Translations under genes and position numbers: made by a program
Shown: one piece after another, positions 1 through 64,000 of the stretch
Position numbering within the stretch: position 1 is the stretch's first letter
How the letters are laid out: the number at the start of each line of letters is the position of its first letter
Assembly (NCBI RefSeq): GCF_007995245.1
Contig: NZ_VCBA01000002.1
Location: 434,001-498,000 of the forward strand
Length of the DNA: 64,000 nucleotides
DNA from: Tateyamaria sp. syn59
GTDB taxonomy: Bacteria > Pseudomonadota > Alphaproteobacteria > Rhodobacterales > Rhodobacteraceae
Direction: 5' to 3'
The notes under the pieces: model-generated
The model's database searches: none
What the model saw: only the letters and a program-made list of their open reading frames with translations
Told to the model about the DNA's origin: nothing

Positions 1-630
1 GAACTGGCACTACTGTGGATGATGGACACACTGCCAAGCAGCGAACGTGCCGCTTTTGTCCTGCGCGAAGCCTTCGATGCCTCCTATGCCGACATCGCCG
101 AAACCCTCGGCAAATCCGAAGCCGCCTGCCGCCAACTCGTCAGCCGCGCCCACCGCCGCGTGGCACAATCCGCCCCGGACCTCAGCCAACCGGTCGGCAA
201 ACGCGCCGCTCAGATCAGCGGCTTTCTGGCCGCCATCGCCACCGGCGACGTCGATGCGGCCAAGGCGTACCTGTCAGACGACGCAATCTCAATCTCCGAC
301 GGCGGGGCCAAGGCGCGCGCTGCACGCCGCCCGCTCATCGGCCCGGACGACATCGTGCTGGTCTCGCACGCGGTCACACTGAAACACGCAAGCGGCCTGA
401 CGCCCGTCCCGGTCACCGCCAATGGCCATCCCGCCCTGTTGATGGCGGAAAACGGCGTGGCGCATACGCTTTTCACCGCAGCCCTCAACGCGCAAGGTCA
501 AATCTGCTGGATGTACACCTTGCGCAACCCGGACAAGCTTTGGCCCGCGCTCGCACACCGGGTCGGCGGGCGGGCGCCTTTGCGTCAGCAAACAGAGCCG
601 CCCGGCGGCCAAACCCTTCAAAACAGTTAA
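1..630 (+). CDS. ECF41-type RNA polymerase sigma factor (C-terminal part, cut by window start)
   Basis: The reading frame is open from the first base, so the N-terminal part (sigma region 2) lies outside the window. The visible N-terminus is a sigma-70 region 4 helix-turn-helix (SSERAAFVLREAFDASYADI, then a recognition helix with CRQLVSRAHRRV). A SnoaL/NTF2-like domain of about 130 residues follows. The DGGAK motif and the late NPDKL motif match the two signatures of ECF41 sigma factors, whose C-terminal domain tunes their own activity. ECF41 genes usually sit beside a carboxymuconolactone-decarboxylase or oxidoreductase target; that partner would be upstream, outside the window. The gene faces uvrD tail to tail. 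Confidence 0.85.
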   Translation, partial: ELALLWMMDTLPSSERAAFVLREAFDASYADIAETLGKSEAACRQLVSRAHRRVAQSAPDLSQPVGKRAAQISGFLAAIATGDVDAAKAYLSDDAISISDGGAKARAARRPLIGPDDIVLVSHAVTLKHASGLTPVPVTANGHPALLMAENGVAHTLFTAALNAQGQICWMYTLRNPDKLWPALAHRVGGRAPLRQQTEPPGGQTLQNS

Positions 631-705
631 GCTCGAAACGCAAACGTTAACCGGAGGCCATCCGTAACCGATCCGTTAACGTCAAAGCGCCGTGCACAGC
701 CCTGC

Positions 706-816
706 AAAACACGCAGTTTCAGCCCCAAAATATGCAGTTTCGCCAAATCACCCGAAAAACATCCCGTCTCACGGGGTCGCAAAATACGCAGTTTCCAGAT
801 GAAAATGTGCAGTTTC
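706..816. repeat. Four copies of a 15-base repeat AAAAYRYGCAGTTTC in two pairs
   Basis: Near-identical copies lie at 706-720, 727-741, 781-795 and 802-816. Within each pair the copies are 21 bases apart, and the two pairs are 75 bases apart, so a block of about 36 bases (706-741) is imperfectly repeated at 781-816. The block lies between the convergent 3' ends of the sigma factor gene and uvrD, so it is not an obvious promoter. On the minus strand it translates to a repeated KLHI/KLRI peptide, but I do not regard that as a gene. Confidence 0.8.
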
Positions 817-864
817 GCCAGAACCGGCCACCGCACGCCCCGTTAACCAACCGGTCCGCAGGCC

Positions 865-3294
865 TCAAAACGGAATGTCATCCGTCCCCGACACAAAGCG
901 CGAGACAACCTTCTTCAGCCCCGCCTTTTCAAAGTCGACCTCCAGCTTGTCGCCCTCGATCCCGACAATCGCACCATAGCCGAACTTCTGATGAAACACC
1001 CGCTCGCCCACGGTAAAGGCCGACACAGCATTGAGATCAATCACCGTATTCCGGCTCTCCTGCGGCTGGCTCAACGGCCGCTCGCCAGCCCGCGCCTGCA
1101 GCCGTTTCCAGCCTGGCGAATTGTAGACATTCGCCTCCGCCGCCGCCTGATGCAGCCGCGATTCTGCCCCCATATTTGGTGCAGCCGCCCCAAAACCACC
1201 CCCATATAGGCCCGGTGGCGTCAGAACATCCACATGATCCTCAGGCAGCTCATCGACAAAGCGCGACGGCATCGACGACTGCCATTGCCCGAAGACCCGC
1301 CGGTTCGAGGCAAAGGAAATCGTGCACACCTCCTCCGCCCGTGTGATGCCGACATAGGCCAGCCGCCGCTCCTCTTCGAGCCCCTTGACCCCGCTCTCAT
1401 CCATCGACCGCTGCGACGGAAACAGCCCGTCCTCCCACCCCGGCAAAAAGACTTGCGGAAACTCCAACCCCTTCGCCGCATGCAGCGTCATGATCGAAAC
1501 CTTCGCCTCATCATCCTCTGATGCGTTGTCCATCACCAGCGAAACGTGCTCAAGAAATCCTTGCAAATTCTCAAAGGATTCAAGGGCTTTCACCAGCTCC
1601 TTCAAGTTCTCCAACCGCCCCGGCGCTTCCGGAGTTTTGTCGTTCTGCCAATGCGCCGTGTAGCCGGACTCATCCAGAATGATCTCCGCCAACTCAATAT
1701 GACCCACCGGCGGCGGCCCATACTCAACCCGCAGCGGCCCTTCGCCATCATCCAGAACGCTGTCGTCCTCAGCCACCTCGATCCGCGGCCCGCGCAGCTT
1801 CGAATGCCACCGCGCAATCCCATCAACAAGGGCGCGTAGCTCATTGCCGCCCTTGCCTTTTATCAATCCCTGCTCAACCGCCAGCCGCGCCCCTTCGACC
1901 AGCGGCAACCCATTCGCCCGCGCAGTGATCTGAATGGTCTGCTGTGCCTTGTCACCCAGCCCCCGCTTCGGCGTGTTCACAATCCGCTCAAACGCCAGAT
2001 CATCATCGGGCGATACGACTACCCGGAAGTAAGCCATCGCATCGCGGATCTCCATCCGCTCATAGAAGCGCGGCCCACCTATCACGCGATAGGGCAACCC
2101 AATGGTCAGAAACCGATCCTCAAACGCGCGCATCTGATGCGACGCGCGTACCAAAATTGCCATATCTTCCAGAGACATAGAGCGCACACCTCGTGTGCCC
2201 TTCTGGGACGCCTCGATCTCTTCCCCGATCCAGCGCGCCTCTTCCTCGCCGTCCCAATGGCCGATCAGGCGCACCTTCTCGCCATCGTTCTTGTCGGTCC
2301 AAAGCGTCTTGCCCAGCCGGTTCTCATTCCCGTCAATGACACCGGATGCGGTCGCGAGAATGTGGGGCGTCGACCGATAATTCTGCTCCAGCCGCACCAC
2401 ATGCGCGCCCGGAAAATCCTTTTCAAACCGCAGGATGTTGCCCACTTCGGCCCCGCGCCACCCATAGATCGATTGATCGTCATCGCCCACACAGCAGATG
2501 TTCTTGTGCCCCTGCGCAAGCAGCCTAAGCCACAGATATTGCGCGACATTCGTGTCCTGATACTCGTCCACGAGGATGAAGGCGAACCAGCGCTGATATT
2601 GCGCCAACACATCCTGATGCGTCTGAAAGACGGTGACCATGTGCAAAAGCAGATCGCCGAAGTCGCAGGCATTCAGCTCCTTCAACCGCGCCTGATACTG
2701 GGCATAGAGATCAACACCCTTGTGATTGTACGCCCCCGCATCCGCAGCGGGCACCTTGTCCGGGGTCAGCGCCCGGTTCTTCCACCCGTCGATGATCGAC
2801 GCCAACTGCCGCGCTGGCCACCGCTTGTCGTCGATATTGGCGGCGGAAATCAACTGCTTGAGCAACCGGATCTGGTCGTCCGTATCCAGAATGGTGAAGT
2901 TGCTCTTCAACCCAACCAACTCCGCATGACGGCGCAACAGCTTCACGCAGATCGCATGAAACGTGCCCAGCCAAGGCATCCCCTCGATCTGCTGACCCAG
3001 CATCTGGCCCACGCGGTTCTTCATCTCGCGCGCAGCCTTGTTGGTGAAAGTCACGGCCAGGATCTCGTTGGGTCGCGCGCGTCCAGTGTTCAGCAAATGC
3101 ACGATCCGCGCCGTAAGGGCACGCGTCTTGCCCGTGCCTGCCCCTGCCAGCATAAGCACCGGGCCGTCCAGCTTCTCAACCGCCTCACGTTGTGCGGGGT
3201 TCAAGCCGTCCAGATAGGGCTGCGGGCGCGCCTGCATGGCGCGCGCCGACAACGAAGCCCCTTCGAATGCGTCAAATTCGTCATAACTGCTCAT
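865..3294 (-). CDS. uvrD: ATP-dependent DNA helicase UvrD/PcrA
   Basis: This 809-residue superfamily 1A 3'-5' helicase acts in nucleotide excision repair, mismatch repair and removal of replication blocks. Walker A is GAGTGKT near residue 51. Motif II is VDEYQDTN, followed by DDDQSIYGWRGA (motif III) and QNYRST (motif IV). The C-terminal motifs TLHAAKGLEF and VGITRAE are intact. The last 45 residues (GERVFHQKFGYGAIVGIEGD onward) form the Tudor-like tail typical of PcrA/UvrD. Length is normal for alphaproteobacteria. A GAAC-N7-GAAC LexA box lies 39-53 bases upstream of the start, so SOS control is likely. The gene is monocistronic and convergent with the sigma factor gene. Confidence 0.97.
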   Translation of the reverse strand: MSSYDEFDAFEGASLSARAMQARPQPYLDGLNPAQREAVEKLDGPVLMLAGAGTGKTRALTARIVHLLNTGRARPNEILAVTFTNKAAREMKNRVGQMLGQQIEGMPWLGTFHAICVKLLRRHAELVGLKSNFTILDTDDQIRLLKQLISAANIDDKRWPARQLASIIDGWKNRALTPDKVPAADAGAYNHKGVDLYAQYQARLKELNACDFGDLLLHMVTVFQTHQDVLAQYQRWFAFILVDEYQDTNVAQYLWLRLLAQGHKNICCVGDDDQSIYGWRGAEVGNILRFEKDFPGAHVVRLEQNYRSTPHILATASGVIDGNENRLGKTLWTDKNDGEKVRLIGHWDGEEEARWIGEEIEASQKGTRGVRSMSLEDMAILVRASHQMRAFEDRFLTIGLPYRVIGGPRFYERMEIRDAMAYFRVVVSPDDDLAFERIVNTPKRGLGDKAQQTIQITARANGLPLVEGARLAVEQGLIKGKGGNELRALVDGIARWHSKLRGPRIEVAEDDSVLDDGEGPLRVEYGPPPVGHIELAEIILDESGYTAHWQNDKTPEAPGRLENLKELVKALESFENLQGFLEHVSLVMDNASEDDEAKVSIMTLHAAKGLEFPQVFLPGWEDGLFPSQRSMDESGVKGLEEERRLAYVGITRAEEVCTISFASNRRVFGQWQSSMPSRFVDELPEDHVDVLTPPGLYGGGFGAAAPNMGAESRLHQAAAEANVYNSPGWKRLQARAGERPLSQPQESRNTVIDLNAVSAFTVGERVFHQKFGYGAIVGIEGDKLEVDFEKAGLKKVVSRFVSGTDDIPF

Positions 3295-3332
3295 GGGCCA
3301 AACATAGCGCGGCCCATGGCAAAGCGAAAGCT

Positions 3333-3347
3333 GTTCTTGATCTGTTC
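3333..3347 (-). promoter_or_regulatory. LexA (SOS) box of uvrD
   Basis: On the minus strand the sequence reads GAACAGATCAAGAAC, an exact match to GAAC-N7-GAAC, the LexA operator known from Rhodobacter. It ends 38 bases upstream of the uvrD start codon, the usual place for LexA repression. Confidence 0.8.
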
Positions 3348-3369
3348 CGATGCCGTTTTGGCGGCGCGG

Positions 3370-3852
3370 TCAGACGGCCTCGGCAAAAATATTGTCGACG
3401 TCACGGGTGCGGGCCGCGTAGGCCGCGCGCGCCGCCTCAAGATTAGGTTTGTTCACCCGCACCGCCCGCGCCGGCATCACAGAGCGTGTCGCCTGCGCCC
3501 GCAGCGACGCAAGACCCAGCTTAATCGCCACCTCATTCGACACCTCTTGCCCTACGATGCAGTGCAGGGACGGGAAGTGCGGAGACAGGGCATCTTGATC
3601 CTCGCCGACATCCGGCGTGCGCAGGATCGACACAAGATGGCTGTTGCGGTCCTCTGCCATGCCCAACGTGTCGCCCAGCGCATCCCCGATGGTCGACTTC
3701 TCGATCACAAGCAGATCAACACCAAGGCGCTGAATACACGTTTCGGCCACCAGCAGGCTGCCGGTGCCGGTGACCTGGATGCCCGCGTTCATGAGGGCAA
3801 TTTGGCTTTCGTCCAAACGGTCCGCTTGCCGGTCGATGATCAGTGCTTGCAT
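3370..3852 (-). CDS. Receiver-like (pseudo-receiver) protein of unknown role
   Basis: The start at 3852 was chosen because GGAAGG sits just upstream, although the frame stays open for much longer. The product has 160 residues. The first 120 resemble a response-regulator receiver: an ALIID first strand, an acidic turn, and a third strand LGVDLLVIEKS. The expected phospho-acceptor Asp is replaced by Glu (residue 51). The C-terminal 40 residues are basic and Ala/Arg-rich, with no recognisable output domain. No histidine kinase is nearby. It is transcribed towards uvrD, which starts 75 bases further on. The function is unknown; a stand-alone protein-interaction or constitutively 'on' receiver is only an inference. 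Confidence 0.7.
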   Translation of the reverse strand: MQALIIDRQADRLDESQIALMNAGIQVTGTGSLLVAETCIQRLGVDLLVIEKSTIGDALGDTLGMAEDRNSHLVSILRTPDVGEDQDALSPHFPSLHCIVGQEVSNEVAIKLGLASLRAQATRSVMPARAVRVNKPNLEAARAAYAARTRDVDNIFAEAV

Positions 3853-3990
3853 GGTAACTTCCTTCCCAGGGGTGTGTGATGAGCGACGAATCCACTTTTG
3901 CGAAAATGTCCTTAAAAAATGATTTAACTCAGCCACTGATCTGCTTGGTTTGCTGGACATCCCCGCATGGCGCTCGTCATAAACGCGCGC

Positions 3991-5130
3991 ATGGACCTGA
4001 ACACCCGATTTCCCGCCCTCAGCGATCTGCGCACACGCGCACGCACTCGCATCCCGAAATTCGTCTGGGAGTATCTCGACAGCGGCACGGGCGACGAGGC
4101 GACGCGCAGGCGCAACCGCGCAGCACTCGACCGGGTGGGCCTCATGCCCTCGATCCTGCATGGCGAGTTTGACCCGGACCTCTCCACCTCTTTTCTGGGC
4201 CGCGACCGCCCACTTCCTTTTGGCATCGCACCAGTGGGCATGTCCGGCTTGATGTGGCCGGATGCGGAACGTCACCTGGCGCGTGGCGCCGCGCGGCTTG
4301 GGGTCCCCTACACGCTTTCCACCGTCGCCGCAGCATCGCCCGAAGACCTCGCGCCCGTGCTTGGTGACGATGCCTGGTTTCAGATGTACCCACCCCGCGA
4401 TGAAGGCATACGGCGCGATATGCTGCATCGCGCGCGCTCTGCCGGGTTCAAAACCCTGGTGCTGACGGTCGATGTGCCGGTGGCCTCGCGGCGCGAACGG
4501 CAAACGCGGTCGGGCCTGACAAACCCGCCCCGCCTGACGCCACGCCTACTGGCGCAGGTCGCCATCCGCCCGGCCTGGGCGGTGGCGATGGCGCGCAAGG
4601 GCATGCCACACATGCGGATGCTGGACGCCTACACCACCACTGCAACGGAAAACCTGCCCGTTACGGCGCATGTGGGCTATCTGCTGCGCACCTCGCCGGA
4701 CTGGGACTATGTCTCGTGGCTGCGCGACGCCTGGGATGGGCCGTTCGTGGTCAAGGGCGTGATGCGCGGCACGGATGCGGGGCAGCTGGAAGAGTTGGGC
4801 GTGGATGCGATCTGGGTGTCGAACCACGCGGGGCGACAGTTTGATGCGGCGCCCGGCACGATCGAGGTGCTGCCTGCGATCCGCCGCGCCACCAAGCTGC
4901 CGATCATTTTCGACAGCGGGGTCGAGGGGGGCCTCGATATCCTGCGCGCCATGGCCTCGGGCGCGGATTTCGTGATGCTTGGCCGGGCCTGGCACTATGC
5001 ACTTGCGGCCCTTGGACCAGATGGGATCGACCACCTCGCCCACATCCTGCGCGAGGATCTGAAGGCCAATATGGGCCAGCTGGGTGCGCGCACCTTGCGT
5101 GACCTGCCCAAGCCCTTCCAACACGTCTGA
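3991..5130 (+). CDS. FMN-dependent alpha-hydroxy-acid dehydrogenase (LldD family)
   Basis: The enzyme oxidises an L-2-hydroxy acid such as L-lactate to the keto acid using FMN. About 380 residues form a TIM barrel. GIAPVGMSGLMWPDAE binds FMN. The catalytic Lys (FVVKG) is followed 24 residues later by the His of SNHAGRQFD, with Arg three residues on, the same spacing as in flavocytochrome b2. The motif reads NHAGR where most members have NHGGR. FDSGVEGGLDI and MLGRAW bind the phosphate. An ATG at 3967 is in frame; neither start has a good ribosome binding site, and 3991 fits the family N-terminus (MDLNTRFPALSDL) better. The exact substrate cannot be read from the sequence. Confidence 0.88.
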   Translation: MDLNTRFPALSDLRTRARTRIPKFVWEYLDSGTGDEATRRRNRAALDRVGLMPSILHGEFDPDLSTSFLGRDRPLPFGIAPVGMSGLMWPDAERHLARGAARLGVPYTLSTVAAASPEDLAPVLGDDAWFQMYPPRDEGIRRDMLHRARSAGFKTLVLTVDVPVASRRERQTRSGLTNPPRLTPRLLAQVAIRPAWAVAMARKGMPHMRMLDAYTTTATENLPVTAHVGYLLRTSPDWDYVSWLRDAWDGPFVVKGVMRGTDAGQLEELGVDAIWVSNHAGRQFDAAPGTIEVLPAIRRATKLPIIFDSGVEGGLDILRAMASGADFVMLGRAWHYALAALGPDGIDHLAHILREDLKANMGQLGARTLRDLPKPFQHV

Positions 5131-5132
5131 CG

Positions 5133-5179
5133 GGCGGATGACGCATCCGCCTGACGGAGTAACGCGCATCCCGATGCGC
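5133..5179. repeat. Two consecutive palindromic hairpins between lldD-like gene and pyc
   Basis: GGCGGATG-acg-CATCCGCC (5133-5151) and GCGCATC-cc-GATGCGC (5164-5179) are perfect inverted repeats placed just after the dehydrogenase stop codon. Neither is followed by a T-run, so they may be 3'-end processing structures or weak terminators rather than classical terminators. Confidence 0.6.
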
Positions 5180-5275
5180 CCCTCTCCGCCATACCCATAA
5201 CCACGTATTGTTTGCGTCACGTAAACGTCATAGAGAATGCCGCAACTGCAAAATACGGCCCCGGGGGGGAACGAC

Positions 5276-8200
5276 ATGCCCGATTTCAAGAAGATTCTCA
5301 TCGCAAACAGAGGTGAGATCGCAATCCGCATCATGCGTGCGGCCAACGAAATGGGGAAGAAAACGGTCGCCGTCTTTGCAGAGGAGGACAAGCTGGGCCT
5401 GCACCGGTTCAAGGCCGACGAGGCATACCGTATCGGTGAGGGTCTGGGTCCCGTCGCCGCCTACCTGAGCATTGATGAGATGATCCGCGTCGCCCGCGAA
5501 AGCGGTGCGGATGCGATCCACCCGGGCTATGGCCTGCTGTCCGAGAACCCGGAATTCGTAGACGCCTGCGAAAAGAACGGTATCACCTTCATCGGCCCGA
5601 AATCCGAAACCATGCGCGCCCTTGGTGACAAGGCCAGCGCCCGCAAGGTGGCGATCGCTGCAGGCGTGCCCGTCATCCCCGCCACCGAAGTGCTGGGCGA
5701 CGACATGAATGCGATCCGCAAGGAAGCCAAGGAGATCGGGTATCCCCTGATGCTCAAAGCCTCTTGGGGCGGCGGTGGTCGCGGCATGCGTCCGATCTTT
5801 GGCGAGGCTGAGGTCGAGGAGAAGGTGCTCGAAGGCCGCCGCGAGGCCGAAGCCGCGTTCGGCAACGGCGAGGGGTATCTGGAAAAGATGATCACCCGCG
5901 CCCGCCACGTGGAGGTACAAATCCTCGGCGACAAGCACGGCGGGATGTACCACCTGTTCGAACGCGACTGTTCAGTCCAGCGCCGCAACCAGAAGGTCGT
6001 GGAGCGCGCCCCTGCGCCTTACCTGAGCGATGAGCAACGCGAAGAGATCTGCGACCTGGGCTACAAGATCTGCAAGCACGTGAACTACGAATGTGCCGGC
6101 ACGGTCGAGTTCCTGATGGATATGGAGACCGGCAAGTTCTACTTCATTGAGGTGAACCCCCGTGTGCAGGTCGAACACACCGTGACCGAGGAAGTCACCG
6201 GCATCGACATCGTCCGTGCCCAGATTCTGATTGCAGAAGGCAAGCCGATTGACGAAGCCACCGGCATGGCTTCGCAGAAAGACATCAAACTGATGGGCCA
6301 CGCGCTGCAAACCCGCGTGACGACCGAGGACCCGCAGAACAACTTTATCCCGGATTATGGCCGCATCACCGCCTACCGCTCAGCCACCGGGCTTGGCATC
6401 CGCCTCGATGGCGGCACGGCCTATGCAGGCGGTGTGATCACCCGCTACTACGACAGCCTGCTGACCAAGGTGACGTCCAAAGGTCCCACGCCCGAGATCG
6501 CCATCGCACGCATGGACCGCGCCCTGCGTGAATTCCGCATCCGGGGCGTGTCGACCAACATCGCCTTTGTCGAAAACCTGCTGAAGCACCCGACCTTCCT
6601 GTCGAACGAATACACCACCAAGTTCATCGACGAGACGCCAGAACTCTTCCAATTCCCCCGCCGCCGCGACCGTGGCACAAAGGTGCTGACCTATATCGCC
6701 GACATCACCGTGAACGGGCATCCGGAGGTCAAAGACCGCCCCAAACCCCGCGCCGACATCAAAGACCCCAAGCCGCCCTCGCTGCAGGCCGACCCCTCCC
6801 ACCAGATGGGCACCCGCAACCTTTTGGAACAAAAAGGCCCGCAAGCCGTCGCCGACTGGATGAAAGCGCAGCAACAACTGCTAATCACCGACACCACCAT
6901 GCGCGACGGGCACCAGTCGCTGCTCGCCACCCGCATGCGCAGCTATGACATGATCAAGGTTGCGCCAGCTTACGCTGCCAACCTGCCGCAGCTTTTCAGC
7001 ATGGAATGCTGGGGCGGTGCGACCTTCGACGTGGCCTACCGCTTCCTGCAGGAATGCCCCTGGCAGCGCCTGCGCGACCTGCGCGAACGCATGCCCAACC
7101 TGATGACGCAGATGCTGCTGCGCGGGGCCAACGGGGTTGGCTACACCAACTACCCCGACAACGTGGTGCAGGAATTCGTGCGCGTTGCCGCCACCACGGG
7201 CATTGACGTGTTCCGCGTCTTCGACAGCCTCAACTGGGTCGAAAACATGCGCGTCGCCATGGATGCGGTGCAAGAGCAGAACAAGATCTGCGAAGGCACG
7301 ATCTGTTATACCGGCGACATCATGGACCCGGACCGGGCCAAGTATGACGTGAAATACTACGTGGATATGGGCAACCAACTGAAAGACGCGGGCGCCCATG
7401 TGCTCGGCCTCAAGGACATGGCGGGCCTGCTGAAACCTGCAGCCGCCACGCAATTGATCCGTGCGCTCAAGCAAGAGGTCGGCCTGCCCATCCACTTCCA
7501 CACTCACGATACCGCCGGGTCGGCAGTTGCGACGATCCTTGCCGCGTCGGAGGCGGGCGTGGATGCCGTCGATTGCGCCATGGACGCGCTGTCAGGCAAC
7601 ACCTCCCAGGCCACCCTCGGCACCGTGGTTCAAGCACTGCAGCACACCGACCGTGACACAGGCCTCGATATCGACGCGGTCCGCGACATTTCCGACTACT
7701 GGGATGCGGTTCGCGCACATTACGCGGCTTTCGAGTCGGGCATGCAGGCCCCCTCGTCCGAGGTCTACCTACACGAAATGCCCGGTGGCCAATTCACAAA
7801 TCTCAAAGCGCAAGCGCGCTCGCTCGGGCTTGAGGAACGCTGGCCAGAAGTCGCCCGCACCTATGCGGACGTGAATCAGATGTTCGGCGACATCGTCAAA
7901 GTGACGCCGTCCTCGAAAGTCGTGGGCGACATGGCCTTGATGATGGTCTCGCAAGGGCTCACTCGCGACGAGGTCGAGGACCCCAGCAAAGAGGTCGCCT
8001 TCCCCGACTCGGTCGTGGACATGATGCGCGGCAATCTCGGCCAACCTCCCGGTGGCTTCCCGCATGGCATCCAGCAAAAGGTCCTCAAAGGCGAGGAGCC
8101 TAACACCAAGCGCCCCGGTGCCGATGTGCCGCCTGTCGATCTGGAAGCAACCCGCTCTGATCTGTCCGGCCAGCTTGAAGGCAAGTCCGTCGATGATGAG

Positions 8201-8722
8201 GACCTGTCGGGCTACCTGATGTATCCCAAGGTGTTCCTCGACTACATGGGCCGACACCGCACGTACGGCCCCGTCCGGGCGCTGCCGACGCATACCTTCT
8301 TTTACGGCATGAAACCGGGCCAGGAAATCACGGCCGAAATCGACCCTGGTAAGACGCTCGAAATCCGCCTGCAAGCCGTGGGAGAGACCAACGAAGACGG
8401 CGAAGTGCGCGTTTTCTTTGAACTCAACGGCCAGCCCCGGACCATCCGTGTGCCGAACCGGCTCGTGAAGTCACAGACCGTCTCGCGGCCCAAGGCCGAA
8501 GATGGCAACGCGGGCCACGTGGGCGCCCCCATGCCGGGCGTCGTTGCCAGCGTAGGGGTTACGGCTGGCCAGGAGGTCTGCGAAGGCGATCTCTTGCTCA
8601 CCATCGAAGCCATGAAGATGGAAACCGGCATCCACGCCGAACGCGACGCGGTAGTCAAGGCGGTGCACGTTGTACCGGGCGGACAGATCGACGCCAAGGA
8701 CCTGCTGGTCGAGTTGGAGTGA
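5276..8722 (+). CDS. pyc: Pyruvate carboxylase
   Basis: This biotin enzyme carboxylates pyruvate to oxaloacetate with bicarbonate and ATP, refilling the TCA cycle. The 1148 residues have the single-chain order: biotin carboxylase and ATP-grasp (KKILIANRGEIAIRI at the N-terminus; KASWGGGGRGMR; FIEVNPRVQVEHTVTEE), then the carboxyltransferase barrel (DTTMRDGHQSLLATRMR; HFHTHDTAG), the PYC linker, and a biotinyl domain. The biotin lysine is in EAMKMET (about Lys1114, 34 residues from the end). The start at 5276 was preferred over 5237 because it begins directly with the family N-terminus. The next gene overlaps its stop codon by four bases. Confidence 0.98.
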   Translation: MPDFKKILIANRGEIAIRIMRAANEMGKKTVAVFAEEDKLGLHRFKADEAYRIGEGLGPVAAYLSIDEMIRVARESGADAIHPGYGLLSENPEFVDACEKNGITFIGPKSETMRALGDKASARKVAIAAGVPVIPATEVLGDDMNAIRKEAKEIGYPLMLKASWGGGGRGMRPIFGEAEVEEKVLEGRREAEAAFGNGEGYLEKMITRARHVEVQILGDKHGGMYHLFERDCSVQRRNQKVVERAPAPYLSDEQREEICDLGYKICKHVNYECAGTVEFLMDMETGKFYFIEVNPRVQVEHTVTEEVTGIDIVRAQILIAEGKPIDEATGMASQKDIKLMGHALQTRVTTEDPQNNFIPDYGRITAYRSATGLGIRLDGGTAYAGGVITRYYDSLLTKVTSKGPTPEIAIARMDRALREFRIRGVSTNIAFVENLLKHPTFLSNEYTTKFIDETPELFQFPRRRDRGTKVLTYIADITVNGHPEVKDRPKPRADIKDPKPPSLQADPSHQMGTRNLLEQKGPQAVADWMKAQQQLLITDTTMRDGHQSLLATRMRSYDMIKVAPAYAANLPQLFSMECWGGATFDVAYRFLQECPWQRLRDLRERMPNLMTQMLLRGANGVGYTNYPDNVVQEFVRVAATTGIDVFRVFDSLNWVENMRVAMDAVQEQNKICEGTICYTGDIMDPDRAKYDVKYYVDMGNQLKDAGAHVLGLKDMAGLLKPAAATQLIRALKQEVGLPIHFHTHDTAGSAVATILAASEAGVDAVDCAMDALSGNTSQATLGTVVQALQHTDRDTGLDIDAVRDISDYWDAVRAHYAAFESGMQAPSSEVYLHEMPGGQFTNLKAQARSLGLEERWPEVARTYADVNQMFGDIVKVTPSSKVVGDMALMMVSQGLTRDEVEDPSKEVAFPDSVVDMMRGNLGQPPGGFPHGIQQKVLKGEEPNTKRPGADVPPVDLEATRSDLSGQLEGKSVDDEDLSGYLMYPKVFLDYMGRHRTYGPVRALPTHTFFYGMKPGQEITAEIDPGKTLEIRLQAVGETNEDGEVRVFFELNGQPRTIRVPNRLVKSQTVSRPKAEDGNAGHVGAPMPGVVASVGVTAGQEVCEGDLLLTIEAMKMETGIHAERDAVVKAVHVVPGGQIDAKDLLVELE

Positions 8723-9441
8723 ACCCGCCGCTGGGCGCATGGGGGCTGACGGGCACGCCCGTTCCCCTGCCCGGCGGACATCGCAACACAGTGCTGCGGG
8801 TGGGCGATCATGTCCTGAAAACCACGCGCCGGTCCGAAGCAGCCATGTCATGGCTTCTGCCGGTTATCGACGGGCTTGAGCGGGTTGGCCTGTCTGCACC
8901 CCGTCCGATCCGCAGCCTGCGCGGCACCCTGATCGTGGATGGATGGACTTGCGAGCCTTTCTTCAACGGCGCACGCTGCGATCCATCCTACCTGAAGCAG
9001 GTATGGCCCCGTTTTGCGCATGAGACACGAGGCATCCAACAACGGCAGGCCTTTGCGTCTGCGACCGCTCTCTTACACCTCCCCCGCGGCGGCGACATCA
9101 ATCTGACCCATCTTCCGCCGCCACTGACCCGCGCAATCCGAGCGGCTTGGTGGGCGCTCGACCGCAAACCGCCTTGCGTCACGCACGGGGACCTGAACGC
9201 TTCCAATCTGATCCGGGCCGACGACCGCGTCATCGTCATTGACTGGGATGAAGCACGCGTCGATCACCCCGGCTTCGACCGCGTGGCACTTGATCAGGGG
9301 ACTCCCGCAGAAAAACACGCAGCCACCGCCTGGGAAATCGCCTGCTCTTGGCGGATCGAACCCGACCATGCCCGCACGTTGGTCAAACCGTTCCTCGCGC
9401 ATCACACGCGGACCAGAAATGCCAACCACCCCTCTTGTTGA
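8719..9441 (+). CDS. Phosphotransferase-fold protein (TIGR02569/APH-like)
   Basis: The GTG start overlaps the pyc stop (GTGA), so translation is coupled to pyc. The 240-residue protein resembles a small aminoglycoside-phosphotransferase-like kinase. GTPVPLPGGHRNTVLRVGD looks like the nucleotide loop, and VTHGDLNASNLI followed by VIVIDWDEARVDHPGFD gives the Brenner HGDxxxxN and the metal-binding D motifs. It is shorter than most members. The substrate is unknown. Close coupling to pyc suggests a housekeeping rather than a resistance role, but that is inference. Confidence 0.75.
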   Translation: MNPPLGAWGLTGTPVPLPGGHRNTVLRVGDHVLKTTRRSEAAMSWLLPVIDGLERVGLSAPRPIRSLRGTLIVDGWTCEPFFNGARCDPSYLKQVWPRFAHETRGIQQRQAFASATALLHLPRGGDINLTHLPPPLTRAIRAAWWALDRKPPCVTHGDLNASNLIRADDRVIVIDWDEARVDHPGFDRVALDQGTPAEKHAATAWEIACSWRIEPDHARTLVKPFLAHHTRTRNANHPSC

Positions 9442-9469
9442 GCCGCACCATTCCGCGCAAGAAACAGGC

Positions 9470-9943
9470 ATGTCTAGCAAAACCCTTGGCGCCAGTCGCG
9501 ACCTGATTGTCATGGCCGTTCTCGGTTCCCTCCTCGCAGCGACGAGTTTGCTCGTCTATGGCCTGTTGGAAACCGCGCAATTCATCTGGATCACCATCGA
9601 GCCTGGCGAGGTCCCACGCAAAGGCGCCAAGGCGCTGGGGCTTGAGTTCATCGAAATCGTGGACCTTTTCCTGCTGGGCACCGTTTTCTACATCATTGCA
9701 CTTGGGCTGTATGACCTGTTCACCAGCTCCGATATCAACGTGCCCCGCTGGGTGACGATCACGGCGCTAGATGGCCGAAAAAACAAGCTGATCGCCGTGG
9801 GTATCGTGATCCTCGGCGTACTGTTCCTTTGGCAGTTCGCCGGCTGGAATGGCGAAACGGACCTTTTGGGCTACGGCATCGCCTACGCACTGGTAATCGC
9901 TGCGACGACGTATTTCCTGTCGACCACGAGGGGGTCAGAGTGA
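9470..9943 (+). CDS. UPF0114 (YqhA) family membrane protein
   Basis: The 157-residue integral membrane protein shows hydrophobic segments near residues 10-32, 60-80, 105-125 and 130-150. The pattern is typical of YqhA/UPF0114: a first helix followed by FIWITIEPGEV, then IEIVDLFLLGTVFYIIALGLY. The biochemical role of the family is unknown. The frame also contains an upstream ATG at 9419 that would overlap the kinase-like gene by 23 bases; 9470 is preferred because the family begins close to the first helix. It is the third gene of the pyc operon. Confidence 0.8.
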   Translation: MSSKTLGASRDLIVMAVLGSLLAATSLLVYGLLETAQFIWITIEPGEVPRKGAKALGLEFIEIVDLFLLGTVFYIIALGLYDLFTSSDINVPRWVTITALDGRKNKLIAVGIVILGVLFLWQFAGWNGETDLLGYGIAYALVIAATTYFLSTTRGSE

Positions 9944-10326
9944 GCACGTGTCTGGGATCTGTGTCGCTGATTGTGCCCGATTATGACGGCGCCATAGCGT
10001 TCTATTGCGATCAGATGGGATTCACTCTGATGGCCGACATCGACCAGGGGCGCAAACGCTGGGTCGAAGTGCGCCCGCCAGCAGGCGGACCGACCTTTGT
10101 GCTCGCCCGCGCAGACAATGACGCTCAGACAGCCGCCATCGGCAACCAGGGCGCAGGTCGCGTTTGGCTGTTCTTGCACACGGACGACTTCGCCCGGGAC
10201 CACGCGCGTCTCAGCGCAGCCGAGGGCATCACATTCGAGGAAGAACCGCGTGCCGAACCCTACGGCACGGTGGCCGTTTTCAGAGATCTCTTTGGCAACC
10301 GCTGGGACCTGATCCAAAAGAGCTGA
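9940..10326 (+). CDS. VOC (glyoxalase/bleomycin-resistance) family protein
   Basis: The GTG start overlaps the preceding stop (GTGA). The 128-residue single-domain protein has the betaalphabetabetabeta repeat of vicinal-oxygen-chelate proteins: VSLIVPDYDGAIAFYCDQMG opens the first module and RVWLFLHTDDFARDHARLSA the second, ending in FRDLFGNRWDLIQ. A His (LHTDDF) and a late Glu/Asp could be metal ligands. Family members include glyoxalases, epimerases and dioxygenases, and the substrate cannot be assigned. It is the last gene of the pyc operon. Confidence 0.85.
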   Translation: MSTCLGSVSLIVPDYDGAIAFYCDQMGFTLMADIDQGRKRWVEVRPPAGGPTFVLARADNDAQTAAIGNQGAGRVWLFLHTDDFARDHARLSAAEGITFEEEPRAEPYGTVAVFRDLFGNRWDLIQKS

Positions 10327-10512
10327 CGCAACGTGCCCAGGGTGACGGCGTGCATAGCCTTGCGAGACCCGCACCTGCAATTGGATCGAAGGGCAAAGCA
10401 TTTGTAGCTGGTCCAGAGAGACTTCGCCACTCAGTAAGTTTGTTTCATATGCCCTCACCGCGCAGCGACCAGGCAGCCTGCACGAAGTGCTCAAGAGAGC
10501 GTCAACTGTGGT

Positions 10513-10692
10513 CTATTTCCGAACCGCCTCGAAAGAAGCCGGGATGCTTTCAAGGGCACCTGAATGCACGTCCTCGCTCCCCTTAGCCAGTGGGCTAGGA
10601 AAGAGCGGCTGCGCGTCGCCCGAGGCGACACAACCCAGGGCGATGGCCAAGGCAAGGATCATGGATTTGGCTGTGGAAAGGCTGAGCGGCAT
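10513..10692 (-). CDS. Small putative exported protein
   Basis: A possible 59-residue protein with a basic N-terminus, a hydrophobic segment (MILALAIALGCVASGDAQ) and a likely signal-peptidase site after SGDAQ. AAGGA lies a few bases before the ATG at 10692. An in-frame upstream start at 10725 overlaps the stop of the next upstream frame as ATGA. I do not recognise a family. The mature part would have only about 40 residues, so this call is weak. Confidence 0.35.
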   Translation of the reverse strand: MPLSLSTAKSMILALAIALGCVASGDAQPLFPSPLAKGSEDVHSGALESIPASFEAVRK

Positions 10693-10721
10693 GATCTGGT
10701 CCTTCCTGTTGTGGGGTGTTT

Positions 10722-11084
10722 TCATTGGAAGACCTGCTCTGGAGCAACGGCCCGGACATCCGCTGCCAGAGTGAAAAGGCCGGGCTGCGTATCATCAACG
10801 GCGGCGGCAACGGCCAAACCGGCGTTCTGTGCAAATCGAGATGACTGAGGCCACCGGACGCGAACCAGCACCCAAAGAATTGCCGTGAATTCGAAATCAG
10901 GTAGACCCAGCCAGACCATCGTCACTTCACGCGCAGGCTTGTGCCCCGGCACGTTGGCCCACTCGACAAGGGCCATCATGCCGGGGCGATGCGATCCATC
11001 ATGCGCCGCAACCGGGGGGAAGATCGAAACGCAGGTCCATATCGGGATCGGGACCGCACATATGCGCCGTGAGTGGTTGGTCAT
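10722..11084 (-). CDS. Hypothetical small protein
   Basis: A 120-residue frame with no recognised domain. It has one moderately hydrophobic stretch (FTAILWVLVRV) and an Ala/Val-rich C-terminus. Its stop overlaps the longer start of the downstream small exported protein by four bases, which is the main support for calling both. No clear ribosome binding site precedes the ATG at 11084, and an internal start is possible. Confidence 0.35.
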   Translation of the reverse strand: MTNHSRRICAVPIPIWTCVSIFPPVAAHDGSHRPGMMALVEWANVPGHKPAREVTMVWLGLPDFEFTAILWVLVRVRWPQSSRFAQNAGLAVAAAVDDTQPGLFTLAADVRAVAPEQVFQ

Positions 11085-11204
11085 GGCAGTTCAACGGCAT
11101 GGGTCCGGCATTCCGTCGCGGCAGCAGAACTTTTTTGCCGGCTCGGCACATTTTCCCCTTGCAGGCGCGGCGCGCTGTAAGTATCTCACGCCTCACCCAA
11201 GGAA

Positions 11205-11279
11205 GCGGGCGTAGCTCAGGGGTAGAGCATAACCTTGCCAAGGTTAGGGTCGGGCGTTCGAATCGCCTCGCCCGCTCCA
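11205..11279 (+). tRNA. tRNA-Gly (GCC)
   Basis: A full cloverleaf is visible: acceptor GCGGGCG pairs with CGCCCGC, D arm TAGCTCAGGGGTAGAGCA, anticodon loop with GCC between AACCT and AGGTT, T arm with GTTCGAATC. Discriminator T and encoded CCA end at 11279. A terminator follows about 30 bases downstream. Confidence 0.97.
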
Positions 11280-11306
11280 ACATCCTCCCAAACGGGAGTG
11301 AAAAGC

Positions 11307-11332
11307 AGGTCACCTTCGGGTGGCCTTTTTCA
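11307..11332 (+). terminator. Rho-independent terminator of tRNA-Gly
   Basis: AGGTCACC-ttcg-GGTGGCCT forms an eight-pair stem with a TTCG tetraloop and runs into five T residues. Confidence 0.9.
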
Positions 11333-11493
11333 TTTTTCACAAGGCAAATGTTGCATCGGAATCACGGTGCACAACCCTCCATTTCCTCTCCGTAGACACT
11401 CAATGTGAAGCGCATTAGCGTCAGCCCATGCGGGCATGCCTGCATCAAAACAGACGCCCGAAACGGGCTGGAAATGGACAGAGCAGGTTAAAC

Positions 11494-12204
11494 ATGAACA
11501 AAATGATCAGCGCCGTGCTGGGCGTGACCCTTCCTCTTGCGGGTACCGCACAAGCCGTTGAAATCACCGGCGGTTCGGTACAGCTGAAATACTCCGCCTT
11601 CACGGAAGAAACGGACCTTGACCGCATCAATCTCGAAGGATCGATGGAGATCGGTTTTAACCGGTCGTTCAGCACTCAAATCGATATCGGGCACAACAAT
11701 TTTGGTGAAACGGACCTTGATGGCACCAATCTGGGTCTGCACGGCATTTACCACCTGAACGACACGACATCGCTGGGTGCCTTCTACACACGCGAAGACG
11801 TCGAGAATGTGGACATTGACATCTACGGTGTCGAGGCCGGGTTCGAAACCGGAGCATTTGCCATCGAGGGCTTCCTTGGCCAAGCGGATGCCGAGAACGA
11901 GGATGAAACGATTTTCGGGTTTGAAGGGCGCTATGCATTCAATTCGGGCATCGGGCTGTCCCTTGGCTACGAGGATATCGGCAGCGGCTCTACTGTGAAC
12001 GTCGCGACCACAACGATCCGGGTTGACCGGGATGTCACGAGCAACCTGAACCTGTTTGCGGAAATCGGCCAGACCAGCTTTGACACCGCTATCGGTGACC
12101 TGGACGAGACATTTGTCGGGATCGGCGGTCGCATTGTTTTCGGCGCGGAGCGCGGTGCGACGTTCAACCAGCGTGGGTTGCTGCGCATCCTGCCCGGCGG
12201 CTAA
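11494..12204 (+). CDS. Outer-membrane beta-barrel (porin-like) protein
   Basis: The 236-residue product has a signal peptide (MNKMISAVLGVTLPLAGTAQA, cut after AQA). The rest alternates short amphipathic strands with acidic turns (for example GIYHLNDTTSLGAFYTREDV and FAIEGFLGQAD), typical of a porin-like barrel of about 10-12 strands. Glycines and aromatics flank the strands. The C-terminus is LRILPGG, without the usual terminal Phe, which is odd for a BAM substrate. The start at 11494 was chosen because it opens the signal peptide. The gene appears monocistronic, with a stem-loop at 12218-12246. Confidence 0.75.
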   Translation: MNKMISAVLGVTLPLAGTAQAVEITGGSVQLKYSAFTEETDLDRINLEGSMEIGFNRSFSTQIDIGHNNFGETDLDGTNLGLHGIYHLNDTTSLGAFYTREDVENVDIDIYGVEAGFETGAFAIEGFLGQADAENEDETIFGFEGRYAFNSGIGLSLGYEDIGSGSTVNVATTTIRVDRDVTSNLNLFAEIGQTSFDTAIGDLDETFVGIGGRIVFGAERGATFNQRGLLRILPGG

Positions 12205-12217
12205 ACAGGAACATGGC

Positions 12218-12246
12218 GCGACCTCGGTCTGATGGGCCGGGGTCGC
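12218..12246. terminator. Stem-loop between convergent porin-like and Lrp-domain genes
   Basis: GCGACCTCGG pairs with CCGGGGTCGC (one G-U pair) around a nine-base loop. No T-run follows, so it may be a factor-assisted terminator serving either strand. Confidence 0.5.
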
Positions 12247-12267
12247 ACGCTGGTGTGATGCGATCGG

Positions 12268-12507
12268 TCAGAAGACCTTGAATGTCATCGTTGTCAGCGA
12301 CCGTTCTATTCCTTCGATGTCGAGCAACTCATCATTGATGTATTTGCCAACGTCCTGACCTTCGGGGATGTAAACCTTCATCAACAGATCGTAGTCGCCG
12401 GAGGTCGAGTACAGTTCTGAGTGGATTTCACGTAGGGCGATCTCTTCGGCGACCTTGTAGGTCGAACCGGGGCGGCAGCGGATCTGGATGAAGACGCAGG
12501 TGGTCAT
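12268..12507 (-). CDS. Stand-alone Lrp/AsnC ligand-binding (RAM) domain protein
   Basis: The 79-residue protein consists only of the effector-binding domain of Lrp/AsnC regulators; the helix-turn-helix is absent. It runs VFIQIRCRPGSTYKVAEEI, then GDYDLLMKVYIPEG, then IEGIERSLTTMTFKVF, matching the alphabeta-sandwich with the GDYDL ligand loop. AAAGG lies eight bases before the start. Stand-alone RAM proteins can bind amino acids or form mixed oligomers with full Lrp proteins. Its position divergent from hisB is suggestive, but no link is proven. Confidence 0.88.
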   Translation of the reverse strand: MTTCVFIQIRCRPGSTYKVAEEIALREIHSELYSTSGDYDLLMKVYIPEGQDVGKYINDELLDIEGIERSLTTMTFKVF

Positions 12508-12647
12508 GAATGTGGCCTTTGATCAGGTGGGCTTGGGACCGTAGTGGCACGTCTGCACAGGTCCCCGCAAGCATCGCTGCCCGCCCCTTGGCGGCGCTGG
12601 CTGGCACGCCTATAGAGGCGCGTGACGAATTTGGCAGGAGGCGCGCA

Positions 12648-13235
12648 ATGCGCAAAAGCACCCTCACCCGCACCACGGCCGAAACGGACATCTCGGTCAC
12701 GCTCGATCTGGATGGCACCGGCCGCTACGACAATGAAACGGGTGTGGGGTTCTTTGACCACATGCTAGACCAGTTGGCGCGTCACGCGCTCATCGACATG
12801 ACCGTGCGGTGCAAGGGCGACCTGCACATCGACGACCACCACACGGTCGAGGATGTGGGCATTGCCATCGGGCAAGCGCTGAGCCAAGCCGTTGGAAACA
12901 AGAAGGGAATCCAGCGCTACGGATCCTGCCTGTTGCCCATGGATGACGCGCTTGTGCGGGCGGCGCTGGACCTGTCGGGAAGGCCTTTCCTTGTGTGGAA
13001 CGTGGACCTGCCGACGCCCAAGATCGGGACGTTCGACACCGAGCTGGTGCGTGAGTTTTTTCAGGCTTTGTCCACTCATGGCGGTATCACGCTGCACGTG
13101 GACATGCTGCATGGGCTGAACAGTCACCACATTGCCGAAGCGGCGTTCAAGGCGGTTGCGCGGGCGTTGCGGATGGCGCTGGAGGTTGATCCGCGCACGG
13201 CCGATGCCATCCCCTCGACCAAGGGCAGCCTATGA
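12648..13235 (+). CDS. hisB: Imidazoleglycerol-phosphate dehydratase
   Basis: The enzyme catalyses the seventh step of histidine synthesis, dehydrating imidazole glycerol phosphate with Mn ions. The 195-residue monofunctional form lacks the phosphatase domain of enteric HisB. Metal-binding motifs are present: [22 protein letters not shown] and [21 protein letters not shown] precedes the ATG at 12648. The stop overlaps the hisH start by four bases. Confidence 0.97.
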
Positions 13236-13870
13236 GCCTGACGGTTCTGATTGATTACGAGAGCGGCAACCTGCACTCGGCGGAAAAGGCGTTTGAGCGC
13301 ATGGCGCGCGAGGCGGATGCGGGCACTGTCGTTGTAACCTCGGATGCCGATGTGGTGGCCAAGGCCGACCGGATCGTGCTGCCGGGCGACGGGGCCTTTC
13401 CTGCCTGTGCAGCGGCGTTGGCGGCGTCAGGGATGCAGGATGCACTGATCGAAGTCGTTGAGAACAAAGGGAAACCCTTTCTTGGTATCTGTGTTGGCAT
13501 GCAGCTGATGGCGTCCTGGGGCCGAGAGTATACTGACACGCCCGGTCTGGACTGGGTCGATGGAGAGGTGGTGCATATCGCCCCGTCCGATCCGGCGCTG
13601 AAGGTGCCGCATATGGGCTGGAATGATCTGGTTCTGGATGCGGCGCACCCGGTGTTTGACGGCGTTCAGACGGGCGATCACACCTACTTTGTCCACTCCT
13701 ATCACTTTCAAGTGGCCGACCCCACATTGCGGTTGGCGCATGTGAATTATGGTGGTGATGTCACCGCTGTGGTGGGGCGCGATACGATGCTGGGGATGCA
13801 GTTCCACCCGGAGAAAAGCCAGGATGTGGGGCTGCGCATGATCCGCAACTTCCTGACCTGGGCGCCATGA
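13232..13870 (+). CDS. hisH: Imidazole glycerol phosphate synthase, glutaminase subunit
   Basis: HisH hydrolyses glutamine and passes ammonia to HisF. The 212-residue class I amidotransferase has the nucleophile Cys in LGICVGMQL, the catalytic His-Glu pair in FHPEKSQ, and the oxyanion strand region [14 protein letters not shown] overlap with hisB couples translation. Its partner hisF is on the opposite strand 570 bases away, which is not the usual same-strand order. Confidence 0.97.
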
Positions 13871-14072
13871 CATGCGGGTTTGCCGGACGGGGTGTATCGC
13901 GGGCCAGCGTTTACCTTGTTTTCATGGAGATCGACGCCAGAAACAGGGTGTCACCACCCGTGCACAATGCTTGCACAACCTGTGCACCGCGATCGGGCGA
14001 TGACTGCGGGGGTAACCTCACGTGCGGTGACCCGATGGACGCCTTGCGGCGGCGCGATTCACTCTGACGGAT

Positions 14073-14123
14073 GAGGGGTTCCACCCCTCAAACTCCCCGC
14101 CGTGTTTTCAAAGAGAAGAAAAC
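14073..14123. repeat. Two hairpins in the hisH-hisE convergent gap
   Basis: GAGGGGT-tcc-ACCCCTC (14073-14089) and GTTTTC-aaagagaa-GAAAAC (14104-14123). They lie in the 260-base gap 13871-14130, where I see no gene. They probably end transcription from one or both sides, but neither has a canonical T-run. Confidence 0.5.
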
Positions 14124-14130
14124 GTTACGG

Positions 14131-14445
14131 TCAATCCGCCGTGCGGGCGGCCTTTTCGGTCAGGCCGGACGTGCCCTGGCGGCGGCCGAGTTCTTCCATA
14201 ACGTCTTCCAGCGCGATATCGCGTGCAGCCAGCATCACGAGGAGGTGGTAGAGGACATCCGCCGCCTCTGAGGTCAGGGCGGTCTTGTCATTCTTCACCG
14301 CTTCAATAATGGCTTCGACCGCTTCTTCGCCGAATTTCTCGGCGCATTTTTCGGGGCCCTTGGCGAGCAGTTTGGCCGTCCAGGAACTGTCGGGGTCTGC
14401 GCCTTTGCGGGCCTCGATGGTGGCGAAGAGGTCGTCCAATGTCAT
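14131..14445 (-). CDS. hisE: Phosphoribosyl-ATP diphosphatase
   Basis: HisE hydrolyses phosphoribosyl-ATP to phosphoribosyl-AMP, the second histidine step. The 104-residue MazG-like all-alpha protein carries the metal-binding helix [14 protein letters not shown] and the second acidic motif [14 protein letters not shown]. It overlaps hisF by four bases (ATGA) and is the last gene of that unit. A separate hisI is not in the window. Confidence 0.96.
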
Positions 14446-15203
14446 GTCAGCCTCATCGGGATGCCTGCGGCAGCCATGTGGGCCTTGGCTTGCGCAATGG
14501 TGTAGTCGCCGAAGTGGAAGATGGAGGCGGCAAGCACGGCGGATGCGCCGCCTTCGGTCACGCCGTCAACGAGGTGGTCGAGCGTTCCGACCCCACCGCT
14601 GGCGATCACCGGGATCGGCACAGCATCGGAGATGGCGCGGGTGAGCGGCAGGTTGAACCCCGCACGCGTGCCGTCGCGGTCCATGGAAGTGAGCAGGATC
14701 TCCCCTGCCCCCTTCTCTGCTGCTGTGCGGGCAAACTGCACGGCATCGATGCCAGTGGGTTTACGCCCACCGTGCGTGAAGATCTCCCAGCGGCCCGGCT
14801 CCACCGTCTTGGCGTCGATGGCGCAGACGATGCACTGGCTGCCGAACTGGTCGGCTGCGCGCGCCAGAACGTCGGGATCGGCCACGGCGGCGGAGTTGAA
14901 CGACACCTTGTCGGCACCTGCGAGCAGCAATGCGCGCACGTCCGCCACCGTACGGACACCACCGCCCACCGTCAGGGGGATGAAGCATTGTTCTGCCGTG
15001 CGTCGGACCAGGTCGAACATCGTGCCCCGGTTTTCATGGGTGGCGTGGATATCGAGAAAACAAAGCTCGTCCGCGCCAGCTGCGTCATAGGCGCGTGCGG
15101 CCTCGACCGGGTCGCCGGCGTCGATGAGGTCGACGAAGTTCACGCCCTTGACCACGCGGCCATCGGCGACATCAAGGCAAGGGATGATGCGAGTTTTCAA
15201 CAT
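14442..15203 (-). CDS. hisF: Imidazole glycerol phosphate synthase, cyclase subunit
   Basis: HisF closes the imidazole ring using ammonia from HisH, forming IGP and AICAR. The 253-residue beta-alpha barrel begins [20 protein letters not shown] with the catalytic Asp (CLD), and carries [16 protein letters not shown] and PVIASGGVG phosphate loops. The second catalytic Asp is in [11 protein letters not shown]. It sits directly before hisE with an ATGA overlap. Confidence 0.97.
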
Positions 15204-15235
15204 GGCGCTCTGGTAGCGTGGATTGGTTGTCGGGG

Positions 15236-15296
15236 AAAGGGGCTCTGCCCCTCGGCGCTGTGCGCCTCACCCCGGGATTTTTTGAAACAGGGAAGG
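15236..15296. repeat. Intergenic palindromic repeat, copy A
   Basis: Holds AGGGGCTCTGCCCCT, then a GC-rich stem, then ATTTTTTGAAACAGGGAA. The reverse complement (TTCCCTGTTTCAAAAAAT, then GGGG, then two short palindromes) matches the copy at 25814-25872. It lies in the 190-base gap between divergent hisF and the DUF302 gene. Confidence 0.65.
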
Positions 15297-15394
15297 AGCG
15301 GACGCCCGCGCATCACGGCGCGCTCACGGAAAGGTGCGTGGCGTCTGCTGGTGGCTATGTCAGGTATGCGGCATTGCAATGAAGGAGACGCGAC

Positions 15395-15847
15395 ATGCGG
15401 ATTTTGATGGCCCTTGTGGTCGGTGTTTTTATGGCGGGGACTGCGATGGCGGGTGACAATGGAATCATTCGCAAGGAATCTGCGCAGAGCGTGGATGAAA
15501 CCATGGATGCGTTGCAGACGGCCCTTGAAGGCGCAGGTCTGACGATCTTTGGTCGTGTGGATCACGGCGCGGGCGCCGAGGGTATCGGCGAGGACATTGG
15601 AGCTTCGCAGCTTTTGATCTTTGGCAATCCGAAACTGGGCACGCAGGCCATGCTGGATGACCGCGGGGCCGGTCTGTTTCTGCCCATGAAGGTCGCCGTG
15701 TTCGAGGATGAGACCGGTAAGACCATGATCGCCTATGAGGACCCGGCCACGATGCTGGGCAAGCTGGGTGGTGTGGCTGAGGATGCCGCGTACATCCAGA
15801 CCATGACCGGTGCTTTGGCCAAGTTCACCGATGGGGCGGCGCAATGA
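15395..15847 (+). CDS. Exported DUF302 family protein
   Basis: The 150-residue product has a signal peptide (MRILMALVVGVFMAGTAMAG). A DUF302 fold follows: SVDETMDALQTALEGAGLTIFGRVDHG, QLLIFGNPKLGTQAML, LPMKVAVFEDETGKTMIAYEDP. The Cys/Asp pattern of better-known DUF302 sulfur or heme proteins is not visible. GAAGGAG precedes the start. The gene is inserted among the his genes on the opposite strand. The role of the family is unknown. Confidence 0.85.
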   Translation: MRILMALVVGVFMAGTAMAGDNGIIRKESAQSVDETMDALQTALEGAGLTIFGRVDHGAGAEGIGEDIGASQLLIFGNPKLGTQAMLDDRGAGLFLPMKVAVFEDETGKTMIAYEDPATMLGKLGGVAEDAAYIQTMTGALAKFTDGAAQ

Positions 15848-15850
15848 GCG

Positions 15851-16141
15851 CTAGCGCCGTCTGGCTCGGGTCCAGAGATCGACGCAGATCTGGATGACCA
15901 GCACCAACAGGATCGCGGCCCCCACGGGGACCGTGATCAACATGAACCAGCCCATCACAAACATGCCCGAGAGCGTCTCGCCCCGGTCCTTGCCCCAGAT
16001 CACGCAGGGGTTCGAGAACCCTTCGTGCAGCGTGCATCCGTGTGCGTCGGCCAGCCAGCTTGAGACCGCCACGCTGAGGATTGGCAGGGCGCAGATCACC
16101 AGCAGGATGATGAGAACGGAATATGGCGCCCGCCGTCTCAT
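15851..16141 (-). CDS. Small two-helix membrane protein behind hisA
   Basis: The 96-residue product has two transmembrane segments: residues 7-30 ([20 protein letters not shown]) and about 63-88 ([22 protein letters not shown]). The loop between has two Cys ([19 protein letters not shown]), which could form a periplasmic disulfide. It overlaps hisA by four bases and ends three bases from the convergent DUF302 stop. Function unknown. The coupling to hisA appears structural rather than metabolic. Confidence 0.8.
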
Positions 16142-16854
16142 CCCAGCGCGTCAAGTGCCGCTTTGAGATCGATGGCGCCGTCATACAGCGCGCGCCCGGA
16201 TATGGCGCCGGAAATGACGCCGGTGTCTTTGAGCGCGATGAGATCGGCGAGCGACGCGACACCTCCCGATGCGATGACAGGGATGGTAACGGCGTCCGCC
16301 AGCGCTTGAGTGGCGGGAATGTTGGGGCCGCCCATCGCTCCATCACGGTTGATGTCTGTGTAGATGATGGCGGCGACGCCTGCGTCCTCGAACGACTTGG
16401 CGAGGTCGGTGGCGTCCACGTCCGTTTCGGTGGCCCAGCCCTTGGTTGCGACCTTCCCCCCGCGTGCGTCGATGCCGACGGCGACGTGACCGGAGAAGGC
16501 CTTGGCCGCCTCGCGCACCAGATCTGGGTTTTCGACGGCCACAGTGCCGAGGATCACGCGCTGGAGGCCCTTGGACAGCCACATCTCGATCGTGGCCATG
16601 TCGCGGATGCCTCCGCCGAGTTGAGCGGGGACCTTGCACTCCTGCAGGATGGCCTCGACCGGAGCGGCGTTGACCGGCTCTCCCGCAAAGGCGCCATTCA
16701 AGTCGACGAGGTGAAGCCATGCGCAGCCCGCTTCGACAAAGCTGCGGGCTTGCGCTGCCGGGTCGTCGTTGAAGACCGTGGCGCGGTCCATGTCTCCGTG
16801 TACCAGCCGCACGGCGTTCCCGTCTTTGAGGTCGATGGCGGGGTAGAGGATCAT
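16138..16854 (-). CDS. hisA: Phosphoribosylformimino-AICAR ribotide isomerase
   Basis: HisA performs the Amadori isomerisation that supplies the HisF substrate. The 238-residue beta-alpha barrel begins [17 protein letters not shown] with the catalytic Asp (AID), carries QLGGGIRD and [14 protein letters not shown] (second Asp), and ends with [10 protein letters not shown]. The first gene of a two-gene unit with the small membrane protein. Its orientation is opposite to hisB and hisH. Confidence 0.97.
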
Positions 16855-16986
16855 GGTTGCTGACCTTTCATGCGTTTAACGGCGTCCTCGCACCTCCCGC
16901 CCGGATTTGCAACGCGACCCAAGGTCATTCTTGCCAGCGCGCCCTGCGATGGCTCACAGTCCGGCGCACTACGGAGGAAACACTCA

Positions 16987-17370
16987 ATGAAATATCTGAT
17001 TGCAGCCGCATGCGTGGCCGTCGCGGGCGCAGGGATGGCGCTGGCCGATCCTGTTGTCGGCACCTGGAAAACACAAGTGGATGACGGTGCATATGCCCAT
17101 GTCGCCATGAGCAAATGCGGCGCGAAAATCTGTGGCAAGATCGCCAAAGCCTTTGACGCCAACGGCCCGATCGCGTCGGAAAATGTCGGGAAACAGCTGG
17201 TGTGGGACATGGAACCACAGGGCAACGGAAGCTACGCGTCCGGCAAGATCTGGCAGCCCTCGACCGGCAAGGTTTTCAAGTCGAAAATGGCATTGAGCGG
17301 CAACACGTTGAACGTGTCGGGCTGTGTCGGACCCTTCTGCAAGAAACAGACGTGGTCGCGCGTCAACTGA
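16987..17370 (+). CDS. Exported DUF2147 family protein
   Basis: The 127-residue product has a signal peptide (MKYLIAAACVAVAGAGMALA) and the DUF2147 beta-sandwich: DPVVGTWKTQVDDGAYAHV, a paired Cys loop SKCGAKICGKI, SGKIWQPSTGKVFKSKM and VSGCVGPFCKKQTWSR. GGAGGAAAC lies just before the ATG at 16987. The family is widespread in envelope or lipid contexts, but its activity is unknown. It is divergent from hisA. Confidence 0.9.
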   Translation: MKYLIAAACVAVAGAGMALADPVVGTWKTQVDDGAYAHVAMSKCGAKICGKIAKAFDANGPIASENVGKQLVWDMEPQGNGSYASGKIWQPSTGKVFKSKMALSGNTLNVSGCVGPFCKKQTWSRVN

Positions 17371-17393
17371 TCAATTGATCGACTGATGTGAAT

Positions 17394-17427
17394 GTCCCGT
17401 GCCTTTGAGGTGCGGGGCTTTTCTTTT
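17394..17427. terminator. Terminator after the DUF2147 gene
   Basis: CCCGTGCC-tttga-GGTGCGGG forms a stem with two G-U pairs, followed by GGCTTTTCTTTT. It lies between convergent genes; the T-run serves the plus strand. Confidence 0.75.
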
Positions 17428-17452
17428 CAGGGTTTCGATCCGGCGCACGCGG

Positions 17453-17959
17453 TTACGCTGCTGCGCCATCCGGAAAGAGCGCCATGCAATATGTGCTGTC
17501 GCTGACGCCGTTCACGCGGATGTCGTCCCTTAGCGTTCCTTCGACCTGAAACCCCATGCTGCGGTAGAGGTGACAGGCGGCGGTGTTTGATGCGCGCACT
17601 CGAAGTTCGATCTTGGCGAAGCGTTGCGTGCTCACATCCGCCAAGGCCCGGCTGAGCAGCGCGCGCCCCAGCCCGTGCCCCCGGTAGGTCTGCAAAACGC
17701 CGATGCCCAACACGCCGATATGGCGCCGGACCGCTGCGCTGTGGGGCAGGATATCGCACCAGCCGACAACGGCGTCCCCATCAACTGCAACAAGATGCGT
17801 GAAGTCGTTGTCGATGTTTTTTCGCACGAAGTCGCGGGTGCTGCCCAGCGGCGGTGCTTCGACGGATTGCAGATACTTCTTCTCTCGCGCGACGGCATCC
17901 ACGGTGCTGTGGAATGCGCGCACATGAGACATCTGGATAGGAACGATTGGGACGGGCAT
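17453..17959 (-). CDS. GNAT family N-acetyltransferase
   Basis: A 168-residue GNAT enzyme that would transfer an acetyl group from acetyl-CoA to an amine. The acetyl-CoA loop is VLQTYRGHGLGRALLSRAL (motif A, QxxGxG/A). The late strand ELRVRASNTAACHLYRSMGFQVEGTLRDDI is typical of the RimI/RimJ-like branch. The substrate is unknown. The gene stands alone. Confidence 0.9.
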   Translation of the reverse strand: MPVPIVPIQMSHVRAFHSTVDAVAREKKYLQSVEAPPLGSTRDFVRKNIDNDFTHLVAVDGDAVVGWCDILPHSAAVRRHIGVLGIGVLQTYRGHGLGRALLSRALADVSTQRFAKIELRVRASNTAACHLYRSMGFQVEGTLRDDIRVNGVSDSTYCMALFPDGAAA

Positions 17960-18060
17960 GGGCTCTATGCTGTAAACCGGGTGGCCAGACTGCGCGTGGC
18001 GGGCCTAGGGAGCAACTGCTGCGCGCCTCATCGGCGCTTTCCGGCGCAATGGCGGCAGCG

Positions 18061-18534
18061 CTACAGTTTTGACGAGATGATGCCGGTGTTGAAGCCGCCC
18101 ATGCGCAGCTCGCCAAAGAGGCGCTGGTATTCGATCTTGGGGCAGCGGTTCTGGATCACTGTCAATCCGGCGGCGCGCGCCTTGGCGGCGGCATCTGCGT
18201 GGGTGACGCCGATTTGCATCCATATCGTCTTGAGGGTCGGCAACTGGTCCATCGCCGCGTCCACGATGTCTGGCACCGCGTCAGAGCGCCGGAATATATC
18301 GACCATATCCACCGGCGCGTCGATGGCATCAAAGCTGGCCACCACGGTCTGACCGAACAGCATCTGGCCCGCATAGACCGGGTTCACAGGGATCACGGTG
18401 TATCCCTTCAGGGACAGATAGCGCGCCACGTAATAGCTGGGCCGCACCGGGTTGGTTGAAACGCCCACGACGGAGACCGCCTTGGCGCCCGTCAGCACCG
18501 ATTTCAGATGCGCGTCGGTATAGGTTTCTTTCAT
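18061..18534 (-). CDS. CoA-binding (YccU-like) protein
   Basis: The 157-residue product is a single CoA-binding Rossmann domain: KAVSVVGVSTNPVRPSYYVARYL is the nucleotide loop, and KGYTVIPVNPVYAGQMLFGQ, VDMVDIFRRSDAVPDIVDAA and IWMQIGVTHADAAAKARAAGL follow the succinyl-CoA-synthetase alpha-subunit pattern. The ATG at 18534 has AGGGGGA upstream; a longer frame exists but lacks support. The nearest upstream signal is a terminator ending 40 bases away, so its own promoter must be very close or transcription must read through. Confidence 0.9.
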   Translation of the reverse strand: MKETYTDAHLKSVLTGAKAVSVVGVSTNPVRPSYYVARYLSLKGYTVIPVNPVYAGQMLFGQTVVASFDAIDAPVDMVDIFRRSDAVPDIVDAAMDQLPTLKTIWMQIGVTHADAAAKARAAGLTVIQNRCPKIEYQRLFGELRMGGFNTGIISSKL

Positions 18535-18573
18535 GCGGTCCCCCCTGCCCAGCCTAGGGCCCGCGCATGGTCC

Positions 18574-18608
18574 CAAAAAAACGCCCCGATCGCAAAGCGA
18601 AAGGGGCG
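18574..18608 (-). terminator. Rho-independent terminator of the rlmB-zinc-ribbon unit
   Basis: On the minus strand CGCCCC..TCGC-ttt-GCGA..GGGGCG forms a two-part stem followed by at least seven T residues. It lies about 160 bases after the zinc-ribbon stop and 40 bases before the CoA-binding gene start. Confidence 0.85.
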
Positions 18609-18767
18609 CGAAGGTGCGGAACGAGGGACAGTGATTAACCAGCAGGGGTTCCAAACCTGCTGTTCAACACTTCAGATAAGATGTTCTGAAGGATGTGAAA
18701 GACCCTCTCTCAAATCTGTGAACGAAACCTTAAATACGGTTTTCGCGCAGTTCCTTGCGAGTTTCCG

Positions 18768-19058
18768 TCAGTCAAAGATATCCTCAATGATATCAAAGGC
18801 GTCTTCGAACATGTCCTTCCAGCGCGATTTGCGTTTCTTGTATTTTTTCTTGGTGGGTTTCGGCCGTGGGGGCTGGCGGACTGTCGATGGACGGACCAGT
18901 TCGCGGTCGCCCGACTTCTTCTTGGGCAGCATTTTCAGGTCGTGCAGCGGCGCACCACAGCTGGAACAGGCCAGTTCGTGGCGGTTGCGCCCCGAAAGAA
19001 CGAGGGCGGCGCGGGTGCCGCAATAGCAGCAAGTGGCGATTTTCGTCGGGTGGGCGAT
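18768..19058 (-). CDS. Small zinc-ribbon protein, apparent ATC start
   Basis: The frame encodes about 96 residues. It has two CxxC knuckles, ATCCYCGTRAALVL and ELACSSCGAPLHDLKMLP, then a basic Lys/Arg-rich linker, and ends with an acidic helix FEDAFDIIEDIFD before TGA at 18770-18768. No ATG, GTG or TTG lies between the upstream stop and the first knuckle; the first possible start is ATC at 19058, five bases after a perfect AGGAGG. That upstream stop is the TAG of rlmB in the same frame, so the alternatives are an ATC start, stop-codon readthrough, or a sequence error (ATG to ATC). The protein type is familiar in Rhodobacteraceae; its role is unknown. Confidence 0.8.
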   Translation of the reverse strand: MAHPTKIATCCYCGTRAALVLSGRNRHELACSSCGAPLHDLKMLPKKKSGDRELVRPSTVRQPPRPKPTKKKYKKRKSRWKDMFEDAFDIIEDIFD

Positions 19059-19067
19059 GGTCGCCTC

Positions 19068-19844
19068 CTATGCGTGATCCTTGGACGCATATAATGCGAT
19101 TGCCGCGGCATTTGAGACGTTGAGTGACCCAAACCCGCCTGCCGCGTCGATTTTGACCAGTGCGTCGCAAGTCTCTCGCGTTTTCTGGCGCAGGCCGGGC
19201 CCTTCGGCACCAAGGACAAGGGCGACGGGACGGTCCTTTTGCCCCTGCAAAGCAGTTTCGATGGTCTGCTCTGCATCGCCATCAAGGCCCAGAACGGTGT
19301 AGCCCATGCCCTGCAGCGAAACGATGGCGTCCGACAGGTTGCGCACCCGCACATAGGGTTGCCGTTCCAGCGCGCCGGAGGCGGTTTTTGCCAAAGCGCC
19401 GGTCTCCGGCGCCGAATGGTGGCGCGTGCCGATGACGGCAGACGCGCCCAGCACCTCCGCCGAACGCAGGATGGCGCCTACATTGTGCGGGTCGGTCACG
19501 CGGTCGAGCAGGATCAGACGTGGCGCCGCATCTCCTATGGCCACATCCTCAAGGGTGCCCCAATCGAGCGGCTTGACCTCAAGTGCGGCCCCCTGGTGGA
19601 CGGAGCCCGGATCAATCGGAGGCCTGAATTTGCGCGGGTCAATGACATCAGCAGTGATGCCTGCCGTCGCGATGGCATCCGCCAGCTTGTTCTGGGCATT
19701 CAGGGTCACCATCAGCCGCAGTTTTTCGCGCCGCGGGTTCAGCAGCGCATCGCGCACGGCATGCAGACCAAAGAGCCAAACAGTGGCTGCGGCATCGGCC
19801 TTTTTCGCCTGCTCTTTCTCGACCACCCATTTGGGTTTTTTCAT
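19068..19844 (-). CDS. rlmB: 23S rRNA 2'-O-methyltransferase RlmB (TrmH/SpoU family)
   Basis: The enzyme methylates the ribose of a conserved guanosine in 23S rRNA using SAM. The 258-residue protein has a basic N-terminus (KKPKWVVEKEQAKKADAA), the L30e-like substrate domain (WLFGLHAVRDALLNPRR), and the SPOUT knot motifs: LILLDRVTDPHNVGAILRSAEVLGA, LVLGAEGPGL and SLNVSNAAAIALY. The start at 19844 has AAGGTGA upstream. The stop TAG is directly followed by the zinc-ribbon frame. tRNA-Tyr lies just upstream on the other strand. Confidence 0.93.
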   Translation of the reverse strand: MKKPKWVVEKEQAKKADAAATVWLFGLHAVRDALLNPRREKLRLMVTLNAQNKLADAIATAGITADVIDPRKFRPPIDPGSVHQGAALEVKPLDWGTLEDVAIGDAAPRLILLDRVTDPHNVGAILRSAEVLGASAVIGTRHHSAPETGALAKTASGALERQPYVRVRNLSDAIVSLQGMGYTVLGLDGDAEQTIETALQGQKDRPVALVLGAEGPGLRQKTRETCDALVKIDAAGGFGSLNVSNAAAIALYASKDHA

Positions 19845-19950
19845 CTCGTCACCTTTGGCATTGGCCGGGGATTTTCTACCTTGACCCCCGATATGCGTCC
19901 CGGTAATCACGCGCTCACGCCAACCGGGCTTCACGCTCTAATGGCGCAGT

Positions 19951-20034
19951 GGGCGACAGGCCGCAAGGTGTGGCAGGGGACTGTAACTCCCTCGCGGAGA
20001 CGCACGCCTGGTTCGATTCCAGGGTCGCCCACCA
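19951..20034 (+). tRNA. tRNA-Tyr (GTA)
   Basis: Acceptor GGGCGAC pairs with GTCGCCC. The anticodon loop CTGTAAC carries GTA. There is a long class II variable arm (CGCGGAGACGCACG region), T arm CCTGG-TTCGATT-CCAGG, discriminator A and encoded CCA. The 243 bases that follow to 20277 hold no gene I can support, only the regulatory sequence of the next operon. Confidence 0.95.
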
Positions 20035-20182
20035 TCTTGTCCAAGCATAGTTGCCGCTCAAGTGGTCGGGCCCAAGTAGCTTGAAGACAGAGCCTTCTCG
20101 CTGTGCCGCATCTCCTCAGTCGACGGATCAAGACCCCGGCAATGCGCGCATGAAAGCCGCGGGGCCGATCACAATTTCCAAC

Positions 20183-20200
20183 TGTCAGACAAAATGGACA
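20183..20200 (+). promoter_or_regulatory. Possible PpsR/CrtJ-type site TGT-N12-ACA
   Basis: TGTCAGACAAAATGGACA fits the loose TGT-N12-ACA consensus of PpsR/CrtJ, 78 bases upstream of the four-gene redox operon. The motif is short and may be chance. Confidence 0.25.
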
Positions 20201-20277
20201 GATTGGACTTGGGACAAAGCGCATGCTGTTGCTAGGGTTGCGCCAGACCGCGTGACCTAAAGTAAGGAAAACACCGC

Positions 20278-20649
20278 ATGAATGTGGCCGAAGCCCTGGT
20301 GATGGTGATGCAGGCATGGGGGATCATCGGTGCCGTCGTCGCGGCGGTTTTCCTGACAATCGGGATCGACCGGATCGACGCGGATGCGCGCGGTGCCTAC
20401 ATCTTTCGTCCCCTCCTCATCCCCGGTGTGCTGTTGATCTGGCCGCTGGTCCTGTGGCGCTGGTGGCAGACAGAAACGGAACGCGCGGCCTGGGCCGAAC
20501 GCTACCGCCCCGTTCGCGCCTCGTATGGTATCGCCGTCGTGCTGATGAGCCTTGGAATTGTCGCCATTGTTACCCTCGGCCTCAGCGTGCGCCAAAGCTG
20601 GCCCGCTGACATCGCCCCTTTGCAATTGAGCGAGGGGGCGCGCCAATGA
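20278..20649 (+). CDS. Membrane protein, first gene of the redox operon
   Basis: The 123-residue product has three likely membrane helices: about residues 12-30 (GIIGAVVAAVFLTIGID), 44-62 (LLIPGVLLIWPLVLWRW) and 84-104 (YGIAVVLMSLGIVAIVTLGL). Between the first two helices, DRIDADARGAYIFRPL is likely cytoplasmic. TAAGGA lies nine bases before the ATG. Its stop overlaps the next start by four bases (ATGA). I do not recognise a family. Position suggests a subunit or assembly partner of the Rieske/ferric-reductase protein. Confidence 0.8.
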   Translation: MNVAEALVMVMQAWGIIGAVVAAVFLTIGIDRIDADARGAYIFRPLLIPGVLLIWPLVLWRWWQTETERAAWAERYRPVRASYGIAVVLMSLGIVAIVTLGLSVRQSWPADIAPLQLSEGARQ

Positions 20650-21731
20650 GCGTCAAATACATCCCCGTTCAGTGGAACCGAAACAAGTGGATCTACGACG
20701 CCGTGATGCTGACCGGTGTGGCTCTGTTTTTGTGGGTGTTCCTGTATCTCACGCCGGAGGTGCTGAGCCACGAACAGCCCGTCACGGCGCAGATCCACAA
20801 CGCCCGCGCCTTCGGGGCCTGTGCGTTCGTCATGCTGACCGTGATCCTGTGTATCGGCCCGGCGGCGCGGCTAGATCGCCGGTTCCTCCCACTTCTCTAC
20901 AACCGCCGTCATTTCGGGGTCATGACCGCCTTTGTGGCGCTGACCCATGCCGGGTACATCCTGAACTGGTACTTTGCCTTTTCCAGCACGGACAAGCTGG
21001 TGGGCCTGCTTTATGCCAATGCAAGCCTGGGTCAGATCGCGGGCTTTCCCTTTGAGCTCTTTGGCATTTTCGCCCTGATCTGCCTGTTGATCCTGGCGGC
21101 CACGTCCCATGACTTCTGGCTGAAGTTCCTGACGCCGCCCATCTGGAAACGGCTGCACTACCTGATCTACGCCGCCTATTTCTCGGTCGCGGCCCATGTG
21201 TCGCTGGGCATTCTGCAGGACCAGAAGAACCACGTCTTTACGGTGCTGTTCATTCTGGGTGCAAGCGCGGTGATCGTCCTGCACATCGCCGCATGGCTGT
21301 CGGAACGGCGCGAGATTGCGGCCAAGGACGGCGCCTGGGCCGAGGTGGCGTGCGTCGGCGACTTCCGAGAAGGGTATGCCAAGATCGCAAAGCTCGCCAA
21401 CGGCGACCGTGTGGCCGTCTATCTGATGGAGGGCAAGCTGAGCGCGATTTCCAATGCCTGCGCCCACCAGAACGGACCCTTGGGCGAGGGCAAGATCATT
21501 GACTGCCTCGTCACCTGCCCCTGGCATGGCTTCCAGTACGACGTCCGCTCGGGCCGCTCGCCCGCACCCTTCACCGAAAAGGTGCCTACCTACCGCTTGC
21601 GCGTCATTGGCGACATGGTCGAGGTGCATCCCGACGCCAACCCACCCGGCACCTATGTTGAGCCTGTGCCGCTGCCGGAACCGCCGCCGGACCCCGCACG
21701 GGACCCGGCTGAGCAAGGAGCGACGGCATGA
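20646..21731 (+). CDS. Ferric-reductase-like membrane domain fused to a Rieske 2Fe-2S domain
   Basis: The 361-residue protein starts with a heme-type transmembrane domain of about six helices (residues 15-225). Candidate heme histidines are in ALTHAGYILNWY, RLHYLIYAAYFSVAAHV and VLHIAAW. A linker leads to a soluble Rieske domain (about 235-330). The cluster ligands are Cys272-x-His274 and, 16 residues later, Cys291-x2-His294 in CPWHGFQYD. The C-terminus is a Pro/Glu-rich tail. This layout would pass electrons between membrane heme and a 2Fe-2S centre. The donor and acceptor are unknown. It overlaps both neighbours by four bases. Confidence 0.88.
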   Translation: MSVKYIPVQWNRNKWIYDAVMLTGVALFLWVFLYLTPEVLSHEQPVTAQIHNARAFGACAFVMLTVILCIGPAARLDRRFLPLLYNRRHFGVMTAFVALTHAGYILNWYFAFSSTDKLVGLLYANASLGQIAGFPFELFGIFALICLLILAATSHDFWLKFLTPPIWKRLHYLIYAAYFSVAAHVSLGILQDQKNHVFTVLFILGASAVIVLHIAAWLSERREIAAKDGAWAEVACVGDFREGYAKIAKLANGDRVAVYLMEGKLSAISNACAHQNGPLGEGKIIDCLVTCPWHGFQYDVRSGRSPAPFTEKVPTYRLRVIGDMVEVHPDANPPGTYVEPVPLPEPPPDPARDPAEQGATA

Positions 21732-22483
21732 TCGAAAAGCCCTTCTTCGTCGGCTACCTGCCCGCCCCCGGACCTTTGCGCACATTCCTGCTGACCGTCT
21801 CGATCCTGCTGATCGCTGGGCTTGGTATCGCGGGCTTCCTGATGGGCGCCGCACAGGATGATCCCGGCCCCGGCGCCTTCCGCTTCGACTATGGCCGCCA
21901 GACGGTGACAGGCGTGGTCGAACTGACCCCCTACCCCATCCTCCACGTGACCCAAGGCGACGATCGCATCCAACCCGGCGATAGTTTTCTCATGACAGCG
22001 GGCGGCAAGTCGGGCGTGGACAGCCGGGCCGAACCTTTAAATGGACAGCTGGCTCAAGTGTCAGGCGTCGTGCTGGAGCGCGGTGACCTCTACATGCTGC
22101 AACTGCGCAGCGGACGGAACGGCTTACAAGCAGCGGAGGGCGACGCGCCCGTGATCGCGCCTGAACCGCAAGGACGCTGGAAACTCGCGGGCGAGATCTG
22201 CGACGGCAAATGTCTCGCTGGCGCCATGCGGCCCGGTCGCGGCCTCGCTCACAAGGCTTGCGCAAACCTGTGCCTGCTGGGCGACGTGCCCCCCATCTTT
22301 GTCTCGACCCAACCCGTGCTGGGCGAGGAATTCCTGCTGGTCACAGGCGCGAACGGCACCCGCCTGCCCCGCGCGGCCTACGACTACATCGCACAGTTCA
22401 TCACCGCCGAGGGCGAGATCACCAAACGCGGCGATCTGCTGGTGTGGGAGATCGACGTGGACACGATCGAGGTGACGGAATGA
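21728..22483 (+). CDS. Membrane-anchored extracytoplasmic protein of the redox operon
   Basis: The 251-residue protein has one N-terminal membrane helix (TFLLTVSILLIAGLGIAGFLMG, residues 19-40), and the rest is probably periplasmic. Two similar beta-rich modules are visible (YGRQTVTGVVELTPYPILHV onward and LAQVSGVVLERGDLYMLQL). A distinctive Cys/His cluster follows: ICDGKCLAGAMRPGRGLAHK then ACANLCLLGDVPP. It has four Cys and one His but no CxxCH heme motif, so metal or disulfide binding is possible. I do not recognise a named family. Four-base overlaps on both sides. Confidence 0.82.
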   Translation: MIEKPFFVGYLPAPGPLRTFLLTVSILLIAGLGIAGFLMGAAQDDPGPGAFRFDYGRQTVTGVVELTPYPILHVTQGDDRIQPGDSFLMTAGGKSGVDSRAEPLNGQLAQVSGVVLERGDLYMLQLRSGRNGLQAAEGDAPVIAPEPQGRWKLAGEICDGKCLAGAMRPGRGLAHKACANLCLLGDVPPIFVSTQPVLGEEFLLVTGANGTRLPRAAYDYIAQFITAEGEITKRGDLLVWEIDVDTIEVTE

Positions 22484-22743
22484 AACGCATCTTCTGGCTG
22501 TCCGTCGCCACACTGACCGCCGCCATCCTGTTCTATGTTTCGCGTTTCTGGGACTTTCGCCTGTGGTCCCGCGACGGGCTGTTCGGGGTCGAGGCGCTGC
22601 GGCCCCAAGGAGACCTCGTTGCGCGATGGCTGCGGGGCACCGATCTCGCCCCGTTTGAGTTGCTGATCTGGGCCGTCGGCGCCTTTCTGGTGCTCACGCT
22701 GTTGCAAAAGCTCTACGATCTGCTGAACCCGCCCCCCGAGTGA
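22480..22743 (+). CDS. Small two-helix membrane protein, last gene of the redox operon
   Basis: The 87-residue product has helices at residues 3-20 (RIFWLSVATLTAAILFYV) and 60-79 (FELLIWAVGAFLVLTLLQKL) with a soluble loop between. It starts in an ATGA overlap with the preceding gene. No family recognised. Its size and place suit a small accessory subunit of the membrane complex. Confidence 0.75.
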   Translation: MKRIFWLSVATLTAAILFYVSRFWDFRLWSRDGLFGVEALRPQGDLVARWLRGTDLAPFELLIWAVGAFLVLTLLQKLYDLLNPPPE

Positions 22744-22811
22744 CGGCATCCGGGGCTTTTCCCGTCGCACGTGCCGCGTATACAGTCGCCACAAGCAGAT
22801 CCGGCAGGCAC

Positions 22812-23816
22812 ATGACACGTCCCAAAACCAACGCTCCGCCCACGTTCAATATCGCCCTTGTGGGGCAAGCCGGGCGGCTGGGATATGAGGCGGTGCTGTT
22901 CGTGGCCTCGCTGCGGGCCAAGAGCCCGGATTTTGCAGGCCGCGTGCTGGTCGCCGAACCGCAGCCCGGCCCGCTCTGGTCCCGTGATCCACGCATGCCC
23001 GGGGACGTGCGCGCCGCCCTTGACGCCATGGGGGCCGAGGTGGTGCCCTTCACCAACAGGCATTTCGGCGAAACCTACCCCTACGGCAACAAGATCGAGA
23101 TGCTGACGGCGCTGCCCGAGGCCGAACCGTTTGTCTTTTTCGACAGTGACACGCTGGTGCTGGGCGATCTGTCGGCTGTGCCGTTCGACTTTGACCGCCC
23201 CTCCGCCTCTTTGCGGCGCGAGGGGACATGGCCAGAGATTGAACTCTACGGGCCGGGCTATACCGAGATCTGGAAGTCGCTCTACGACCGCTTCGGCCTG
23301 GAGTTCGAGACCAGCCTCGACCTCTCCGAACCGGATGAATACTGGAAACGCTACCTCTATTTCAACGCGGGCTTCTTCTTTGGCGCCTGCCCGCATGCAT
23401 TCGGCAAACGGTTCCTCGAATATGCGCTGTCCATCCGAGACGACCCGCCTGGCCCGCTTGTGTGCCAATCGCTGAACCCATGGCTGGATCAGGTTGCACT
23501 GCCGCTGGTCATCCACAGCTTTGGCGGCGGGCGCGACAGTGCGGTGCATGACCACCTCGATGGGGCTGTGACCTGTCACTACCGCATGTTCCCGCTGCTG
23601 TATGCCCGTGAAAGTCAGGTGGTCATCGACACGCTCGAAGAGGTCACAGCCCCCAACAAGATCAAGAAGGTGCTCAAGGGCCACGAGCCGATCAAGCGCA
23701 TGGTGTTCCAGGGCCGCGGCGCCAAGGTGCGTGCGCTCTTTGACCAGAACGACATGCCCCGACGCGAGCAGGCAATCCGCAATCGCATCAAGTCCAACGG
23801 CTTCTGGATGCGCTGA
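22812..23816 (+). CDS. Glycosyltransferase-like (GT-A fold) protein
   Basis: The 334-residue protein begins with a Rossmann-like stretch (FNIALVGQAGRLGYEAVLFVASL) and has a DxD-type metal motif in FVFFDSDTLVLGDLSAVPF, typical of GT-A nucleotide-sugar transferases such as the GT8 group. FNAGFFFGACP and LNPWLDQVALPLV correspond to acceptor and active-site regions often seen in GT8-like enzymes. The start at 22812 was chosen over 22740, which would overlap the previous gene. The sugar donor and acceptor are unknown. Confidence 0.7.
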   Translation: MTRPKTNAPPTFNIALVGQAGRLGYEAVLFVASLRAKSPDFAGRVLVAEPQPGPLWSRDPRMPGDVRAALDAMGAEVVPFTNRHFGETYPYGNKIEMLTALPEAEPFVFFDSDTLVLGDLSAVPFDFDRPSASLRREGTWPEIELYGPGYTEIWKSLYDRFGLEFETSLDLSEPDEYWKRYLYFNAGFFFGACPHAFGKRFLEYALSIRDDPPGPLVCQSLNPWLDQVALPLVIHSFGGGRDSAVHDHLDGAVTCHYRMFPLLYARESQVVIDTLEEVTAPNKIKKVLKGHEPIKRMVFQGRGAKVRALFDQNDMPRREQAIRNRIKSNGFWMR

Positions 23817-23890
23817 TGCTGTGACGCAGCGTAACGCCCCGAATTGACCATTTCGAGACGCCAGGGGTCGTTTTTAGGCTTCCCCAGCGG

Positions 23891-23932
23891 AAGGTGGGTT
23901 ATTATTTGACCAGTCAATAAAAAACCCCAACC
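23891..23932. promoter_or_regulatory. Imperfect inverted repeat before the 23952 gene
   Basis: The centre, TTATTTGACCAGTCAATAA (23902-23920), has TGAC/GTCA arms and TTAT/ATAA flanks. AGGTGGGTT and AACCCCAACCT extend it outwards. It could be an operator for a TetR- or GntR-type regulator, or the terminator hairpin of the glycosyltransferase-like gene. Confidence 0.45.
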
Positions 23933-23951
23933 TCATAAACGGATGACTGCG

Positions 23952-24380
23952 ATGCCCCAGTCTACGGAACGTTTTTTGACGATGCTTGCCCACGCGTTTT
24001 GCACCGATCGGCTCGATGCAGTGACGCAGAATTTCACCTATCCCCTGCCGCTTTACACCAAGGGGGAGCTGCTGGTGTTCGGCGCGCCCCATTCCTTAAG
24101 CGAAGCGCTGAGCATGTACCGCGAGGCCGCGCGCAGCGCAGGTATCGTGCGGATGACACCCCGCATCATCGCAGCTGGCTTGCCGCACAAGGGATATTCG
24201 AACCTTTGGGTCGAATGGGACCACTTCGACAGCGCCGACGCCCTGATCTGCACCAGCCAGGTGCGCTACGCGATCTTTCAGGACGCCATGGCGCTGCACC
24301 CAAAGATCGAAATGATCGACTACACCTGCCTTGGTCTGCCCGACGTCTGCGACGCCCTGCCACTTTTGAAATCGGCCTGA
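23952..24380 (+). CDS. Hypothetical NTF2/SnoaL-size protein
   Basis: The 142-residue product begins with MPQSTERFLTMLAHAF. An amphipathic helical N-terminus is followed by alternating strands (YPLPLYTKGELLVFGAP, KGYSNLWVEWDHFD, QVRYAIFQDAM), with IEMIDYTCLGLPDVCDALPL near the end. Size and helix-then-sheet order suggest an NTF2-like fold, but I cannot name a family. An alternative ATG lies at 23943. The upstream inverted repeat at 23891-23932 may control it. Confidence 0.7.
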   Translation: MPQSTERFLTMLAHAFCTDRLDAVTQNFTYPLPLYTKGELLVFGAPHSLSEALSMYREAARSAGIVRMTPRIIAAGLPHKGYSNLWVEWDHFDSADALICTSQVRYAIFQDAMALHPKIEMIDYTCLGLPDVCDALPLLKSA

Positions 24381-24419
24381 GACGCGCGACGCACCGCGCG
24401 CCCTTGCCCCCTTCGGTGG

Positions 24420-24443
24420 CATTGCCTACTCATGCAGGCGATG
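24420..24443 (+). promoter_or_regulatory. Leader hairpin of metY
   Basis: CATTGCCT-actcatgc-AGGCGATG forms an eight-pair stem (one G-U) about 40 bases before the metY start. I could not match the 100-base leader to a SAM-II, SAM/SAH or SAH riboswitch. Confidence 0.4.
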
Positions 24444-24483
24444 ACAGTGATCTTGCGCCGCGCGCAGGAAGTGGGAGACAGAC

Positions 24484-25776
24484 ATGACCGACGGCCCCCA
24501 ATACGGCTTTGACACCCTTCAGATCCACGCAGGCGCCCGGCCCGACCCGGCCACAGGCGCGCGGCAGACGCCGATCTACCAATCGACCGCCTTCGTGTTC
24601 CGCGACGCCGAACACGCCGCCGCCCTCTTCAACCTGCAGGAGGTCGGTTACATCTACTCCCGTCTGACCAACCCCACCGTAGCGGTGCTGCAGGAACGCG
24701 TCGCCACGCTTGAAGGTGGCGCAGGTGCGGTCTGCTGTTCGTCGGGTCACGCGGCGCAAATCATGGCGCTGTTCCCGCTGATGGCACCGGGCCTCAACGT
24801 GGTGGTTTCCACCCGCCTTTACGGCGGCACGGTCACGCAGTTCAGCCAGACCATCAAGCGCTTCGGGTGGGAGGCGACCTTCGTCGACTTCGACGATCTG
24901 GATGCGGTCAAGGCCGCCATCAACGACAAAACGCGCGCCGTCTTCTGCGAGGCCATCGCGAACCCCGGCGGCTACATCACCGATCTCGACGCGATCTCGG
25001 CCATCGCGGATGCGGCAGAAATCCCGCTGATCGTCGACAACACCAGCGCTACGCCGTACCTCTGCCGCCCCATCGAACACGGTGCGACCCTCGTCGTGCA
25101 CTCAACCACCAAGTACCTGACCGGCAACGGGACAGTTACGGGCGGCGTGGTCGTGGACTCGGGCACCTTCGACTGGTCTGCCAACGACAAGTTCCCATCG
25201 CTCAGCGCGCCCGAACCGGCCTATCACGGCCTCAAGTTCCACGAGACCTTCGGCCCGCTCGCGTTCACCTTCCACGGCATCGCTATCGGCCTGCGTGACC
25301 TCGGCATGACCATGAACCCGCAAGCGGCGCACTACACGCTGATGGGCACCGAAACCCTGTCCTTGCGCATGGACAGACACGTTGAAAATGCGATCAAGAT
25401 CGCCGAGTGGCTCGAGAACGACGACCGCGTCGATTACGTGACCTATGCGGGCCTCAAATCCTCGCCCTACTACGACCGCGTGGCCAAGATCTGCCCCCGC
25501 GGTGCCGGTGGCCTCTTCACCTTCGCGGTCAAGGGCGGCTACGATGCCTGCGTCAAGCTGGTGAACGCGCTGGAGATCTTCAGCCATGTGGCAAACCTCG
25601 GCGATGCACGCTCGCTCATCATCCACTCCGCGTCGACCACACACCGCCAGCTGACGGCAGAGCAACAGCGCGCCGCCGGGGCCGCCCCGGAAGTGGTACG
25701 TGTCTCGATCGGGATCGAGGATGCCGAGGACCTGATCGCCGACCTCGACCAGGCGCTGAGCAAAGCGGTCAGCTAA
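24484..25776 (+). CDS. metY: O-acetylhomoserine sulfhydrylase (Cys/Met metabolism PLP enzyme)
   Basis: The enzyme makes homocysteine (or a related thioether) from O-acetylhomoserine and sulfide, in direct sulfhydrylation towards methionine. The 430-residue length matches MetY. PLP is bound at Lys210 ([16 protein letters not shown]). [20 protein letters not shown] and [11 protein letters not shown] are the substrate and cofactor loops. [14 protein letters not shown]-type sequence appears as [20 protein letters not shown], followed by [20 protein letters not shown]. The conventional first gene of that pathway, metX, is not in the window. A strong terminator follows. Confidence 0.95.
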
Positions 25777-25783
25777 AGAGCAA

Positions 25784-25815
25784 GGGCGCAGGTCCACCCA
25801 CCTGCGCCCGATTTT
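25784..25815 (+). terminator. Terminator of metY
   Basis: GGGCGCAGGT-ccaccc-ACCTGCGCCC is a perfect ten-pair stem, followed by GATTTT, eight bases after the metY stop. Confidence 0.9.
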
Positions 25816-25872
25816 CCCTGTTTCGAAAAATCTCAGGGGAGTCGCGCGAGCGACGGGGGCTGGCCCCCTAAA
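25814..25872. repeat. Intergenic palindromic repeat, copy B
   Basis: TTCCCTGTTTCGAAAAATC is followed by the stems GTCGC-gcga-GCGAC (25841-25854) and GGGGGC-tg-GCCCCC (25855-25868). It corresponds in order to the reverse complement of copy A at 15236-15296. Confidence 0.65.
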
Positions 25873-25903
25873 AATGTCGTCGCGCTTTTGCGCGGCTATC
25901 GGA

Positions 25904-26587
25904 TCACGGCTCCAGCGCGAACCGCATCGACACACGCGCGGTCACCAGCAATTCACCCGCCGCGATGGGCACATCCGCGGACCGGGCGGCAGCGGCGAAC
26001 ATCTCGGGCCGCGGCGTCCCACCCCCTTCGCTCAGGCTCAGCACTGGACCTAAGGTCAGACCAGCCGCACCGCTCAACTCAGTCGCCTTCTGCATCGCAT
26101 CGCCCACAGCAGCAGATCGCGCTTCGGCTTCTGCCGCGCTGGGATCCTGCAATTCAAAGCTCAAGCCGTTGAACGTGTTGGCCCCGACGGCAAGCACCTC
26201 GTCGAGAATGCCGCCCAACGCATCGAGATCGCGCACACGGACGCGTACGGTATTGCGCGCCTCAAAGCCGGTGATCCTGCGCTCATTGGCGTCATACGCG
26301 CTCCATACGGGTCCCACGCTCAACTGCGACGTCTGCACATCGCGCACCGCGACCCCGCGCTCGGCCAGCGCGTTGATGAGGGCCGTGGCATCGGCACTCA
26401 CCTGCGCCATGGCCGCCCCGGCTGTTTCGTCCACATGAACCACGCCCAACGAGATAACGGCCATGTCGGGCGTCACCGCGACCTGCCCCTCACCGGTCAC
26501 CGACAGGACCGGCGCCTCGCTTTGCTGGGCCATCGCCAGCGGCGCCAGCAGCATCCAAAGCACAGCGGCTGCAATTGATAGTTTCAT
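25904..26587 (-). CDS. Exported SIMPL (DUF541) domain protein
   Basis: The 227-residue product has a signal peptide (MKLSIAAAVLWMLLAPLAMA) and a SIMPL/OMP-26 domain: LSVTGEGQVAVTPDMAVISLG opens the domain, and VRDVQTSQLSVGPVWSAYD, GFEARNTVRVRVRDLDALG and AVGDAMQKATELSGAAGLTLG are its conserved blocks. The protein should be periplasmic. Members of the family have been linked to oxidative-stress tolerance and envelope roles, without a defined activity. Divergent from the 26749 gene. Confidence 0.9.
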   Translation of the reverse strand: MKLSIAAAVLWMLLAPLAMAQQSEAPVLSVTGEGQVAVTPDMAVISLGVVHVDETAGAAMAQVSADATALINALAERGVAVRDVQTSQLSVGPVWSAYDANERRITGFEARNTVRVRVRDLDALGGILDEVLAVGANTFNGLSFELQDPSAAEAEARSAAVGDAMQKATELSGAAGLTLGPVLSLSEGGGTPRPEMFAAAARSADVPIAAGELLVTARVSMRFALEP

Positions 26588-26748
26588 AACGTCTTCCCCT
26601 TATTCGCTCAGGTTGAAACTGGACATTCACCACCGCGTGAACAAGCCGATCACACGGCTTTTTCTTTGCATGGGCAAAGACCTGCTTTATCTTTGGCACA
26701 TGCGCGCGGGGAGTTTCATTCAGCGCGACCAATTGGTATGGGCCAGAC

Positions 26749-29442
26749 ATGAAGCCTGAATTTGCGCTATCCTTGTCCTCTGACGGGATCCGCCTGCTGC
26801 ACCGTGCGGCAGGAGGCTGGCGCGAAGTGGGCGCGGTGGATATCGGCAGCCCTACACTGGGCGACGACCTACACATGCTGCGCAAGCTCGCGGCCAAAGC
26901 AAAGATCAAGCGTGTCCGCTCAAAACTGATCATCCCGGATGGCCAGATCAAATACCTGACCATCGACACAGGCGACATCGACGAGGACGCACGACGGGAG
27001 GCTGCGCAACAGGCGCTGGAGGGGGCGACACCCTATCCCGTCGATAAGCTCGCCTTCGACATCTCTGCCGAAGGCGCCAAAACACATATCGCGGCCGTCG
27101 CGCGCGAAACGCTGGCCGAAGCCGAAGCCTTTGCTGTCGAACACAAATTCAACCCAGTCAGCTTCGTTGCGGCCCCCGAAGATGCGGGCTTTCTGGGCGA
27201 ACCGTTCTTTGGCCAGACTGAGCACGCCGCAAAGATCCTGAAAGGCGATGCAACCGTTGTACCGGACGGCATCCGCGTGGTGGTGGTCTCGCATCCTGAC
27301 CAAACGGCGGAGGCGAACAACGCGCCGGAAAACGCAAAAGCAGATATAGCTGACAGCCCTGCTCCGGCGGAGGATGAGGGACCGACGCCATCAGACGCCG
27401 CACCCGAAGCGGATGATGCGCCGCAAGAGCCCGCAAGCGAAAGTGCAGCGACATTCGCCGAGCCTCGGAAGGACGCAGATGCGCCCAAGGCACAGACGGA
27501 TGAGAGCGGCGACGCGGCCAAGTCCGGAGACGCAGATACTCTGGATACGCCCGATGGATCAGACGCGCCCAAAGCCGGACGGGACACCACACCTGTTGCC
27601 GCAAGTACGGATACCCCCCACGCCGACAGCGCCGATGACGGTGCGGGCGCAGATGCCGACACGGCCAAGACTCCCGCGCTCATGGGCTTTGCAAGCCGCA
27701 GGCGGGGCAATGGCGCGGACGCCGCGCCACCTGCGGCCCTTGGCGGTGTGACCCGTGATCCGCCGGACAGCCGCCCGGCCAGGCGACTGACGATTTCGGA
27801 CAGCCCGAACGAGGCGGCAGCACCTCCGCCGCCACCCGCGCTCAGCCCGCAACAGGCGGCAGCGCAAAGCCTGCGCGCCGCCCCCCCGATTGCAGACGTT
27901 CCTGCGCAGCGCCTCGACGCCGAAGAGCCGCCCGCCCGCAAGACGGGCTTTCTGTCGCGCCGCAAGCCCAAGCGCGTCCCACCGGCCCCGCCATCCGCCA
28001 GCGACCGCGCGGCCCGCACCGCAACAGCAGCCGCCAATGCCGAAGCGCAACGCATGACCGTCTTTGGCGCCCGCAGCGACGTTCAGGTGGGCGGGAAACC
28101 CCGGTTTCTGGGCCTGATCCTGACGGCCATCCTGCTGGTGTTCCTCGCCGGTGTCGCGGCCTGGGCCTCCGTATTTCTTGATGAAGGGCTGGCCAAATTC
28201 TTCCCCAAACGCGAGCGCACGCTTGCCTCGACCCTGCCCGCCGATGCCGAACGGTCGCTGGCCGAGGATGTGGGCGCCACGGTCGAACTTGAGCCGACCG
28301 AACAAAGCGATGACTCGCTGATCGTCGCCTCCCTGAACGAAGGGTTGAGCGATGGGTTGACGCCCGAGGAAGCCGCCGTGCTCGATGCGCTGCGCAACCC
28401 GCAACCGGATCCCACAGAGCAGCCGGAACTGGATCAGGCCGCGCTTGAGGCGCGCTATGCCGTTACGGGGATATGGCCCAAGGCGCCCGACATCCCGCCG
28501 GAACCGACCGGGCTGATCCAGCTTGAGGACCTTTATGTCACGGGCATCGACCCGGTCAGCCCGGCGCTTGATGCCATCGCGTTGCCCGATGCAGGCTCTT
28601 TCGTGACCGACGTGGCTCTGCCCGATGTCGCCTCGCCCCCTGCCGCTGGCACACGGTTCGCATTCGACGCCGATGGCCGCGTTGTCCCCACGGTCGAGGG
28701 CGCGTTGACGCCCGAAGGCTTTACCGTCTTCCTCGGCCGTCCGCCGGTTCTGCCACCTGCCGACCCGCGCAGCACCGCAGAGACGCCGGAGGCGGAACCC
28801 GAGACCCTTACACCGGACACCCGACAGTTGGCAGGCCAACGCCCGCGTGCGCGTCCCTCCGACCTTGTTGAACAGAATGAGCGTGCGACTTTTGGCGGTC
28901 TGTCACGGTCCGAACTGGCAGAGTTGCGACCACGCCTGCGCCCTGCAGCCCCGCAAGAGATCGCGACAGCCGTGCCCGAGACCGACACAGCAGCAGTGGA
29001 TGAAGCTGTCGCAGAGGCGAACGCGGCGGCCAGTGAGCCGATCAGCCCGCTCGCCACGGCGCAATCTTACCGCCCGCAAACGCGGCCCCGCAATTTCGCA
29101 CGAACCGTCGCACGCGCCACCAGCACGGCATCGGCCGCATCCGCAGCACCGCAGCGGGTGGCTGCCGTCGCCCCGCGCACGGTCACGCCCGCCATTCCCT
29201 CAACCGCATCCGTTGCGCGCGAGGCGACGGTGCGCAACGCGATCAACCTCAGCCGTGTGAACCTGATCGGGGTCTACGGAACGCCGTCGAACCGCCGCGC
29301 GCTCGTGCGTCTGCGCAACGGGCGCTATCAAAAGGTGGCAGTCGGTGATCGCTTTGACGGCGGGCGTGTGTCGGCCATTGGCGACAGCGAGTTGCGGTAT
29401 CAAAAGGGCAACCGCAACCTCATCCTCAAGATGCCGAACTAG
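26749..29442 (+). CDS. PilM/GspL-like and PilP/GspC-like fusion protein, orphan
   Basis: This 897-residue protein has three parts. Residues 1-160 resemble the actin-like cytoplasmic domain of PilM/GspL (an ALSLSSDGIRLLHRAAGGW start, LIIPDGQIKYLTIDTGDIDE, then AAQQALEGATPYPVDKLAFD). Residues about 170-445 are a low-complexity Ala/Asp/Pro linker ending in a basic patch. One transmembrane helix (about 451-473) leads to a long periplasmic Pro/Glu-rich stretch. The last 75 residues (NAINLSRVNLIGVYGTPSNR onward, with GDRFDGGRVSAIGDSELRY) look like the PilP/GspC homology region. No pilus or type II secretion genes are nearby. Automatic annotation could mistake its linker for IF-2 or a translocase. 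Function unknown. Confidence 0.8.
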   Translation: MKPEFALSLSSDGIRLLHRAAGGWREVGAVDIGSPTLGDDLHMLRKLAAKAKIKRVRSKLIIPDGQIKYLTIDTGDIDEDARREAAQQALEGATPYPVDKLAFDISAEGAKTHIAAVARETLAEAEAFAVEHKFNPVSFVAAPEDAGFLGEPFFGQTEHAAKILKGDATVVPDGIRVVVVSHPDQTAEANNAPENAKADIADSPAPAEDEGPTPSDAAPEADDAPQEPASESAATFAEPRKDADAPKAQTDESGDAAKSGDADTLDTPDGSDAPKAGRDTTPVAASTDTPHADSADDGAGADADTAKTPALMGFASRRRGNGADAAPPAALGGVTRDPPDSRPARRLTISDSPNEAAAPPPPPALSPQQAAAQSLRAAPPIADVPAQRLDAEEPPARKTGFLSRRKPKRVPPAPPSASDRAARTATAAANAEAQRMTVFGARSDVQVGGKPRFLGLILTAILLVFLAGVAAWASVFLDEGLAKFFPKRERTLASTLPADAERSLAEDVGATVELEPTEQSDDSLIVASLNEGLSDGLTPEEAAVLDALRNPQPDPTEQPELDQAALEARYAVTGIWPKAPDIPPEPTGLIQLEDLYVTGIDPVSPALDAIALPDAGSFVTDVALPDVASPPAAGTRFAFDADGRVVPTVEGALTPEGFTVFLGRPPVLPPADPRSTAETPEAEPETLTPDTRQLAGQRPRARPSDLVEQNERATFGGLSRSELAELRPRLRPAAPQEIATAVPETDTAAVDEAVAEANAAASEPISPLATAQSYRPQTRPRNFARTVARATSTASAASAAPQRVAAVAPRTVTPAIPSTASVAREATVRNAINLSRVNLIGVYGTPSNRRALVRLRNGRYQKVAVGDRFDGGRVSAIGDSELRYQKGNRNLILKMPN

Positions 29443-29541
29443 CCGGAAACCGGCTCGGTTTCCGGTGATTTTCCGACACGGAAAACTGTGCCGCACTGGT
29501 ATTTGTGCCAAATTCCAAATGGTTTTCGCGCCGAAAACCGG

Positions 29542-30636
29542 TCACTCGGCGGCAAGTTCCCCATTGTTGATCTGCTCCTGTTCGATGCTCTCGAACAGCG
29601 CCTTGAAGTTCCCCTCGCCAAAGCCGTCATCGCCTTTGCGCTGAATGAACTCAAAGAAAATCGGCCCGATCACCGTCTTGGAAAAAATCTGAAGCAGGAT
29701 CTTGGTCTCGCCCCCGTCCACGACCCCTTCACCGTCTATCAGAATGCCATGCCGCTTCATCCGGTCGATGGGCTCTTCGTGCCCCGCGACCCGTTCTTTC
29801 GAAAGGTCATAATACGTGTCAGGCGGCCCCGGCATAAACGCCAGCCCGTTCCCGGCAATCGCATCGGTGCTGTCATAGATGTCATCCGACCCCACCGCGA
29901 TGTGCTGGATCCCCTCACCATTGTACTTCTTCAGGTAAGCCACGATCTGCCCCGTCTCACCCCGATCCTCATTGATCGGAATGCGGATACGTCCGCAGGG
30001 CGAGGTCAGCGCACGCGAAAACAGCCCGGTAAACTTGCCCTCGATATCAAAGAACCGGATTTCCTTGAAGTTGAACAGGTCTCCGTAAAAGCGGAACCAC
30101 GTGTCCATGTTCCCCTTGTGCACATTGTGCGTCAGGTGATCGAGATAGAAGAACCCCACGCCCCGCGGCTTGGACTGCGCCAGCCACTCGTATTCGCCGT
30201 TGTAGGGCGAGGTCTCATAATACTGGTCCACGAAATAGATAAGGCTGCCCCCAATCCCATAGATCGCGGGCACATCAAGCACCTTGCCACCGCCCTCGTA
30301 GGGCTTTGCCCCCAACGCAACCGCGCGCTCGAACGCGTGCCGCGCGTCCACAACGCGCCACCCCATGGACGGCGCGCAGGGCCCATGCTCCTCCACAAAC
30401 CGCGCACCAAAGCTGTCCGCCTCGGCATTCAGCACATAGGTGATATCCCCCTGCTGCCACAGCTCGATATCTTTGCACCGATGCCGCGCCACTTTCACGT
30501 ATCCCATCCGGGCAAAGAGCGCGCGCAGCGCCTCCGGCTCGGGATGGGCAAACTCGACAAATTCAAACCCGTCCGTGCCCGCCGGGTTGTCAGCGCTGAT
30601 AACGGATTTCGGAGCAGAATGCGGGAACGGACCCAT
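29542..30636 (-). CDS. hppD: 4-Hydroxyphenylpyruvate dioxygenase
   Basis: The Fe(II) enzyme converts 4-hydroxyphenylpyruvate to homogentisate in tyrosine degradation. The 364-residue protein has two VOC modules; iron ligands are His in DHLTHNV, His in GIQHIAVGSDDI and Glu in FFEFIQRKG. The start at 30636 follows TTGGAGG. Divergent from an Lrp/AsnC regulator, with a symmetric operator in its leader. The rest of the homogentisate pathway (hmgA, maiA, fahA) is not in the window. Confidence 0.95.
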   Translation of the reverse strand: MGPFPHSAPKSVISADNPAGTDGFEFVEFAHPEPEALRALFARMGYVKVARHRCKDIELWQQGDITYVLNAEADSFGARFVEEHGPCAPSMGWRVVDARHAFERAVALGAKPYEGGGKVLDVPAIYGIGGSLIYFVDQYYETSPYNGEYEWLAQSKPRGVGFFYLDHLTHNVHKGNMDTWFRFYGDLFNFKEIRFFDIEGKFTGLFSRALTSPCGRIRIPINEDRGETGQIVAYLKKYNGEGIQHIAVGSDDIYDSTDAIAGNGLAFMPGPPDTYYDLSKERVAGHEEPIDRMKRHGILIDGEGVVDGGETKILLQIFSKTVIGPIFFEFIQRKGDDGFGEGNFKALFESIEQEQINNGELAAE

Positions 30637-30649
30637 GGGAAACCTCCAA

Positions 30650-30667
30650 ATTTGAGTTTCGTCAAAT
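30650..30667. promoter_or_regulatory. Inverted-repeat operator in the hppD leader
   Basis: ATTTGA-gtttcg-TCAAAT is a perfect 6-6-6 inverted repeat, 14 bases upstream of hppD. It sits in the divergent hppD/Lrp intergenic region and is a candidate site for the adjacent Lrp-type regulator. A second palindrome, TTTCGCGAAA, lies at 30752-30761, ten bases before the regulator start. Confidence 0.6.
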
Positions 30668-30770
30668 ATGGAGACCAAACCGCGCGACATCCGCGCGTTT
30701 TCACGTACCCACCTTTCATTTCGCGCATATTTCCCGCAGCATACAGTCAGTTTTCGCGAAAGCCCCGCAC

Positions 30771-31226
30771 ATGCTTGATTCCATCGACACGCGCCTCCTC
30801 GCCGCCCTGCAAAAGAACGCGCACCTGACAGCGCAAGAACTCAGCGACATGCTGCACCTCTCGGCCAGCCAGGTCGGGCGGCGGCGGCAACGGCTCGAAG
30901 CGGATGGCTACATCGAAGGCTACGTTGCCCGGCTCGACGCCAAACGGCTCGGGCTCAGTGTGCAGGGGTTCGTGCAGGTCCACCTCGCCGTGCATGGCCC
31001 CAAACATGCCAGCAGCTTTGCGCGGCTGATCGACACCCGGCCCGAAGTGACCAGCGCCTGGACCATGACGGGTGACGCCGATTACCTTCTGCGGGTCTAT
31101 TGCGCTGACCTTGCCGCCCTCAACATCCTGATCCACGAGGTGCTGCTGCCACACCCGGCCGTGGCCCGCGTCCACAGCCAGATCGTCATGGACCAACTCA
31201 AACGCGACGGCCCCCTGCCCACGTAA
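30771..31226 (+). CDS. Lrp/AsnC family transcriptional regulator
   Basis: The 151-residue protein has an N-terminal winged helix-turn-helix (MLDSIDTRLLAALQKNAHLT, then SASQVGRRRQRLEADGYIEG) and a C-terminal RAM effector domain ending in ARVHSQIVMDQLKRDGPLPT. The ligand loop reads MTGDADYLLRVY. It is transcribed away from hppD and probably regulates it in response to an aromatic amino acid or related ligand. That target is inferred from position and from the operator at 30650-30667. Confidence 0.92.
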   Translation: MLDSIDTRLLAALQKNAHLTAQELSDMLHLSASQVGRRRQRLEADGYIEGYVARLDAKRLGLSVQGFVQVHLAVHGPKHASSFARLIDTRPEVTSAWTMTGDADYLLRVYCADLAALNILIHEVLLPHPAVARVHSQIVMDQLKRDGPLPT

Positions 31227-31277
31227 AACTGCCAACACATGACGCGCCGGGCGCGCCGCATCATCAAAATCGGCCCT

Positions 31278-31299
31278 ATACCAACCGGTCGGGTTGTAT
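31278..31299. promoter_or_regulatory. Palindromic operator upstream of the KefB-type antiporter
   Basis: A 22-base element with ATAC/GTAT ends and a CCAACCGGTCGGGTTG core, a near-symmetric site of the TetR-operator type, 55-76 bases upstream of the antiporter start. No TetR gene is adjacent. Confidence 0.45.
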
Positions 31300-31353
31300 T
31301 TCCAAGGCAGCAAGGCATGGTGGGGACCAAGACCGCGACGGACAGGGTCCACC

Positions 31354-33237
31354 ATGGAAAGCTTTCTCTACCAGGCCTCAATCTACCTTGCCGCGGCGGT
31401 GATCGCTGTACCCATTGCCGCACGGCTCGGACTCGGCTCTGTCCTGGGCTACCTCGCCGCCGGGATTGCCATCGGCCCCGTTCTGGGCCTCGTTGGGGCC
31501 GAGACCGAAGACCTGCAGCACTTTGCCGAATTCGGCGTGGTGATGATGCTGTTCCTGATCGGGCTCGAGCTTGAGCCCCGCGCGCTGTGGGACATGCGAC
31601 ACAAGCTGCTGGGGCTGGGCGGGCTCCAGATCGCGCTGTCTGCGCTGGCACTCATGGGTGTGGCGATGGCATACCACCAACCTTGGGGCATTGCGCTCGC
31701 CATCGGGCTGACGCTGTCACTGTCCTCGACCGCCATTGTGCTGCAAACCCTGTCGGAAAAGGGGCTGATGCAAACCAGCGGCGGGCGCTCCGTGTTCTCG
31801 GTGTTGCTGACGCAGGACATCGCGGTCATCCCGTTCCTCGCCTTCCTGCCCCTGCTGGCCGCCACCGTTCCGGTGCAGATGAACTCCGACGGCTCGATCT
31901 ACCGCGCCAATGGCGACGGGCATGGCGGGGATCACGGCCACGGCGCCACGATGAGCCTGGTCGAAGGGCTCCCCGGCTGGGGCGTGACCCTTGTCACCAT
32001 CGCTGCGGTGGGTGCCGTCATCCTCGCTGGCGTGTTCCTCACGCGCCCCATCTTCCGCTTTATCCACGCAGCGCACCTGCGCGAGATGTATACGGCGCTT
32101 GCCCTCCTGATCGTGGTGTCGATCAGCTTTCTGATGATGCTTGTGGGGCTGTCTCCTGCCCTCGGCGCCTTCCTCGCCGGGGTCGTGCTGGCCAGTTCCG
32201 AATTTAGGCACGAGCTGGAATCCGATCTTGAGCCGTTCAAAGGTCTTCTTCTGGGCCTCTTCTTCATCACCGTGGGCGCGGGCATCAACTTTAGCCTGCT
32301 CTTCGAATCCTGGGCGGCCATCCTGTCGATGGCGATCCTGGTGATTGCGATCAAAGGTGCACTGCTCTACTGCCTTGCCGTCGCGTTCAAGATCCGGGGG
32401 CGCGACCGCTGGCTCTTCACTCTCGGGCTCGCGCAGGCAGGTGAGTTTGGCTTTGTCCTCGTGGCCTTCTCTGTCGGCCAGGGCGTGATCCCGCAAGGCG
32501 TGGCAGAAACGCTGTTGCTGGTGATCGCGCTCACCATGCTGATCACCCCCCTGCTCTTTATCCTCTACGAATTGCAATCGCGCCGCATGAGCGAGACTGG
32601 CGCGGATATCGAAGCAGACGACATTGACGAGGACGGCCCGGTAATCATTGCGGGCATCGGGCGCTTCGGCCAGATCGTGAACCGGCTGCTGCAAGGCTCG
32701 GGCTTCAACACCGTGGTGCTCGATCACGACATGGAGACCATCGCGCTGATGCGTCGCTTCGGGTTCAAGGGCTTTTTGGGCGATCCAAGCCGCCCCGACA
32801 TCCTGCACGCCGCGGGCCTGCACACCGCGCGTGTTCTTGTGGTCGCGCTGGATGACAAGGCTGCGACCACCCGGCTCGTCGCCTATGCGCGCAAGATCCG
32901 GCCTGACATCCACATCATTGCACGCGCCTATGACCGGGTGCATGTCTACCGCCTCTATCAAGCCGGGGCAGACGACATCGTGCGCGAGATGTTCGACAGC
33001 TCGCTGAGGGCCGGGCGCTACGCGCTCGAGAAACTGGGGCTCAGCGAGTACGAAGCGGCCGAGGCGGAACGCGTGTTTTACGCCCACGACCGCGACGCCG
33101 TGCGGCAATTGGCCGAGGTCTGGGATCCCAACCTGCCCGCATCGAAGAACGATGCCTATGTGGAGCGGGCCAAGAGCCTTGAAAAATCACTGGAGGCTGC
33201 GCTGTCAGAACGGCAGGAAGAACCGAAACGCGCGTAG
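31354..33237 (+). CDS. CPA2-family monovalent cation/proton antiporter with RCK domain (KefB/KefC-like)
   Basis: The 627-residue inner-membrane protein has about 12-13 transmembrane helices (residues 1-405). Key motifs are LGYLAAGIAIGP, FLIGLELEPRALW and SLSSTAIVLQTLSEKG. It ends in a cytosolic TrkA-N/RCK NAD-binding domain (from about residue 428: VIIAGIGRFGQIVNRLLQGS) and a short helical tail. It probably exchanges K+ or Na+ for protons. An unusual His-rich loop (NGDGHGGDHGHGATMS, about residues 187-203) lies between helices. Glutathione-gated KefC needs a KefF partner, which I do not see. Possible TetR-type operator upstream. Confidence 0.9.
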   Translation: MESFLYQASIYLAAAVIAVPIAARLGLGSVLGYLAAGIAIGPVLGLVGAETEDLQHFAEFGVVMMLFLIGLELEPRALWDMRHKLLGLGGLQIALSALALMGVAMAYHQPWGIALAIGLTLSLSSTAIVLQTLSEKGLMQTSGGRSVFSVLLTQDIAVIPFLAFLPLLAATVPVQMNSDGSIYRANGDGHGGDHGHGATMSLVEGLPGWGVTLVTIAAVGAVILAGVFLTRPIFRFIHAAHLREMYTALALLIVVSISFLMMLVGLSPALGAFLAGVVLASSEFRHELESDLEPFKGLLLGLFFITVGAGINFSLLFESWAAILSMAILVIAIKGALLYCLAVAFKIRGRDRWLFTLGLAQAGEFGFVLVAFSVGQGVIPQGVAETLLLVIALTMLITPLLFILYELQSRRMSETGADIEADDIDEDGPVIIAGIGRFGQIVNRLLQGSGFNTVVLDHDMETIALMRRFGFKGFLGDPSRPDILHAAGLHTARVLVVALDDKAATTRLVAYARKIRPDIHIIARAYDRVHVYRLYQAGADDIVREMFDSSLRAGRYALEKLGLSEYEAAEAERVFYAHDRDAVRQLAEVWDPNLPASKNDAYVERAKSLEKSLEAALSERQEEPKRA

Positions 33238-33266
33238 TCCGGTCATCGGGTCGGTGGGTGGGCGCC

Positions 33267-33286
33267 TTTTGCGCCTGAGCGCAAAA
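33267..33286. repeat. Inverted repeat between convergent antiporter and cobT
   Basis: TTTTGCGC-ctga-GCGCAAAA is a perfect eight-pair inverted repeat in the 66-base gap between the two stops. The T-run is on the 5' arm, so it is not a textbook terminator for either strand. Confidence 0.5.
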
Positions 33287-33303
33287 CAGAGCACACAGCG
33301 ACG

Positions 33304-34311
33304 CTACCCGTCAGACACGCCAGCCTCGGCAAAGGTCGCCATGCCCGAATGACACGCGATCGCGCCCTTGAGTATTCCAATCGCCAAAGCGGCCCCTGAT
33401 CCTTCACCCAGGCGCAAACCCAGTGACAACAGGGGTTCTTTGCCCAAGGCTTCGAGCATCCGTCCATGCGCGCCCTCGGCGCTCTGGTGCCCCGCCACCA
33501 CGTGATCGAGAGCACCCTCTTGTGTCTTTTCCAGGCACGCCGCTGCCGCCGTGCAGATGAAGCCATCCATGATCACCGGGATACGCAAGCTGCGCGCCCG
33601 CGCAATGGCACCTGCCATCCCAGCCAGCTCACGCCCACCCATACGCATCAGTACGTCAAGCCCGTCCGTCGCCGCGCCATGGGCCGCGAGCGCGTCAGCC
33701 ACAACCTGCACCTTCAGCGCCAGCGCATCGCCTTCAACCCCGGTGCCACGCCCTGTCCAGTCGCCCGGATCGCCGCCAAAAAGCCGCGTCGCAATGGCGG
33801 CAGCCGAGGTCGTGTTGCCAATGCCCATCTCGCCCACGACCAGCAGGTCAGCGCTTTCATCCACCGCGTCCCATCCCGCGCGTAACGCAGAAACACACTC
33901 GTCCTCAGTCATCGCCGGACCCTCAGTGAAGTCCGCAGTCGGCGTCTCCAGATCCAGCGGCACCACATCCATCCGCGCGCCAAAGGTCTTGGCAAGCTGG
34001 TTAATCGCCGCCCCACCGTGCTCGAAATTTGCCACCATCTGCACCGTCACTTCCGGCGGAAACGCCGACACACCACGCGCAGCAACACCATGATTTCCCG
34101 CAAAAACAATAACTTGCGGCGCGCCTATGGATGGCCTCGCGTCACTGCGCCAGCCTGCATACCACAGCGCCAGATCCTCAAGCCGACCGAGCGCGCCCGG
34201 CGGTTTGGTCAGCTGCCCGTTGCGATCTGCCGCCCCTGCTGCAGCGTCCCCGTCGGGACCGGGCATGTCGGCCAAAAGCGCGCGCAGCGCATCCAAACTG
34301 TTGAAGCTCAT
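33304..34311 (-). CDS. cobT: Nicotinate-nucleotide-dimethylbenzimidazole phosphoribosyltransferase
   Basis: CobT makes alpha-ribazole phosphate for the lower ligand of cobalamin. The 335-residue enzyme has [20 protein letters not shown] (family signature), [33 protein letters not shown] and [15 protein letters not shown]. The start at 34311 removes a spurious 14-residue extension. It is divergent from cobS with only 72 bases between starts, too short to hold a cobalamin riboswitch. None was seen. Confidence 0.95.
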
Positions 34312-34383
34312 GGAATGTCGTCCTTGCCTGTTGGTGCACCGGTCTTTACCCAAACGGGACGCACCCGCAAGTCAGGACCGGAC

Positions 34384-35145
34384 ATGCAACAGAATGATTC
34401 CGACATGGGCCGGTTTGGGTACCTCTGGGACATTCCCGCAGCAATTGTACTGCTGACCCGCCTGCCAATGCCGCCGCTGCCCGATCACGCCTTTGCTCAC
34501 GGCGCGCGCGCGGTCTGGGCCTACCCGCTGGTCGGGCTGGTGCTGGGCCTGATCCTGTCCGTGCTGAGTGTCGCGCTGGCCGGGCTCGGTCTTCCGGCGA
34601 TGGCCGTCGGAGGCATCCTGCTGGGCGCGCTCATCATGCTCACCGGGGCCATGCACGAGGATGGGCTTGCGGACACGGCAGACGGGCTTTGGGGCGGTCA
34701 TGCGCGTGAGCGACGGCTGGAGATCATGAAGGACAGCCGCATTGGGGCCTACGGCGTGCTCGCGCTGATCGTGGTGATGGGCCTGCGCTGGATTGGGCTG
34801 GCCGAGGTGGACTGGGCGGGGGTCATTGCCGCGCTGATGTTGAGCCGCGCGGCCATGCCGCCCTTGATGCTGGCCCTGCCCCATGCGCGCAACAGCGGGT
34901 TGTCACATGCGGTGGGGACCGCGCCGCTCGGGACGGTGATCGTGGCGGTTTTGATTGGGGTGGTCGGAGCGATGCTTTTGGTTGGGATCGCGGGGCTCTT
35001 CGCTGCGCTCATCGCGGGTGCTGTGGCACTGGTGGTGGGGCTAATCGCGCGTGCCAAGATTGGCGGGCAGACGGGTGATATTCTGGGGGCGACTTGCGTG
35101 CTGAGCGAGGTGGCTGTGCTGCTGACGCTGGTTGCCATCGCATAA
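34384..35145 (+). CDS. cobS: Adenosylcobinamide-GDP ribazoletransferase
   Basis: CobS, an integral membrane protein, joins adenosylcobinamide-GDP and alpha-ribazole in the last stage of cobalamin synthesis. The 253-residue product has about six or seven helices and the signature HEDGLADTADGLWGGH followed by RLEIMKDSRIGAYGVLALI. ATG at 34384 fits the family; 34405 is an alternative. It is divergent from cobT and ends at a bidirectional terminator shared with carD. Confidence 0.93.
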   Translation: MQQNDSDMGRFGYLWDIPAAIVLLTRLPMPPLPDHAFAHGARAVWAYPLVGLVLGLILSVLSVALAGLGLPAMAVGGILLGALIMLTGAMHEDGLADTADGLWGGHARERRLEIMKDSRIGAYGVLALIVVMGLRWIGLAEVDWAGVIAALMLSRAAMPPLMLALPHARNSGLSHAVGTAPLGTVIVAVLIGVVGAMLLVGIAGLFAALIAGAVALVVGLIARAKIGGQTGDILGATCVLSEVAVLLTLVAIA

Positions 35146-35176
35146 AAAAGAAACGTGTCCCCGCGGGGACACGTTT
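35144..35176. terminator. Bidirectional terminator between cobS and carD
   Basis: AAACGTGTCCC-cgcg-GGGACACGTTT is a long perfect stem. An A6 run on the left gives six T residues for carD on the minus strand; TTTGATTT follows on the plus strand for cobS. Confidence 0.85.
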
Positions 35177-35211
35177 GATTTCAACGACTTACAATTTTCG
35201 TTAACCGGATT

Positions 35212-35724
35212 TTAAGCAGCGATCCGGCTGCTGAGCACCTCGTCCACCTCTTTCGCGGCGGCGATCTCGTCACCACCGGACACGGCAGCCACTTCACGGG
35301 TCAGACGCTCAAGTGCGGCTTCGTAAAGCTGACGCTCGGAATAGCTTTGCTCGCGCTGATCGTCGGTGCGGTGCAGGTCGCGGACAACCTCGGCGATGGC
35401 GATCAGGTCGCCCGAGTTAATCTTTTGCTCGTATTCCTGTGCCCGGCGGGACCACATGGCGCGCTTGACCTTGGCCTTGCCCTTGAGGGTCTTCATGGCC
35501 TGGCTGATCACGTCCGGGCTCGACAGTGCACGCATTCCAATCTCGGTCGCCTTGTTGGTGGGGACACGCAGGGTCATCTTGTCCTTTTCGAAGGTGATGA
35601 CGAACAGTTCCAGCTCGATGCCGGCCACTTCCTGCTTTTCCACGGAGGTAATCTGGCCCACGCCATGGGCGGGGTAGACCACATATTCATTGGGGCGGAA
35701 GTCGAGTTTCTTAGATTTTGTCAT
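35212..35724 (-). CDS. carD: CarD/CdnL family RNA polymerase-binding regulator
   Basis: The 170-residue protein binds the RNA polymerase beta subunit and stabilises promoter open complexes, especially at rRNA promoters. The N-terminal Tudor-like domain (FRPNEYVVYPAHGVGQITSV, then FVITFEKDKMTLRVPTNKA) is followed by an all-alpha DNA-contacting domain with KAKVKRAMWSRRAQEYEQKI and a helical C-terminus. GAGGA lies six bases before the start. A perfect palindrome sits in its promoter region. Confidence 0.95.
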   Translation of the reverse strand: MTKSKKLDFRPNEYVVYPAHGVGQITSVEKQEVAGIELELFVITFEKDKMTLRVPTNKATEIGMRALSSPDVISQAMKTLKGKAKVKRAMWSRRAQEYEQKINSGDLIAIAEVVRDLHRTDDQREQSYSERQLYEAALERLTREVAAVSGGDEIAAAKEVDEVLSSRIAA

Positions 35725-35757
35725 TCCTGATCCTCATAACGACGCAGAACGCCAGCC

Positions 35758-35772
35758 TTTTGACAGTCAAAA
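35758..35772. promoter_or_regulatory. Palindrome in the carD promoter region
   Basis: TTTTGAC-a-GTCAAAA is a perfect 15-base palindrome, 34 bases upstream of the carD start. It may be an operator, and its TTGAC half could serve as a -35 element. The 288-base region 35725-36012 otherwise holds only the carD promoter and the fdxA 3' hairpin. Confidence 0.5.
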
Positions 35773-35913
35773 CCGCATCAGGCGGGGCAGCAATTGCCAC
35801 GTCTTGGTGCGGTTTGTGTCAAATTTTCAATCAGACCGGTCAGCAGTGCGACAGGTCAGGGCAGCATCCATCTGTCTGTTGTCACAAAACCATAGCACAA
35901 AAATGAGGGATTC

Positions 35914-35938
35914 GAAAGTTTACCCAAAGGAAACTTTC
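35914..35938 (-). terminator. Stem-loop after fdxA
   Basis: GAAAGTTT-acccaaagg-AAACTTTC is a perfect eight-pair stem about 75 bases after the fdxA stop. On the minus strand a short run (CATTTTTG) follows some ten bases later, so it may act as a weak terminator. Confidence 0.5.
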
Positions 35939-36012
35939 AGAAACCCCTGATTTTCCAAGCCAATACGTCTCGATATTTCAACGCCGACCCTCGGCAAAAC
36001 CGATTCGAAGGC

Positions 36013-36348
36013 TCAGCCGCCCTCGCCCGGCTTTTCCGAGAAGAGCTCCATCTTGCCCTCTTTGCCGTCCATCTCTTCGGCGGTGGGCAGCGGGTCCTTC
36101 TTGGTGATGATGACCGGCCACATCTCGGAATACTTCCGATTGAACTCGACCCACTTCTCCATATCCGGCTCCGTATCGGGGCGGATGGCGTCGGCGGGGC
36201 ACTCGGGCTCGCACACACCACAGTCGATGCACTCGTCCGGGTGGATCACCAACATGTTCTCCCCCTCATAGAAGCAATCGACCGGACACACTTCGACGCA
36301 GTCGGTGTATTTACAGGCGATGCAGGAGTCGTTGACGATATAGGTCAT
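36013..36348 (-). CDS. fdxA: Seven-iron ferredoxin (FdxA type)
   Basis: The 111-residue electron carrier holds one 3Fe-4S and one 4Fe-4S cluster. Ligands are in [17 protein letters not shown] and [16 protein letters not shown], giving the FdII pattern in which the first motif lacks one Cys. The C-terminal extension ([20 protein letters not shown]) is standard for alphaproteobacterial FdxA. It follows the S4 and SUV3-like genes on the same strand, an order common in the Rhodobacteraceae. Confidence 0.95.
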
Positions 36349-36399
36349 AAGGGGTGTCTCATCTGGTCGGGCATAGCTTAGCTAAAGGAGTGGGCGCTA

Positions 36400-36786
36400 T
36401 CATTCAAGATGGCGTGACCGGGAAAGATCAGCTTGCCGTCTGTCTTTCTTGGTCGGACGCCCTTTTCCTTCAAAGCGCGGATTTTCCGAAACGGGCGTTT
36501 CTTTTGGCGGCGGTGGCGGGGACATATCGGTGTAAAGCGCCTGCGCTTCGGGCGCTGGTCCCCGACGATTTCCGATGGCTTTGACCTCGATCACCCGGAC
36601 CACACGACCTTGTGAAAAGGTCAGCACGTCACCGGGGCTGATCGTGGTGGCGCGTTTGGTGACACGCTCACCATTTACGCGCACGTCACCTGCCGCCACC
36701 CGCGTCGCCGCAAGCGACCGCGTCTTGAAGAAGCGCGCAAACCACAGCCACTTGTCGAGCCGCAGTTTACCCGCCTCATCCGACAC
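36400..36786 (-). CDS. S4-domain RNA-binding protein (Hsp15/HslR-like)
   Basis: The 128-residue protein carries one S4 domain (RLDKWLWFARFFKTRSLAAT, then GDVRVNGERVTKRATTISPG) and a basic tail. Hsp15 binds stalled 50S subunits carrying peptidyl-tRNA; the same role is likely here. The GTG start follows the TAA of the helicase gene with no gap, so translation is coupled. The tail (PTKKDRRQADLSRSR) is rich in Arg and Lys. Confidence 0.9.
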   Translation of the reverse strand: MSDEAGKLRLDKWLWFARFFKTRSLAATRVAAGDVRVNGERVTKRATTISPGDVLTFSQGRVVRVIEVKAIGNRRGPAPEAQALYTDMSPPPPPKETPVSENPRFEGKGRPTKKDRRQADLSRSRHLE

Positions 36787-39690
36787 TTACTTGTCGTCCT
36801 TCAACCCCATGAGGGCGGCTGCAAAGGGGTTATCGGGGTCGATCGCCTTTTCCTTCTTCGGCGGTCGGGCCGAGAAGTTCTGCGGCTTGCTGCCCCCATC
36901 GCGGCGCGGGCCCTTGCCCTTGGTTTTACCTTTCGGACCACCCTTGCCACCCTGATTCTGACGCCGGTTGCCGCCCTGATTCTGGCGGCGGTTGCCACCC
37001 TGATTGCGACCCCAGGTGAATGTGTAGAACACTTCGATCTCTGGGCCAGCGGCGGCTTCGTCCGGCGCAGTGCCGGGGTCAATTTCGGTTTCCGAGTTCG
37101 TAGGGATGTCGGCAGGAACCTCGGGTGTCTCCGCCGGTTCCTCGATCACAGGGGCCTGACCCGCATCTGCGATGGCTTCGGTGCCTTCCGGAACATCCGC
37201 TGGTGCGGGTGTTTCGGTCGCGGCTTCTGCCGTTTCCGCGTCGGCCGCATCCATCACGGGCTGATCTGTGGCCTCCGGGGTCGCGTCGGTGGCGACAACT
37301 GCGTCAACAGGTTTGACCTTTTCCCGCTCACCCTTCTCAGCCTTATAGCCCAGCCCCTCCATCAACGTGGCGAACTGTTCAAGCGTCATGCCGGTGATCG
37401 ACAGCATATCGGCCTTGGCCTCGAACCCGCCGCGCGAATCCTCGGCGCGAAGCATGTCGGCGAGCCGTTCCAGCATATCGATGCGGATCGCCCGCTCGCC
37501 CGCGTTGCGGTAGCCCGACATGGTGTCGGTGTCGCGGGGGCCGCCCGTCATCGCAGGTACGGTGACAAGGCCGGGGGGCGGAGATTCGGGGAATTCCGAC
37601 AGCCCTTGAGCCAGCGACCACAGCACCAGTCGCAGGCGCGTCGGCGCGGGCTTCAGCAGAAGCGGCATGAAGATGGTGAACTGGCCAAAGCGGATGCCAT
37701 GCTTGCGCAGCAGCCCGCGTGCATCCTGATCCAGCGCCTTGACGTCGTCGGCGACGGTGGCGCGGGGCAGCACGCCCATGGCTTCGACCATCTGGAAGGC
37801 GAACCCTTTGGCGAGGCCGGTCAGCGCCTCATCCTTCTGCATGGCGATCAGCGGCTCGAACAGCGCTGCAACCTTGCGGTCGATGAAGTGCTGCAGGCGA
37901 CGCTGCACCTTTTGCGCAACCTCGGGGCCTGCAACATCATCGACGAACACCTCAACCTGCGGCTTCAGCGCGTCCTGTCCAGCGACCAGCTTGCCCACGG
38001 CCGAGCTGCCCCACATGAGGCCACCCTGTTCGGTGAAATCCAGCTCGGTATCGGGCGCGTTGTAGAACCGGTCGGCCCGCAGGTGGAAATGGGGGGCCAG
38101 CGCCTGCAGCGCTGCGGTCTTGATCGTCTTGGCTTCGGCCGCGCCCGCCCCCTTGTCCTGGGAAAACCGGAACCCGTCCAACTTGCCGACGAACTCGCCC
38201 TCGACAGTCACTTCACCTGCGTCGTTTACTTCGGCCACCATGGCCTCCTTCTGGCCTAGCCGGCGCAAGAGCACGCTCGTGCGCCGGTCTACAAATCTTT
38301 GCGTCAGTTTCGCGTGGAGCGCGTCTGACAAGCGGTCTTCTACATGGCGGGTTTCGTCCCGCCAATGACTTTCATCATCTACCCACCCTTTGCGCTGCGC
38401 GACATAGGTCCATGTGCGAATAAACGCCAATCGCTTGGAAATGGCGTCGATGTCACCGTCAGAGCGGTCGATGCGCTTGATCTGGCGGGCCATCCAGTCG
38501 CCCGGGATCGCGCCGCGTTCGTGCAGGTAGCGGAAGATAACATCCAGCAGGGCGGAATGTTCCTGATGCGAGATGCCGCGGAAGTCAGGGACGCGGCAGA
38601 CGTCCCAGAGCAGGCGGACCGACTTGGCATCGGTGCAACGGGCGATGATTTCGGCGGACTCGGAGAGGGATTTGAGCGCTTGCAGGTCGTCGGCCTCGCG
38701 GGCTTTGACCAGCACCTCGTGGTCTGAGGGCGCCTCCAAGCTGCGGATCAGCGCGTCGATGGTGCCGAATTGCAGCGCATGATTGCGCCATTGCAGCTTT
38801 TGCAAGGGCGTGAACCGGTGGTCCATGATGGCCTGCGCGACGCCATCATCGAGCGGGCGGGCATCTCCCGTGACGCCAAAGGTGCCGTCCTTTTGCCCAC
38901 GCCCTGCGCGTCCCGCGATCTGCGCCAGTTCGTTGGGCGCGAGCGGGCGCATCCGCCGTCCGTCAAACTTTGTTAGTGAGGAAAAGGCCACGTGGTCGAT
39001 GTCGAGGTTCAGTCCCATCCCGATGGCATCGGTGGCGACGAGGAAATCGACCTCGCCATTCTGGTACATATCCACCTGCGCATTCCGAGTCCGGGGGCTG
39101 AGCGCGCCCATGACCACGGCCGCGCCGCCCTTCTGGCGGCGGATCAATTCGGCAATCGCATAGACATTATCAACCGAGAAGCCGACGATGGCAGAGCGGG
39201 GGCGCATTCGGCTGATCTTTTTCTGCCCCGAATACACGAGCTGCGACATCCGTTCGCGCCGCAGGAATTGGGCCTGCGGTACAAGCGCGGAAATAGGCCC
39301 GCGCATGGTGTCGGACCCAAGAAACAGCGTTTCATGCAGGCCACGGGCGCGCAGCAAGCGGTCGGTGAAGACGTGGCCGCGTTCGGGGTCGGCACACAGC
39401 TGGATCTCGTCCACGGCGAGGAAGTCGCAGCCCATGCCATCGGGCATCGCCTCGACCGTGCAAACCCAGTATTGCGTGCGGGGCGGGACGATGCGCTCTT
39501 CGCCCGTGACCAGCGCCACAACGGACGGACCGCGCAGGGCAACGATCCGATCATAAACCTCCCGCGCCAGCAGGCGCAGCGGCAGGCCCATCACGCCCGT
39601 GCGATGGCCCAGCATCCGTTCGATGGCATAGGTGGTTTTGCCTGTGTTGGTAGGGCCGAGAACGGCCACCACCCGCGCGTCGCCCGACAT
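36787..39690 (-). CDS. SUV3-like superfamily 2 RNA/DNA helicase
   Basis: The 967-residue protein resembles mitochondrial SUV3, the helicase of the RNA degradosome. Motif I is LGPTNTGKTTYAIERM, motif II is VDEIQ, and the helicase C domain has FLVATDAIGMGLNLDIDHVAF and QIAGRAGRGQKDG. The middle part holds the SUV3-type helical and OB-like regions. The last 180 residues are an acidic Ala/Glu/Pro linker and a tail with NQGGNRRQ repeats and basic runs, suited to RNA binding. It is translationally coupled to an S4 protein, which strengthens an RNA-related role. Partner nucleases are not nearby. Confidence 0.92.
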   Translation of the reverse strand: MSGDARVVAVLGPTNTGKTTYAIERMLGHRTGVMGLPLRLLAREVYDRIVALRGPSVVALVTGEERIVPPRTQYWVCTVEAMPDGMGCDFLAVDEIQLCADPERGHVFTDRLLRARGLHETLFLGSDTMRGPISALVPQAQFLRRERMSQLVYSGQKKISRMRPRSAIVGFSVDNVYAIAELIRRQKGGAAVVMGALSPRTRNAQVDMYQNGEVDFLVATDAIGMGLNLDIDHVAFSSLTKFDGRRMRPLAPNELAQIAGRAGRGQKDGTFGVTGDARPLDDGVAQAIMDHRFTPLQKLQWRNHALQFGTIDALIRSLEAPSDHEVLVKAREADDLQALKSLSESAEIIARCTDAKSVRLLWDVCRVPDFRGISHQEHSALLDVIFRYLHERGAIPGDWMARQIKRIDRSDGDIDAISKRLAFIRTWTYVAQRKGWVDDESHWRDETRHVEDRLSDALHAKLTQRFVDRRTSVLLRRLGQKEAMVAEVNDAGEVTVEGEFVGKLDGFRFSQDKGAGAAEAKTIKTAALQALAPHFHLRADRFYNAPDTELDFTEQGGLMWGSSAVGKLVAGQDALKPQVEVFVDDVAGPEVAQKVQRRLQHFIDRKVAALFEPLIAMQKDEALTGLAKGFAFQMVEAMGVLPRATVADDVKALDQDARGLLRKHGIRFGQFTIFMPLLLKPAPTRLRLVLWSLAQGLSEFPESPPPGLVTVPAMTGGPRDTDTMSGYRNAGERAIRIDMLERLADMLRAEDSRGGFEAKADMLSITGMTLEQFATLMEGLGYKAEKGEREKVKPVDAVVATDATPEATDQPVMDAADAETAEAATETPAPADVPEGTEAIADAGQAPVIEEPAETPEVPADIPTNSETEIDPGTAPDEAAAGPEIEVFYTFTWGRNQGGNRRQNQGGNRRQNQGGKGGPKGKTKGKGPRRDGGSKPQNFSARPPKKEKAIDPDNPFAAALMGLKDDK
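36944..37015. repeat. 24-base tandem repeat (three units) inside the SUV3-like gene
   Basis: Units at 36944-36967, 36968-36991 and 36992-37015 share TTGCCRCCCTGATT at their start and encode successive NQGGNRRQ segments in the basic tail. Copy number may vary between strains. Confidence 0.85.
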
Positions 39691-39722
39691 GGGCTGTCCC
39701 CCGGTAACTCGTCAGAGCGTAT

Positions 39723-40280
39723 TTACAGTGTCCGACCGATGCCTTCGGCCTTGAGCCGCTCAAGCGCCTTGGTGGCGTTTTCGTGATGTGGATGCAAGTC
39801 GAGAACGCGGCTGAACGCCTGCTCGGCGCGGACGTTGTCGCCAAACTCCTGGAACATGACACCAAGGCCGAACATGGCGTTGTAGTTGTCGGGGTTGAGT
39901 GTCAGCGCCTTTTCCAGATCACTCAGGGCGGGACCGTAGAGGTCCTTCATGTAGAAGGCAGTCGCACGGACATGCCAGCCTTCGGCAAAGTCCGGGGCGT
40001 GGTCGATCAGCGCGGTCAGATGCTCGATCGCGACATCGGGGTCTTCTTCCTCAAGCGCGGCGCGGCCCCGGCGCAGGAGCATATCAAGCGCAGTTGAGCC
40101 GGATTGCGACCACTCGCGCTCAATCTCGCGCGTCAGGCGTGTCGCCTCTGCCGGTTCGGCGCTTTGCAGCGCCTCCAGCATCTCGTCAACCGATGATTGC
40201 GCGATGGCGGGTAAGGAATTCCCTACTGTCAGTAAAAGTGCCGTGACGACAGGGTAGAGTTTGCGTGTGCGTGTGCCCAT
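39723..40280 (-). CDS. Exported tetratricopeptide-repeat protein
   Basis: The 185-residue product has a signal peptide (RKLYPVVTALLLTVGNSLPAIA). About three TPR units follow: AIEHLTALIDHAPDFAEGWH, ALSDLEKALTLNPDNYNAMF and AEQAFSRVLDLHPHHENATK. The start at 40280 was chosen because it begins directly with the signal peptide; the open frame extends 50 residues upstream without support. It should act as a periplasmic scaffold protein; its partners are unknown. It precedes the SUV3-like gene by 32 bases. Confidence 0.88.
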   Translation of the reverse strand: MGTRTRKLYPVVTALLLTVGNSLPAIAQSSVDEMLEALQSAEPAEATRLTREIEREWSQSGSTALDMLLRRGRAALEEEDPDVAIEHLTALIDHAPDFAEGWHVRATAFYMKDLYGPALSDLEKALTLNPDNYNAMFGLGVMFQEFGDNVRAEQAFSRVLDLHPHHENATKALERLKAEGIGRTL

Positions 40281-40354
40281 AACGGGGAATGTAACAGGCC
40301 GAACCGCGAAATCCAGAGACCGCATCCGGCCACAGACCGAAAAGGGCATCAAAG

Positions 40355-40645
40355 ATGAGTGACACAGTGACCGAAGCCGTCGTCGTGCTGAACGAAAAGC
40401 TGTCGGGCGCCGATTTCGACGGCACCGCAAAATTCGACATCGAAGGCGAAGGCGCGATCATGATGGACGCCAGCGGGGCGCGCGCGGGTGATGAGGCCGC
40501 AGATGTGACCCTGTCTGCCGATGCCGACACATTCCGTTCGATCCTCGAAGGCGACACGAACCCCACATCCGCTTTCATGACCGGCAAGCTCAAGGTCGAT
40601 GGCGACATGGGTATGGCGATGAAACTGGCCTCTGTCCTGGCCTAA
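40355..40645 (+). CDS. SCP2 sterol-carrier domain protein
   Basis: The 96-residue single-domain protein resembles sterol carrier protein 2: AVVVLNEKLSGADFDGTAKFDIEGEGAIMMD, DVTLSADADTFRSILEGD and the ligand-tunnel end FMTGKLKVDGDMGMAMKLASVLA. It probably binds a lipid or acyl group. AAAGGGC precedes the start. The TAA overlaps the ATG of the downstream hydrolase by one base, so the two are coupled. Confidence 0.93.
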   Translation: MSDTVTEAVVVLNEKLSGADFDGTAKFDIEGEGAIMMDASGARAGDEAADVTLSADADTFRSILEGDTNPTSAFMTGKLKVDGDMGMAMKLASVLA

Positions 40646-41586
40646 TGACGCTCGATACCGCGCCCCTTTTCACGGATGTACACCCCGCCCCACTGACCGG
40701 CGTCGCCTATTGGACGACGGCCGCGGACGGGGTGCGCATTCGCGTGGGGTGCTGGCAGCCCGATCCGGCCAAGGGAACGGTTCTGATGTTCCCGGGCCGC
40801 ACGGAGTACATCGAGAAATACGCCCCGTCCGCCGCTGCACTGGCCGAGCGTGGTTTTGCCACCTTGGCAGTGGACTGGCGCGGACAGGGACTGGCCGACA
40901 GGCTGCATGAAGATCGTCGCCTCGGCCATGTCAGCCAGTTTCCGGACTACCAGCACGATGTGGCGGCTGTGCTTGATGCGGCCCGAACACTGGGCCTGCC
41001 GGAACCCTATTTCATGCTGGGCCACTCCATGGGTGGCTGCATCGGGTTGCGCGCGCTTTACGAGGGGCTGCCGGTGAATGCTGCTGGATTTACCGGACCG
41101 ATGTGGGGCATCCGCATCTCGCCTCATCTGCGCCCCGTCGCCTGGGCGCTCGGGCACATGATGCCCGTGATCGGCCAGGGTCACCGCCTGCCCCCCGGCA
41201 CGATCATCGACAGCTATATCCTGACTGCGGATTTCGACGACAACCTGCTGACGACGGATGTCGAGATGTTCGACATGATGCGCGACCAGCTGACCGCGCA
41301 TCCCGAACTGGCATTGGGCGGTCCCAGCTTTGTCTGGCTGCGCGAGGCGTTGCAGGAGACGCTGGCCCTGTCCCGGATGCCCGCGCCCAACCTGCCCTGC
41401 GACACCTTCGTGGGCACCAATGAGCGTATTGTCCACGTGGGTCGCATCCACCAGCGCATGGACGGCTGGGAAGACGGCAATCTGCACCTGATCCAGAACG
41501 GCGAACACGAGGTGCTGATGGAAGATGCACGGACCCGCGCGGGCATTTTTGACACGCTCGCCCATCGCTTCGCCGACGCCGTCTGA
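40645..41586 (+). CDS. Alpha/beta hydrolase, lysophospholipase (PldB-like)
   Basis: The 313-residue serine hydrolase has its nucleophile in MLGHSMGGCIGL (Ser128). The oxyanion region is MFPGRTEYIEKY, which matches the monoacylglycerol-lipase/PldB branch. DWRGQGLADR is the cap start. The acid and His are probably in the ADFDDN region and the late IQNGEHEVLMED. It likely cleaves lysophospholipids or monoacylglycerols, in keeping with the coupled SCP2 protein. Confidence 0.88.
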   Translation: MTLDTAPLFTDVHPAPLTGVAYWTTAADGVRIRVGCWQPDPAKGTVLMFPGRTEYIEKYAPSAAALAERGFATLAVDWRGQGLADRLHEDRRLGHVSQFPDYQHDVAAVLDAARTLGLPEPYFMLGHSMGGCIGLRALYEGLPVNAAGFTGPMWGIRISPHLRPVAWALGHMMPVIGQGHRLPPGTIIDSYILTADFDDNLLTTDVEMFDMMRDQLTAHPELALGGPSFVWLREALQETLALSRMPAPNLPCDTFVGTNERIVHVGRIHQRMDGWEDGNLHLIQNGEHEVLMEDARTRAGIFDTLAHRFADAV

Positions 41587-41625
41587 AGACTGGTCTGACT
41601 GCGGTGACATGCTAGGTTTGCGTCC

Positions 41626-42627
41626 ATGAGCGCGCTGACCTTCACCCCAGCAGGGATCTATTGCCCGGCTGGCGATTTCTACATCGACCCGTGGAAGCCG
41701 GTGGACCGGGCCCTGATCACGCACGGCCATGCGGATCATGCGCGCTGGGGGATGGGATCGTATCTGGCGACGGATGTCGCGGCGCCGGTGATGCGCCACC
41801 GGCTCGGCGATGTGTCCATCGACACCGTGGGCTATGGCGAGACGCTCAGCATTGGCGCCGCCACTGTATCCTTTCATCCCGCAGGCCACGTACCCGGCTC
41901 CGCCCAGATCAGGGTCGAAGTCGCGGGCGAAGTCTGGGTCGCATCCGGTGACTACAAGGTGGTCGATGACGGGCTATCGACGCCTTTCGAGCCGGTCAAA
42001 TGCCACCATTTCATCACCGAAAGCACCTTTGGCTTGCCCGTGTTCCGCTGGCAGGACCAGTCGGTGATCGCAGATCAGATCAACGACTGGTGGGCGGGGT
42101 GCAAAGCGGCGGGCAAGACTGCCTTTCTCGGCTGCTACGCGCTCGGCAAAGCGCAACGGCTCATGTCGATGCTGAACCCCGAGATCGGCCCGATCCTGAC
42201 CCACACGGCCATTGAGAACACCAACGCCGTGATGCGGGCGCAGGGCATCGCGCTGCCCGATACGGTCCAAGCCGGGGCGGAGTTCGACCACAAGGCGCAT
42301 CCCGGTGGCCTCGTGCTGGCACCACCCTCGGCACTTGGCTCGGCCTGGGCGCGCAGGTTCGGCGCGCAGGAAAACGCCTTCGCCTCCGGCTGGATGGCCC
42401 TGCGCGGTATCCGGCGGCGGCGCGCAGGCGACCGCGGCTTTGTCATCTCCGACCACGCGGACTGGTCGGGCCTGCTGTCTGCGATCAAGGAAACAAAAGC
42501 CGAAAACATATATGTCACACACGGTTACACCGAAATCTTCACCCGCTACCTGAATGACCAAGGCTGGAACGCGCAAGTCCTGCAAACCGAATTCGGCGGC
42601 GAAGATGCCGAGGATGAAGCCGCATGA
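41626..42627 (+). CDS. Ligase-associated DNA exonuclease (metallo-beta-lactamase/beta-CASP fold)
   Basis: The 333-residue protein has the metal motif ITHGHADHARWG and further ligands in FHPAGHVPGSAQI, ASGDY and ISDHADWSGLL. This is the family found with bacterial ATP-dependent DNA ligases (TIGR04122 type), predicted to trim DNA ends. The stop overlaps the ligase start by four bases (ATGA), so the two are made together. Confidence 0.93.
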   Translation: MSALTFTPAGIYCPAGDFYIDPWKPVDRALITHGHADHARWGMGSYLATDVAAPVMRHRLGDVSIDTVGYGETLSIGAATVSFHPAGHVPGSAQIRVEVAGEVWVASGDYKVVDDGLSTPFEPVKCHHFITESTFGLPVFRWQDQSVIADQINDWWAGCKAAGKTAFLGCYALGKAQRLMSMLNPEIGPILTHTAIENTNAVMRAQGIALPDTVQAGAEFDHKAHPGGLVLAPPSALGSAWARRFGAQENAFASGWMALRGIRRRRAGDRGFVISDHADWSGLLSAIKETKAENIYVTHGYTEIFTRYLNDQGWNAQVLQTEFGGEDAEDEAA

Positions 42628-44216
42628 AACGCTTCGCTGCGCTCTTCAACGCCATCGACCAATCCACCAAGACAACGGTCAAGGTCGCAGCCCTTACCGA
42701 CTACTTCCAACAGGCCCCGGAAGAAGACCGCATCTGGACTATCGCCATTTTCTCGGGCCGCCGCCCCAAGCGCGCGGTGAACACAACCCGCCTGCGAGAA
42801 TGGGGGGCGGAGTTGGCGGGCATCCCGCGCTGGCTGTTCGAGGAAGCCTACCCCATAGTCGGTGATCTGGCCGAAACAATCGCTTTGGTCCTGCCACCGC
42901 CAGGCACGGAAACAGATCACGGTTTGACGCATTGGATCAATGCCTTGCGCGACTTGTCTCAAGTAGAGGAGCCCGAACGCAAGGCTTTTGTCCTCAACGC
43001 ATGGGCGTCCCTAGACCCCACCCAACGTTTCCTCTTCAACAAGCTGCTCACCGGCGGCTTCCGCATCGGCGTCAGTCAAAAACTGATGACCCGCGCGCTG
43101 GCCCGCGCCACAGGCAAGGATGAGGCCGAGATGGCGCACCGCCTCATGGGCGACTGGGACCCAGCCACAACCACCTGGGCGCAACTGATCGAAGAAGATG
43201 ACCCCGCCGCCAACGCCTCGCGCCCGTATCCGTTCTACCTCGCCTATGCTTTGGAAGACGCCCCCGAGGACCTCGGCGACCCAGGCGACTGGCAGGCCGA
43301 CTGGAAATGGGACGGCATCCGAGGGCAGTTGATCCTGCGCGGCGGCGAACATTTCGTCTGGTCCCGCGGCGAGGAGTTGATGACCGACCGCTTCCCCGAA
43401 CTGGCCCGCGCACGCGACTTCATCCCTGACGGGACGGTGCTCGACGGCGAGCTGCTGGCCTGGGGCGACAACGCCCCCCAAAACTTCAACGCCCTGCAAA
43501 AGCGGATCGGGCGCAAGACGGTGCCTAAGAAGCTGCTGACTGAGGCGCCTGTGATCCTTTACGCCTACGACCTCCTCGAATGGGAGGGCGCCGACATGCG
43601 CCAGAAACCGCTGCAGGAGCGCCGCGCAACCCTCGAAAACTTCTGTCAAAACCTACCCAACGACGCCCCTGTCAAACTGTCGCCAACGGTGGCCTTCGAC
43701 ACATGGGAAGCACTGGGTGACACCCGCAGCACCTCTCGCGACGCCCAAGCCGAAGGGCTGATGCTGAAGCGCAAGGATAGCCCCTACCTAACAGGCCGCA
43801 AAAAAGGCGACTGGTGGAAGTGGAAACTCGACCCGCTCACCATCGACGCGGTGATGATCTACGCCCAATCCGGCCACGGACGGCGCGCCAACCTCTTCAC
43901 CGACTTCACCTTCGCCGTCTGGAAAGGCAACGAATTGGTGCCATTCACCAAGGCCTATTCCGGCCTCACCGACGAAGAATTCCGCAAGATCACCGCCTGG
44001 GTCAAAAAGAACACCCAGCAACGCTTCGGCCCCGTGCGGCAGGTCACACCGCATCACGTGTTCGAAATCGCCTTCGAAGGCATCCAGGCGTCCACACGGC
44101 ACAAATCGGGGGTGGCGCTCCGCTTTCCGCGCATGTCACGGTGGCGGCACGACAAACCCGTGACCGAGGCCAACAGCCTCGACGACCTGAACGAGATGCT
44201 GAGCATTTATGGATAG
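42624..44216 (+). CDS. ATP-dependent DNA ligase
   Basis: The 530-residue enzyme seals nicks using ATP. An N-terminal helical domain (residues 1-200) precedes the nucleotidyltransferase domain with the adenylated Lys228 in DWKWDGIRGQLI. Motif III is TVLDGELLAWG. EGLMLKRKDSPYLTGRKKGDWWKWKLD gives motifs IV and V. An OB domain ends in VALRFPRMSRWRHDKP (motif VI). This LigC/LigB-like family usually belongs to a four-gene set with the exonuclease, an Lhr-type helicase and a PdeM-like phosphoesterase; only the first two are here. Confidence 0.95.
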   Translation: MKRFAALFNAIDQSTKTTVKVAALTDYFQQAPEEDRIWTIAIFSGRRPKRAVNTTRLREWGAELAGIPRWLFEEAYPIVGDLAETIALVLPPPGTETDHGLTHWINALRDLSQVEEPERKAFVLNAWASLDPTQRFLFNKLLTGGFRIGVSQKLMTRALARATGKDEAEMAHRLMGDWDPATTTWAQLIEEDDPAANASRPYPFYLAYALEDAPEDLGDPGDWQADWKWDGIRGQLILRGGEHFVWSRGEELMTDRFPELARARDFIPDGTVLDGELLAWGDNAPQNFNALQKRIGRKTVPKKLLTEAPVILYAYDLLEWEGADMRQKPLQERRATLENFCQNLPNDAPVKLSPTVAFDTWEALGDTRSTSRDAQAEGLMLKRKDSPYLTGRKKGDWWKWKLDPLTIDAVMIYAQSGHGRRANLFTDFTFAVWKGNELVPFTKAYSGLTDEEFRKITAWVKKNTQQRFGPVRQVTPHHVFEIAFEGIQASTRHKSGVALRFPRMSRWRHDKPVTEANSLDDLNEMLSIYG

Positions 44217-45066
44217 CGCCCCACCGCCCCCCGCGCCGAAAACACCGAACACCAAACTGCCCGCAGGCGCATGGGACGCCCATGTCCACCTGCTGGGCGG
44301 CCCCGAGCACCCGCTGTCGTCCACCCGCGCGCAGAACCCACCCAACGGCATCGACTTCGAAGACTGGCTCGCCCGCTACCGTGCGCACCTTGACGCGCTC
44401 GGCTGCACCCACAGCCTGATCGTCCACTCGATCCTCTACGGCACCGATAACACCGTCACGCTGGAGGCCGTCCATGCCATGGGCAAGGGGTTCAAGGGCG
44501 TGGGCCTCCTCGCCGATGGCTCCTCGGCGGCCGAAGTGCGGAAGCTCGCACAACAAAACATCGTCGCGATCCGCCTCAACTATGTCCACGGCGGCGTACT
44601 GACATGGGACGGCGCCAAGGCCATGGCCCCCGCACTCGCCGACCAGGGCATGCACATCCAGATGCTCCTGCATGCCGACAAACACATCGAAGAACTGGCA
44701 GACGACATCCGCGCCCTGCCCGTCCCGCTGGTCATCGACCACTGCGGCTGGCCCACCAAACTCGACGTTAATACACCCGCCATAGACACCCTCTGCGCCC
44801 TGCTGGCCGAAGGGCACGCCTACATCAAACTCTCCGCCCCCTACCGGCTCACCGACAACATCACGGAAACCCACCCCCTCATGCGCCGCCTGATCGACGC
44901 CAACCCCGACGCCTGCCTCTGGGGCTCCGACTGGCCGCACATCATGCTGAACGGCGCACAAATGCCCCAAGCCGCCACGCTGGCCGACCGCCTGTCATCC
45001 ATCACCACAGAAAAAGAACGCCAAAAAATCTTCGTCGACACACCAACCCGCCTCTTCACACCCTGA
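44209..45066 (+). CDS. Amidohydrolase family protein (PDC hydrolase/LigI-like)
   Basis: The 285-residue TIM-barrel hydrolase begins after a Pro-rich leader with PAGAWDAHVHLLGGPEHPLS. VHGGVLTWDGA, PLVIDHCGWPTK and LWGSDWPHIMLNGAQMPQ are family motifs shared with 2-pyrone-4,6-dicarboxylate lactonase and related lactonases. AHVH gives the HxH pair and GSDWPH the late metal Asp. It overlaps the ligase stop by eight bases, so it is probably co-transcribed with it, though no functional link is obvious. The true substrate is unknown. Confidence 0.85.
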   Translation: MDSAPPPPAPKTPNTKLPAGAWDAHVHLLGGPEHPLSSTRAQNPPNGIDFEDWLARYRAHLDALGCTHSLIVHSILYGTDNTVTLEAVHAMGKGFKGVGLLADGSSAAEVRKLAQQNIVAIRLNYVHGGVLTWDGAKAMAPALADQGMHIQMLLHADKHIEELADDIRALPVPLVIDHCGWPTKLDVNTPAIDTLCALLAEGHAYIKLSAPYRLTDNITETHPLMRRLIDANPDACLWGSDWPHIMLNGAQMPQAATLADRLSSITTEKERQKIFVDTPTRLFTP

Positions 45067-45071
45067 TCCAT

Positions 45072-45165
45072 CTTCATTTCGCCAGATAAACCGCGGGGTC
45101 TGGGGCAGAGCCCCAGCCGGTCGCCGCGCACACGCGCGGCGAAACCCTTGCCCATACGCACGCGC
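45072..45165. repeat. Intergenic palindromic repeat, related copy C
   Basis: Contains GGGTCTGGGGCAGAGCCCCA and then TCGCCGCGC-acac-GCGCGGCGA. It uses the same stem types as copies A and B, but lacks the TTCCCTGTTTC box. It fills most of the gap between the amidohydrolase and pepF. Confidence 0.5.
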
Positions 45166-45208
45166 CCCCATACCTATGGGCGCAACACGTCATCAAAGGT
45201 GCTCACAC

Positions 45209-47029
45209 ATGTTCCAACTCCCCTTCCCCGTCCGCGACGCCAATGCCAGCACCGGGGATCAGCCCTTGGGCGACCTGCCCGAATGGAACCTCGATGACCT
45301 CTACACCGGCGAAGATGCTGCCGAACTCAAACGCGACCTCGACTGGCTGGAAGAGGCGTGCAAGAGCTTTGCAAGCGACTACGAAGGCAAACTAGATACG
45401 CTCGACGCCAAGGGCCTCCTCGACTGCATCCAGCGCCAGGAACGCATCAACCAGGTCGCAGGACGGATCATGTCCTACGCCGGCCTGCGCTACTACCAAC
45501 TGACCACCGACGCAGACCGGGCCAAGTTCATGTCCGACTGCCAGGAGAAAATCACCAACTTCACCACACCGCTGGTCTTCTTCACCCTCGAACTCAACCG
45601 CCTCGAAGACGACCACCTCGACGCCGCGATGAGCGCCAGCGAAGAGCTCGCCCGCTACAAACCCGTCTTTGACAAGATCCGGGCGATGAAGCCCTACCAA
45701 CTTTCCGACGAGCTGGAAAGATTCCTCCACGACCTCGGCGTCGTCGGCGACGCATGGGAACGGCTCTTTGACGAAACCATCGCCGGGCTCACCTTTGACA
45801 TCGACGGCGAAGCGCTCAATATCGAAGGCACGCTGAACTTCCTCACCGATCCCGACCGCAAGAAACGCGAAACTGCTGCGCGCGAGTTGGCCGAAGTATT
45901 TTCAGGCAATATCAAGACCTTTGCCCGCGTCCACAACACGCAAGCCAAGGAAAAGGAAATCCTCGACCGCTGGCGCGGCATGCCCACGGCCCAGACCGGG
46001 CGGCACCTCAGCAACCAGGTCGAACCCGAAGTGGTCGAGGCCCTGCGCAACGCCGTTGTCGCCGCCTATCCCAAGCTCAGCCACCGCTATTACGAACTCA
46101 AACGCAAATGGCTGGGGCTTGAGAAAATGCAGGTCTGGGACCGCAACGCGCCACTGCCCATGGAAGACCCGCGTATCGTCAACTGGGACGAAGCCCAGAA
46201 GACCGTCATGGATGCTTACAACGCCTTCGATCCGCGCATGGGCGAGCTGGCACACCCGTTCTTTACCAAGGGCTGGATCGATGCGGGCGTGAAACCGGGC
46301 AAGGCCCCCGGCGCTTTCGCCCACCCCACGGTTACGGACGTGCACCCCTACGTGATGCTCAACTACCTCGGTAAACCGCGCGATGTGATGACGCTGGCCC
46401 ACGAGCTTGGCCACGGCGTCCACCAGGTCCTCGCCGCAGGGCAAGGCGAAATGCTGTCCTCCACCCCGCTGACACTGGCCGAAACGGCCTCCGTCTTCGG
46501 CGAAATGCTCACCTTCCGCAAAATGCTCGACGGGGCCAAGGACGACGCCCAGCGCAAGGTCATGCTCGCGGGCAAGGTCGAGGATATGATCAACACCGTC
46601 GTGCGCCAGATCGCCTTCTACGACTTCGAATGCAAACTGCACGAGGCGCGGCGCGGCGGCGAGTTAACCCCCGAAGACATCAACGCCATCTGGATGAGCG
46701 TACAGGGCGAAAGCCTCGGCCCCGCCTTCGAATTCATGGACGGGTACGAGACGTTCTGGGCCTACATCCCCCACTTCGTCCACTCGCCCTTTTACGTCTA
46801 CGCCTACGCCTTCGGCGACGGTCTCGTGAACGCGCTCTATTCGGTCTACGAAGAAGGTGCCACGGGCTTCGAGGACAAGTATTTCGACATGCTCAAAGCA
46901 GGCGGCTCCAAACACCACAAGGAACTGCTGGCCCCCTTCGGCCTCGACGCCTCCGACCCCAAGTTCTGGGACAAGGGGCTCAGCATGATCTCGGGCTTTA
47001 TCGACGATCTGGAAGCGATGGAGGACTAG
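45209..47029 (+). CDS. pepF: M3 family oligoendopeptidase F
   Basis: The 606-residue zinc metallopeptidase cleaves short peptides in the cytoplasm. The zinc site is LAHELGHGVHQ, with the third ligand in LAETASVFGEML. The C-terminal substrate loop YAYAFGDGLVNALYSVYEEG is conserved. The start at 45209 follows AAAGGTG and removes an 11-residue spurious extension. The length is normal for PepF. A terminator follows about 30 bases after the stop. Confidence 0.96.
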   Translation: MFQLPFPVRDANASTGDQPLGDLPEWNLDDLYTGEDAAELKRDLDWLEEACKSFASDYEGKLDTLDAKGLLDCIQRQERINQVAGRIMSYAGLRYYQLTTDADRAKFMSDCQEKITNFTTPLVFFTLELNRLEDDHLDAAMSASEELARYKPVFDKIRAMKPYQLSDELERFLHDLGVVGDAWERLFDETIAGLTFDIDGEALNIEGTLNFLTDPDRKKRETAARELAEVFSGNIKTFARVHNTQAKEKEILDRWRGMPTAQTGRHLSNQVEPEVVEALRNAVVAAYPKLSHRYYELKRKWLGLEKMQVWDRNAPLPMEDPRIVNWDEAQKTVMDAYNAFDPRMGELAHPFFTKGWIDAGVKPGKAPGAFAHPTVTDVHPYVMLNYLGKPRDVMTLAHELGHGVHQVLAAGQGEMLSSTPLTLAETASVFGEMLTFRKMLDGAKDDAQRKVMLAGKVEDMINTVVRQIAFYDFECKLHEARRGGELTPEDINAIWMSVQGESLGPAFEFMDGYETFWAYIPHFVHSPFYVYAYAFGDGLVNALYSVYEEGATGFEDKYFDMLKAGGSKHHKELLAPFGLDASDPKFWDKGLSMISGFIDDLEAMED

Positions 47030-47057
47030 TCAGGTCTTCCTGTTTCAGTAGACACAA

Positions 47058-47087
47058 AGGCCCCGCTGTTGCGGGGCCTGCCCTTTT
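47058..47087. terminator. Terminator of pepF
   Basis: GGCCCCGC-tgtt-GCGGGGCC is an eight-pair stem followed by TGCCCTTTT. It lies between convergent genes and could also serve the DksA-like gene. Confidence 0.8.
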
Positions 47088-47137
47088 GATCGCGCGGCAT
47101 ACGTCACGTCCCAACCCAGAGCGTCTGAACCCGCCCC

Positions 47138-47407
47138 TCACTTCAATTGACTGTCCTTCGAGCCGCGCCGATTGATCCCGCCCCGCGCCTTGAACGCAGC
47201 ATCCCGCTCGGCCACGCAGTCCACGCACAGCTTCACGCCCGGAATGGCCTTGCGCCGCGCCTCGGGGATGGGCTCTTCGCATTCCGCACAATGGCTCAGG
47301 CTTTCACCCACTGGCGACCGGCGCGCCTTCATCCGCGCAAGCTCATCCGAAATCGACGCCTCGATCTGTTCCGACACCGCCCCATCCTTGGTCCATCCGC
47401 CCGCCAT
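47138..47407 (-). CDS. DksA/TraR-type C4 zinc-finger protein
   Basis: The 89-residue protein is a short relative of DksA (YbiI/TraR-like). The zinc finger is HCAECEEPIPEARRKAIPGVKL with CVDC following. An acidic coiled-coil N-terminus (AVSEQIEASISDELARMKA) precedes it. DksA-like proteins enter the RNA polymerase secondary channel. GAAAGG lies seven bases before the ATG at 47407; an ATG one codon earlier is possible. Confidence 0.88.
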   Translation of the reverse strand: MAGGWTKDGAVSEQIEASISDELARMKARRSPVGESLSHCAECEEPIPEARRKAIPGVKLCVDCVAERDAAFKARGGINRRGSKDSQLK

Positions 47408-47423
47408 CATGCCGCCTTTCTCT

Positions 47424-47452
47424 ATTCCCAAGAATCCTCCCCGAAAGGCCGA
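47424..47452. repeat. Short relative of the 58972 intergenic repeat
   Basis: ATTCCC, then AAGAATCCTCCCCGAAAGGCC, matches 58972-59005 (ATTCCCTGTTTC, then AAGAAATCCTCCCCGAAGGGCC) except for a six-base gap. It lies between the Gfo/Idh and DksA-like genes. Confidence 0.55.
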
Positions 47453-48454
47453 TTAGCCACCTGTATCCGCCGCCTTGGCAAAGACAGCATCAATCACCGC
47501 CTGCGTGCCCCGTGCATCCTCCAAGTGCCATGGGTACGGTGCACCGTCTCGCACATGGGCGCAAAACGCCTCGACCTGCAGCACATAATGATCGACGCCC
47601 GGGAAACGTTCCTCGGTCACCGACGCGCCCCCGGCGCCACCATGCACGTCGCGCTGCACCTCCAGCCGCGCCGTTGCAAACCGTGCAGGATTGAACGGCG
47701 CGGTTAGCTTGATGACGCCGTCCGAGCCAACAAATGTCATCTCCTGACACGGGTGCATCCGCATCGAATTCACCCAATGGGCCGAGAATGACGGGAACCG
47801 GGCCGACACGCGGGCCAGTACATCCACTCCGTTTTCGAAGTCCACATCCGCGTGGGTGATCTGCACCGGCTCTTCGCCGGTCAGCCAGCGGGTGCAGCCG
47901 TAGGTATAGACGCCGATGTCGGGAATGCCCCCGCCGCCCGTTTCGGGCTTGTTGCGCACATTGCCGGGCTCATCGGCGTTGTCATACCCAAACAGCCCCT
48001 CAACGTGGATCAGCCGCCCGATGGCGCCGTCTTCATAGAGCGCCTTGGCCCGCTGCCATTGCGGGTGATGGACAATCATATAGGCTTCGGTCGCAAAACA
48101 GCCCGACGCATCGCGCGCCGCAATCAGCGCCTCATATTCGCCCGCTGCCATCGCCATCGGCTTTTCGCACAGCACATGCTTGCCCGCCTCCAGCGCCTTC
48201 AGGGACCACTCCACATGCAGGTGGTTGGGCAGCGGGATGTAGACCGCGTCAATTTCCGGATCCGCCAACAATGCCTCATAGCTGTCGTGGAGCTGCAGAG
48301 ACGGGCAGAAGGCACGAAACCCGCCCGCCTTCTCGCGCGAAGACGTCGCCAACGCCACCAGTTCCGCCCCACAGGCCGCGTGAATGGCAGGCGCCATGTC
48401 CCTGCGCGCAAAGGCACTGGCGCCCAGAATGCCCCATCTGATTGTTTCCACCAT
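47453..48454 (-). CDS. Gfo/Idh/MocA family NAD(P)-dependent oxidoreductase
   Basis: The 333-residue enzyme has an N-terminal Rossmann fold ([20 protein letters not shown]) and the family motif VLCEKPMAM with the catalytic-type Lys in EKP. The C-terminal alpha/beta domain includes [17 protein letters not shown] and [19 protein letters not shown]. Members act on sugars, inositols or related polyols. The exact substrate cannot be given. It is divergent from the dipeptidase gene. Confidence 0.92.
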
Positions 48455-48588
48455 GCGCAGCCCTCCGATATACGAGCACCCACCTTATCGCCTGCCGGAC
48501 CGCGTACAAGCCGCCGGTTGCCGTTCCGTCAGGCTGGTCCGCGAAACAGTGCCCGGCCTATGCTGACCGAAACAGGCAGGAGAACATC

Positions 48589-49764
48589 ATGGTCTGGATC
48601 AAACGCGGCCTTATCGGGCTTTGCATTGCGCTAATGGCCGCCCTTGCGGCCTTTCTGACTTTTGCGCCGGGCTATGTGGAACAGGGACGCAACGCGGTGG
48701 TGCCGCACGATCCTTACCCGGTCTCGGACGCGGCGCAATCGCTGCACGACACACTGGTCGTGGGCGACTGGCACGCCGACAGCCTGCTGTGGAAGCGCAG
48801 TATCGAAAAGCGCGCCGACCGCGGCCATGTCGACGTGCCGCGCCTGATTGAGGGCGGCGTTGCGCTGCAGGTCTTTGCCGCCGTGACCAAGTCGCCCGCC
48901 GGGCAAAACTACGAAGCCAACTCCCCCGACACGTTTGACAACATCACGCCACTGGCCATCGGCCAAATGTGGCCGCCGCGCACCTGGGGGTCGTTGGCCG
49001 AGCGCGCGATTTACCAGGCCGAACGGCTGCACAGGGTGGCCGCCCGCATCCCGGACCGGTTGACCGTAATCACGTCGCGGGCCGAGCTTGACGCGCATCT
49101 GGCCGCACGCGCGGGCGGCACGCAGGTGGTCGGCGGCATCCTCGGAATCGAAGGCGCGCATGCGCTCGAAGGGGACATGACCAATCTCGACCGGCTGGAA
49201 GAGGCAGGCCACCGCATCATCGGCCTGCACCACTTTTTCGACAATGAGCTGGGCGGGTCGCTGCATGGCACCCGCGATATGGGTCTGACCGAATTCGGAC
49301 GCGCCGTCGTGGCCGAGATTGCCTCACGCGGCATGGTGCTGGACCTCGCCCACTCCAGTCCGGCGGTGGCGCGCGACGTGATCGCGATGACAGACATGCC
49401 GCTGATTGTCAGCCATACGGGCCTGCACGGTTTCTGCCCTGTGATCCGCAATTTCGAAGATGATCTGATGCGGGCGGTCGCCTCGACCGGCGGCGTGATC
49501 GGGATGGGCTATTGGGGCAGCGTGCTTTGCCGCGATGCAACGCCCGAGGCCATCGCGGCCATGATCGTGCAAGCCATCGACACGGTCGGTGCGGATCACG
49601 TGTCGTTGGGATCTGATTTCGACGGTTCGGTCACAACCGCCTTTGACACGTCGAACCTGTCGGCCCTGACCCACGCGCTGCTCGTCGCGGGCCTGGACGA
49701 GCCGACGATTGCCAAGGTGATGGGCGGCAACATGGTGCGGGTGCTGCGTGCGCGCCTGAACTGA
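48589..49764 (+). CDS. Membrane-anchored M19 dipeptidase
   Basis: The 391-residue protein has an N-terminal anchor (GLIGLCIALMAALAAFLTFA) and an M19 renal-dipeptidase barrel. The metal motif is VGDWHADSLLW (HxD). Later ligands are in GIEGAHALEGD, IGLHHFFDNELGG, LDLAHSSPA and SHTGLHGFCP. SLGSDFDGSV is the late signature. The domain should face the periplasm and cleave dipeptides, probably peptidoglycan-derived. CAGGAG precedes the start. Convergent with the caspase gene. Confidence 0.94.
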   Translation: MVWIKRGLIGLCIALMAALAAFLTFAPGYVEQGRNAVVPHDPYPVSDAAQSLHDTLVVGDWHADSLLWKRSIEKRADRGHVDVPRLIEGGVALQVFAAVTKSPAGQNYEANSPDTFDNITPLAIGQMWPPRTWGSLAERAIYQAERLHRVAARIPDRLTVITSRAELDAHLAARAGGTQVVGGILGIEGAHALEGDMTNLDRLEEAGHRIIGLHHFFDNELGGSLHGTRDMGLTEFGRAVVAEIASRGMVLDLAHSSPAVARDVIAMTDMPLIVSHTGLHGFCPVIRNFEDDLMRAVASTGGVIGMGYWGSVLCRDATPEAIAAMIVQAIDTVGADHVSLGSDFDGSVTTAFDTSNLSALTHALLVAGLDEPTIAKVMGGNMVRVLRARLN

Positions 49765-51843
49765 TCAGTCGATGTCGCGCGCCACGCGAAACCCGATATT
49801 GGTCTGGCGCCGGTTCACGGGCACGGGTTGACGGGTTTCAGGCGTGGTATTCTTGACCGGATCATCGAAGGACCCGCCCTTGAGCGTGCCGCTTTCGCAG
49901 CCCTGCAGTTGCCGTGGCAGCGACAGGTTGTCCCGCCAGCAATCAGCGACCCATTCCCAGAGGTTCCCGGCAAGGTCATGCGCACCGTTGGCATCCGGGG
50001 GATAGCGGGCCACGATTGCAACACCGGGATCGCCATCATAGCATCTCATAGAGCGCCAGCTGAACTGAGATGTTGCGTCCCCAAAGTTGCCGAGAATGCA
50101 GGCGACTGCCACTTCGTCGCTCGGGTCCAGATGACTGCTTTCGGCCTGAACGCGATGCACGAGATTGCGCTCCAGCAGCAACTCGAATTCGGCCTCGGTG
50201 GGCAAGCGATAGTCCGGCCCATCCGTCTGCTCGTTCAGCCACTCGATATATCCCATCGCGTCGGTGCGGCTGACGCAGGAGACCGGGTGGTCGTCACTCA
50301 GATCGCTGCCCTGATTGAACGCCCGCGCCGTCTTGCGCAGCTTGTCCCCCGTCTGCCATGCAAAGCAACTGGCCCCTTCGGAGGTTTTGCCATCAACAAA
50401 AGCGACGCCCGTATCCTCGGCGTAGGCGCGGAACTGGCCGATTGTCACCTCCGTCTCTGCGATGAAGAACGGTGCGACCTCCACCGTGATCGGAGGGATC
50501 GGATCGTCTACGGGGCGTGGACCATAGGCCATCGTACCGCCGGGCACCCGGATCAGCTCGGGGCAGTTGTCGCAGGCCCGGATGCGGGGTGCGGGCGGTG
50601 GAGATGCAGGAGGGGTCGCAGGCTGTGGTCCTGCCTGATCACGGCGCTGAAGCGCGACAACGGTTTCTGGCAGGCTGTCCTCTTCAGGATCGTCCCGGTC
50701 GCCCTGTGGCTGAACAAGCGAGGCGAGGGCACTGATGATCGCGCGCCAGGTGAGGTCATCGTCCTGCCCCGTCTCATCCAACCCCTGATCGCGCTGGAAC
50801 AGGGTCAACGCCACCTGCGTGCGCAGGTTCAGAACACCAGTCACGTCGCCGGGATCATAGCCCAGGTCGATCAGCGCCTGCTGCACCTCGCCCACGCGGC
50901 CCGACGTGGGAGTAGCCGGCGTCTCTTCCTCGGTCGGCGTGAACGCCGCCGGGATGGGAAAGAAAAATGCCCCGTCCGACCCGGTCAGATCGCGGATCTG
51001 CGGCGTGATCGAGCGCTGCCAGCCAAAGCGCAGGCGCAGGCGCGTCACCTCTTGGCCCAGATAGGATTTCAACTCGCCCACGGACACAAGGTTGTCCTTG
51101 CCAAGCGCGTTGGCGGCATCGGCGGCCCCGCGCAGCCCGTTGAGCAGCGCATGGGTAAAGACCGAACCGCCCAGCTGGTCGACCGCGATTGTCTGCTCAT
51201 CCGCGCGCCCTGCGGTGATCACGTGGCGGGCGGGCCCGCCCAACTGGGCGCGGGTGATATCGGCCAGATCGGATTGCGGCGCTGATCCGACCAACCCGGA
51301 AAAGCAGCTGTCCATCAGATACAGCACCTGTCGGGCCGAGATATAGCTGTCCCAATCGGCAATATCATCCATTGACACCATGGTCGAAAAGCGGCCCTTG
51401 CGGCTGGACTTCACCGGCAGGAACCCACGCGCACCGGCGCCCTGGCCGAGCGTTTCGCCATGGCCCGACCAGTAGAACAGGAACCGGTCATCGGGGCTGA
51501 CCAGCTGGCGGAAATCATCGAGCATCAACTCTTCCAGCCTGTCCTTGGTCGCCTTGTCGCCGGTCAGGATGTGGACGTGGTCAAAGCCTGCCTCATCCAC
51601 CAGATAGTCCCGTACGCGCAACGGATCCTGTGCGGTGGGCAGATCGTTGAATTCGTCAAAATCGCTTATGCCGACGATCAGCGCATAGCTTTTCTGCAGT
51701 TCGCGAAAGCCTGCTCGAACCAACAGGCGCTGGGTGAGGGACCTGTCGTCGGGCCGGATATACGCCTCGTCCAGCCCGCCGCCTGTGTCTGCCCAGAGCG
51801 GCGCGGCGATCACGAGCAGACCAAGGACCAGACGCCACATCAC
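49765..51843 (-). CDS. Caspase-like (C14) protease fused to a peptidoglycan-binding domain and an FGE/SUMF1-type module
   Basis: This 692-residue exported protein has a signal peptide (MMWRLVLGLLVIAAPLWA). The p20-like caspase domain (50-290) has the dyad His128 (FYWSGHGETL) and Cys180 (LYLMDSCFSGLVG). A peptidoglycan-binding-1-like helix bundle follows (about 318-365, RVGEVQQALIDLGYDPGDVT). A Pro-rich linker leads to an FGE/sulfatase-modifying-like module (430-692: IRVPGGTMAYGP, YRLPTEAEFELL, NLWEWVADCW, NIGFRVARD). The usual catalytic Cys pair of FGE is missing, so this module probably binds rather than oxidises. The N-terminus overlaps the small membrane gene by four bases. Confidence 0.9.
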   Translation of the reverse strand: MMWRLVLGLLVIAAPLWADTGGGLDEAYIRPDDRSLTQRLLVRAGFRELQKSYALIVGISDFDEFNDLPTAQDPLRVRDYLVDEAGFDHVHILTGDKATKDRLEELMLDDFRQLVSPDDRFLFYWSGHGETLGQGAGARGFLPVKSSRKGRFSTMVSMDDIADWDSYISARQVLYLMDSCFSGLVGSAPQSDLADITRAQLGGPARHVITAGRADEQTIAVDQLGGSVFTHALLNGLRGAADAANALGKDNLVSVGELKSYLGQEVTRLRLRFGWQRSITPQIRDLTGSDGAFFFPIPAAFTPTEEETPATPTSGRVGEVQQALIDLGYDPGDVTGVLNLRTQVALTLFQRDQGLDETGQDDDLTWRAIISALASLVQPQGDRDDPEEDSLPETVVALQRRDQAGPQPATPPASPPPAPRIRACDNCPELIRVPGGTMAYGPRPVDDPIPPITVEVAPFFIAETEVTIGQFRAYAEDTGVAFVDGKTSEGASCFAWQTGDKLRKTARAFNQGSDLSDDHPVSCVSRTDAMGYIEWLNEQTDGPDYRLPTEAEFELLLERNLVHRVQAESSHLDPSDEVAVACILGNFGDATSQFSWRSMRCYDGDPGVAIVARYPPDANGAHDLAGNLWEWVADCWRDNLSLPRQLQGCESGTLKGGSFDDPVKNTTPETRQPVPVNRRQTNIGFRVARDID

Positions 51844-52154
51844 TCGGCTTCGGCCGCCCGACGCTTCTGCTCCAGCTCCAGCTCCTTGGCTGCAACTTCA
51901 AGCTGCGCTTTGCGGTAGTCCGTCCATTTGCCGAGCAATCCAAAGATCGCTGCACCCAGGGTGGTCACGGCCCCTGCCACGGCGGTGATGGCGGTCACGA
52001 GGTCACTGCTGTCATCCGGCCCCTGCGGCACAACACCTGGATCAACCGGCCCAGTGCTCAGTACCTCTGCGGTGTCCGAGCCCAGGACGTAAACCAGTAA
52101 AGCCAGCCCGACGATGCCAAGTACGGCAATCACACTCCATCGCTTCAAAATCAT
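51840..52154 (-). CDS. Small membrane protein coupled to the caspase gene
   Basis: The 104-residue product has helices at residues 6-25 (WSVIAVLGIVGLALLVYVLG) and about 54-75 (VTAITAVAGAVTTLGAAIFGLL), joined by a Pro/Asp-rich loop. The C-terminus (DYRKAQLEVAAKELELEQKR) is a predicted coiled coil. The ATGA overlap with the caspase gene shows coupled expression. No family recognised. With both ends likely cytoplasmic or the loop periplasmic, it could anchor or be cut by the caspase, which is inference. Confidence 0.8.
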   Translation of the reverse strand: MILKRWSVIAVLGIVGLALLVYVLGSDTAEVLSTGPVDPGVVPQGPDDSSDLVTAITAVAGAVTTLGAAIFGLLGKWTDYRKAQLEVAAKELELEQKRRAAEAE

Positions 52155-52245
52155 GGCGTCCCGCCCTTAGATCAACGCGTTCAAACAATGAATGCAGCCT
52201 ATCGCAAGTTGCGCCATTCTCAAAGCGCCGGAAATGGGCGCGCAA

Positions 52246-52278
52246 AACGCGAACGCCCCGCCGGGTGCGGCGGGGCGT
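52246..52278 (-). terminator. Terminator of rpoH
   Basis: On the minus strand CGCCCCGCCG-cacc-CGGCGGGGCG is a perfect ten-pair stem, followed by TTCGCGTTTT. Confidence 0.88.
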
Positions 52279-52301
52279 GTTCACTGCTATGGGCAGGTCA
52301 C

Positions 52302-53198
52302 TCAGGCGGAGGTCATCAAACCCTTCGCCCGTGCGATCTCGCGCATCTTCTTCTGCAGCTTTTCGAAGGCGCGCACTTCGATCTGGCGGATACGCTCGCG
52401 GCTGACGCCGTATTCAGTCGACAGGTCCTCCAGCGTGACGGGCGCATCGGCCAGACGGCGCTGGGTCAGGATGTCCTTTTCGCGGTCGTTGAGCACGTCC
52501 AGCGCTTCGGCCAGCATCTCGCGGCGCACTTCCAACTCGTCGCGGGCCTCGTAGTCACCCGCCTGGTCGGCGCTTTCGTCTTCCAGCCAGTCCTGCCATT
52601 GCATCGCCCCTTCGGTTTCGGAGCCGACGGTCGCGTTCAGCGACGCATCCCCGCCCGACAACCGACGGTTCATCGAGATCACCTCGGCCTCGGTCACACC
52701 CAGATCTGTCGCGATCTGCTTGACGTTTTCGGGACGCAAGTCGCCCTCTTCCAGCGCGCCGATCTTGGCCTTAGCCTTGCGCAGGTTGAAGAACAACTTC
52801 TTCTGCGCCGATGTGGTGCCCAGCTTGACCAGCGACCACGAGCGCAGGATGTATTCCTGGATCGACGCCCGGATCCACCACATCGCGTAGGTGGCCAGAC
52901 GGAACCCTTTTTCGGGGTCAAAGCGTTTGACGGCCTGCATGAGGCCGACATTGGCCTCCGAAATCACCTCGGCCTGCGGCAAACCATAGCCGCGATAGCC
53001 CATGGCAATCTTGGCCGCGAGGCGCAGGTGGCTCGTGACCATCTTGTGGGCGGCACCTGTGTCCTCTTTTTCGACCCAGGCCTTGGCCAGCATGTATTCC
53101 TCTTCCGGTTCCAGCAGCGGGAATTTCCGGATTTCCTGCATATAGCGGTTCAGACCGCCCTCAGGTGTGGGTGCGGGAAGATTTGCGTAATTGGCCAT
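52302..53198 (-). CDS. rpoH: RNA polymerase sigma-32 factor (heat shock)
   Basis: The 298-residue sigma factor directs RNA polymerase to heat-shock promoters. Region 2 carries MVTSHLRLAAKIAMGYRGYG and EANVGLMQAVKRFDPEKGFR with YAMWWIRASIQEYILRSWS. The RpoH box is QKKLFFNLRKAKAK. Region 4 ends in GVSRERIRQIEVRAFEKLQK. AGGAGG lies before the ATG at 53198; an open frame extends upstream without support. A sigma-32-like promoter at 53241-53271 suggests autoregulation. Rhodobacteraceae often have two RpoH proteins; only one is here. Confidence 0.96.
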   Translation of the reverse strand: MANYANLPAPTPEGGLNRYMQEIRKFPLLEPEEEYMLAKAWVEKEDTGAAHKMVTSHLRLAAKIAMGYRGYGLPQAEVISEANVGLMQAVKRFDPEKGFRLATYAMWWIRASIQEYILRSWSLVKLGTTSAQKKLFFNLRKAKAKIGALEEGDLRPENVKQIATDLGVTEAEVISMNRRLSGGDASLNATVGSETEGAMQWQDWLEDESADQAGDYEARDELEVRREMLAEALDVLNDREKDILTQRRLADAPVTLEDLSTEYGVSRERIRQIEVRAFEKLQKKMREIARAKGLMTSA

Positions 53199-53240
53199 AA
53201 TGTCCCTCCTGTGCCCAGTCATGTTTATGGGCTTAACATC

Positions 53241-53271
53241 CCATATGGGACGGCATACACCCGCATACAAG
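53241..53271 (-). promoter_or_regulatory. Possible sigma-32-type promoter of rpoH
   Basis: On the minus strand CTTGTAT, 15 bases, then CCCATATG resembles CTTGAAA-N11/16-CCCCATnT. It is 43-73 bases upstream of the rpoH start. Confidence 0.4.
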
Positions 53272-53406
53272 AGGCAGGCGTTGTCGCACTGTGAATATGG
53301 CACGCAAAGACGGTTACCGGCAGGGGCAGGCCCGTGCTTTCACGCGCATGTGCTGTTCGTTACAGCGGTGCGCAAAGAATGCGTTACAATTGCGATCTGT
53401 TCCGAC

Positions 53407-54432
53407 CTATCCGGCCAAAATGGCCAACAAATCGGCAAAATCGGTGGGCAAAGGGGCCTCGAACCGTAACATTTCCGCGGAAATCGGGTGTTCAAAACCC
53501 AAAACCGCCGCATGAAGTGCCTGTCGGCTGAAGCCCGCAACCGCCTCTGACGCTGCCTCGCTCAGTGTCCCGCGCGCCAGCTTGCGCTTGCCGTCATAGG
53601 TCGGATCGCCCACGAGGCCATGCCCCGCATGGGCCATGTGGACTCTGATCTGGTGGGTACGGCCCGTCTCCAGCCAGCATTCGATCTGACTCAGAACCGG
53701 TGGTGTGCCATAGCGCGCCACCAGCCGCGCGCGCGTCACCGCATGCCGCCCGCCCTGAAACAGCACAGCCTGCCTTTGCCGGTCGGTTTTGTGCCGTGCA
53801 AGCTGCGTGGTCAGCTTGAGTACATTGCCCGGCTCGAACGACGCCCCCCGAACCCCGCGCAGGCGCGGGTCATTGCCGTCAGGCACACCGTAGACCAGCG
53901 CGCGGTAATACCGCTCGACGGTGTGCTTGGCGAACTGCTCCGCCAGCCCATGATGCGCCGCGTCACTCTTGGCGACAACCAGCAGCCCGCTCGTGTCCTT
54001 GTCGATCCGATGCACAATACCGGGCCGCTTCATGCCGCCGACGCCCGAGAGATCATCACCGCAATGATGCATCAGCGCATTGACCAGCGTGCCCGAGGGC
54101 GAGCCGGGTGCCGGATGAACGACCATGCCCGCAGGCTTGTTCACGACAATCAGATCGGCATCCTCGAACACCACTTCGAGGGGGATATCCTCCGCCCCGA
54201 TATGGCTTTCTTCAGCAGCCTCAACCGTCACCTCGACCACCGCGCCCTCGGTCACCTTCGCCTTGGGGTCCGACGCAACCGCACCATCGACCACCACAGC
54301 CCCGTCCGCCATCAACTTTGCCAGCCGCGTCCGCGACAGGGCCGCGCCCTCTGGCACGTCCCGGGCGATGGCCTTATCAAGGCGCGCAGGCGGATCGGCC
54401 GCAATGACAAAGGACAGGCGCGTGGACGACAT
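53407..54432 (-). CDS. rluD: Ribosomal large-subunit pseudouridine synthase (RluA/RluD family)
   Basis: The 341-residue enzyme isomerises uridines in 23S rRNA. An S4 domain (RLDKAIARDVPEGAALSRTR) precedes the catalytic domain with the active Asp in GIVHRIDKDTSGLLVVAKS. Later motifs YRALVYG and GRTHQIRVHMAHAGHGLVGD are conserved. It begins at the same CATG as the divergent small membrane gene. It lies upstream of rpoH in the same direction with 208 bases between. Confidence 0.93.
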   Translation of the reverse strand: MSSTRLSFVIAADPPARLDKAIARDVPEGAALSRTRLAKLMADGAVVVDGAVASDPKAKVTEGAVVEVTVEAAEESHIGAEDIPLEVVFEDADLIVVNKPAGMVVHPAPGSPSGTLVNALMHHCGDDLSGVGGMKRPGIVHRIDKDTSGLLVVAKSDAAHHGLAEQFAKHTVERYYRALVYGVPDGNDPRLRGVRGASFEPGNVLKLTTQLARHKTDRQRQAVLFQGGRHAVTRARLVARYGTPPVLSQIECWLETGRTHQIRVHMAHAGHGLVGDPTYDGKRKLARGTLSEAASEAVAGFSRQALHAAVLGFEHPISAEMLRFEAPLPTDFADLLAILAG

Positions 54433-54721
54433 GGATACCCCAGAGCTTCCGGCCAACCTCGCCTTTCTGCGGCGGCTGGTGACCGTGTTGACGATCATCA
54501 TGATCGGAGGCGTTGTAACGGTGGTGGGTCTGCTTGTCATCCGGCTGAACGCAAACCCTGTCCCGCTGCCTCTCCCTGACAGCGTGACGCTGCCCGACGG
54601 AACCGAAGCAACAGCTTTTACCATCGGGTCCGACTGGTACGCGGTGGTCAGCGCAGAGGACGAGATCCTGATCTTTGACCAAGTGACGGGCACATTGCGC
54701 CAGACCATCGCGATTGACTAA
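54422..54721 (+). CDS. Single-pass membrane protein (DUF6476-like)
   Basis: The product has about 99 residues from the GTG at 54422, chosen because AAGGA lies seven bases upstream; the ATG at 54431 is an alternative. One helix (VTVLTIIMIGGVVTVVGLLV) follows the conserved ELPANLAFLRRL start. The periplasmic C-terminus is VTLPDGTEATAFTIGSDWYA and VTGTLRQTIAID. The 5' end overlaps the divergent rluD start by 11 bases. Function unknown. Confidence 0.82.
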   Translation: MDDMDTPELPANLAFLRRLVTVLTIIMIGGVVTVVGLLVIRLNANPVPLPLPDSVTLPDGTEATAFTIGSDWYAVVSAEDEILIFDQVTGTLRQTIAID

Positions 54722-54774
54722 TGGTTGCGGTTGACCCGGGCGCGAAGCAGTCAGGCGAGCCCACCAGCGCAGGT

Positions 54775-55083
54775 TCAACAGTCTTCCGCAGCCTGGCGCC
54801 GGGCGAGTGTTGTCTGGTCGATTGATCGCGTAAACGGGACCGACACGCTTTCGTTTGCTCGGATGTAGCCCGACACATCGGCGTAGCACTGGCAATCCAG
54901 GTCATCCGCCAGCCCCTCACAGTAATCCAGTTCCTGGGATACGGCCTTTTCAAATTCCTCTTGGGTGACGCCTGGCGCAATTTCGACACCACTGGTCGTG
55001 AGCGGCGGCACAAGGGACACGCCCAAGATGATCGACCCGCCAATCGCGAGCATGACCAGATAAATGCGGATATCACCTGTCAT
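54775..55083 (-). CDS. Small membrane-anchored hypothetical protein
   Basis: The 102-residue product has one helix (IYLVMLAIGGSIILGVSLV) and a periplasmic tail with four Cys (DYCEGLADDLDCQCYADVSG and a C-terminal AAEDC). Cys content suggests disulfides or metal binding. No clear ribosome binding site is visible before the ATG at 55083. It converges with the DUF6476-like gene. Function unknown. Confidence 0.65.
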   Translation of the reverse strand: MTGDIRIYLVMLAIGGSIILGVSLVPPLTTSGVEIAPGVTQEEFEKAVSQELDYCEGLADDLDCQCYADVSGYIRANESVSVPFTRSIDQTTLARRQAAEDC

Positions 55084-55212
55084 GTGAATGTCTCATGCGA
55101 TCAAGGATGACGGCCAAAGGTTAACGGGCCGTATGTGGGCGCAACACTTTTTGCACCATCGCGTGCCAACCTCTCGAAAAACCGGGCAAGAAAAACTAAG
55201 GATTTTAGAGGG

Positions 55213-55289
55213 TGGTACCACCGCCCCGGCTCGAACGGGGGACCTCCTGATCCACAATCAGGCGCTCTAACCAACTGAGCTACGGCGGC
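55213..55289 (-). tRNA. tRNA-His (GTG)
   Basis: Minus strand: acceptor GCCGCCG pairs with CGGTGGT (two G-U pairs). The anticodon loop carries GTG between CTGAT and ATCAG. T arm CCCCG-TTCGAGC-CGGGG, encoded CCA at 55215-55213. The discriminator is A73 and the base at -1 is T, so no G-1 is encoded. This fits the unusual tRNA-His of many alphaproteobacteria. Confidence 0.96.
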
Positions 55290-55332
55290 ACTATGCGTCA
55301 GATACCGATGCCGCAGACCGAATGCAAGACCG

Positions 55333-55836
55333 TCAAAAGCGATAAACCCAAGTCTGTTCCACCAAATCCTGACCAAAGGAATGGACCGGTTTCGACGCCA
55401 CCATCTGCCACCCGGTCCGGGCGTATAGCGCGCAGGCGGCCGCGTGGCTCTCGTGCGTCCACAAGCTCATGCCCTCATAGCCGGCATCTCGCGCAAATTG
55501 CATGCACCGATCCAGCAGCATCCGGCCAACTCCCTTGCCGCGCGCCTCTGGCACCAGGAGAAACAGGCGCAGCTTGGCCGTGACCGGATCATGGCGCACG
55601 CAAAAGATCGACCCGAGGCGCATGCCCCCTGCCTCCGCGATCCACCCGCGCTCGCAGGATGGATCATGACCCGCATTAAACGCTTCGAGGATCGACCGGA
55701 CCAAGGGTCCAAAACTGTCGTCGAACCCTGCCTCGCGGGCATAAAGATCGCCGTGCTGCGCCACAAGCCAATCGGTGTCGGCCGCCACAAAGGGGCGTAA
55801 GCTTACTTCCGTCATAGTCTCAGCATCATCCGCCAT
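55333..55836 (-). CDS. GNAT family N-acetyltransferase
   Basis: A 167-residue GNAT protein. The acetyl-CoA loop is LVPEARGKGVGRMLLDRCMQFARD, and the late motif is YEGMSLWTHESHAAACALYARTGWQMV, common in MarR-linked GNATs. No MarR domain is present here. An in-frame ATG at 55815 (MTEVSLRPF) may be the true start. It is divergent from the small 55897 gene. The substrate is unknown. Confidence 0.9.
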   Translation of the reverse strand: MADDAETMTEVSLRPFVAADTDWLVAQHGDLYAREAGFDDSFGPLVRSILEAFNAGHDPSCERGWIAEAGGMRLGSIFCVRHDPVTAKLRLFLLVPEARGKGVGRMLLDRCMQFARDAGYEGMSLWTHESHAAACALYARTGWQMVASKPVHSFGQDLVEQTWVYRF

Positions 55837-55896
55837 CGCTTGCCTTTCAATCCCGATCAGTCTAGCACGCAGCCTCCATATCCGCCGGAGATGACC

Positions 55897-56085
55897 ATGG
55901 GGATCAACAAGGAAAGCGACATCGCAGCCAATCTGCAGATCGGCCCGACCGATGTGGGGATGGTGCGCATCTATGTCGAGGCAAAAGGCGTCGAGATCCC
56001 GATGGACTTCGACCCCGAAGAAGCGAATGAAATCGCCGACGAGATCAAGGCTGCCGCAAAGGCCGCCAGTGCGATGAAACGCTGA
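55897..56085 (+). CDS. Small conserved acidic protein (DUF6324-like)
   Basis: The 62-residue protein (MGINKESDIAANLQIGPTDV start) was assigned its start at 55897 because GGAG lies six bases upstream. It has the pattern MVRIYVEAKGVEIPMDFDPE followed by an Ala/Glu helix. It matches a small family common in Rhodobacterales, of unknown function. The 120 bases after it hold no gene I can support. Confidence 0.78.
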   Translation: MGINKESDIAANLQIGPTDVGMVRIYVEAKGVEIPMDFDPEEANEIADEIKAAAKAASAMKR

Positions 56086-56206
56086 GTCTGCGCGATTCCG
56101 ATCTGAAAACGTAGTACCGGGTCAGAGGCGTTCGTCAGACAGGGCGCTGGACCAAGACGCTCCGCCACCGAATTGCCCACTCCCGCGCCGCATTCGACGG
56201 GCCGGG

Positions 56207-56665
56207 CTACCATCCCAGCCCAGCCCCCGGATCACGCAGCGCCTGCAAGCGCCGCGCCGCATGGGTCGCAAACTTCTGCACCATCACCTTGCGCCGCGCA
56301 GGGGCCAGCTTGTCCTCGGGCGCCATGCGAATAATCTCGGCATCATAGGCATCGGCAATCAACAACCCCGTGCCCTCCGGCAGCAAATCAACAGGAAACT
56401 CCCCGTCCACGGCCCAGAAAAACCGGTCACACCACTCCAGATAGCCATCCCACTTGTGGTCCGACATGAAATCCGCCCGGCTCGACTTGCACTCGATGAC
56501 CCAGACCTCGCCCTTCGGACCCAGCGCCATCACATCCACGCGCAAACCCCGCGCAGGCACCATTTCCTCAACCGTGGCCCAGCCCAGCGACGCCAGATGG
56601 CGCGACACGCCCCGCGCCAGCACCTGACCGGGCATCATCGTGGTGAGATCAGAGACAACTTCCAT
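56207..56665 (-). CDS. mmcB: MmcB family DNA repair protein
   Basis: The 152-residue protein has a PD-(D/E)xK nuclease-like core: RGLRVDVMALGPKGEVWVIE, CKSSRADFMSDHKWDGYLEW and FFWAVDGEFPVDLLPEGTGL. The D-V-M and E-C-K triad is consistent with an endonuclease fold. Family members are induced by DNA damage. A GAAC-N7-GAAC LexA box ends 15 bases before the ATG at 56665, which supports this start. A second ATG lies at 56638. Confidence 0.92.
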   Translation of the reverse strand: MEVVSDLTTMMPGQVLARGVSRHLASLGWATVEEMVPARGLRVDVMALGPKGEVWVIECKSSRADFMSDHKWDGYLEWCDRFFWAVDGEFPVDLLPEGTGLLIADAYDAEIIRMAPEDKLAPARRKVMVQKFATHAARRLQALRDPGAGLGW

Positions 56666-56679
56666 GGCATCCAGAGTAT

Positions 56680-56694
56680 GAACAAACCCTGAAC
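56680..56694. promoter_or_regulatory. LexA (SOS) box of mmcB
   Basis: GAACAAACCCTGAAC on the plus strand, the exact GAAC-N7-GAAC consensus, lies immediately upstream of the mmcB start. Confidence 0.85.
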
Positions 56695-56773
56695 AAAAGC
56701 AAGCCGCACCCACAAGGCTTGGCGTTCCGCCCCTCTGCCCCTACCTTTGGCCGACAGCGGTGGGAGCCGACAC

Positions 56774-58063
56774 ATGACCAATGACACAAGGCTCAACAAT
56801 ACTGGGCTGAGCCAGACACAGGCGCGCGGCGTCCGCTACGCGCGTGAGCTCGAAGGACATCTCGGCTGGCTCGACACCTTCTCCGGCACCGCCCTCGGCG
56901 TGCTGGCCACGGCGTCGGGCATCTACACCTATCTCGGGGTCTCCTCCCTCCTCGACGAAAACGGCGCCATGTCGGTCTTCGCCGCCATCGCCTACTCGGT
57001 CGCGGTCTCTGTGGGCATCTTCGTCTTCTGGTCCTACATGATGCGGCTCTTCCCCGCCGTCCGCTCGGCCCAGGCACGCATCGGCCTGATCGTCGCCATG
57101 GGCGCAGGCTCGCTCGCCATCGTCGCCATGTCCTCCTGGCTCAACGCCGCAGCTCTCGCAGGCTCGGCGGCGGTCGAACAGCACCTCGCCAAAACGGTGC
57201 AGGACTACCAGACCAGCCTCGAACGCGCGCACGAGGTCGCGCTGAACGGCCAATCTCTCGAACGCGACGTCGCCCGTGTCCGCCAATCCTTCGAAGACCT
57301 CTCCGAACAGGAAGCCGCAGGCGCGCTCTCGGGCCTCGCCGGCCGCGGCGCCGTCTTCCGCGTCCTCCGCCAGAAAGCGGCAGAACTCTCGGGCCTCGAA
57401 GGACAAATCAGCGCCCAAACCCCACTCGTTGAGTCCGCCTTCACCGAAGGCAACGCAATCCTGTCGCGCATGCGCGCCCTCACGGTCGAGCCCGGCCCGG
57501 TTGAGGCGCGCAGCGTCGAATTCTCCGAACAAGCGGTCCGCCTCGCGGGCCTCATCACTCAACTGCGGCAACTCTCCGTCGCCCCGCTCGTGGAACGCGC
57601 GGCCCAGGACCTCGCCGCCTCCGTCGTCCTGCCCGAACTCGACGGCTCCACCGAACAGGGCCGCACCGATCAGGCCGCCACCATCACCTCCGTGCTCGAA
57701 GTACTCGCCCAACGCGCCAACACGCTCGAACGCGCCGCCCAAAATGTCCAAGCGCAAAGCACGACCACGGACGTCACCTACACCCCCATCTCCTCGGCGG
57801 ACGCGGTCATCCTCTACGCCCGCAACTTCGTACCCTCCTGGGCGGGGGCCATCGCCATCGACCTGCTGCCTGCCGTCCTCGTCTTCATCCTCGCCATCAC
57901 CCAATCCGCCATCCGCGGCGGACGCGAAGGGGCCGCAGTCGAAGACACGCTGACCCTCGCAGAACTCCGCGCAGCCATGGCCGCCCTCCGCGATGTCGAG
58001 GACACGATGACCGCCCCCGGCCAGATCAACGCCCCCGAGACGCCAAAACGGGTCGCCGAATGA
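56774..58063 (+). CDS. Large membrane protein with a periplasmic or cytoplasmic coiled-coil domain
   Basis: The 429-residue protein has three N-terminal helices, about residues 29-49 (FSGTALGVLATASGIYTYLG), 63-83 (MSVFAAIAYSVAVSVGIFVF) and 98-120. A long helical domain (residues 125-350) includes FEDLSEQEAAGALSGLAGRG. A final helix (FVPSWAGAIAIDLLPAVLVF and on) precedes a charged tail. This is the general layout of a membrane sensor or scaffold. No family recognised. It overlaps the ClpP-like gene by four bases. Start 56774 follows GGGAG. Confidence 0.8.
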   Translation: MTNDTRLNNTGLSQTQARGVRYARELEGHLGWLDTFSGTALGVLATASGIYTYLGVSSLLDENGAMSVFAAIAYSVAVSVGIFVFWSYMMRLFPAVRSAQARIGLIVAMGAGSLAIVAMSSWLNAAALAGSAAVEQHLAKTVQDYQTSLERAHEVALNGQSLERDVARVRQSFEDLSEQEAAGALSGLAGRGAVFRVLRQKAAELSGLEGQISAQTPLVESAFTEGNAILSRMRALTVEPGPVEARSVEFSEQAVRLAGLITQLRQLSVAPLVERAAQDLAASVVLPELDGSTEQGRTDQAATITSVLEVLAQRANTLERAAQNVQAQSTTTDVTYTPISSADAVILYARNFVPSWAGAIAIDLLPAVLVFILAITQSAIRGGREGAAVEDTLTLAELRAAMAALRDVEDTMTAPGQINAPETPKRVAE

Positions 58064-58833
58064 CCGACACGGCGGACACGGGGACCCCACGAGGCAAACA
58101 ACGCAACCCCGTCGCCCGCGTGCTGATGGGCGTGCTGGTGTTCCAACTCGGCATCGGCGGCCTCCTTATCCTCGGGGACATGCAGGGGCTGCGCCTGCCC
58201 ACCTTCGGCCCCGACGCCCCGCGCCTCACCGAACCGGTGCGCCCCGGCGACCAGCGCCGCACCTTCCGTCCCGACCGCGACCGCCCCGTCACGCAACCGG
58301 CCCGCGATCCCGGCCAGTTGCCCAACCGCCTCGTCCTGACCCAAACCGACGGCACCACCTACCGGCTCGAAGGGGGCATAAGCGCAGGCGACGCCGACCG
58401 CCTCGCCGCGATGATCCTCCAATCCGACCCCCGTCCGGAAACGCTCATCCTGCAAAGTCCCGGCGGCTCGGTCCAGGACGCCCTCGCGCTCGGGCGCACC
58501 ATCCGCGCCGAAGGGATCAGCACGCAAATGCTTCGCGGCGAATTCTGCTACTCCGCCTGCCCCTACCTGCTGGTCGCAGGCGCCACGCGCGACATCTCCC
58601 CCAACGCCTCAGTCGGCGTCCACCAGCACTATTTCGGCCAAAACACCTTCCTGCCCGCCGCCTTCGCCGTCGAAGACATCCAGCGCGGCCAGGCCGAGGT
58701 GATGACCTATCTCGATGAAATGGGAATCGACCCGCTCGTCATGCAACACGCGCTGTCCACACCGCCGGACGAGATTTATGTGCTGCTGCCCGAGGAGCTG
58801 GAACGCTACGGTTTTATCGAGGCGCAGGACTAG
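58060..58833 (+). CDS. Membrane-anchored ClpP/crotonase-like protein (COG3904 type)
   Basis: The 257-residue protein has one helix (VARVLMGVLVFQLGIGGLLI), a Pro/Arg-rich linker, then a ClpP-like fold: ETLILQSPGGSVQDALALG carries the GGS oxyanion motif, GEFCYSACPYLLVAGA the putative nucleophile Ser between two Cys, and ASVGVHQHY the His. LLPEELERYGFI is near the end. The proteolytic activity of this family is predicted, not shown. It is translationally coupled to the preceding membrane protein, which suggests a joint role in the envelope. Confidence 0.85.
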   Translation: MTDTADTGTPRGKQRNPVARVLMGVLVFQLGIGGLLILGDMQGLRLPTFGPDAPRLTEPVRPGDQRRTFRPDRDRPVTQPARDPGQLPNRLVLTQTDGTTYRLEGGISAGDADRLAAMILQSDPRPETLILQSPGGSVQDALALGRTIRAEGISTQMLRGEFCYSACPYLLVAGATRDISPNASVGVHQHYFGQNTFLPAAFAVEDIQRGQAEVMTYLDEMGIDPLVMQHALSTPPDEIYVLLPEELERYGFIEAQD

Positions 58834-58971
58834 GGTTTCCTGCGCGCGATCAAAGCGACTGCTGATCTGCCCCGGCGGCATGTGCCGCTGGCGCGGACCG
58901 ATCTCGGGGCTTCCTGAACTCGACCCTTAAACACTCCCCCGGCGTGTTTGCCGCGGTGCGGACCGGTTCGA

Positions 58972-59005
58972 ATTCCCTGTTTCAAGAAATCCTCCCCGAA
59001 GGGCC
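58972..59005. repeat. Intergenic repeat, copy D (partial)
   Basis: ATTCCCTGTTTCAAGAAATC, then CTCCCCGAAGGGCC. It shares the TTCCCTGTTTC box with copies A and B and the CCTCCCCGAARGGCC end with the 47424 element. Confidence 0.55.
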
Positions 59006-59170
59006 GATCCCTCATCCGCACCGAACGCAAGCCTTGCCGCGCACCGCCCCCACCCCTATGTAGGCGCTTGGCGGGTTCTGCCCTTCTCGTGATAGGTTGC
59101 ATTCCGGTGGCCTTAAGCAATTCCGAGGGAGTTGGCTCTGTCCGGGCCCTGGTCCGGTTACCTGACACCC

Positions 59171-59186
59171 ACCTGTATATACAGGT
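59171..59186. promoter_or_regulatory. Perfect 16-base palindrome ACCTGTATATACAGGT
   Basis: The half-sites ACCTGT and ACAGGT equal those of LuxR-type boxes, but with a four-base rather than the usual eight-base spacer. No LuxR or LuxI gene is nearby, and the next gene is not obviously controlled by it. Confidence 0.35.
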
Positions 59187-59539
59187 CCTCGGGAATGAGA
59201 GAACCAAACGGTTGTGGTGGTCCCGTCACTTCACCCCGACATCCCGTGCTGCTCTTGTGCACAGGTCTTTTACGCAGAGGCAATTGCGCTGCAGCGCAGG
59301 CGGGCCTCCGCCGCTTTGGGAAGGTGACCGGAAGCATTGACGTCCTGCTAAGCTTTTCCCCGAAAGCCTCCGGTCCTGCGGATATGCTATTGGAAGCGGA
59401 AGAAAACTGGCAAGAAATTAGCATTCTCGATCTATCGAGCGATGGCATGATACGCAGTGAAACGTCCCGCCAGCCCACGCATCTGGCGGGACGGCGGGCG
59501 GGGCGCATTTGGCGCAGCCAAACAGCGTCCGAACCGCTG

Positions 59540-60124
59540 TCACGCCGAAACGGACTTGCGCACCATGTCCCAATACTGATCCTGCACGTCTTGCAGACTC
59601 AAACGCCCCCCTGCGCGAAACCAGGTCGTCACACCGGTCAACATCGCAATCACAGCCAGCGTCGCGATCTTGGGGTCGGGCACGTCAAAAGCGCCCGCTT
59701 CGGCGCCGTCACGCAGGATCTGTTCCAAGATAGCCTCATACCGGCCACGCAGATCTTCGATTTCCGCAAAGTTCTCGGGCGCGAGGTTGCGCAATTCCAT
59801 GTAAGCAATGAACACCGCATCGGGCCGCGCATGGTGAAAACCGATGTGGAACCGGACAAAAGCCTCAAGCTGCGCGAGAGGCACATCCGCCGCTGACACC
59901 GGCACGGCCTCCAACAACTCCACCATGTGATCGCGCATCAATTCGGCCAGCAGGCTCTGCTTGTCAGGGATGTAGTTGTAAAGCGCCCCCGCCTGCACCC
60001 CAACCTCACCCGCGATCTGGCGCATCGAAACGGCAGCATACCCATGCCGCGCAAAGAGCCGCAGCGCCGCGTCTCGGATCCGCGGGCCAGTGATGTCGGA
60101 ATGCGAACCTGTTGTGCGCGCCAT
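59540..60124 (-). CDS. TetR/AcrR family transcriptional regulator
   Basis: The 194-residue repressor has an N-terminal TetR helix-turn-helix (IRDAALRLFARHGYAAVSMR, then GVQAGALYNYIPDKQSLL). The C-terminal ligand-binding domain (HIGFHHARPDAVFIAYMELR onward) is of the TetR_C_33-like type seen in acyl-CoA or lipid regulators. A palindromic operator lies 15 bases upstream of its start, so autoregulation is likely. The effector and other targets are unknown. Confidence 0.93.
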   Translation of the reverse strand: MARTTGSHSDITGPRIRDAALRLFARHGYAAVSMRQIAGEVGVQAGALYNYIPDKQSLLAELMRDHMVELLEAVPVSAADVPLAQLEAFVRFHIGFHHARPDAVFIAYMELRNLAPENFAEIEDLRGRYEAILEQILRDGAEAGAFDVPDPKIATLAVIAMLTGVTTWFRAGGRLSLQDVQDQYWDMVRKSVSA

Positions 60125-60138
60125 GGGCAGGATTTATC

Positions 60139-60152
60139 TGAACGGGCGTTCA
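60139..60152. promoter_or_regulatory. Putative TetR operator TGAACG-gg-CGTTCA
   Basis: A perfect inverted repeat with a two-base centre, 15-28 bases upstream of the TetR start and 78 bases upstream of the divergent lipoprotein gene. Confidence 0.7.
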
Positions 60153-60229
60153 AACCCAAGCGATGCTTGCGCCATTCCGGGTCATGGTGCATCACAAGGG
60201 CAACACATGATTGACGGAACGCTTTCACA

Positions 60230-60514
60230 ATGCGCGCACCTGCCGCTTTTTTCTGCCTGACCCTTGCGGCCTGCACTCAGTTTCCGGACCTCGACGACGC
60301 GGTATCGCCTGATGTCGCAGCATCCGACTTCCCTGCCCTCGTCCCGCTCGAGCCACTGATTGCGGGCGCGCAACCGATTGTTGGCGACCCGGTCGCGACC
60401 ACAGAAAACCTTGAAACGCGCATCGCAGACCTCAGGGCGCGCGCCAGCGCCTTGCAGCGACGTCCGGTCGTTGACCCGGCCACCCGGGCCCGCATGCAGA
60501 ACCGCATGCGCTAA
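60230..60514 (+). CDS. Small lipoprotein
   Basis: The 94-residue product has a short lipoprotein signal (MRAPAAFFCLTLAACTQF) with lipobox LAAC and the lipidated Cys at about residue 15. The mature part is Ala/Pro/Asp-rich with a final helix (LETRIADLRARASALQRR). No family recognised. It is divergent from the TetR gene and may share its operator region. Confidence 0.78.
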   Translation: MRAPAAFFCLTLAACTQFPDLDDAVSPDVAASDFPALVPLEPLIAGAQPIVGDPVATTENLETRIADLRARASALQRRPVVDPATRARMQNRMR

Positions 60515-60583
60515 CGGCAATTGCGCCCCGCTTATGAACCCGTTACATCGCCCGCGACGCCCAATCGCTCAAAGGACCCCGAC

Positions 60584-61870
60584 ATGAACGCACCGCTTCG
60601 GCTTGGCATCGCAGGGTTGGGCACCGTGGGTATCGGCGTGGTGAAGATCGTGCGCCAGCACGCCGCCATGCTTGAAGCCCGCACCGGTCGCAAGATCGAG
60701 ATCACCGCCGTCAGCGCGCGGTCCCGCGACAAGGATCGTGGAGTTCCCCTGAACGGCTATGCGTGGGAGGACGACCCCGTCGCCCTTGCCACCCGCGATG
60801 ACGTGGATCTTTACGTCGAGTTGATGGGCGGCACCGATGGTCCGGCCAAGGCCTCGGTCGAGGCGGCGATTGCTGCAGGTAAGGACGTAGTTACCGCCAA
60901 CAAGGCCATGCTGGCCATCCACGGCCAAACGCTGGCCGAAACGGCCGAAGCCAAGGGCGTCAGCCTACGCTACGAAGCCGCCGTGGCTGGCGGCATACCT
61001 GTGATCAAGGCCCTGACCGAAGGTCTGGCCGGGAATGAGATCACCCGCATCGTCGGCGTCATGAACGGGTCATGCAACTACATCCTGACCCGGATGGAAA
61101 GCGCCGGGCTCAGCTATGCCGATGTCTTCGCCGAGGCGGATGGGCTGGGCTACCTTGAAGCCGACCCGCAACTGGACGTCGGCGGCATCGACGCGGCCCA
61201 CAAGCTGGCGATCCTGTCCTCCATCGCCTTCGGCACCCGCGTCGATTTCGACGGGATCGAGCTGGAAGGGATTGAACGGGTCAGCATCGACGACATCCGA
61301 CATGCGGCCGACATGGGCTACAAGATCAAACTGCTGGGCGTCGCGCAGAAAACTGGGCGTGGCCTGGAACAGCGTATGATGCCCTGCCTCGTGCCTGACA
61401 CATCGCCTTTCGGTCAGCTTCAGGGCGGCACCAACATGGTCGCCATCGAAGGGCATGCGGTCGAACAGGTTGTGCTGCGCGGGCCGGGCGCGGGCGAAGG
61501 GCCCACGGCCTCCGCCGTCATGGGCGATGTCTGCGACATCGCGCGCGGGCTACGCCTGCCCATCTTTGGTCAGCCTGCGGACACGTTGACTGACGCGCCG
61601 CGCGCTACGTCCATCCTGCCCGCCCCCTACTACTTGCGCATGGCGCTCGTCGACAAACCCGGCGCACTGGCCAAGATTGCCACCGTGCTCGGTGAAGCGG
61701 GCGTCAGCATCGACCGGATGCGCCAATACGGGCACAGCGACACAACCGCCCCGGTTCTGATCGTCACCCACACCTGCACACGGTCCGCCGTGAACGCAGC
61801 ACTTGATGCGATGCAAAGCACCGGTGTGCTCGCCTCCGACCCTGTCGTGCTTCGGATAGAAGCCGTCTGA
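60584..61870 (+). CDS. hom: Homoserine dehydrogenase
   Basis: The enzyme reduces aspartate semialdehyde to homoserine, leading to threonine and methionine. The 428-residue monofunctional form has an NAD(P) fold (LRLGIAGLGTVGIGVVKIV), the catalytic domain (VTANKAML, YEAAVAGGIPVIKALTEGLA, IVGVMNGSCNYILTRM, ADPQLDVGGIDAAHKLAIL) and a C-terminal ACT domain (YYLRMALVDKPGALAKIATV) for feedback by threonine. AAAGGA precedes the ATG. glpX follows after 30 bases. It feeds the O-acetylhomoserine route to which metY in this window belongs. Confidence 0.97.
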   Translation: MNAPLRLGIAGLGTVGIGVVKIVRQHAAMLEARTGRKIEITAVSARSRDKDRGVPLNGYAWEDDPVALATRDDVDLYVELMGGTDGPAKASVEAAIAAGKDVVTANKAMLAIHGQTLAETAEAKGVSLRYEAAVAGGIPVIKALTEGLAGNEITRIVGVMNGSCNYILTRMESAGLSYADVFAEADGLGYLEADPQLDVGGIDAAHKLAILSSIAFGTRVDFDGIELEGIERVSIDDIRHAADMGYKIKLLGVAQKTGRGLEQRMMPCLVPDTSPFGQLQGGTNMVAIEGHAVEQVVLRGPGAGEGPTASAVMGDVCDIARGLRLPIFGQPADTLTDAPRATSILPAPYYLRMALVDKPGALAKIATVLGEAGVSIDRMRQYGHSDTTAPVLIVTHTCTRSAVNAALDAMQSTGVLASDPVVLRIEAV

Positions 61871-61900
61871 TTTTCATACTTCGCCAAAGGATTTTTCAAT

Positions 61901-62869
61901 ATGACCGATACCGCACAGTTTCAGGACCGCATGCTGTCGCTGGGCCTTGCCCGCGTGTCAGAGGCAGCGGCCCTCGCGTCGGCCCGACTGGTCGGACATG
62001 GCGACGAAAAGGCAGCGGATCAGGCGGCCGTGAACGCGATGCGGCAGCAGCTGAACATGCTGGACATCGCGGGCGTCGTCGTCATCGGCGAAGGCGAGCG
62101 GGATGAAGCACCCATGCTGTATATCGGCGAAGAAGTCGGGACGGGTACCGGGCCCGGCGTGGACATCGCCCTCGACCCGCTCGAAGGCACCACGCTGACA
62201 GCCAAGGACATGCCCAACGCACTGACCGTCATCGCCATGGGTCCGCGCGGCAGCATGCTGCATGCGCCTGACGTCTATATGGACAAGCTGGCCATCGGCC
62301 CGGGCTACGCGCCGGACACCGTCACACTCGACATGACGCCCGCAGAACGTGTCGAAGCCTTGGCCAAGGCCAAAGGCTGCGACACCTCCGACATCACGGT
62401 CTGCATCCTGGAACGCCCGCGGCACGAAGCGATCATCAAGGCCGTGCGCGACACGGGCGCCTCCATCCGCTTGATCACCGACGGCGATGTCGCTGGCGTC
62501 ATGCACTGCGCCGACCCGACCACGGGCATCGACATGTATATGGGCGAAGGTGGCGCACCCGAGGGCGTTCTGGCGGCTGCAGCGCTGAAATGCATGGGGG
62601 GCCAGATTTATGGCAAGCTTCTGTTCCGCAACGACGATGAGAAGGGCCGCGCGGCCAAGGCGGGGATCACCGATCTCGGCCGCATCTACACGCGGGATGA
62701 GATGGTGACACAGGACGTGATCTTTGCTGCGACCGGCGTGACCAGCGGATCGCTCCTGCACGCCGTGCAGCGTGAACCCGGCTGGCTGACCTGTGAAACG
62801 CTGCTGATGCGGTCCAAGACCGGTTCGGTGCGTCGGATCAACTACCGCACCCCGACCCACACAGTCTGA
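61901..62869 (+). CDS. glpX: Class II fructose-1,6-bisphosphatase
   Basis: The 322-residue enzyme dephosphorylates fructose 1,6-bisphosphate (gluconeogenesis, and in some relatives sedoheptulose bisphosphate). Motifs are VVIGEGERDEAPMLYIGEEV (metal binding), IALDPLEGTTLTAKDMPNAL and MYMGEGGAPEGVLAAAALKC. AAAGGA lies nine bases before the start. It sits between hom and recJ, an order common in alphaproteobacteria without a known metabolic reason. Confidence 0.96.
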   Translation: MTDTAQFQDRMLSLGLARVSEAAALASARLVGHGDEKAADQAAVNAMRQQLNMLDIAGVVVIGEGERDEAPMLYIGEEVGTGTGPGVDIALDPLEGTTLTAKDMPNALTVIAMGPRGSMLHAPDVYMDKLAIGPGYAPDTVTLDMTPAERVEALAKAKGCDTSDITVCILERPRHEAIIKAVRDTGASIRLITDGDVAGVMHCADPTTGIDMYMGEGGAPEGVLAAAALKCMGGQIYGKLLFRNDDEKGRAAKAGITDLGRIYTRDEMVTQDVIFAATGVTSGSLLHAVQREPGWLTCETLLMRSKTGSVRRINYRTPTHTV

Positions 62870-62875
62870 GTGCGG

Positions 62876-62894
62876 GGCGGGCGACACGCCCGCC
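62876..62894 (+). terminator. Stem-loop between glpX and recJ
   Basis: GGCGGGC-gacac-GCCCGCC is a perfect seven-pair stem directly after glpX. No T-run follows, so it may only attenuate transcription or stabilise the glpX 3' end. Confidence 0.45.
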
Positions 62895-62967
62895 TTACGA
62901 CTGGCCTTGCGCGTGCCGGGGCCAAGCGCGCGCCACACGAGCGCGGCCGAGGGGGAAGAGTGGCGCA

Positions 62968-64000
62968 ATGGCATTCCTAGGGGTTGAACAGTCCTTGACG
63001 GGCCGCGCCTGGATCGGCCCGGACCTGCCGCTGCAACGCGCGGCAGAAACCCTTGCACAGCAGACTCAACTGCCCCGACCCATCTGCCAGATCCTGGCCC
63101 GGATGGGCGTGCCGCCAGACAGCGCCGACACCTACCTGACGCCGACCTTGCGCGACCTCATGCCGGACCCGCGCTCCCTGCGTGACATGGAGCGCGCAGC
63201 CGAGCGCATTCTGACCGCCATCCGTCACCGGCAGGCCGTCGCCATCTTTGCCGATTATGACGTCGACGGCGGCAGTTCCGCCGCTCTACTTATCGCGTGG
63301 TTTCGTGAGCTTGGCGCGCGGGCGCCCACGCTGTACGTGCCGGACCGCATTGACGAAGGGTACGGACCAAACGATGCTGCGATGGCGCAACTGGCCGCCA
63401 CCCATGACCTGATCATCTGCGTCGATTGCGGAACGTTGTCCCATGGCCCGATTGCTGCCGCGCAAGGCGCGGATGTGATCGTGCTGGATCACCACCTGGG
63501 CGGAGAGACCCTGCCCGACGCGTTTGCCGTCGTGAACCCCAACCGACAGGACGAAGACGGCGCGCTTGCGCATCTGTGCGCCGCGGCAGTCGTATTCCTG
63601 GCCCTTGTCGAGGCAGGTCGCCAGCTGCGCGTCGCCGGACAACAGGGACCGGACCTGATGGCGATGCTCGACCTTGTCGGCCTTGCCACCGTGGCAGATG
63701 TCGCGCCGCTGATCGGCGTGAACCGGGCCTTTGTGCGGCAGGGTCTGAAAGTCATGGCGCGGCGCGACCGCGTTGGGCTGGTGGCGCTTGCGGATATTGC
63801 CGGGCTCGACACCGCGCCCACGCCCTATCACCTGGGCTACTTGTTGGGTCCTCGGATCAACGCGGGCGGTCGGATCGGGCAAGCTGATCTGGGCGCAAGG
63901 CTTTTGGGCACGACCGACCCGCACGAGGCCGCAGCCTTGGCCGAACGCCTGAACGACCTGAACGCGGAACGGCGCGATATCGAGGCAAAGGTGCGTGCCG
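62968..64000 (+). CDS. recJ: Single-stranded-DNA-specific exonuclease RecJ (N-terminal part, cut by window end)
   Basis: RecJ degrades single-stranded DNA 5'-3' in recombination and repair. The visible 344 residues have the DHH phosphoesterase motifs: AIFADYDVDGGSSAALLIAW (motif I), LIICVDCGTL (II), VIVLDHHLGGETLP (III, DHH) and VVNPNRQDEDGALAHLCAAA. LGYLLGPRINAGGRIGQADL opens the DHHA1 part. The start at 62968 follows GGGGGAAGAG. The frame is open at the last base, so the C-terminus lies beyond the window. Confidence 0.95.
   Translation, partial: MAFLGVEQSLTGRAWIGPDLPLQRAAETLAQQTQLPRPICQILARMGVPPDSADTYLTPTLRDLMPDPRSLRDMERAAERILTAIRHRQAVAIFADYDVDGGSSAALLIAWFRELGARAPTLYVPDRIDEGYGPNDAAMAQLAATHDLIICVDCGTLSHGPIAAAQGADVIVLDHHLGGETLPDAFAVVNPNRQDEDGALAHLCAAAVVFLALVEAGRQLRVAGQQGPDLMAMLDLVGLATVADVAPLIGVNRAFVRQGLKVMARRDRVGLVALADIAGLDTAPTPYHLGYLLGPRINAGGRIGQADLGARLLGTTDPHEAAALAERLNDLNAERRDIEAKVRA

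Follow-up and report, generated by a model that had tools for sequence, protein, structure and literature searches.

Comparison across relatives strongly supports the view that, in the alphaproteobacterial genus Tateyamaria, translation of a small zinc-ribbon gene situated directly downstream of rlmB starts at AUC, and that in Ruegeria it starts at AUU. Start codons of this kind (ATC, ATT or ATA) are collectively called AUH here. The gene was found in a window of 64,000 nucleotides from Tateyamaria sp. syn59 (contig NZ_VCBA01000002.1, positions 434,001 to 498,000), and initiation at ATC had been put forward in the title of a first-pass annotation. AUH is present in 19 Tateyamaria loci, in 30 Ruegeria loci and in 16 more genera, in a column that elsewhere holds ATG, GTG or TTG. 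The explanation that we consider highly probable is genuine AUC/AUU initiation that IF3 disfavours and for which a strong Shine-Dalgarno (SD) sequence compensates in part, which would place the gene in the same class as infC, pcnB and sigR.

The locus

The features of the locus are listed in Table 1. On the minus strand, rlmB ends with GAT CAC GCA TAG, after which its frame continues with GAG GCG ACC ATC GCC CAC CCG ACG AAA ATC GCC ACT TGC TGC TAT TGC. The earlier description of this junction is accurate to the base: the zinc-ribbon frame is that of rlmB, set apart from it by TAG and three codons, and the AGGAGG overlaps the rlmB stop at the spacing claimed. In the window, ATG, GTG and TTG are absent from the TAG to the first cysteine codon. 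The forecast that gene finders would truncate the gene is fair, since the list of open reading frames with standard starts yields merely a fragment of 54 aa that begins at an internal ATG (18932).

Table 1. Features of the rlmB–zinc-ribbon locus (window coordinates)
Feature	Position	Strand	Remarks
rlmB (23S rRNA G2251 2'-O-methyltransferase)	19068..19844	-	ATG 19844-19842, stop TAG 19070-19068
Shine-Dalgarno AGGAGG	19064..19069	-	overlaps rlmB stop, 5 bases 5' of ATC
Putative start codon ATC (fMet)	19056..19058	-	based on comparison across relatives
Zinc-ribbon protein gene	18768..19058	-	96 codons + TGA (18770-18768)
First CxxC knuckle, C10-C13 (start codon = residue 1)	19020..19031	-	both Cys invariant in 78/78 aligned proteins
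Second CxxC knuckle, C31-C34	18957..18968	-	both Cys invariant in 78/78 aligned proteins
C-terminal acidic helix, residues 79-94, behind a Lys-rich stretch	18777..18824	-	consensus EEAFDxIEDIFD
Terminator-like hairpin + T run, 3' of the zinc-ribbon gene	18582..18599	-	consensus scan only

The product of rlmB was identified by a TIGR00186 score of 184.3 bits (cut-off 160.15) and a Pfam SpoU_methylase score of 125 bits, the frame scored having begun one codon ahead of the ATG. Just upstream of rlmB, on the plus strand and so opposite to it, is a tRNA-Tyr gene (19951-20034). The consensus scan for terminator-like hairpins returned 6 sites in the region, with 2.4 expected. A scan of 18450-20100 found no sigma-70-like promoter, a result that says little for Tateyamaria.

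Homologues of the zinc-ribbon gene occur in 19/20 Tateyamaria and 53/54 Ruegeria genomes. Within the Rhodobacteraceae, they were detected in 173 of 394 genomes using a profile and in 172 using one sequence. A class-wide search found the gene in 5/289 genomes, four of them Rhodobacteraceae; the fifth, from another family of the class (locus L327 of G521), carries the sole distant homologue outside the Rhodobacteraceae in that search. It has an in-frame ATG upstream, and the rlmB C-terminal motif was looked for upstream of it and not found. One further locus (L174, G025:C1:118500-119600) contains two tandem homologues, both with an ATG start.

Conservation of the start codon

As the first-pass annotation had suggested, the codon was compared in close relatives. 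In Tateyamaria the start column reads ATC in 18 loci and ATA in one; in Ruegeria, where 30 of the 53 loci found were examined, it reads ATT in 29 and ATC in one. Thus AUH is kept in 19/19 and 30/30 loci, a conservation beyond what chance would give. The codon that precedes the start varies in Tateyamaria (ACC, GAC, GCC, ACA, ATC, ACG and GTC). From the ATC onward, the first two bases of each codon are nearly fixed and the third bases are variable, a pattern that is absent ahead of the ATC, with the exception of the SD, where bases -11 to -7 are nearly invariant.

The start codon is fixed in Ruegeria, but variation at the first bases of codons 2 and 3 means that codon periodicity is clean only from codon 4 there. 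The third base of the Ruegeria start is selected, because the start is ATT in 29/30 loci whereas a nearby isoleucine codon is ATT in 9/30 (p 6e-8). In addition, the conserved start of rlmB, used as a control, is ATG in 49/49 of these Tateyamaria and Ruegeria loci, and so the method does not create odd starts by itself.

Start codons across the family

A census of start codons was compiled from 154 genera, one genome each, out of the 171 genera matched by the single-sequence search. It excludes 18 of the 172 matching genomes (17 from other genera plus G204, of Tateyamaria) as well as the weak matches G040, G067 and G104. Loci were placed by script in 150 cases and by eye in four (three ATG, one GTG). 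A start was called standard when an automatic procedure found ATG, GTG or TTG 5-11 codons ahead of the first cysteine, and a few such calls may be chance codons. The totals are ATG 121, TTG 9, GTG 7, ATT 9 and ATC 8, that is, 137 standard genera versus 17 with ATT or ATC. As most genera that have the gene use a standard start, AUH is not essential to it. Of the 150 script-placed loci, 132 (116 standard and 16 non-standard) have the C-terminal motif of rlmB directly upstream.

The AUH codon occupies position -9 from the first cysteine in 16 of the 17 ATT/ATC genera, and this is also the commonest position of standard starts (70/133). The odd genus is G194, in which the ATC is at another position behind a weak SD, and its AUH start is doubtful. 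Exchange at a single column is seen in the Shimia group, where loci with like flanks have ATT (L083), TTG (L072) or GTG (L088, L098 and L115); in the genus of G300, a second species likewise has ATT. Residue 2 is small (P, A, S, G or T) in 17/17 AUH genera but also in 117/133 standard genera, and is therefore merely consistent with an AUH start. On a tree of 143 rows, built from the RlmB end and the ribbon after 19 loci with too little RlmB sequence had been omitted, start type needs at least 13 changes versus 25.9 in shuffles; just one of the 140 inner branches is starred, and no more than a single change is forced by the starred branches.

Shine-Dalgarno sequence and start context

Pairing of the SD is stronger in AUH genera, with a median of -10.2 kcal/mol versus -7.2 kcal/mol in standard genera (p 0.001), and GGAG is present in 13/17 AUH genera versus 42/118 ATG genera (p 0.003). 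Two other possible features of the context gave null results: a C at -1 is not significantly associated with AUH starts (11/17 AUH versus 50/118 ATG genera, p 0.12), and local RNA structure at the start does not go beyond chance (z -0.14).

infC and the proposed role of IF3

IF3 discriminates against start codons that do not end in G (PMC4611024, PMC5472188, accessible sections), and infC is autocontrolled in this way. Among 30 genomes from 24 genera, picked to cover both kinds of ribbon start, infC begins with ATA (22 genomes) or ATC (8), and the four Tateyamaria genomes in this set have ATC. The context is SD-spacer-ATA/ATC-GCY-CGC, directly before a conserved ARRPHNAPP (loci L240-L269). Because infC starts at AUH in 30/30, the zinc-ribbon gene is a second AUH-start gene in these genomes, and the first-pass annotation was apt in calling such starts very rare except in infC-type cases. 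For R. pomeroyi, a proteogenomic study reports 486 measured N-termini as ATG (94%), GTG (5%) and TTG (1%), so AUH starts are uncommon in this clade (PMC3305630).

Three features that mark an IF3-discriminated start are found at this gene: a non-NTG codon for which there is no alternative (in the window and in 39/64 AUH loci), its conservation as a start, and a well-placed strong SD, which in the window is AGGAGG with a 5-base spacing. The identity of the start codon as AUC/AUU rests on comparative evidence. Conservation of AUC/AUU at the start, as in infC, suggests that IF3 restrains the zinc-ribbon gene, and we infer that this repression has a physiological use.

The mechanism would be as follows. 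The gene is probably co-transcribed with rlmB, and AGGAGG would position the 30S subunit on its start. Initiator tRNA would pair with the A and U of AUC but not with the C, and methionine would be inserted. Initiation complexes at AUC/AUU would be destabilised by IF3, and for this reason output is expected to be low and to increase as IF3 runs short in relation to 30S subunits. This would be the same logic as that of infC autocontrol, in a family in which infC also starts at AUA/AUC.

Alternative explanations

It is possible, though we think it unlikely, that AUC is the start but only holds output low and constant, as has been argued for E. coli pcnB, and that changes in IF3 are physiologically irrelevant. 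AUH is found in a minority of genera and is swapped with ATG, GTG and TTG, as would be expected of a tuned rate, and even then AUC would still be IF3-sensitive in principle. However, AUH together with a strong SD has been kept throughout the two genera examined, and an AUG with a weaker SD would lower output just as easily.

Somewhat less likely again is that ribosomes ending rlmB re-initiate at the AUC, with this coupling rendering a poor codon usable. The overlap of the SD with the rlmB stop is in keeping with coupling, as is the location of that stop 9-11 bases ahead of the start in 18/19 Tateyamaria. However, the distance is alike in the two kinds of genera (medians of 11.5 for AUH and 11 for standard, p 0.83), and in two AUH genera the rlmB stop is 39 and 63 bases away. 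Coupling to rlmB may help but does not explain the codon, and it is compatible with IF3-disfavoured AUC/AUU initiation as an added feature.

A canonical start farther upstream, within rlmB in another frame, is very improbable. Canonical in-frame codons are available in 25 of 64 AUH loci, mostly at codon -20 or beyond and inside rlmB. The usual one is an ATG at codon -20, which lies within the codons for LYA of rlmB (CTA TAT GCx), so that its presence is owed to rlmB. In the species of those 25 loci, a longer product is possible. The remaining 39 loci, the window among them, have no in-frame ATG, GTG or TTG from the upstream stop to the first cysteine, and an upstream start was therefore rejected as a general solution.

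Readthrough of the TAG to give an RlmB-zinc-ribbon fusion, an option raised in the first-pass annotation, is less probable still. The two genes do share a frame in 12/19 Tateyamaria, including the window, but rlmB ends out of frame in the other 7 and in 19/30 Ruegeria (26/49 together) with AUH retained, and it does so in 7 of the 16 AUH census loci in which the rlmB end was located. Moreover, the codons from the stop to the ATC vary in sense and the ATC is preceded by a strong SD. Because rlmB terminates in another frame in so many AUH loci, a conserved fusion is excluded, and readthrough is not a conserved mechanism. Finally, a single-base sequencing error, likewise proposed earlier, or a pseudogene can be dismissed, as the codon is conserved across the Tateyamaria and Ruegeria loci, independent assemblies of 19 species agree, and coding constraint downstream of the ATC is strong.

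The zinc-ribbon protein

An alignment of 78 proteins shows the four invariant cysteines (C10, C13, C31 and C34), a Lys-rich linker and the acidic C-terminal helix. The AlphaFold model has modest confidence (pLDDT 75.1, pTM 0.35); it places strands in the ribbon and a helix over residues 79-94. Two CxxC knuckles are also characteristic of known zinc-ribbon families, including Pfam Zn_Ribbon_TF, Lar and LysW and the archaeal aIF2-beta and RpoP ribbons; unlike these, the window protein falls below every curated Pfam and NCBIfam cut-off. When all 78 members are considered, the top match in Pfam is to Zn_Ribbon_TF (E 9.8e-6). Of the 244 Foldseek matches listed up to E 10, none reached E 0.001, and a profile search against the PDB gave weak, uninformative matches, the best at E 0.021.

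The possibility that the product is IF3 itself was rejected: the NCBIfam scan gave no TIGR00168 match, and the genome has a separate infC at G000:C1:337772-338263, away from the zinc-ribbon locus. The position after rlmB and the basic linker suggest an association with RNA or the ribosome, and our guess is that the protein is nucleic-acid- or ribosome-associated. The gene may also have been seen at the protein level. SPO_PG011 of R. pomeroyi is a conserved 97-codon ORF that had been unannotated and for which three peptides gave 61% coverage (PMC3305630, Table 1); going by that table, it could be the zinc-ribbon gene, as the size fits.

Relation to known systems

The genes with IF3-discriminated starts that have been studied experimentally are few, those named in the accessible sections of PMC5472188 and PMC9410913 being infC, E. 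coli pcnB and Streptomyces sigR. The start of infC is AUU in E. coli and ATC in Streptomyces (PMC5472188, same sections). Like infC, the zinc-ribbon gene has a non-NTG, AUH start behind an SD that is conserved across species. Unlike infC, it adjoins rlmB and its start swaps with ATG, GTG and TTG between genera; as its product is not IF3, autocontrol by that product is impossible.

The AUU start of E. coli pcnB is given in PMC9410913, citing Binns and Masters. The zinc-ribbon gene resembles pcnB in being a second chromosomal gene, besides infC, with an AUH-type start in one genome, but the proteins are unrelated and AUH has been followed here across two genera and beyond. Streptomyces sigR has a GTC start whose repression by IF3 was demonstrated experimentally (PMC5472188). 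From the account in that source, the likeness to sigR extends to a rare start codon, a strong conserved SD, genus-wide conservation and misannotation by gene finders. The differences are that the codon here is AUC/AUU and not GTC, that SigR is a sigma factor, and that IF3 control was established by experiment for sigR whereas for the zinc-ribbon gene we infer it.

Implications

A full-text literature search, with most subscription papers outside its reach, found no paper naming an AUH-start zinc-ribbon gene after rlmB in Rhodobacteraceae. The gene adds an AUH-start case with comparative support from two genera and an occurrence in 16 or 17 genera, all of one family. It is an example of the small conserved genes that are cut short or overlooked when start-codon rules are applied, and annotation pipelines limited to NTG would also misplace the start of infC in this family, which is ATA or ATC.

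A more tentative proposal, and one that we regard as possible rather than probable, gives IF3 control in the Rhodobacteraceae a second arm, namely the zinc-ribbon protein as a factor associated with the ribosome or with RNA. Here, the AUC/AUU start would read the ratio of IF3 to 30S subunits, and lineages would have exchanged AUH for a standard start, and the reverse, at this one codon, with control repeatedly gained or lost. The relatives that start with ATG, GTG or TTG are natural controls, and thus the use of IF3 repression beyond infC becomes testable in marine bacteria that are harmless.
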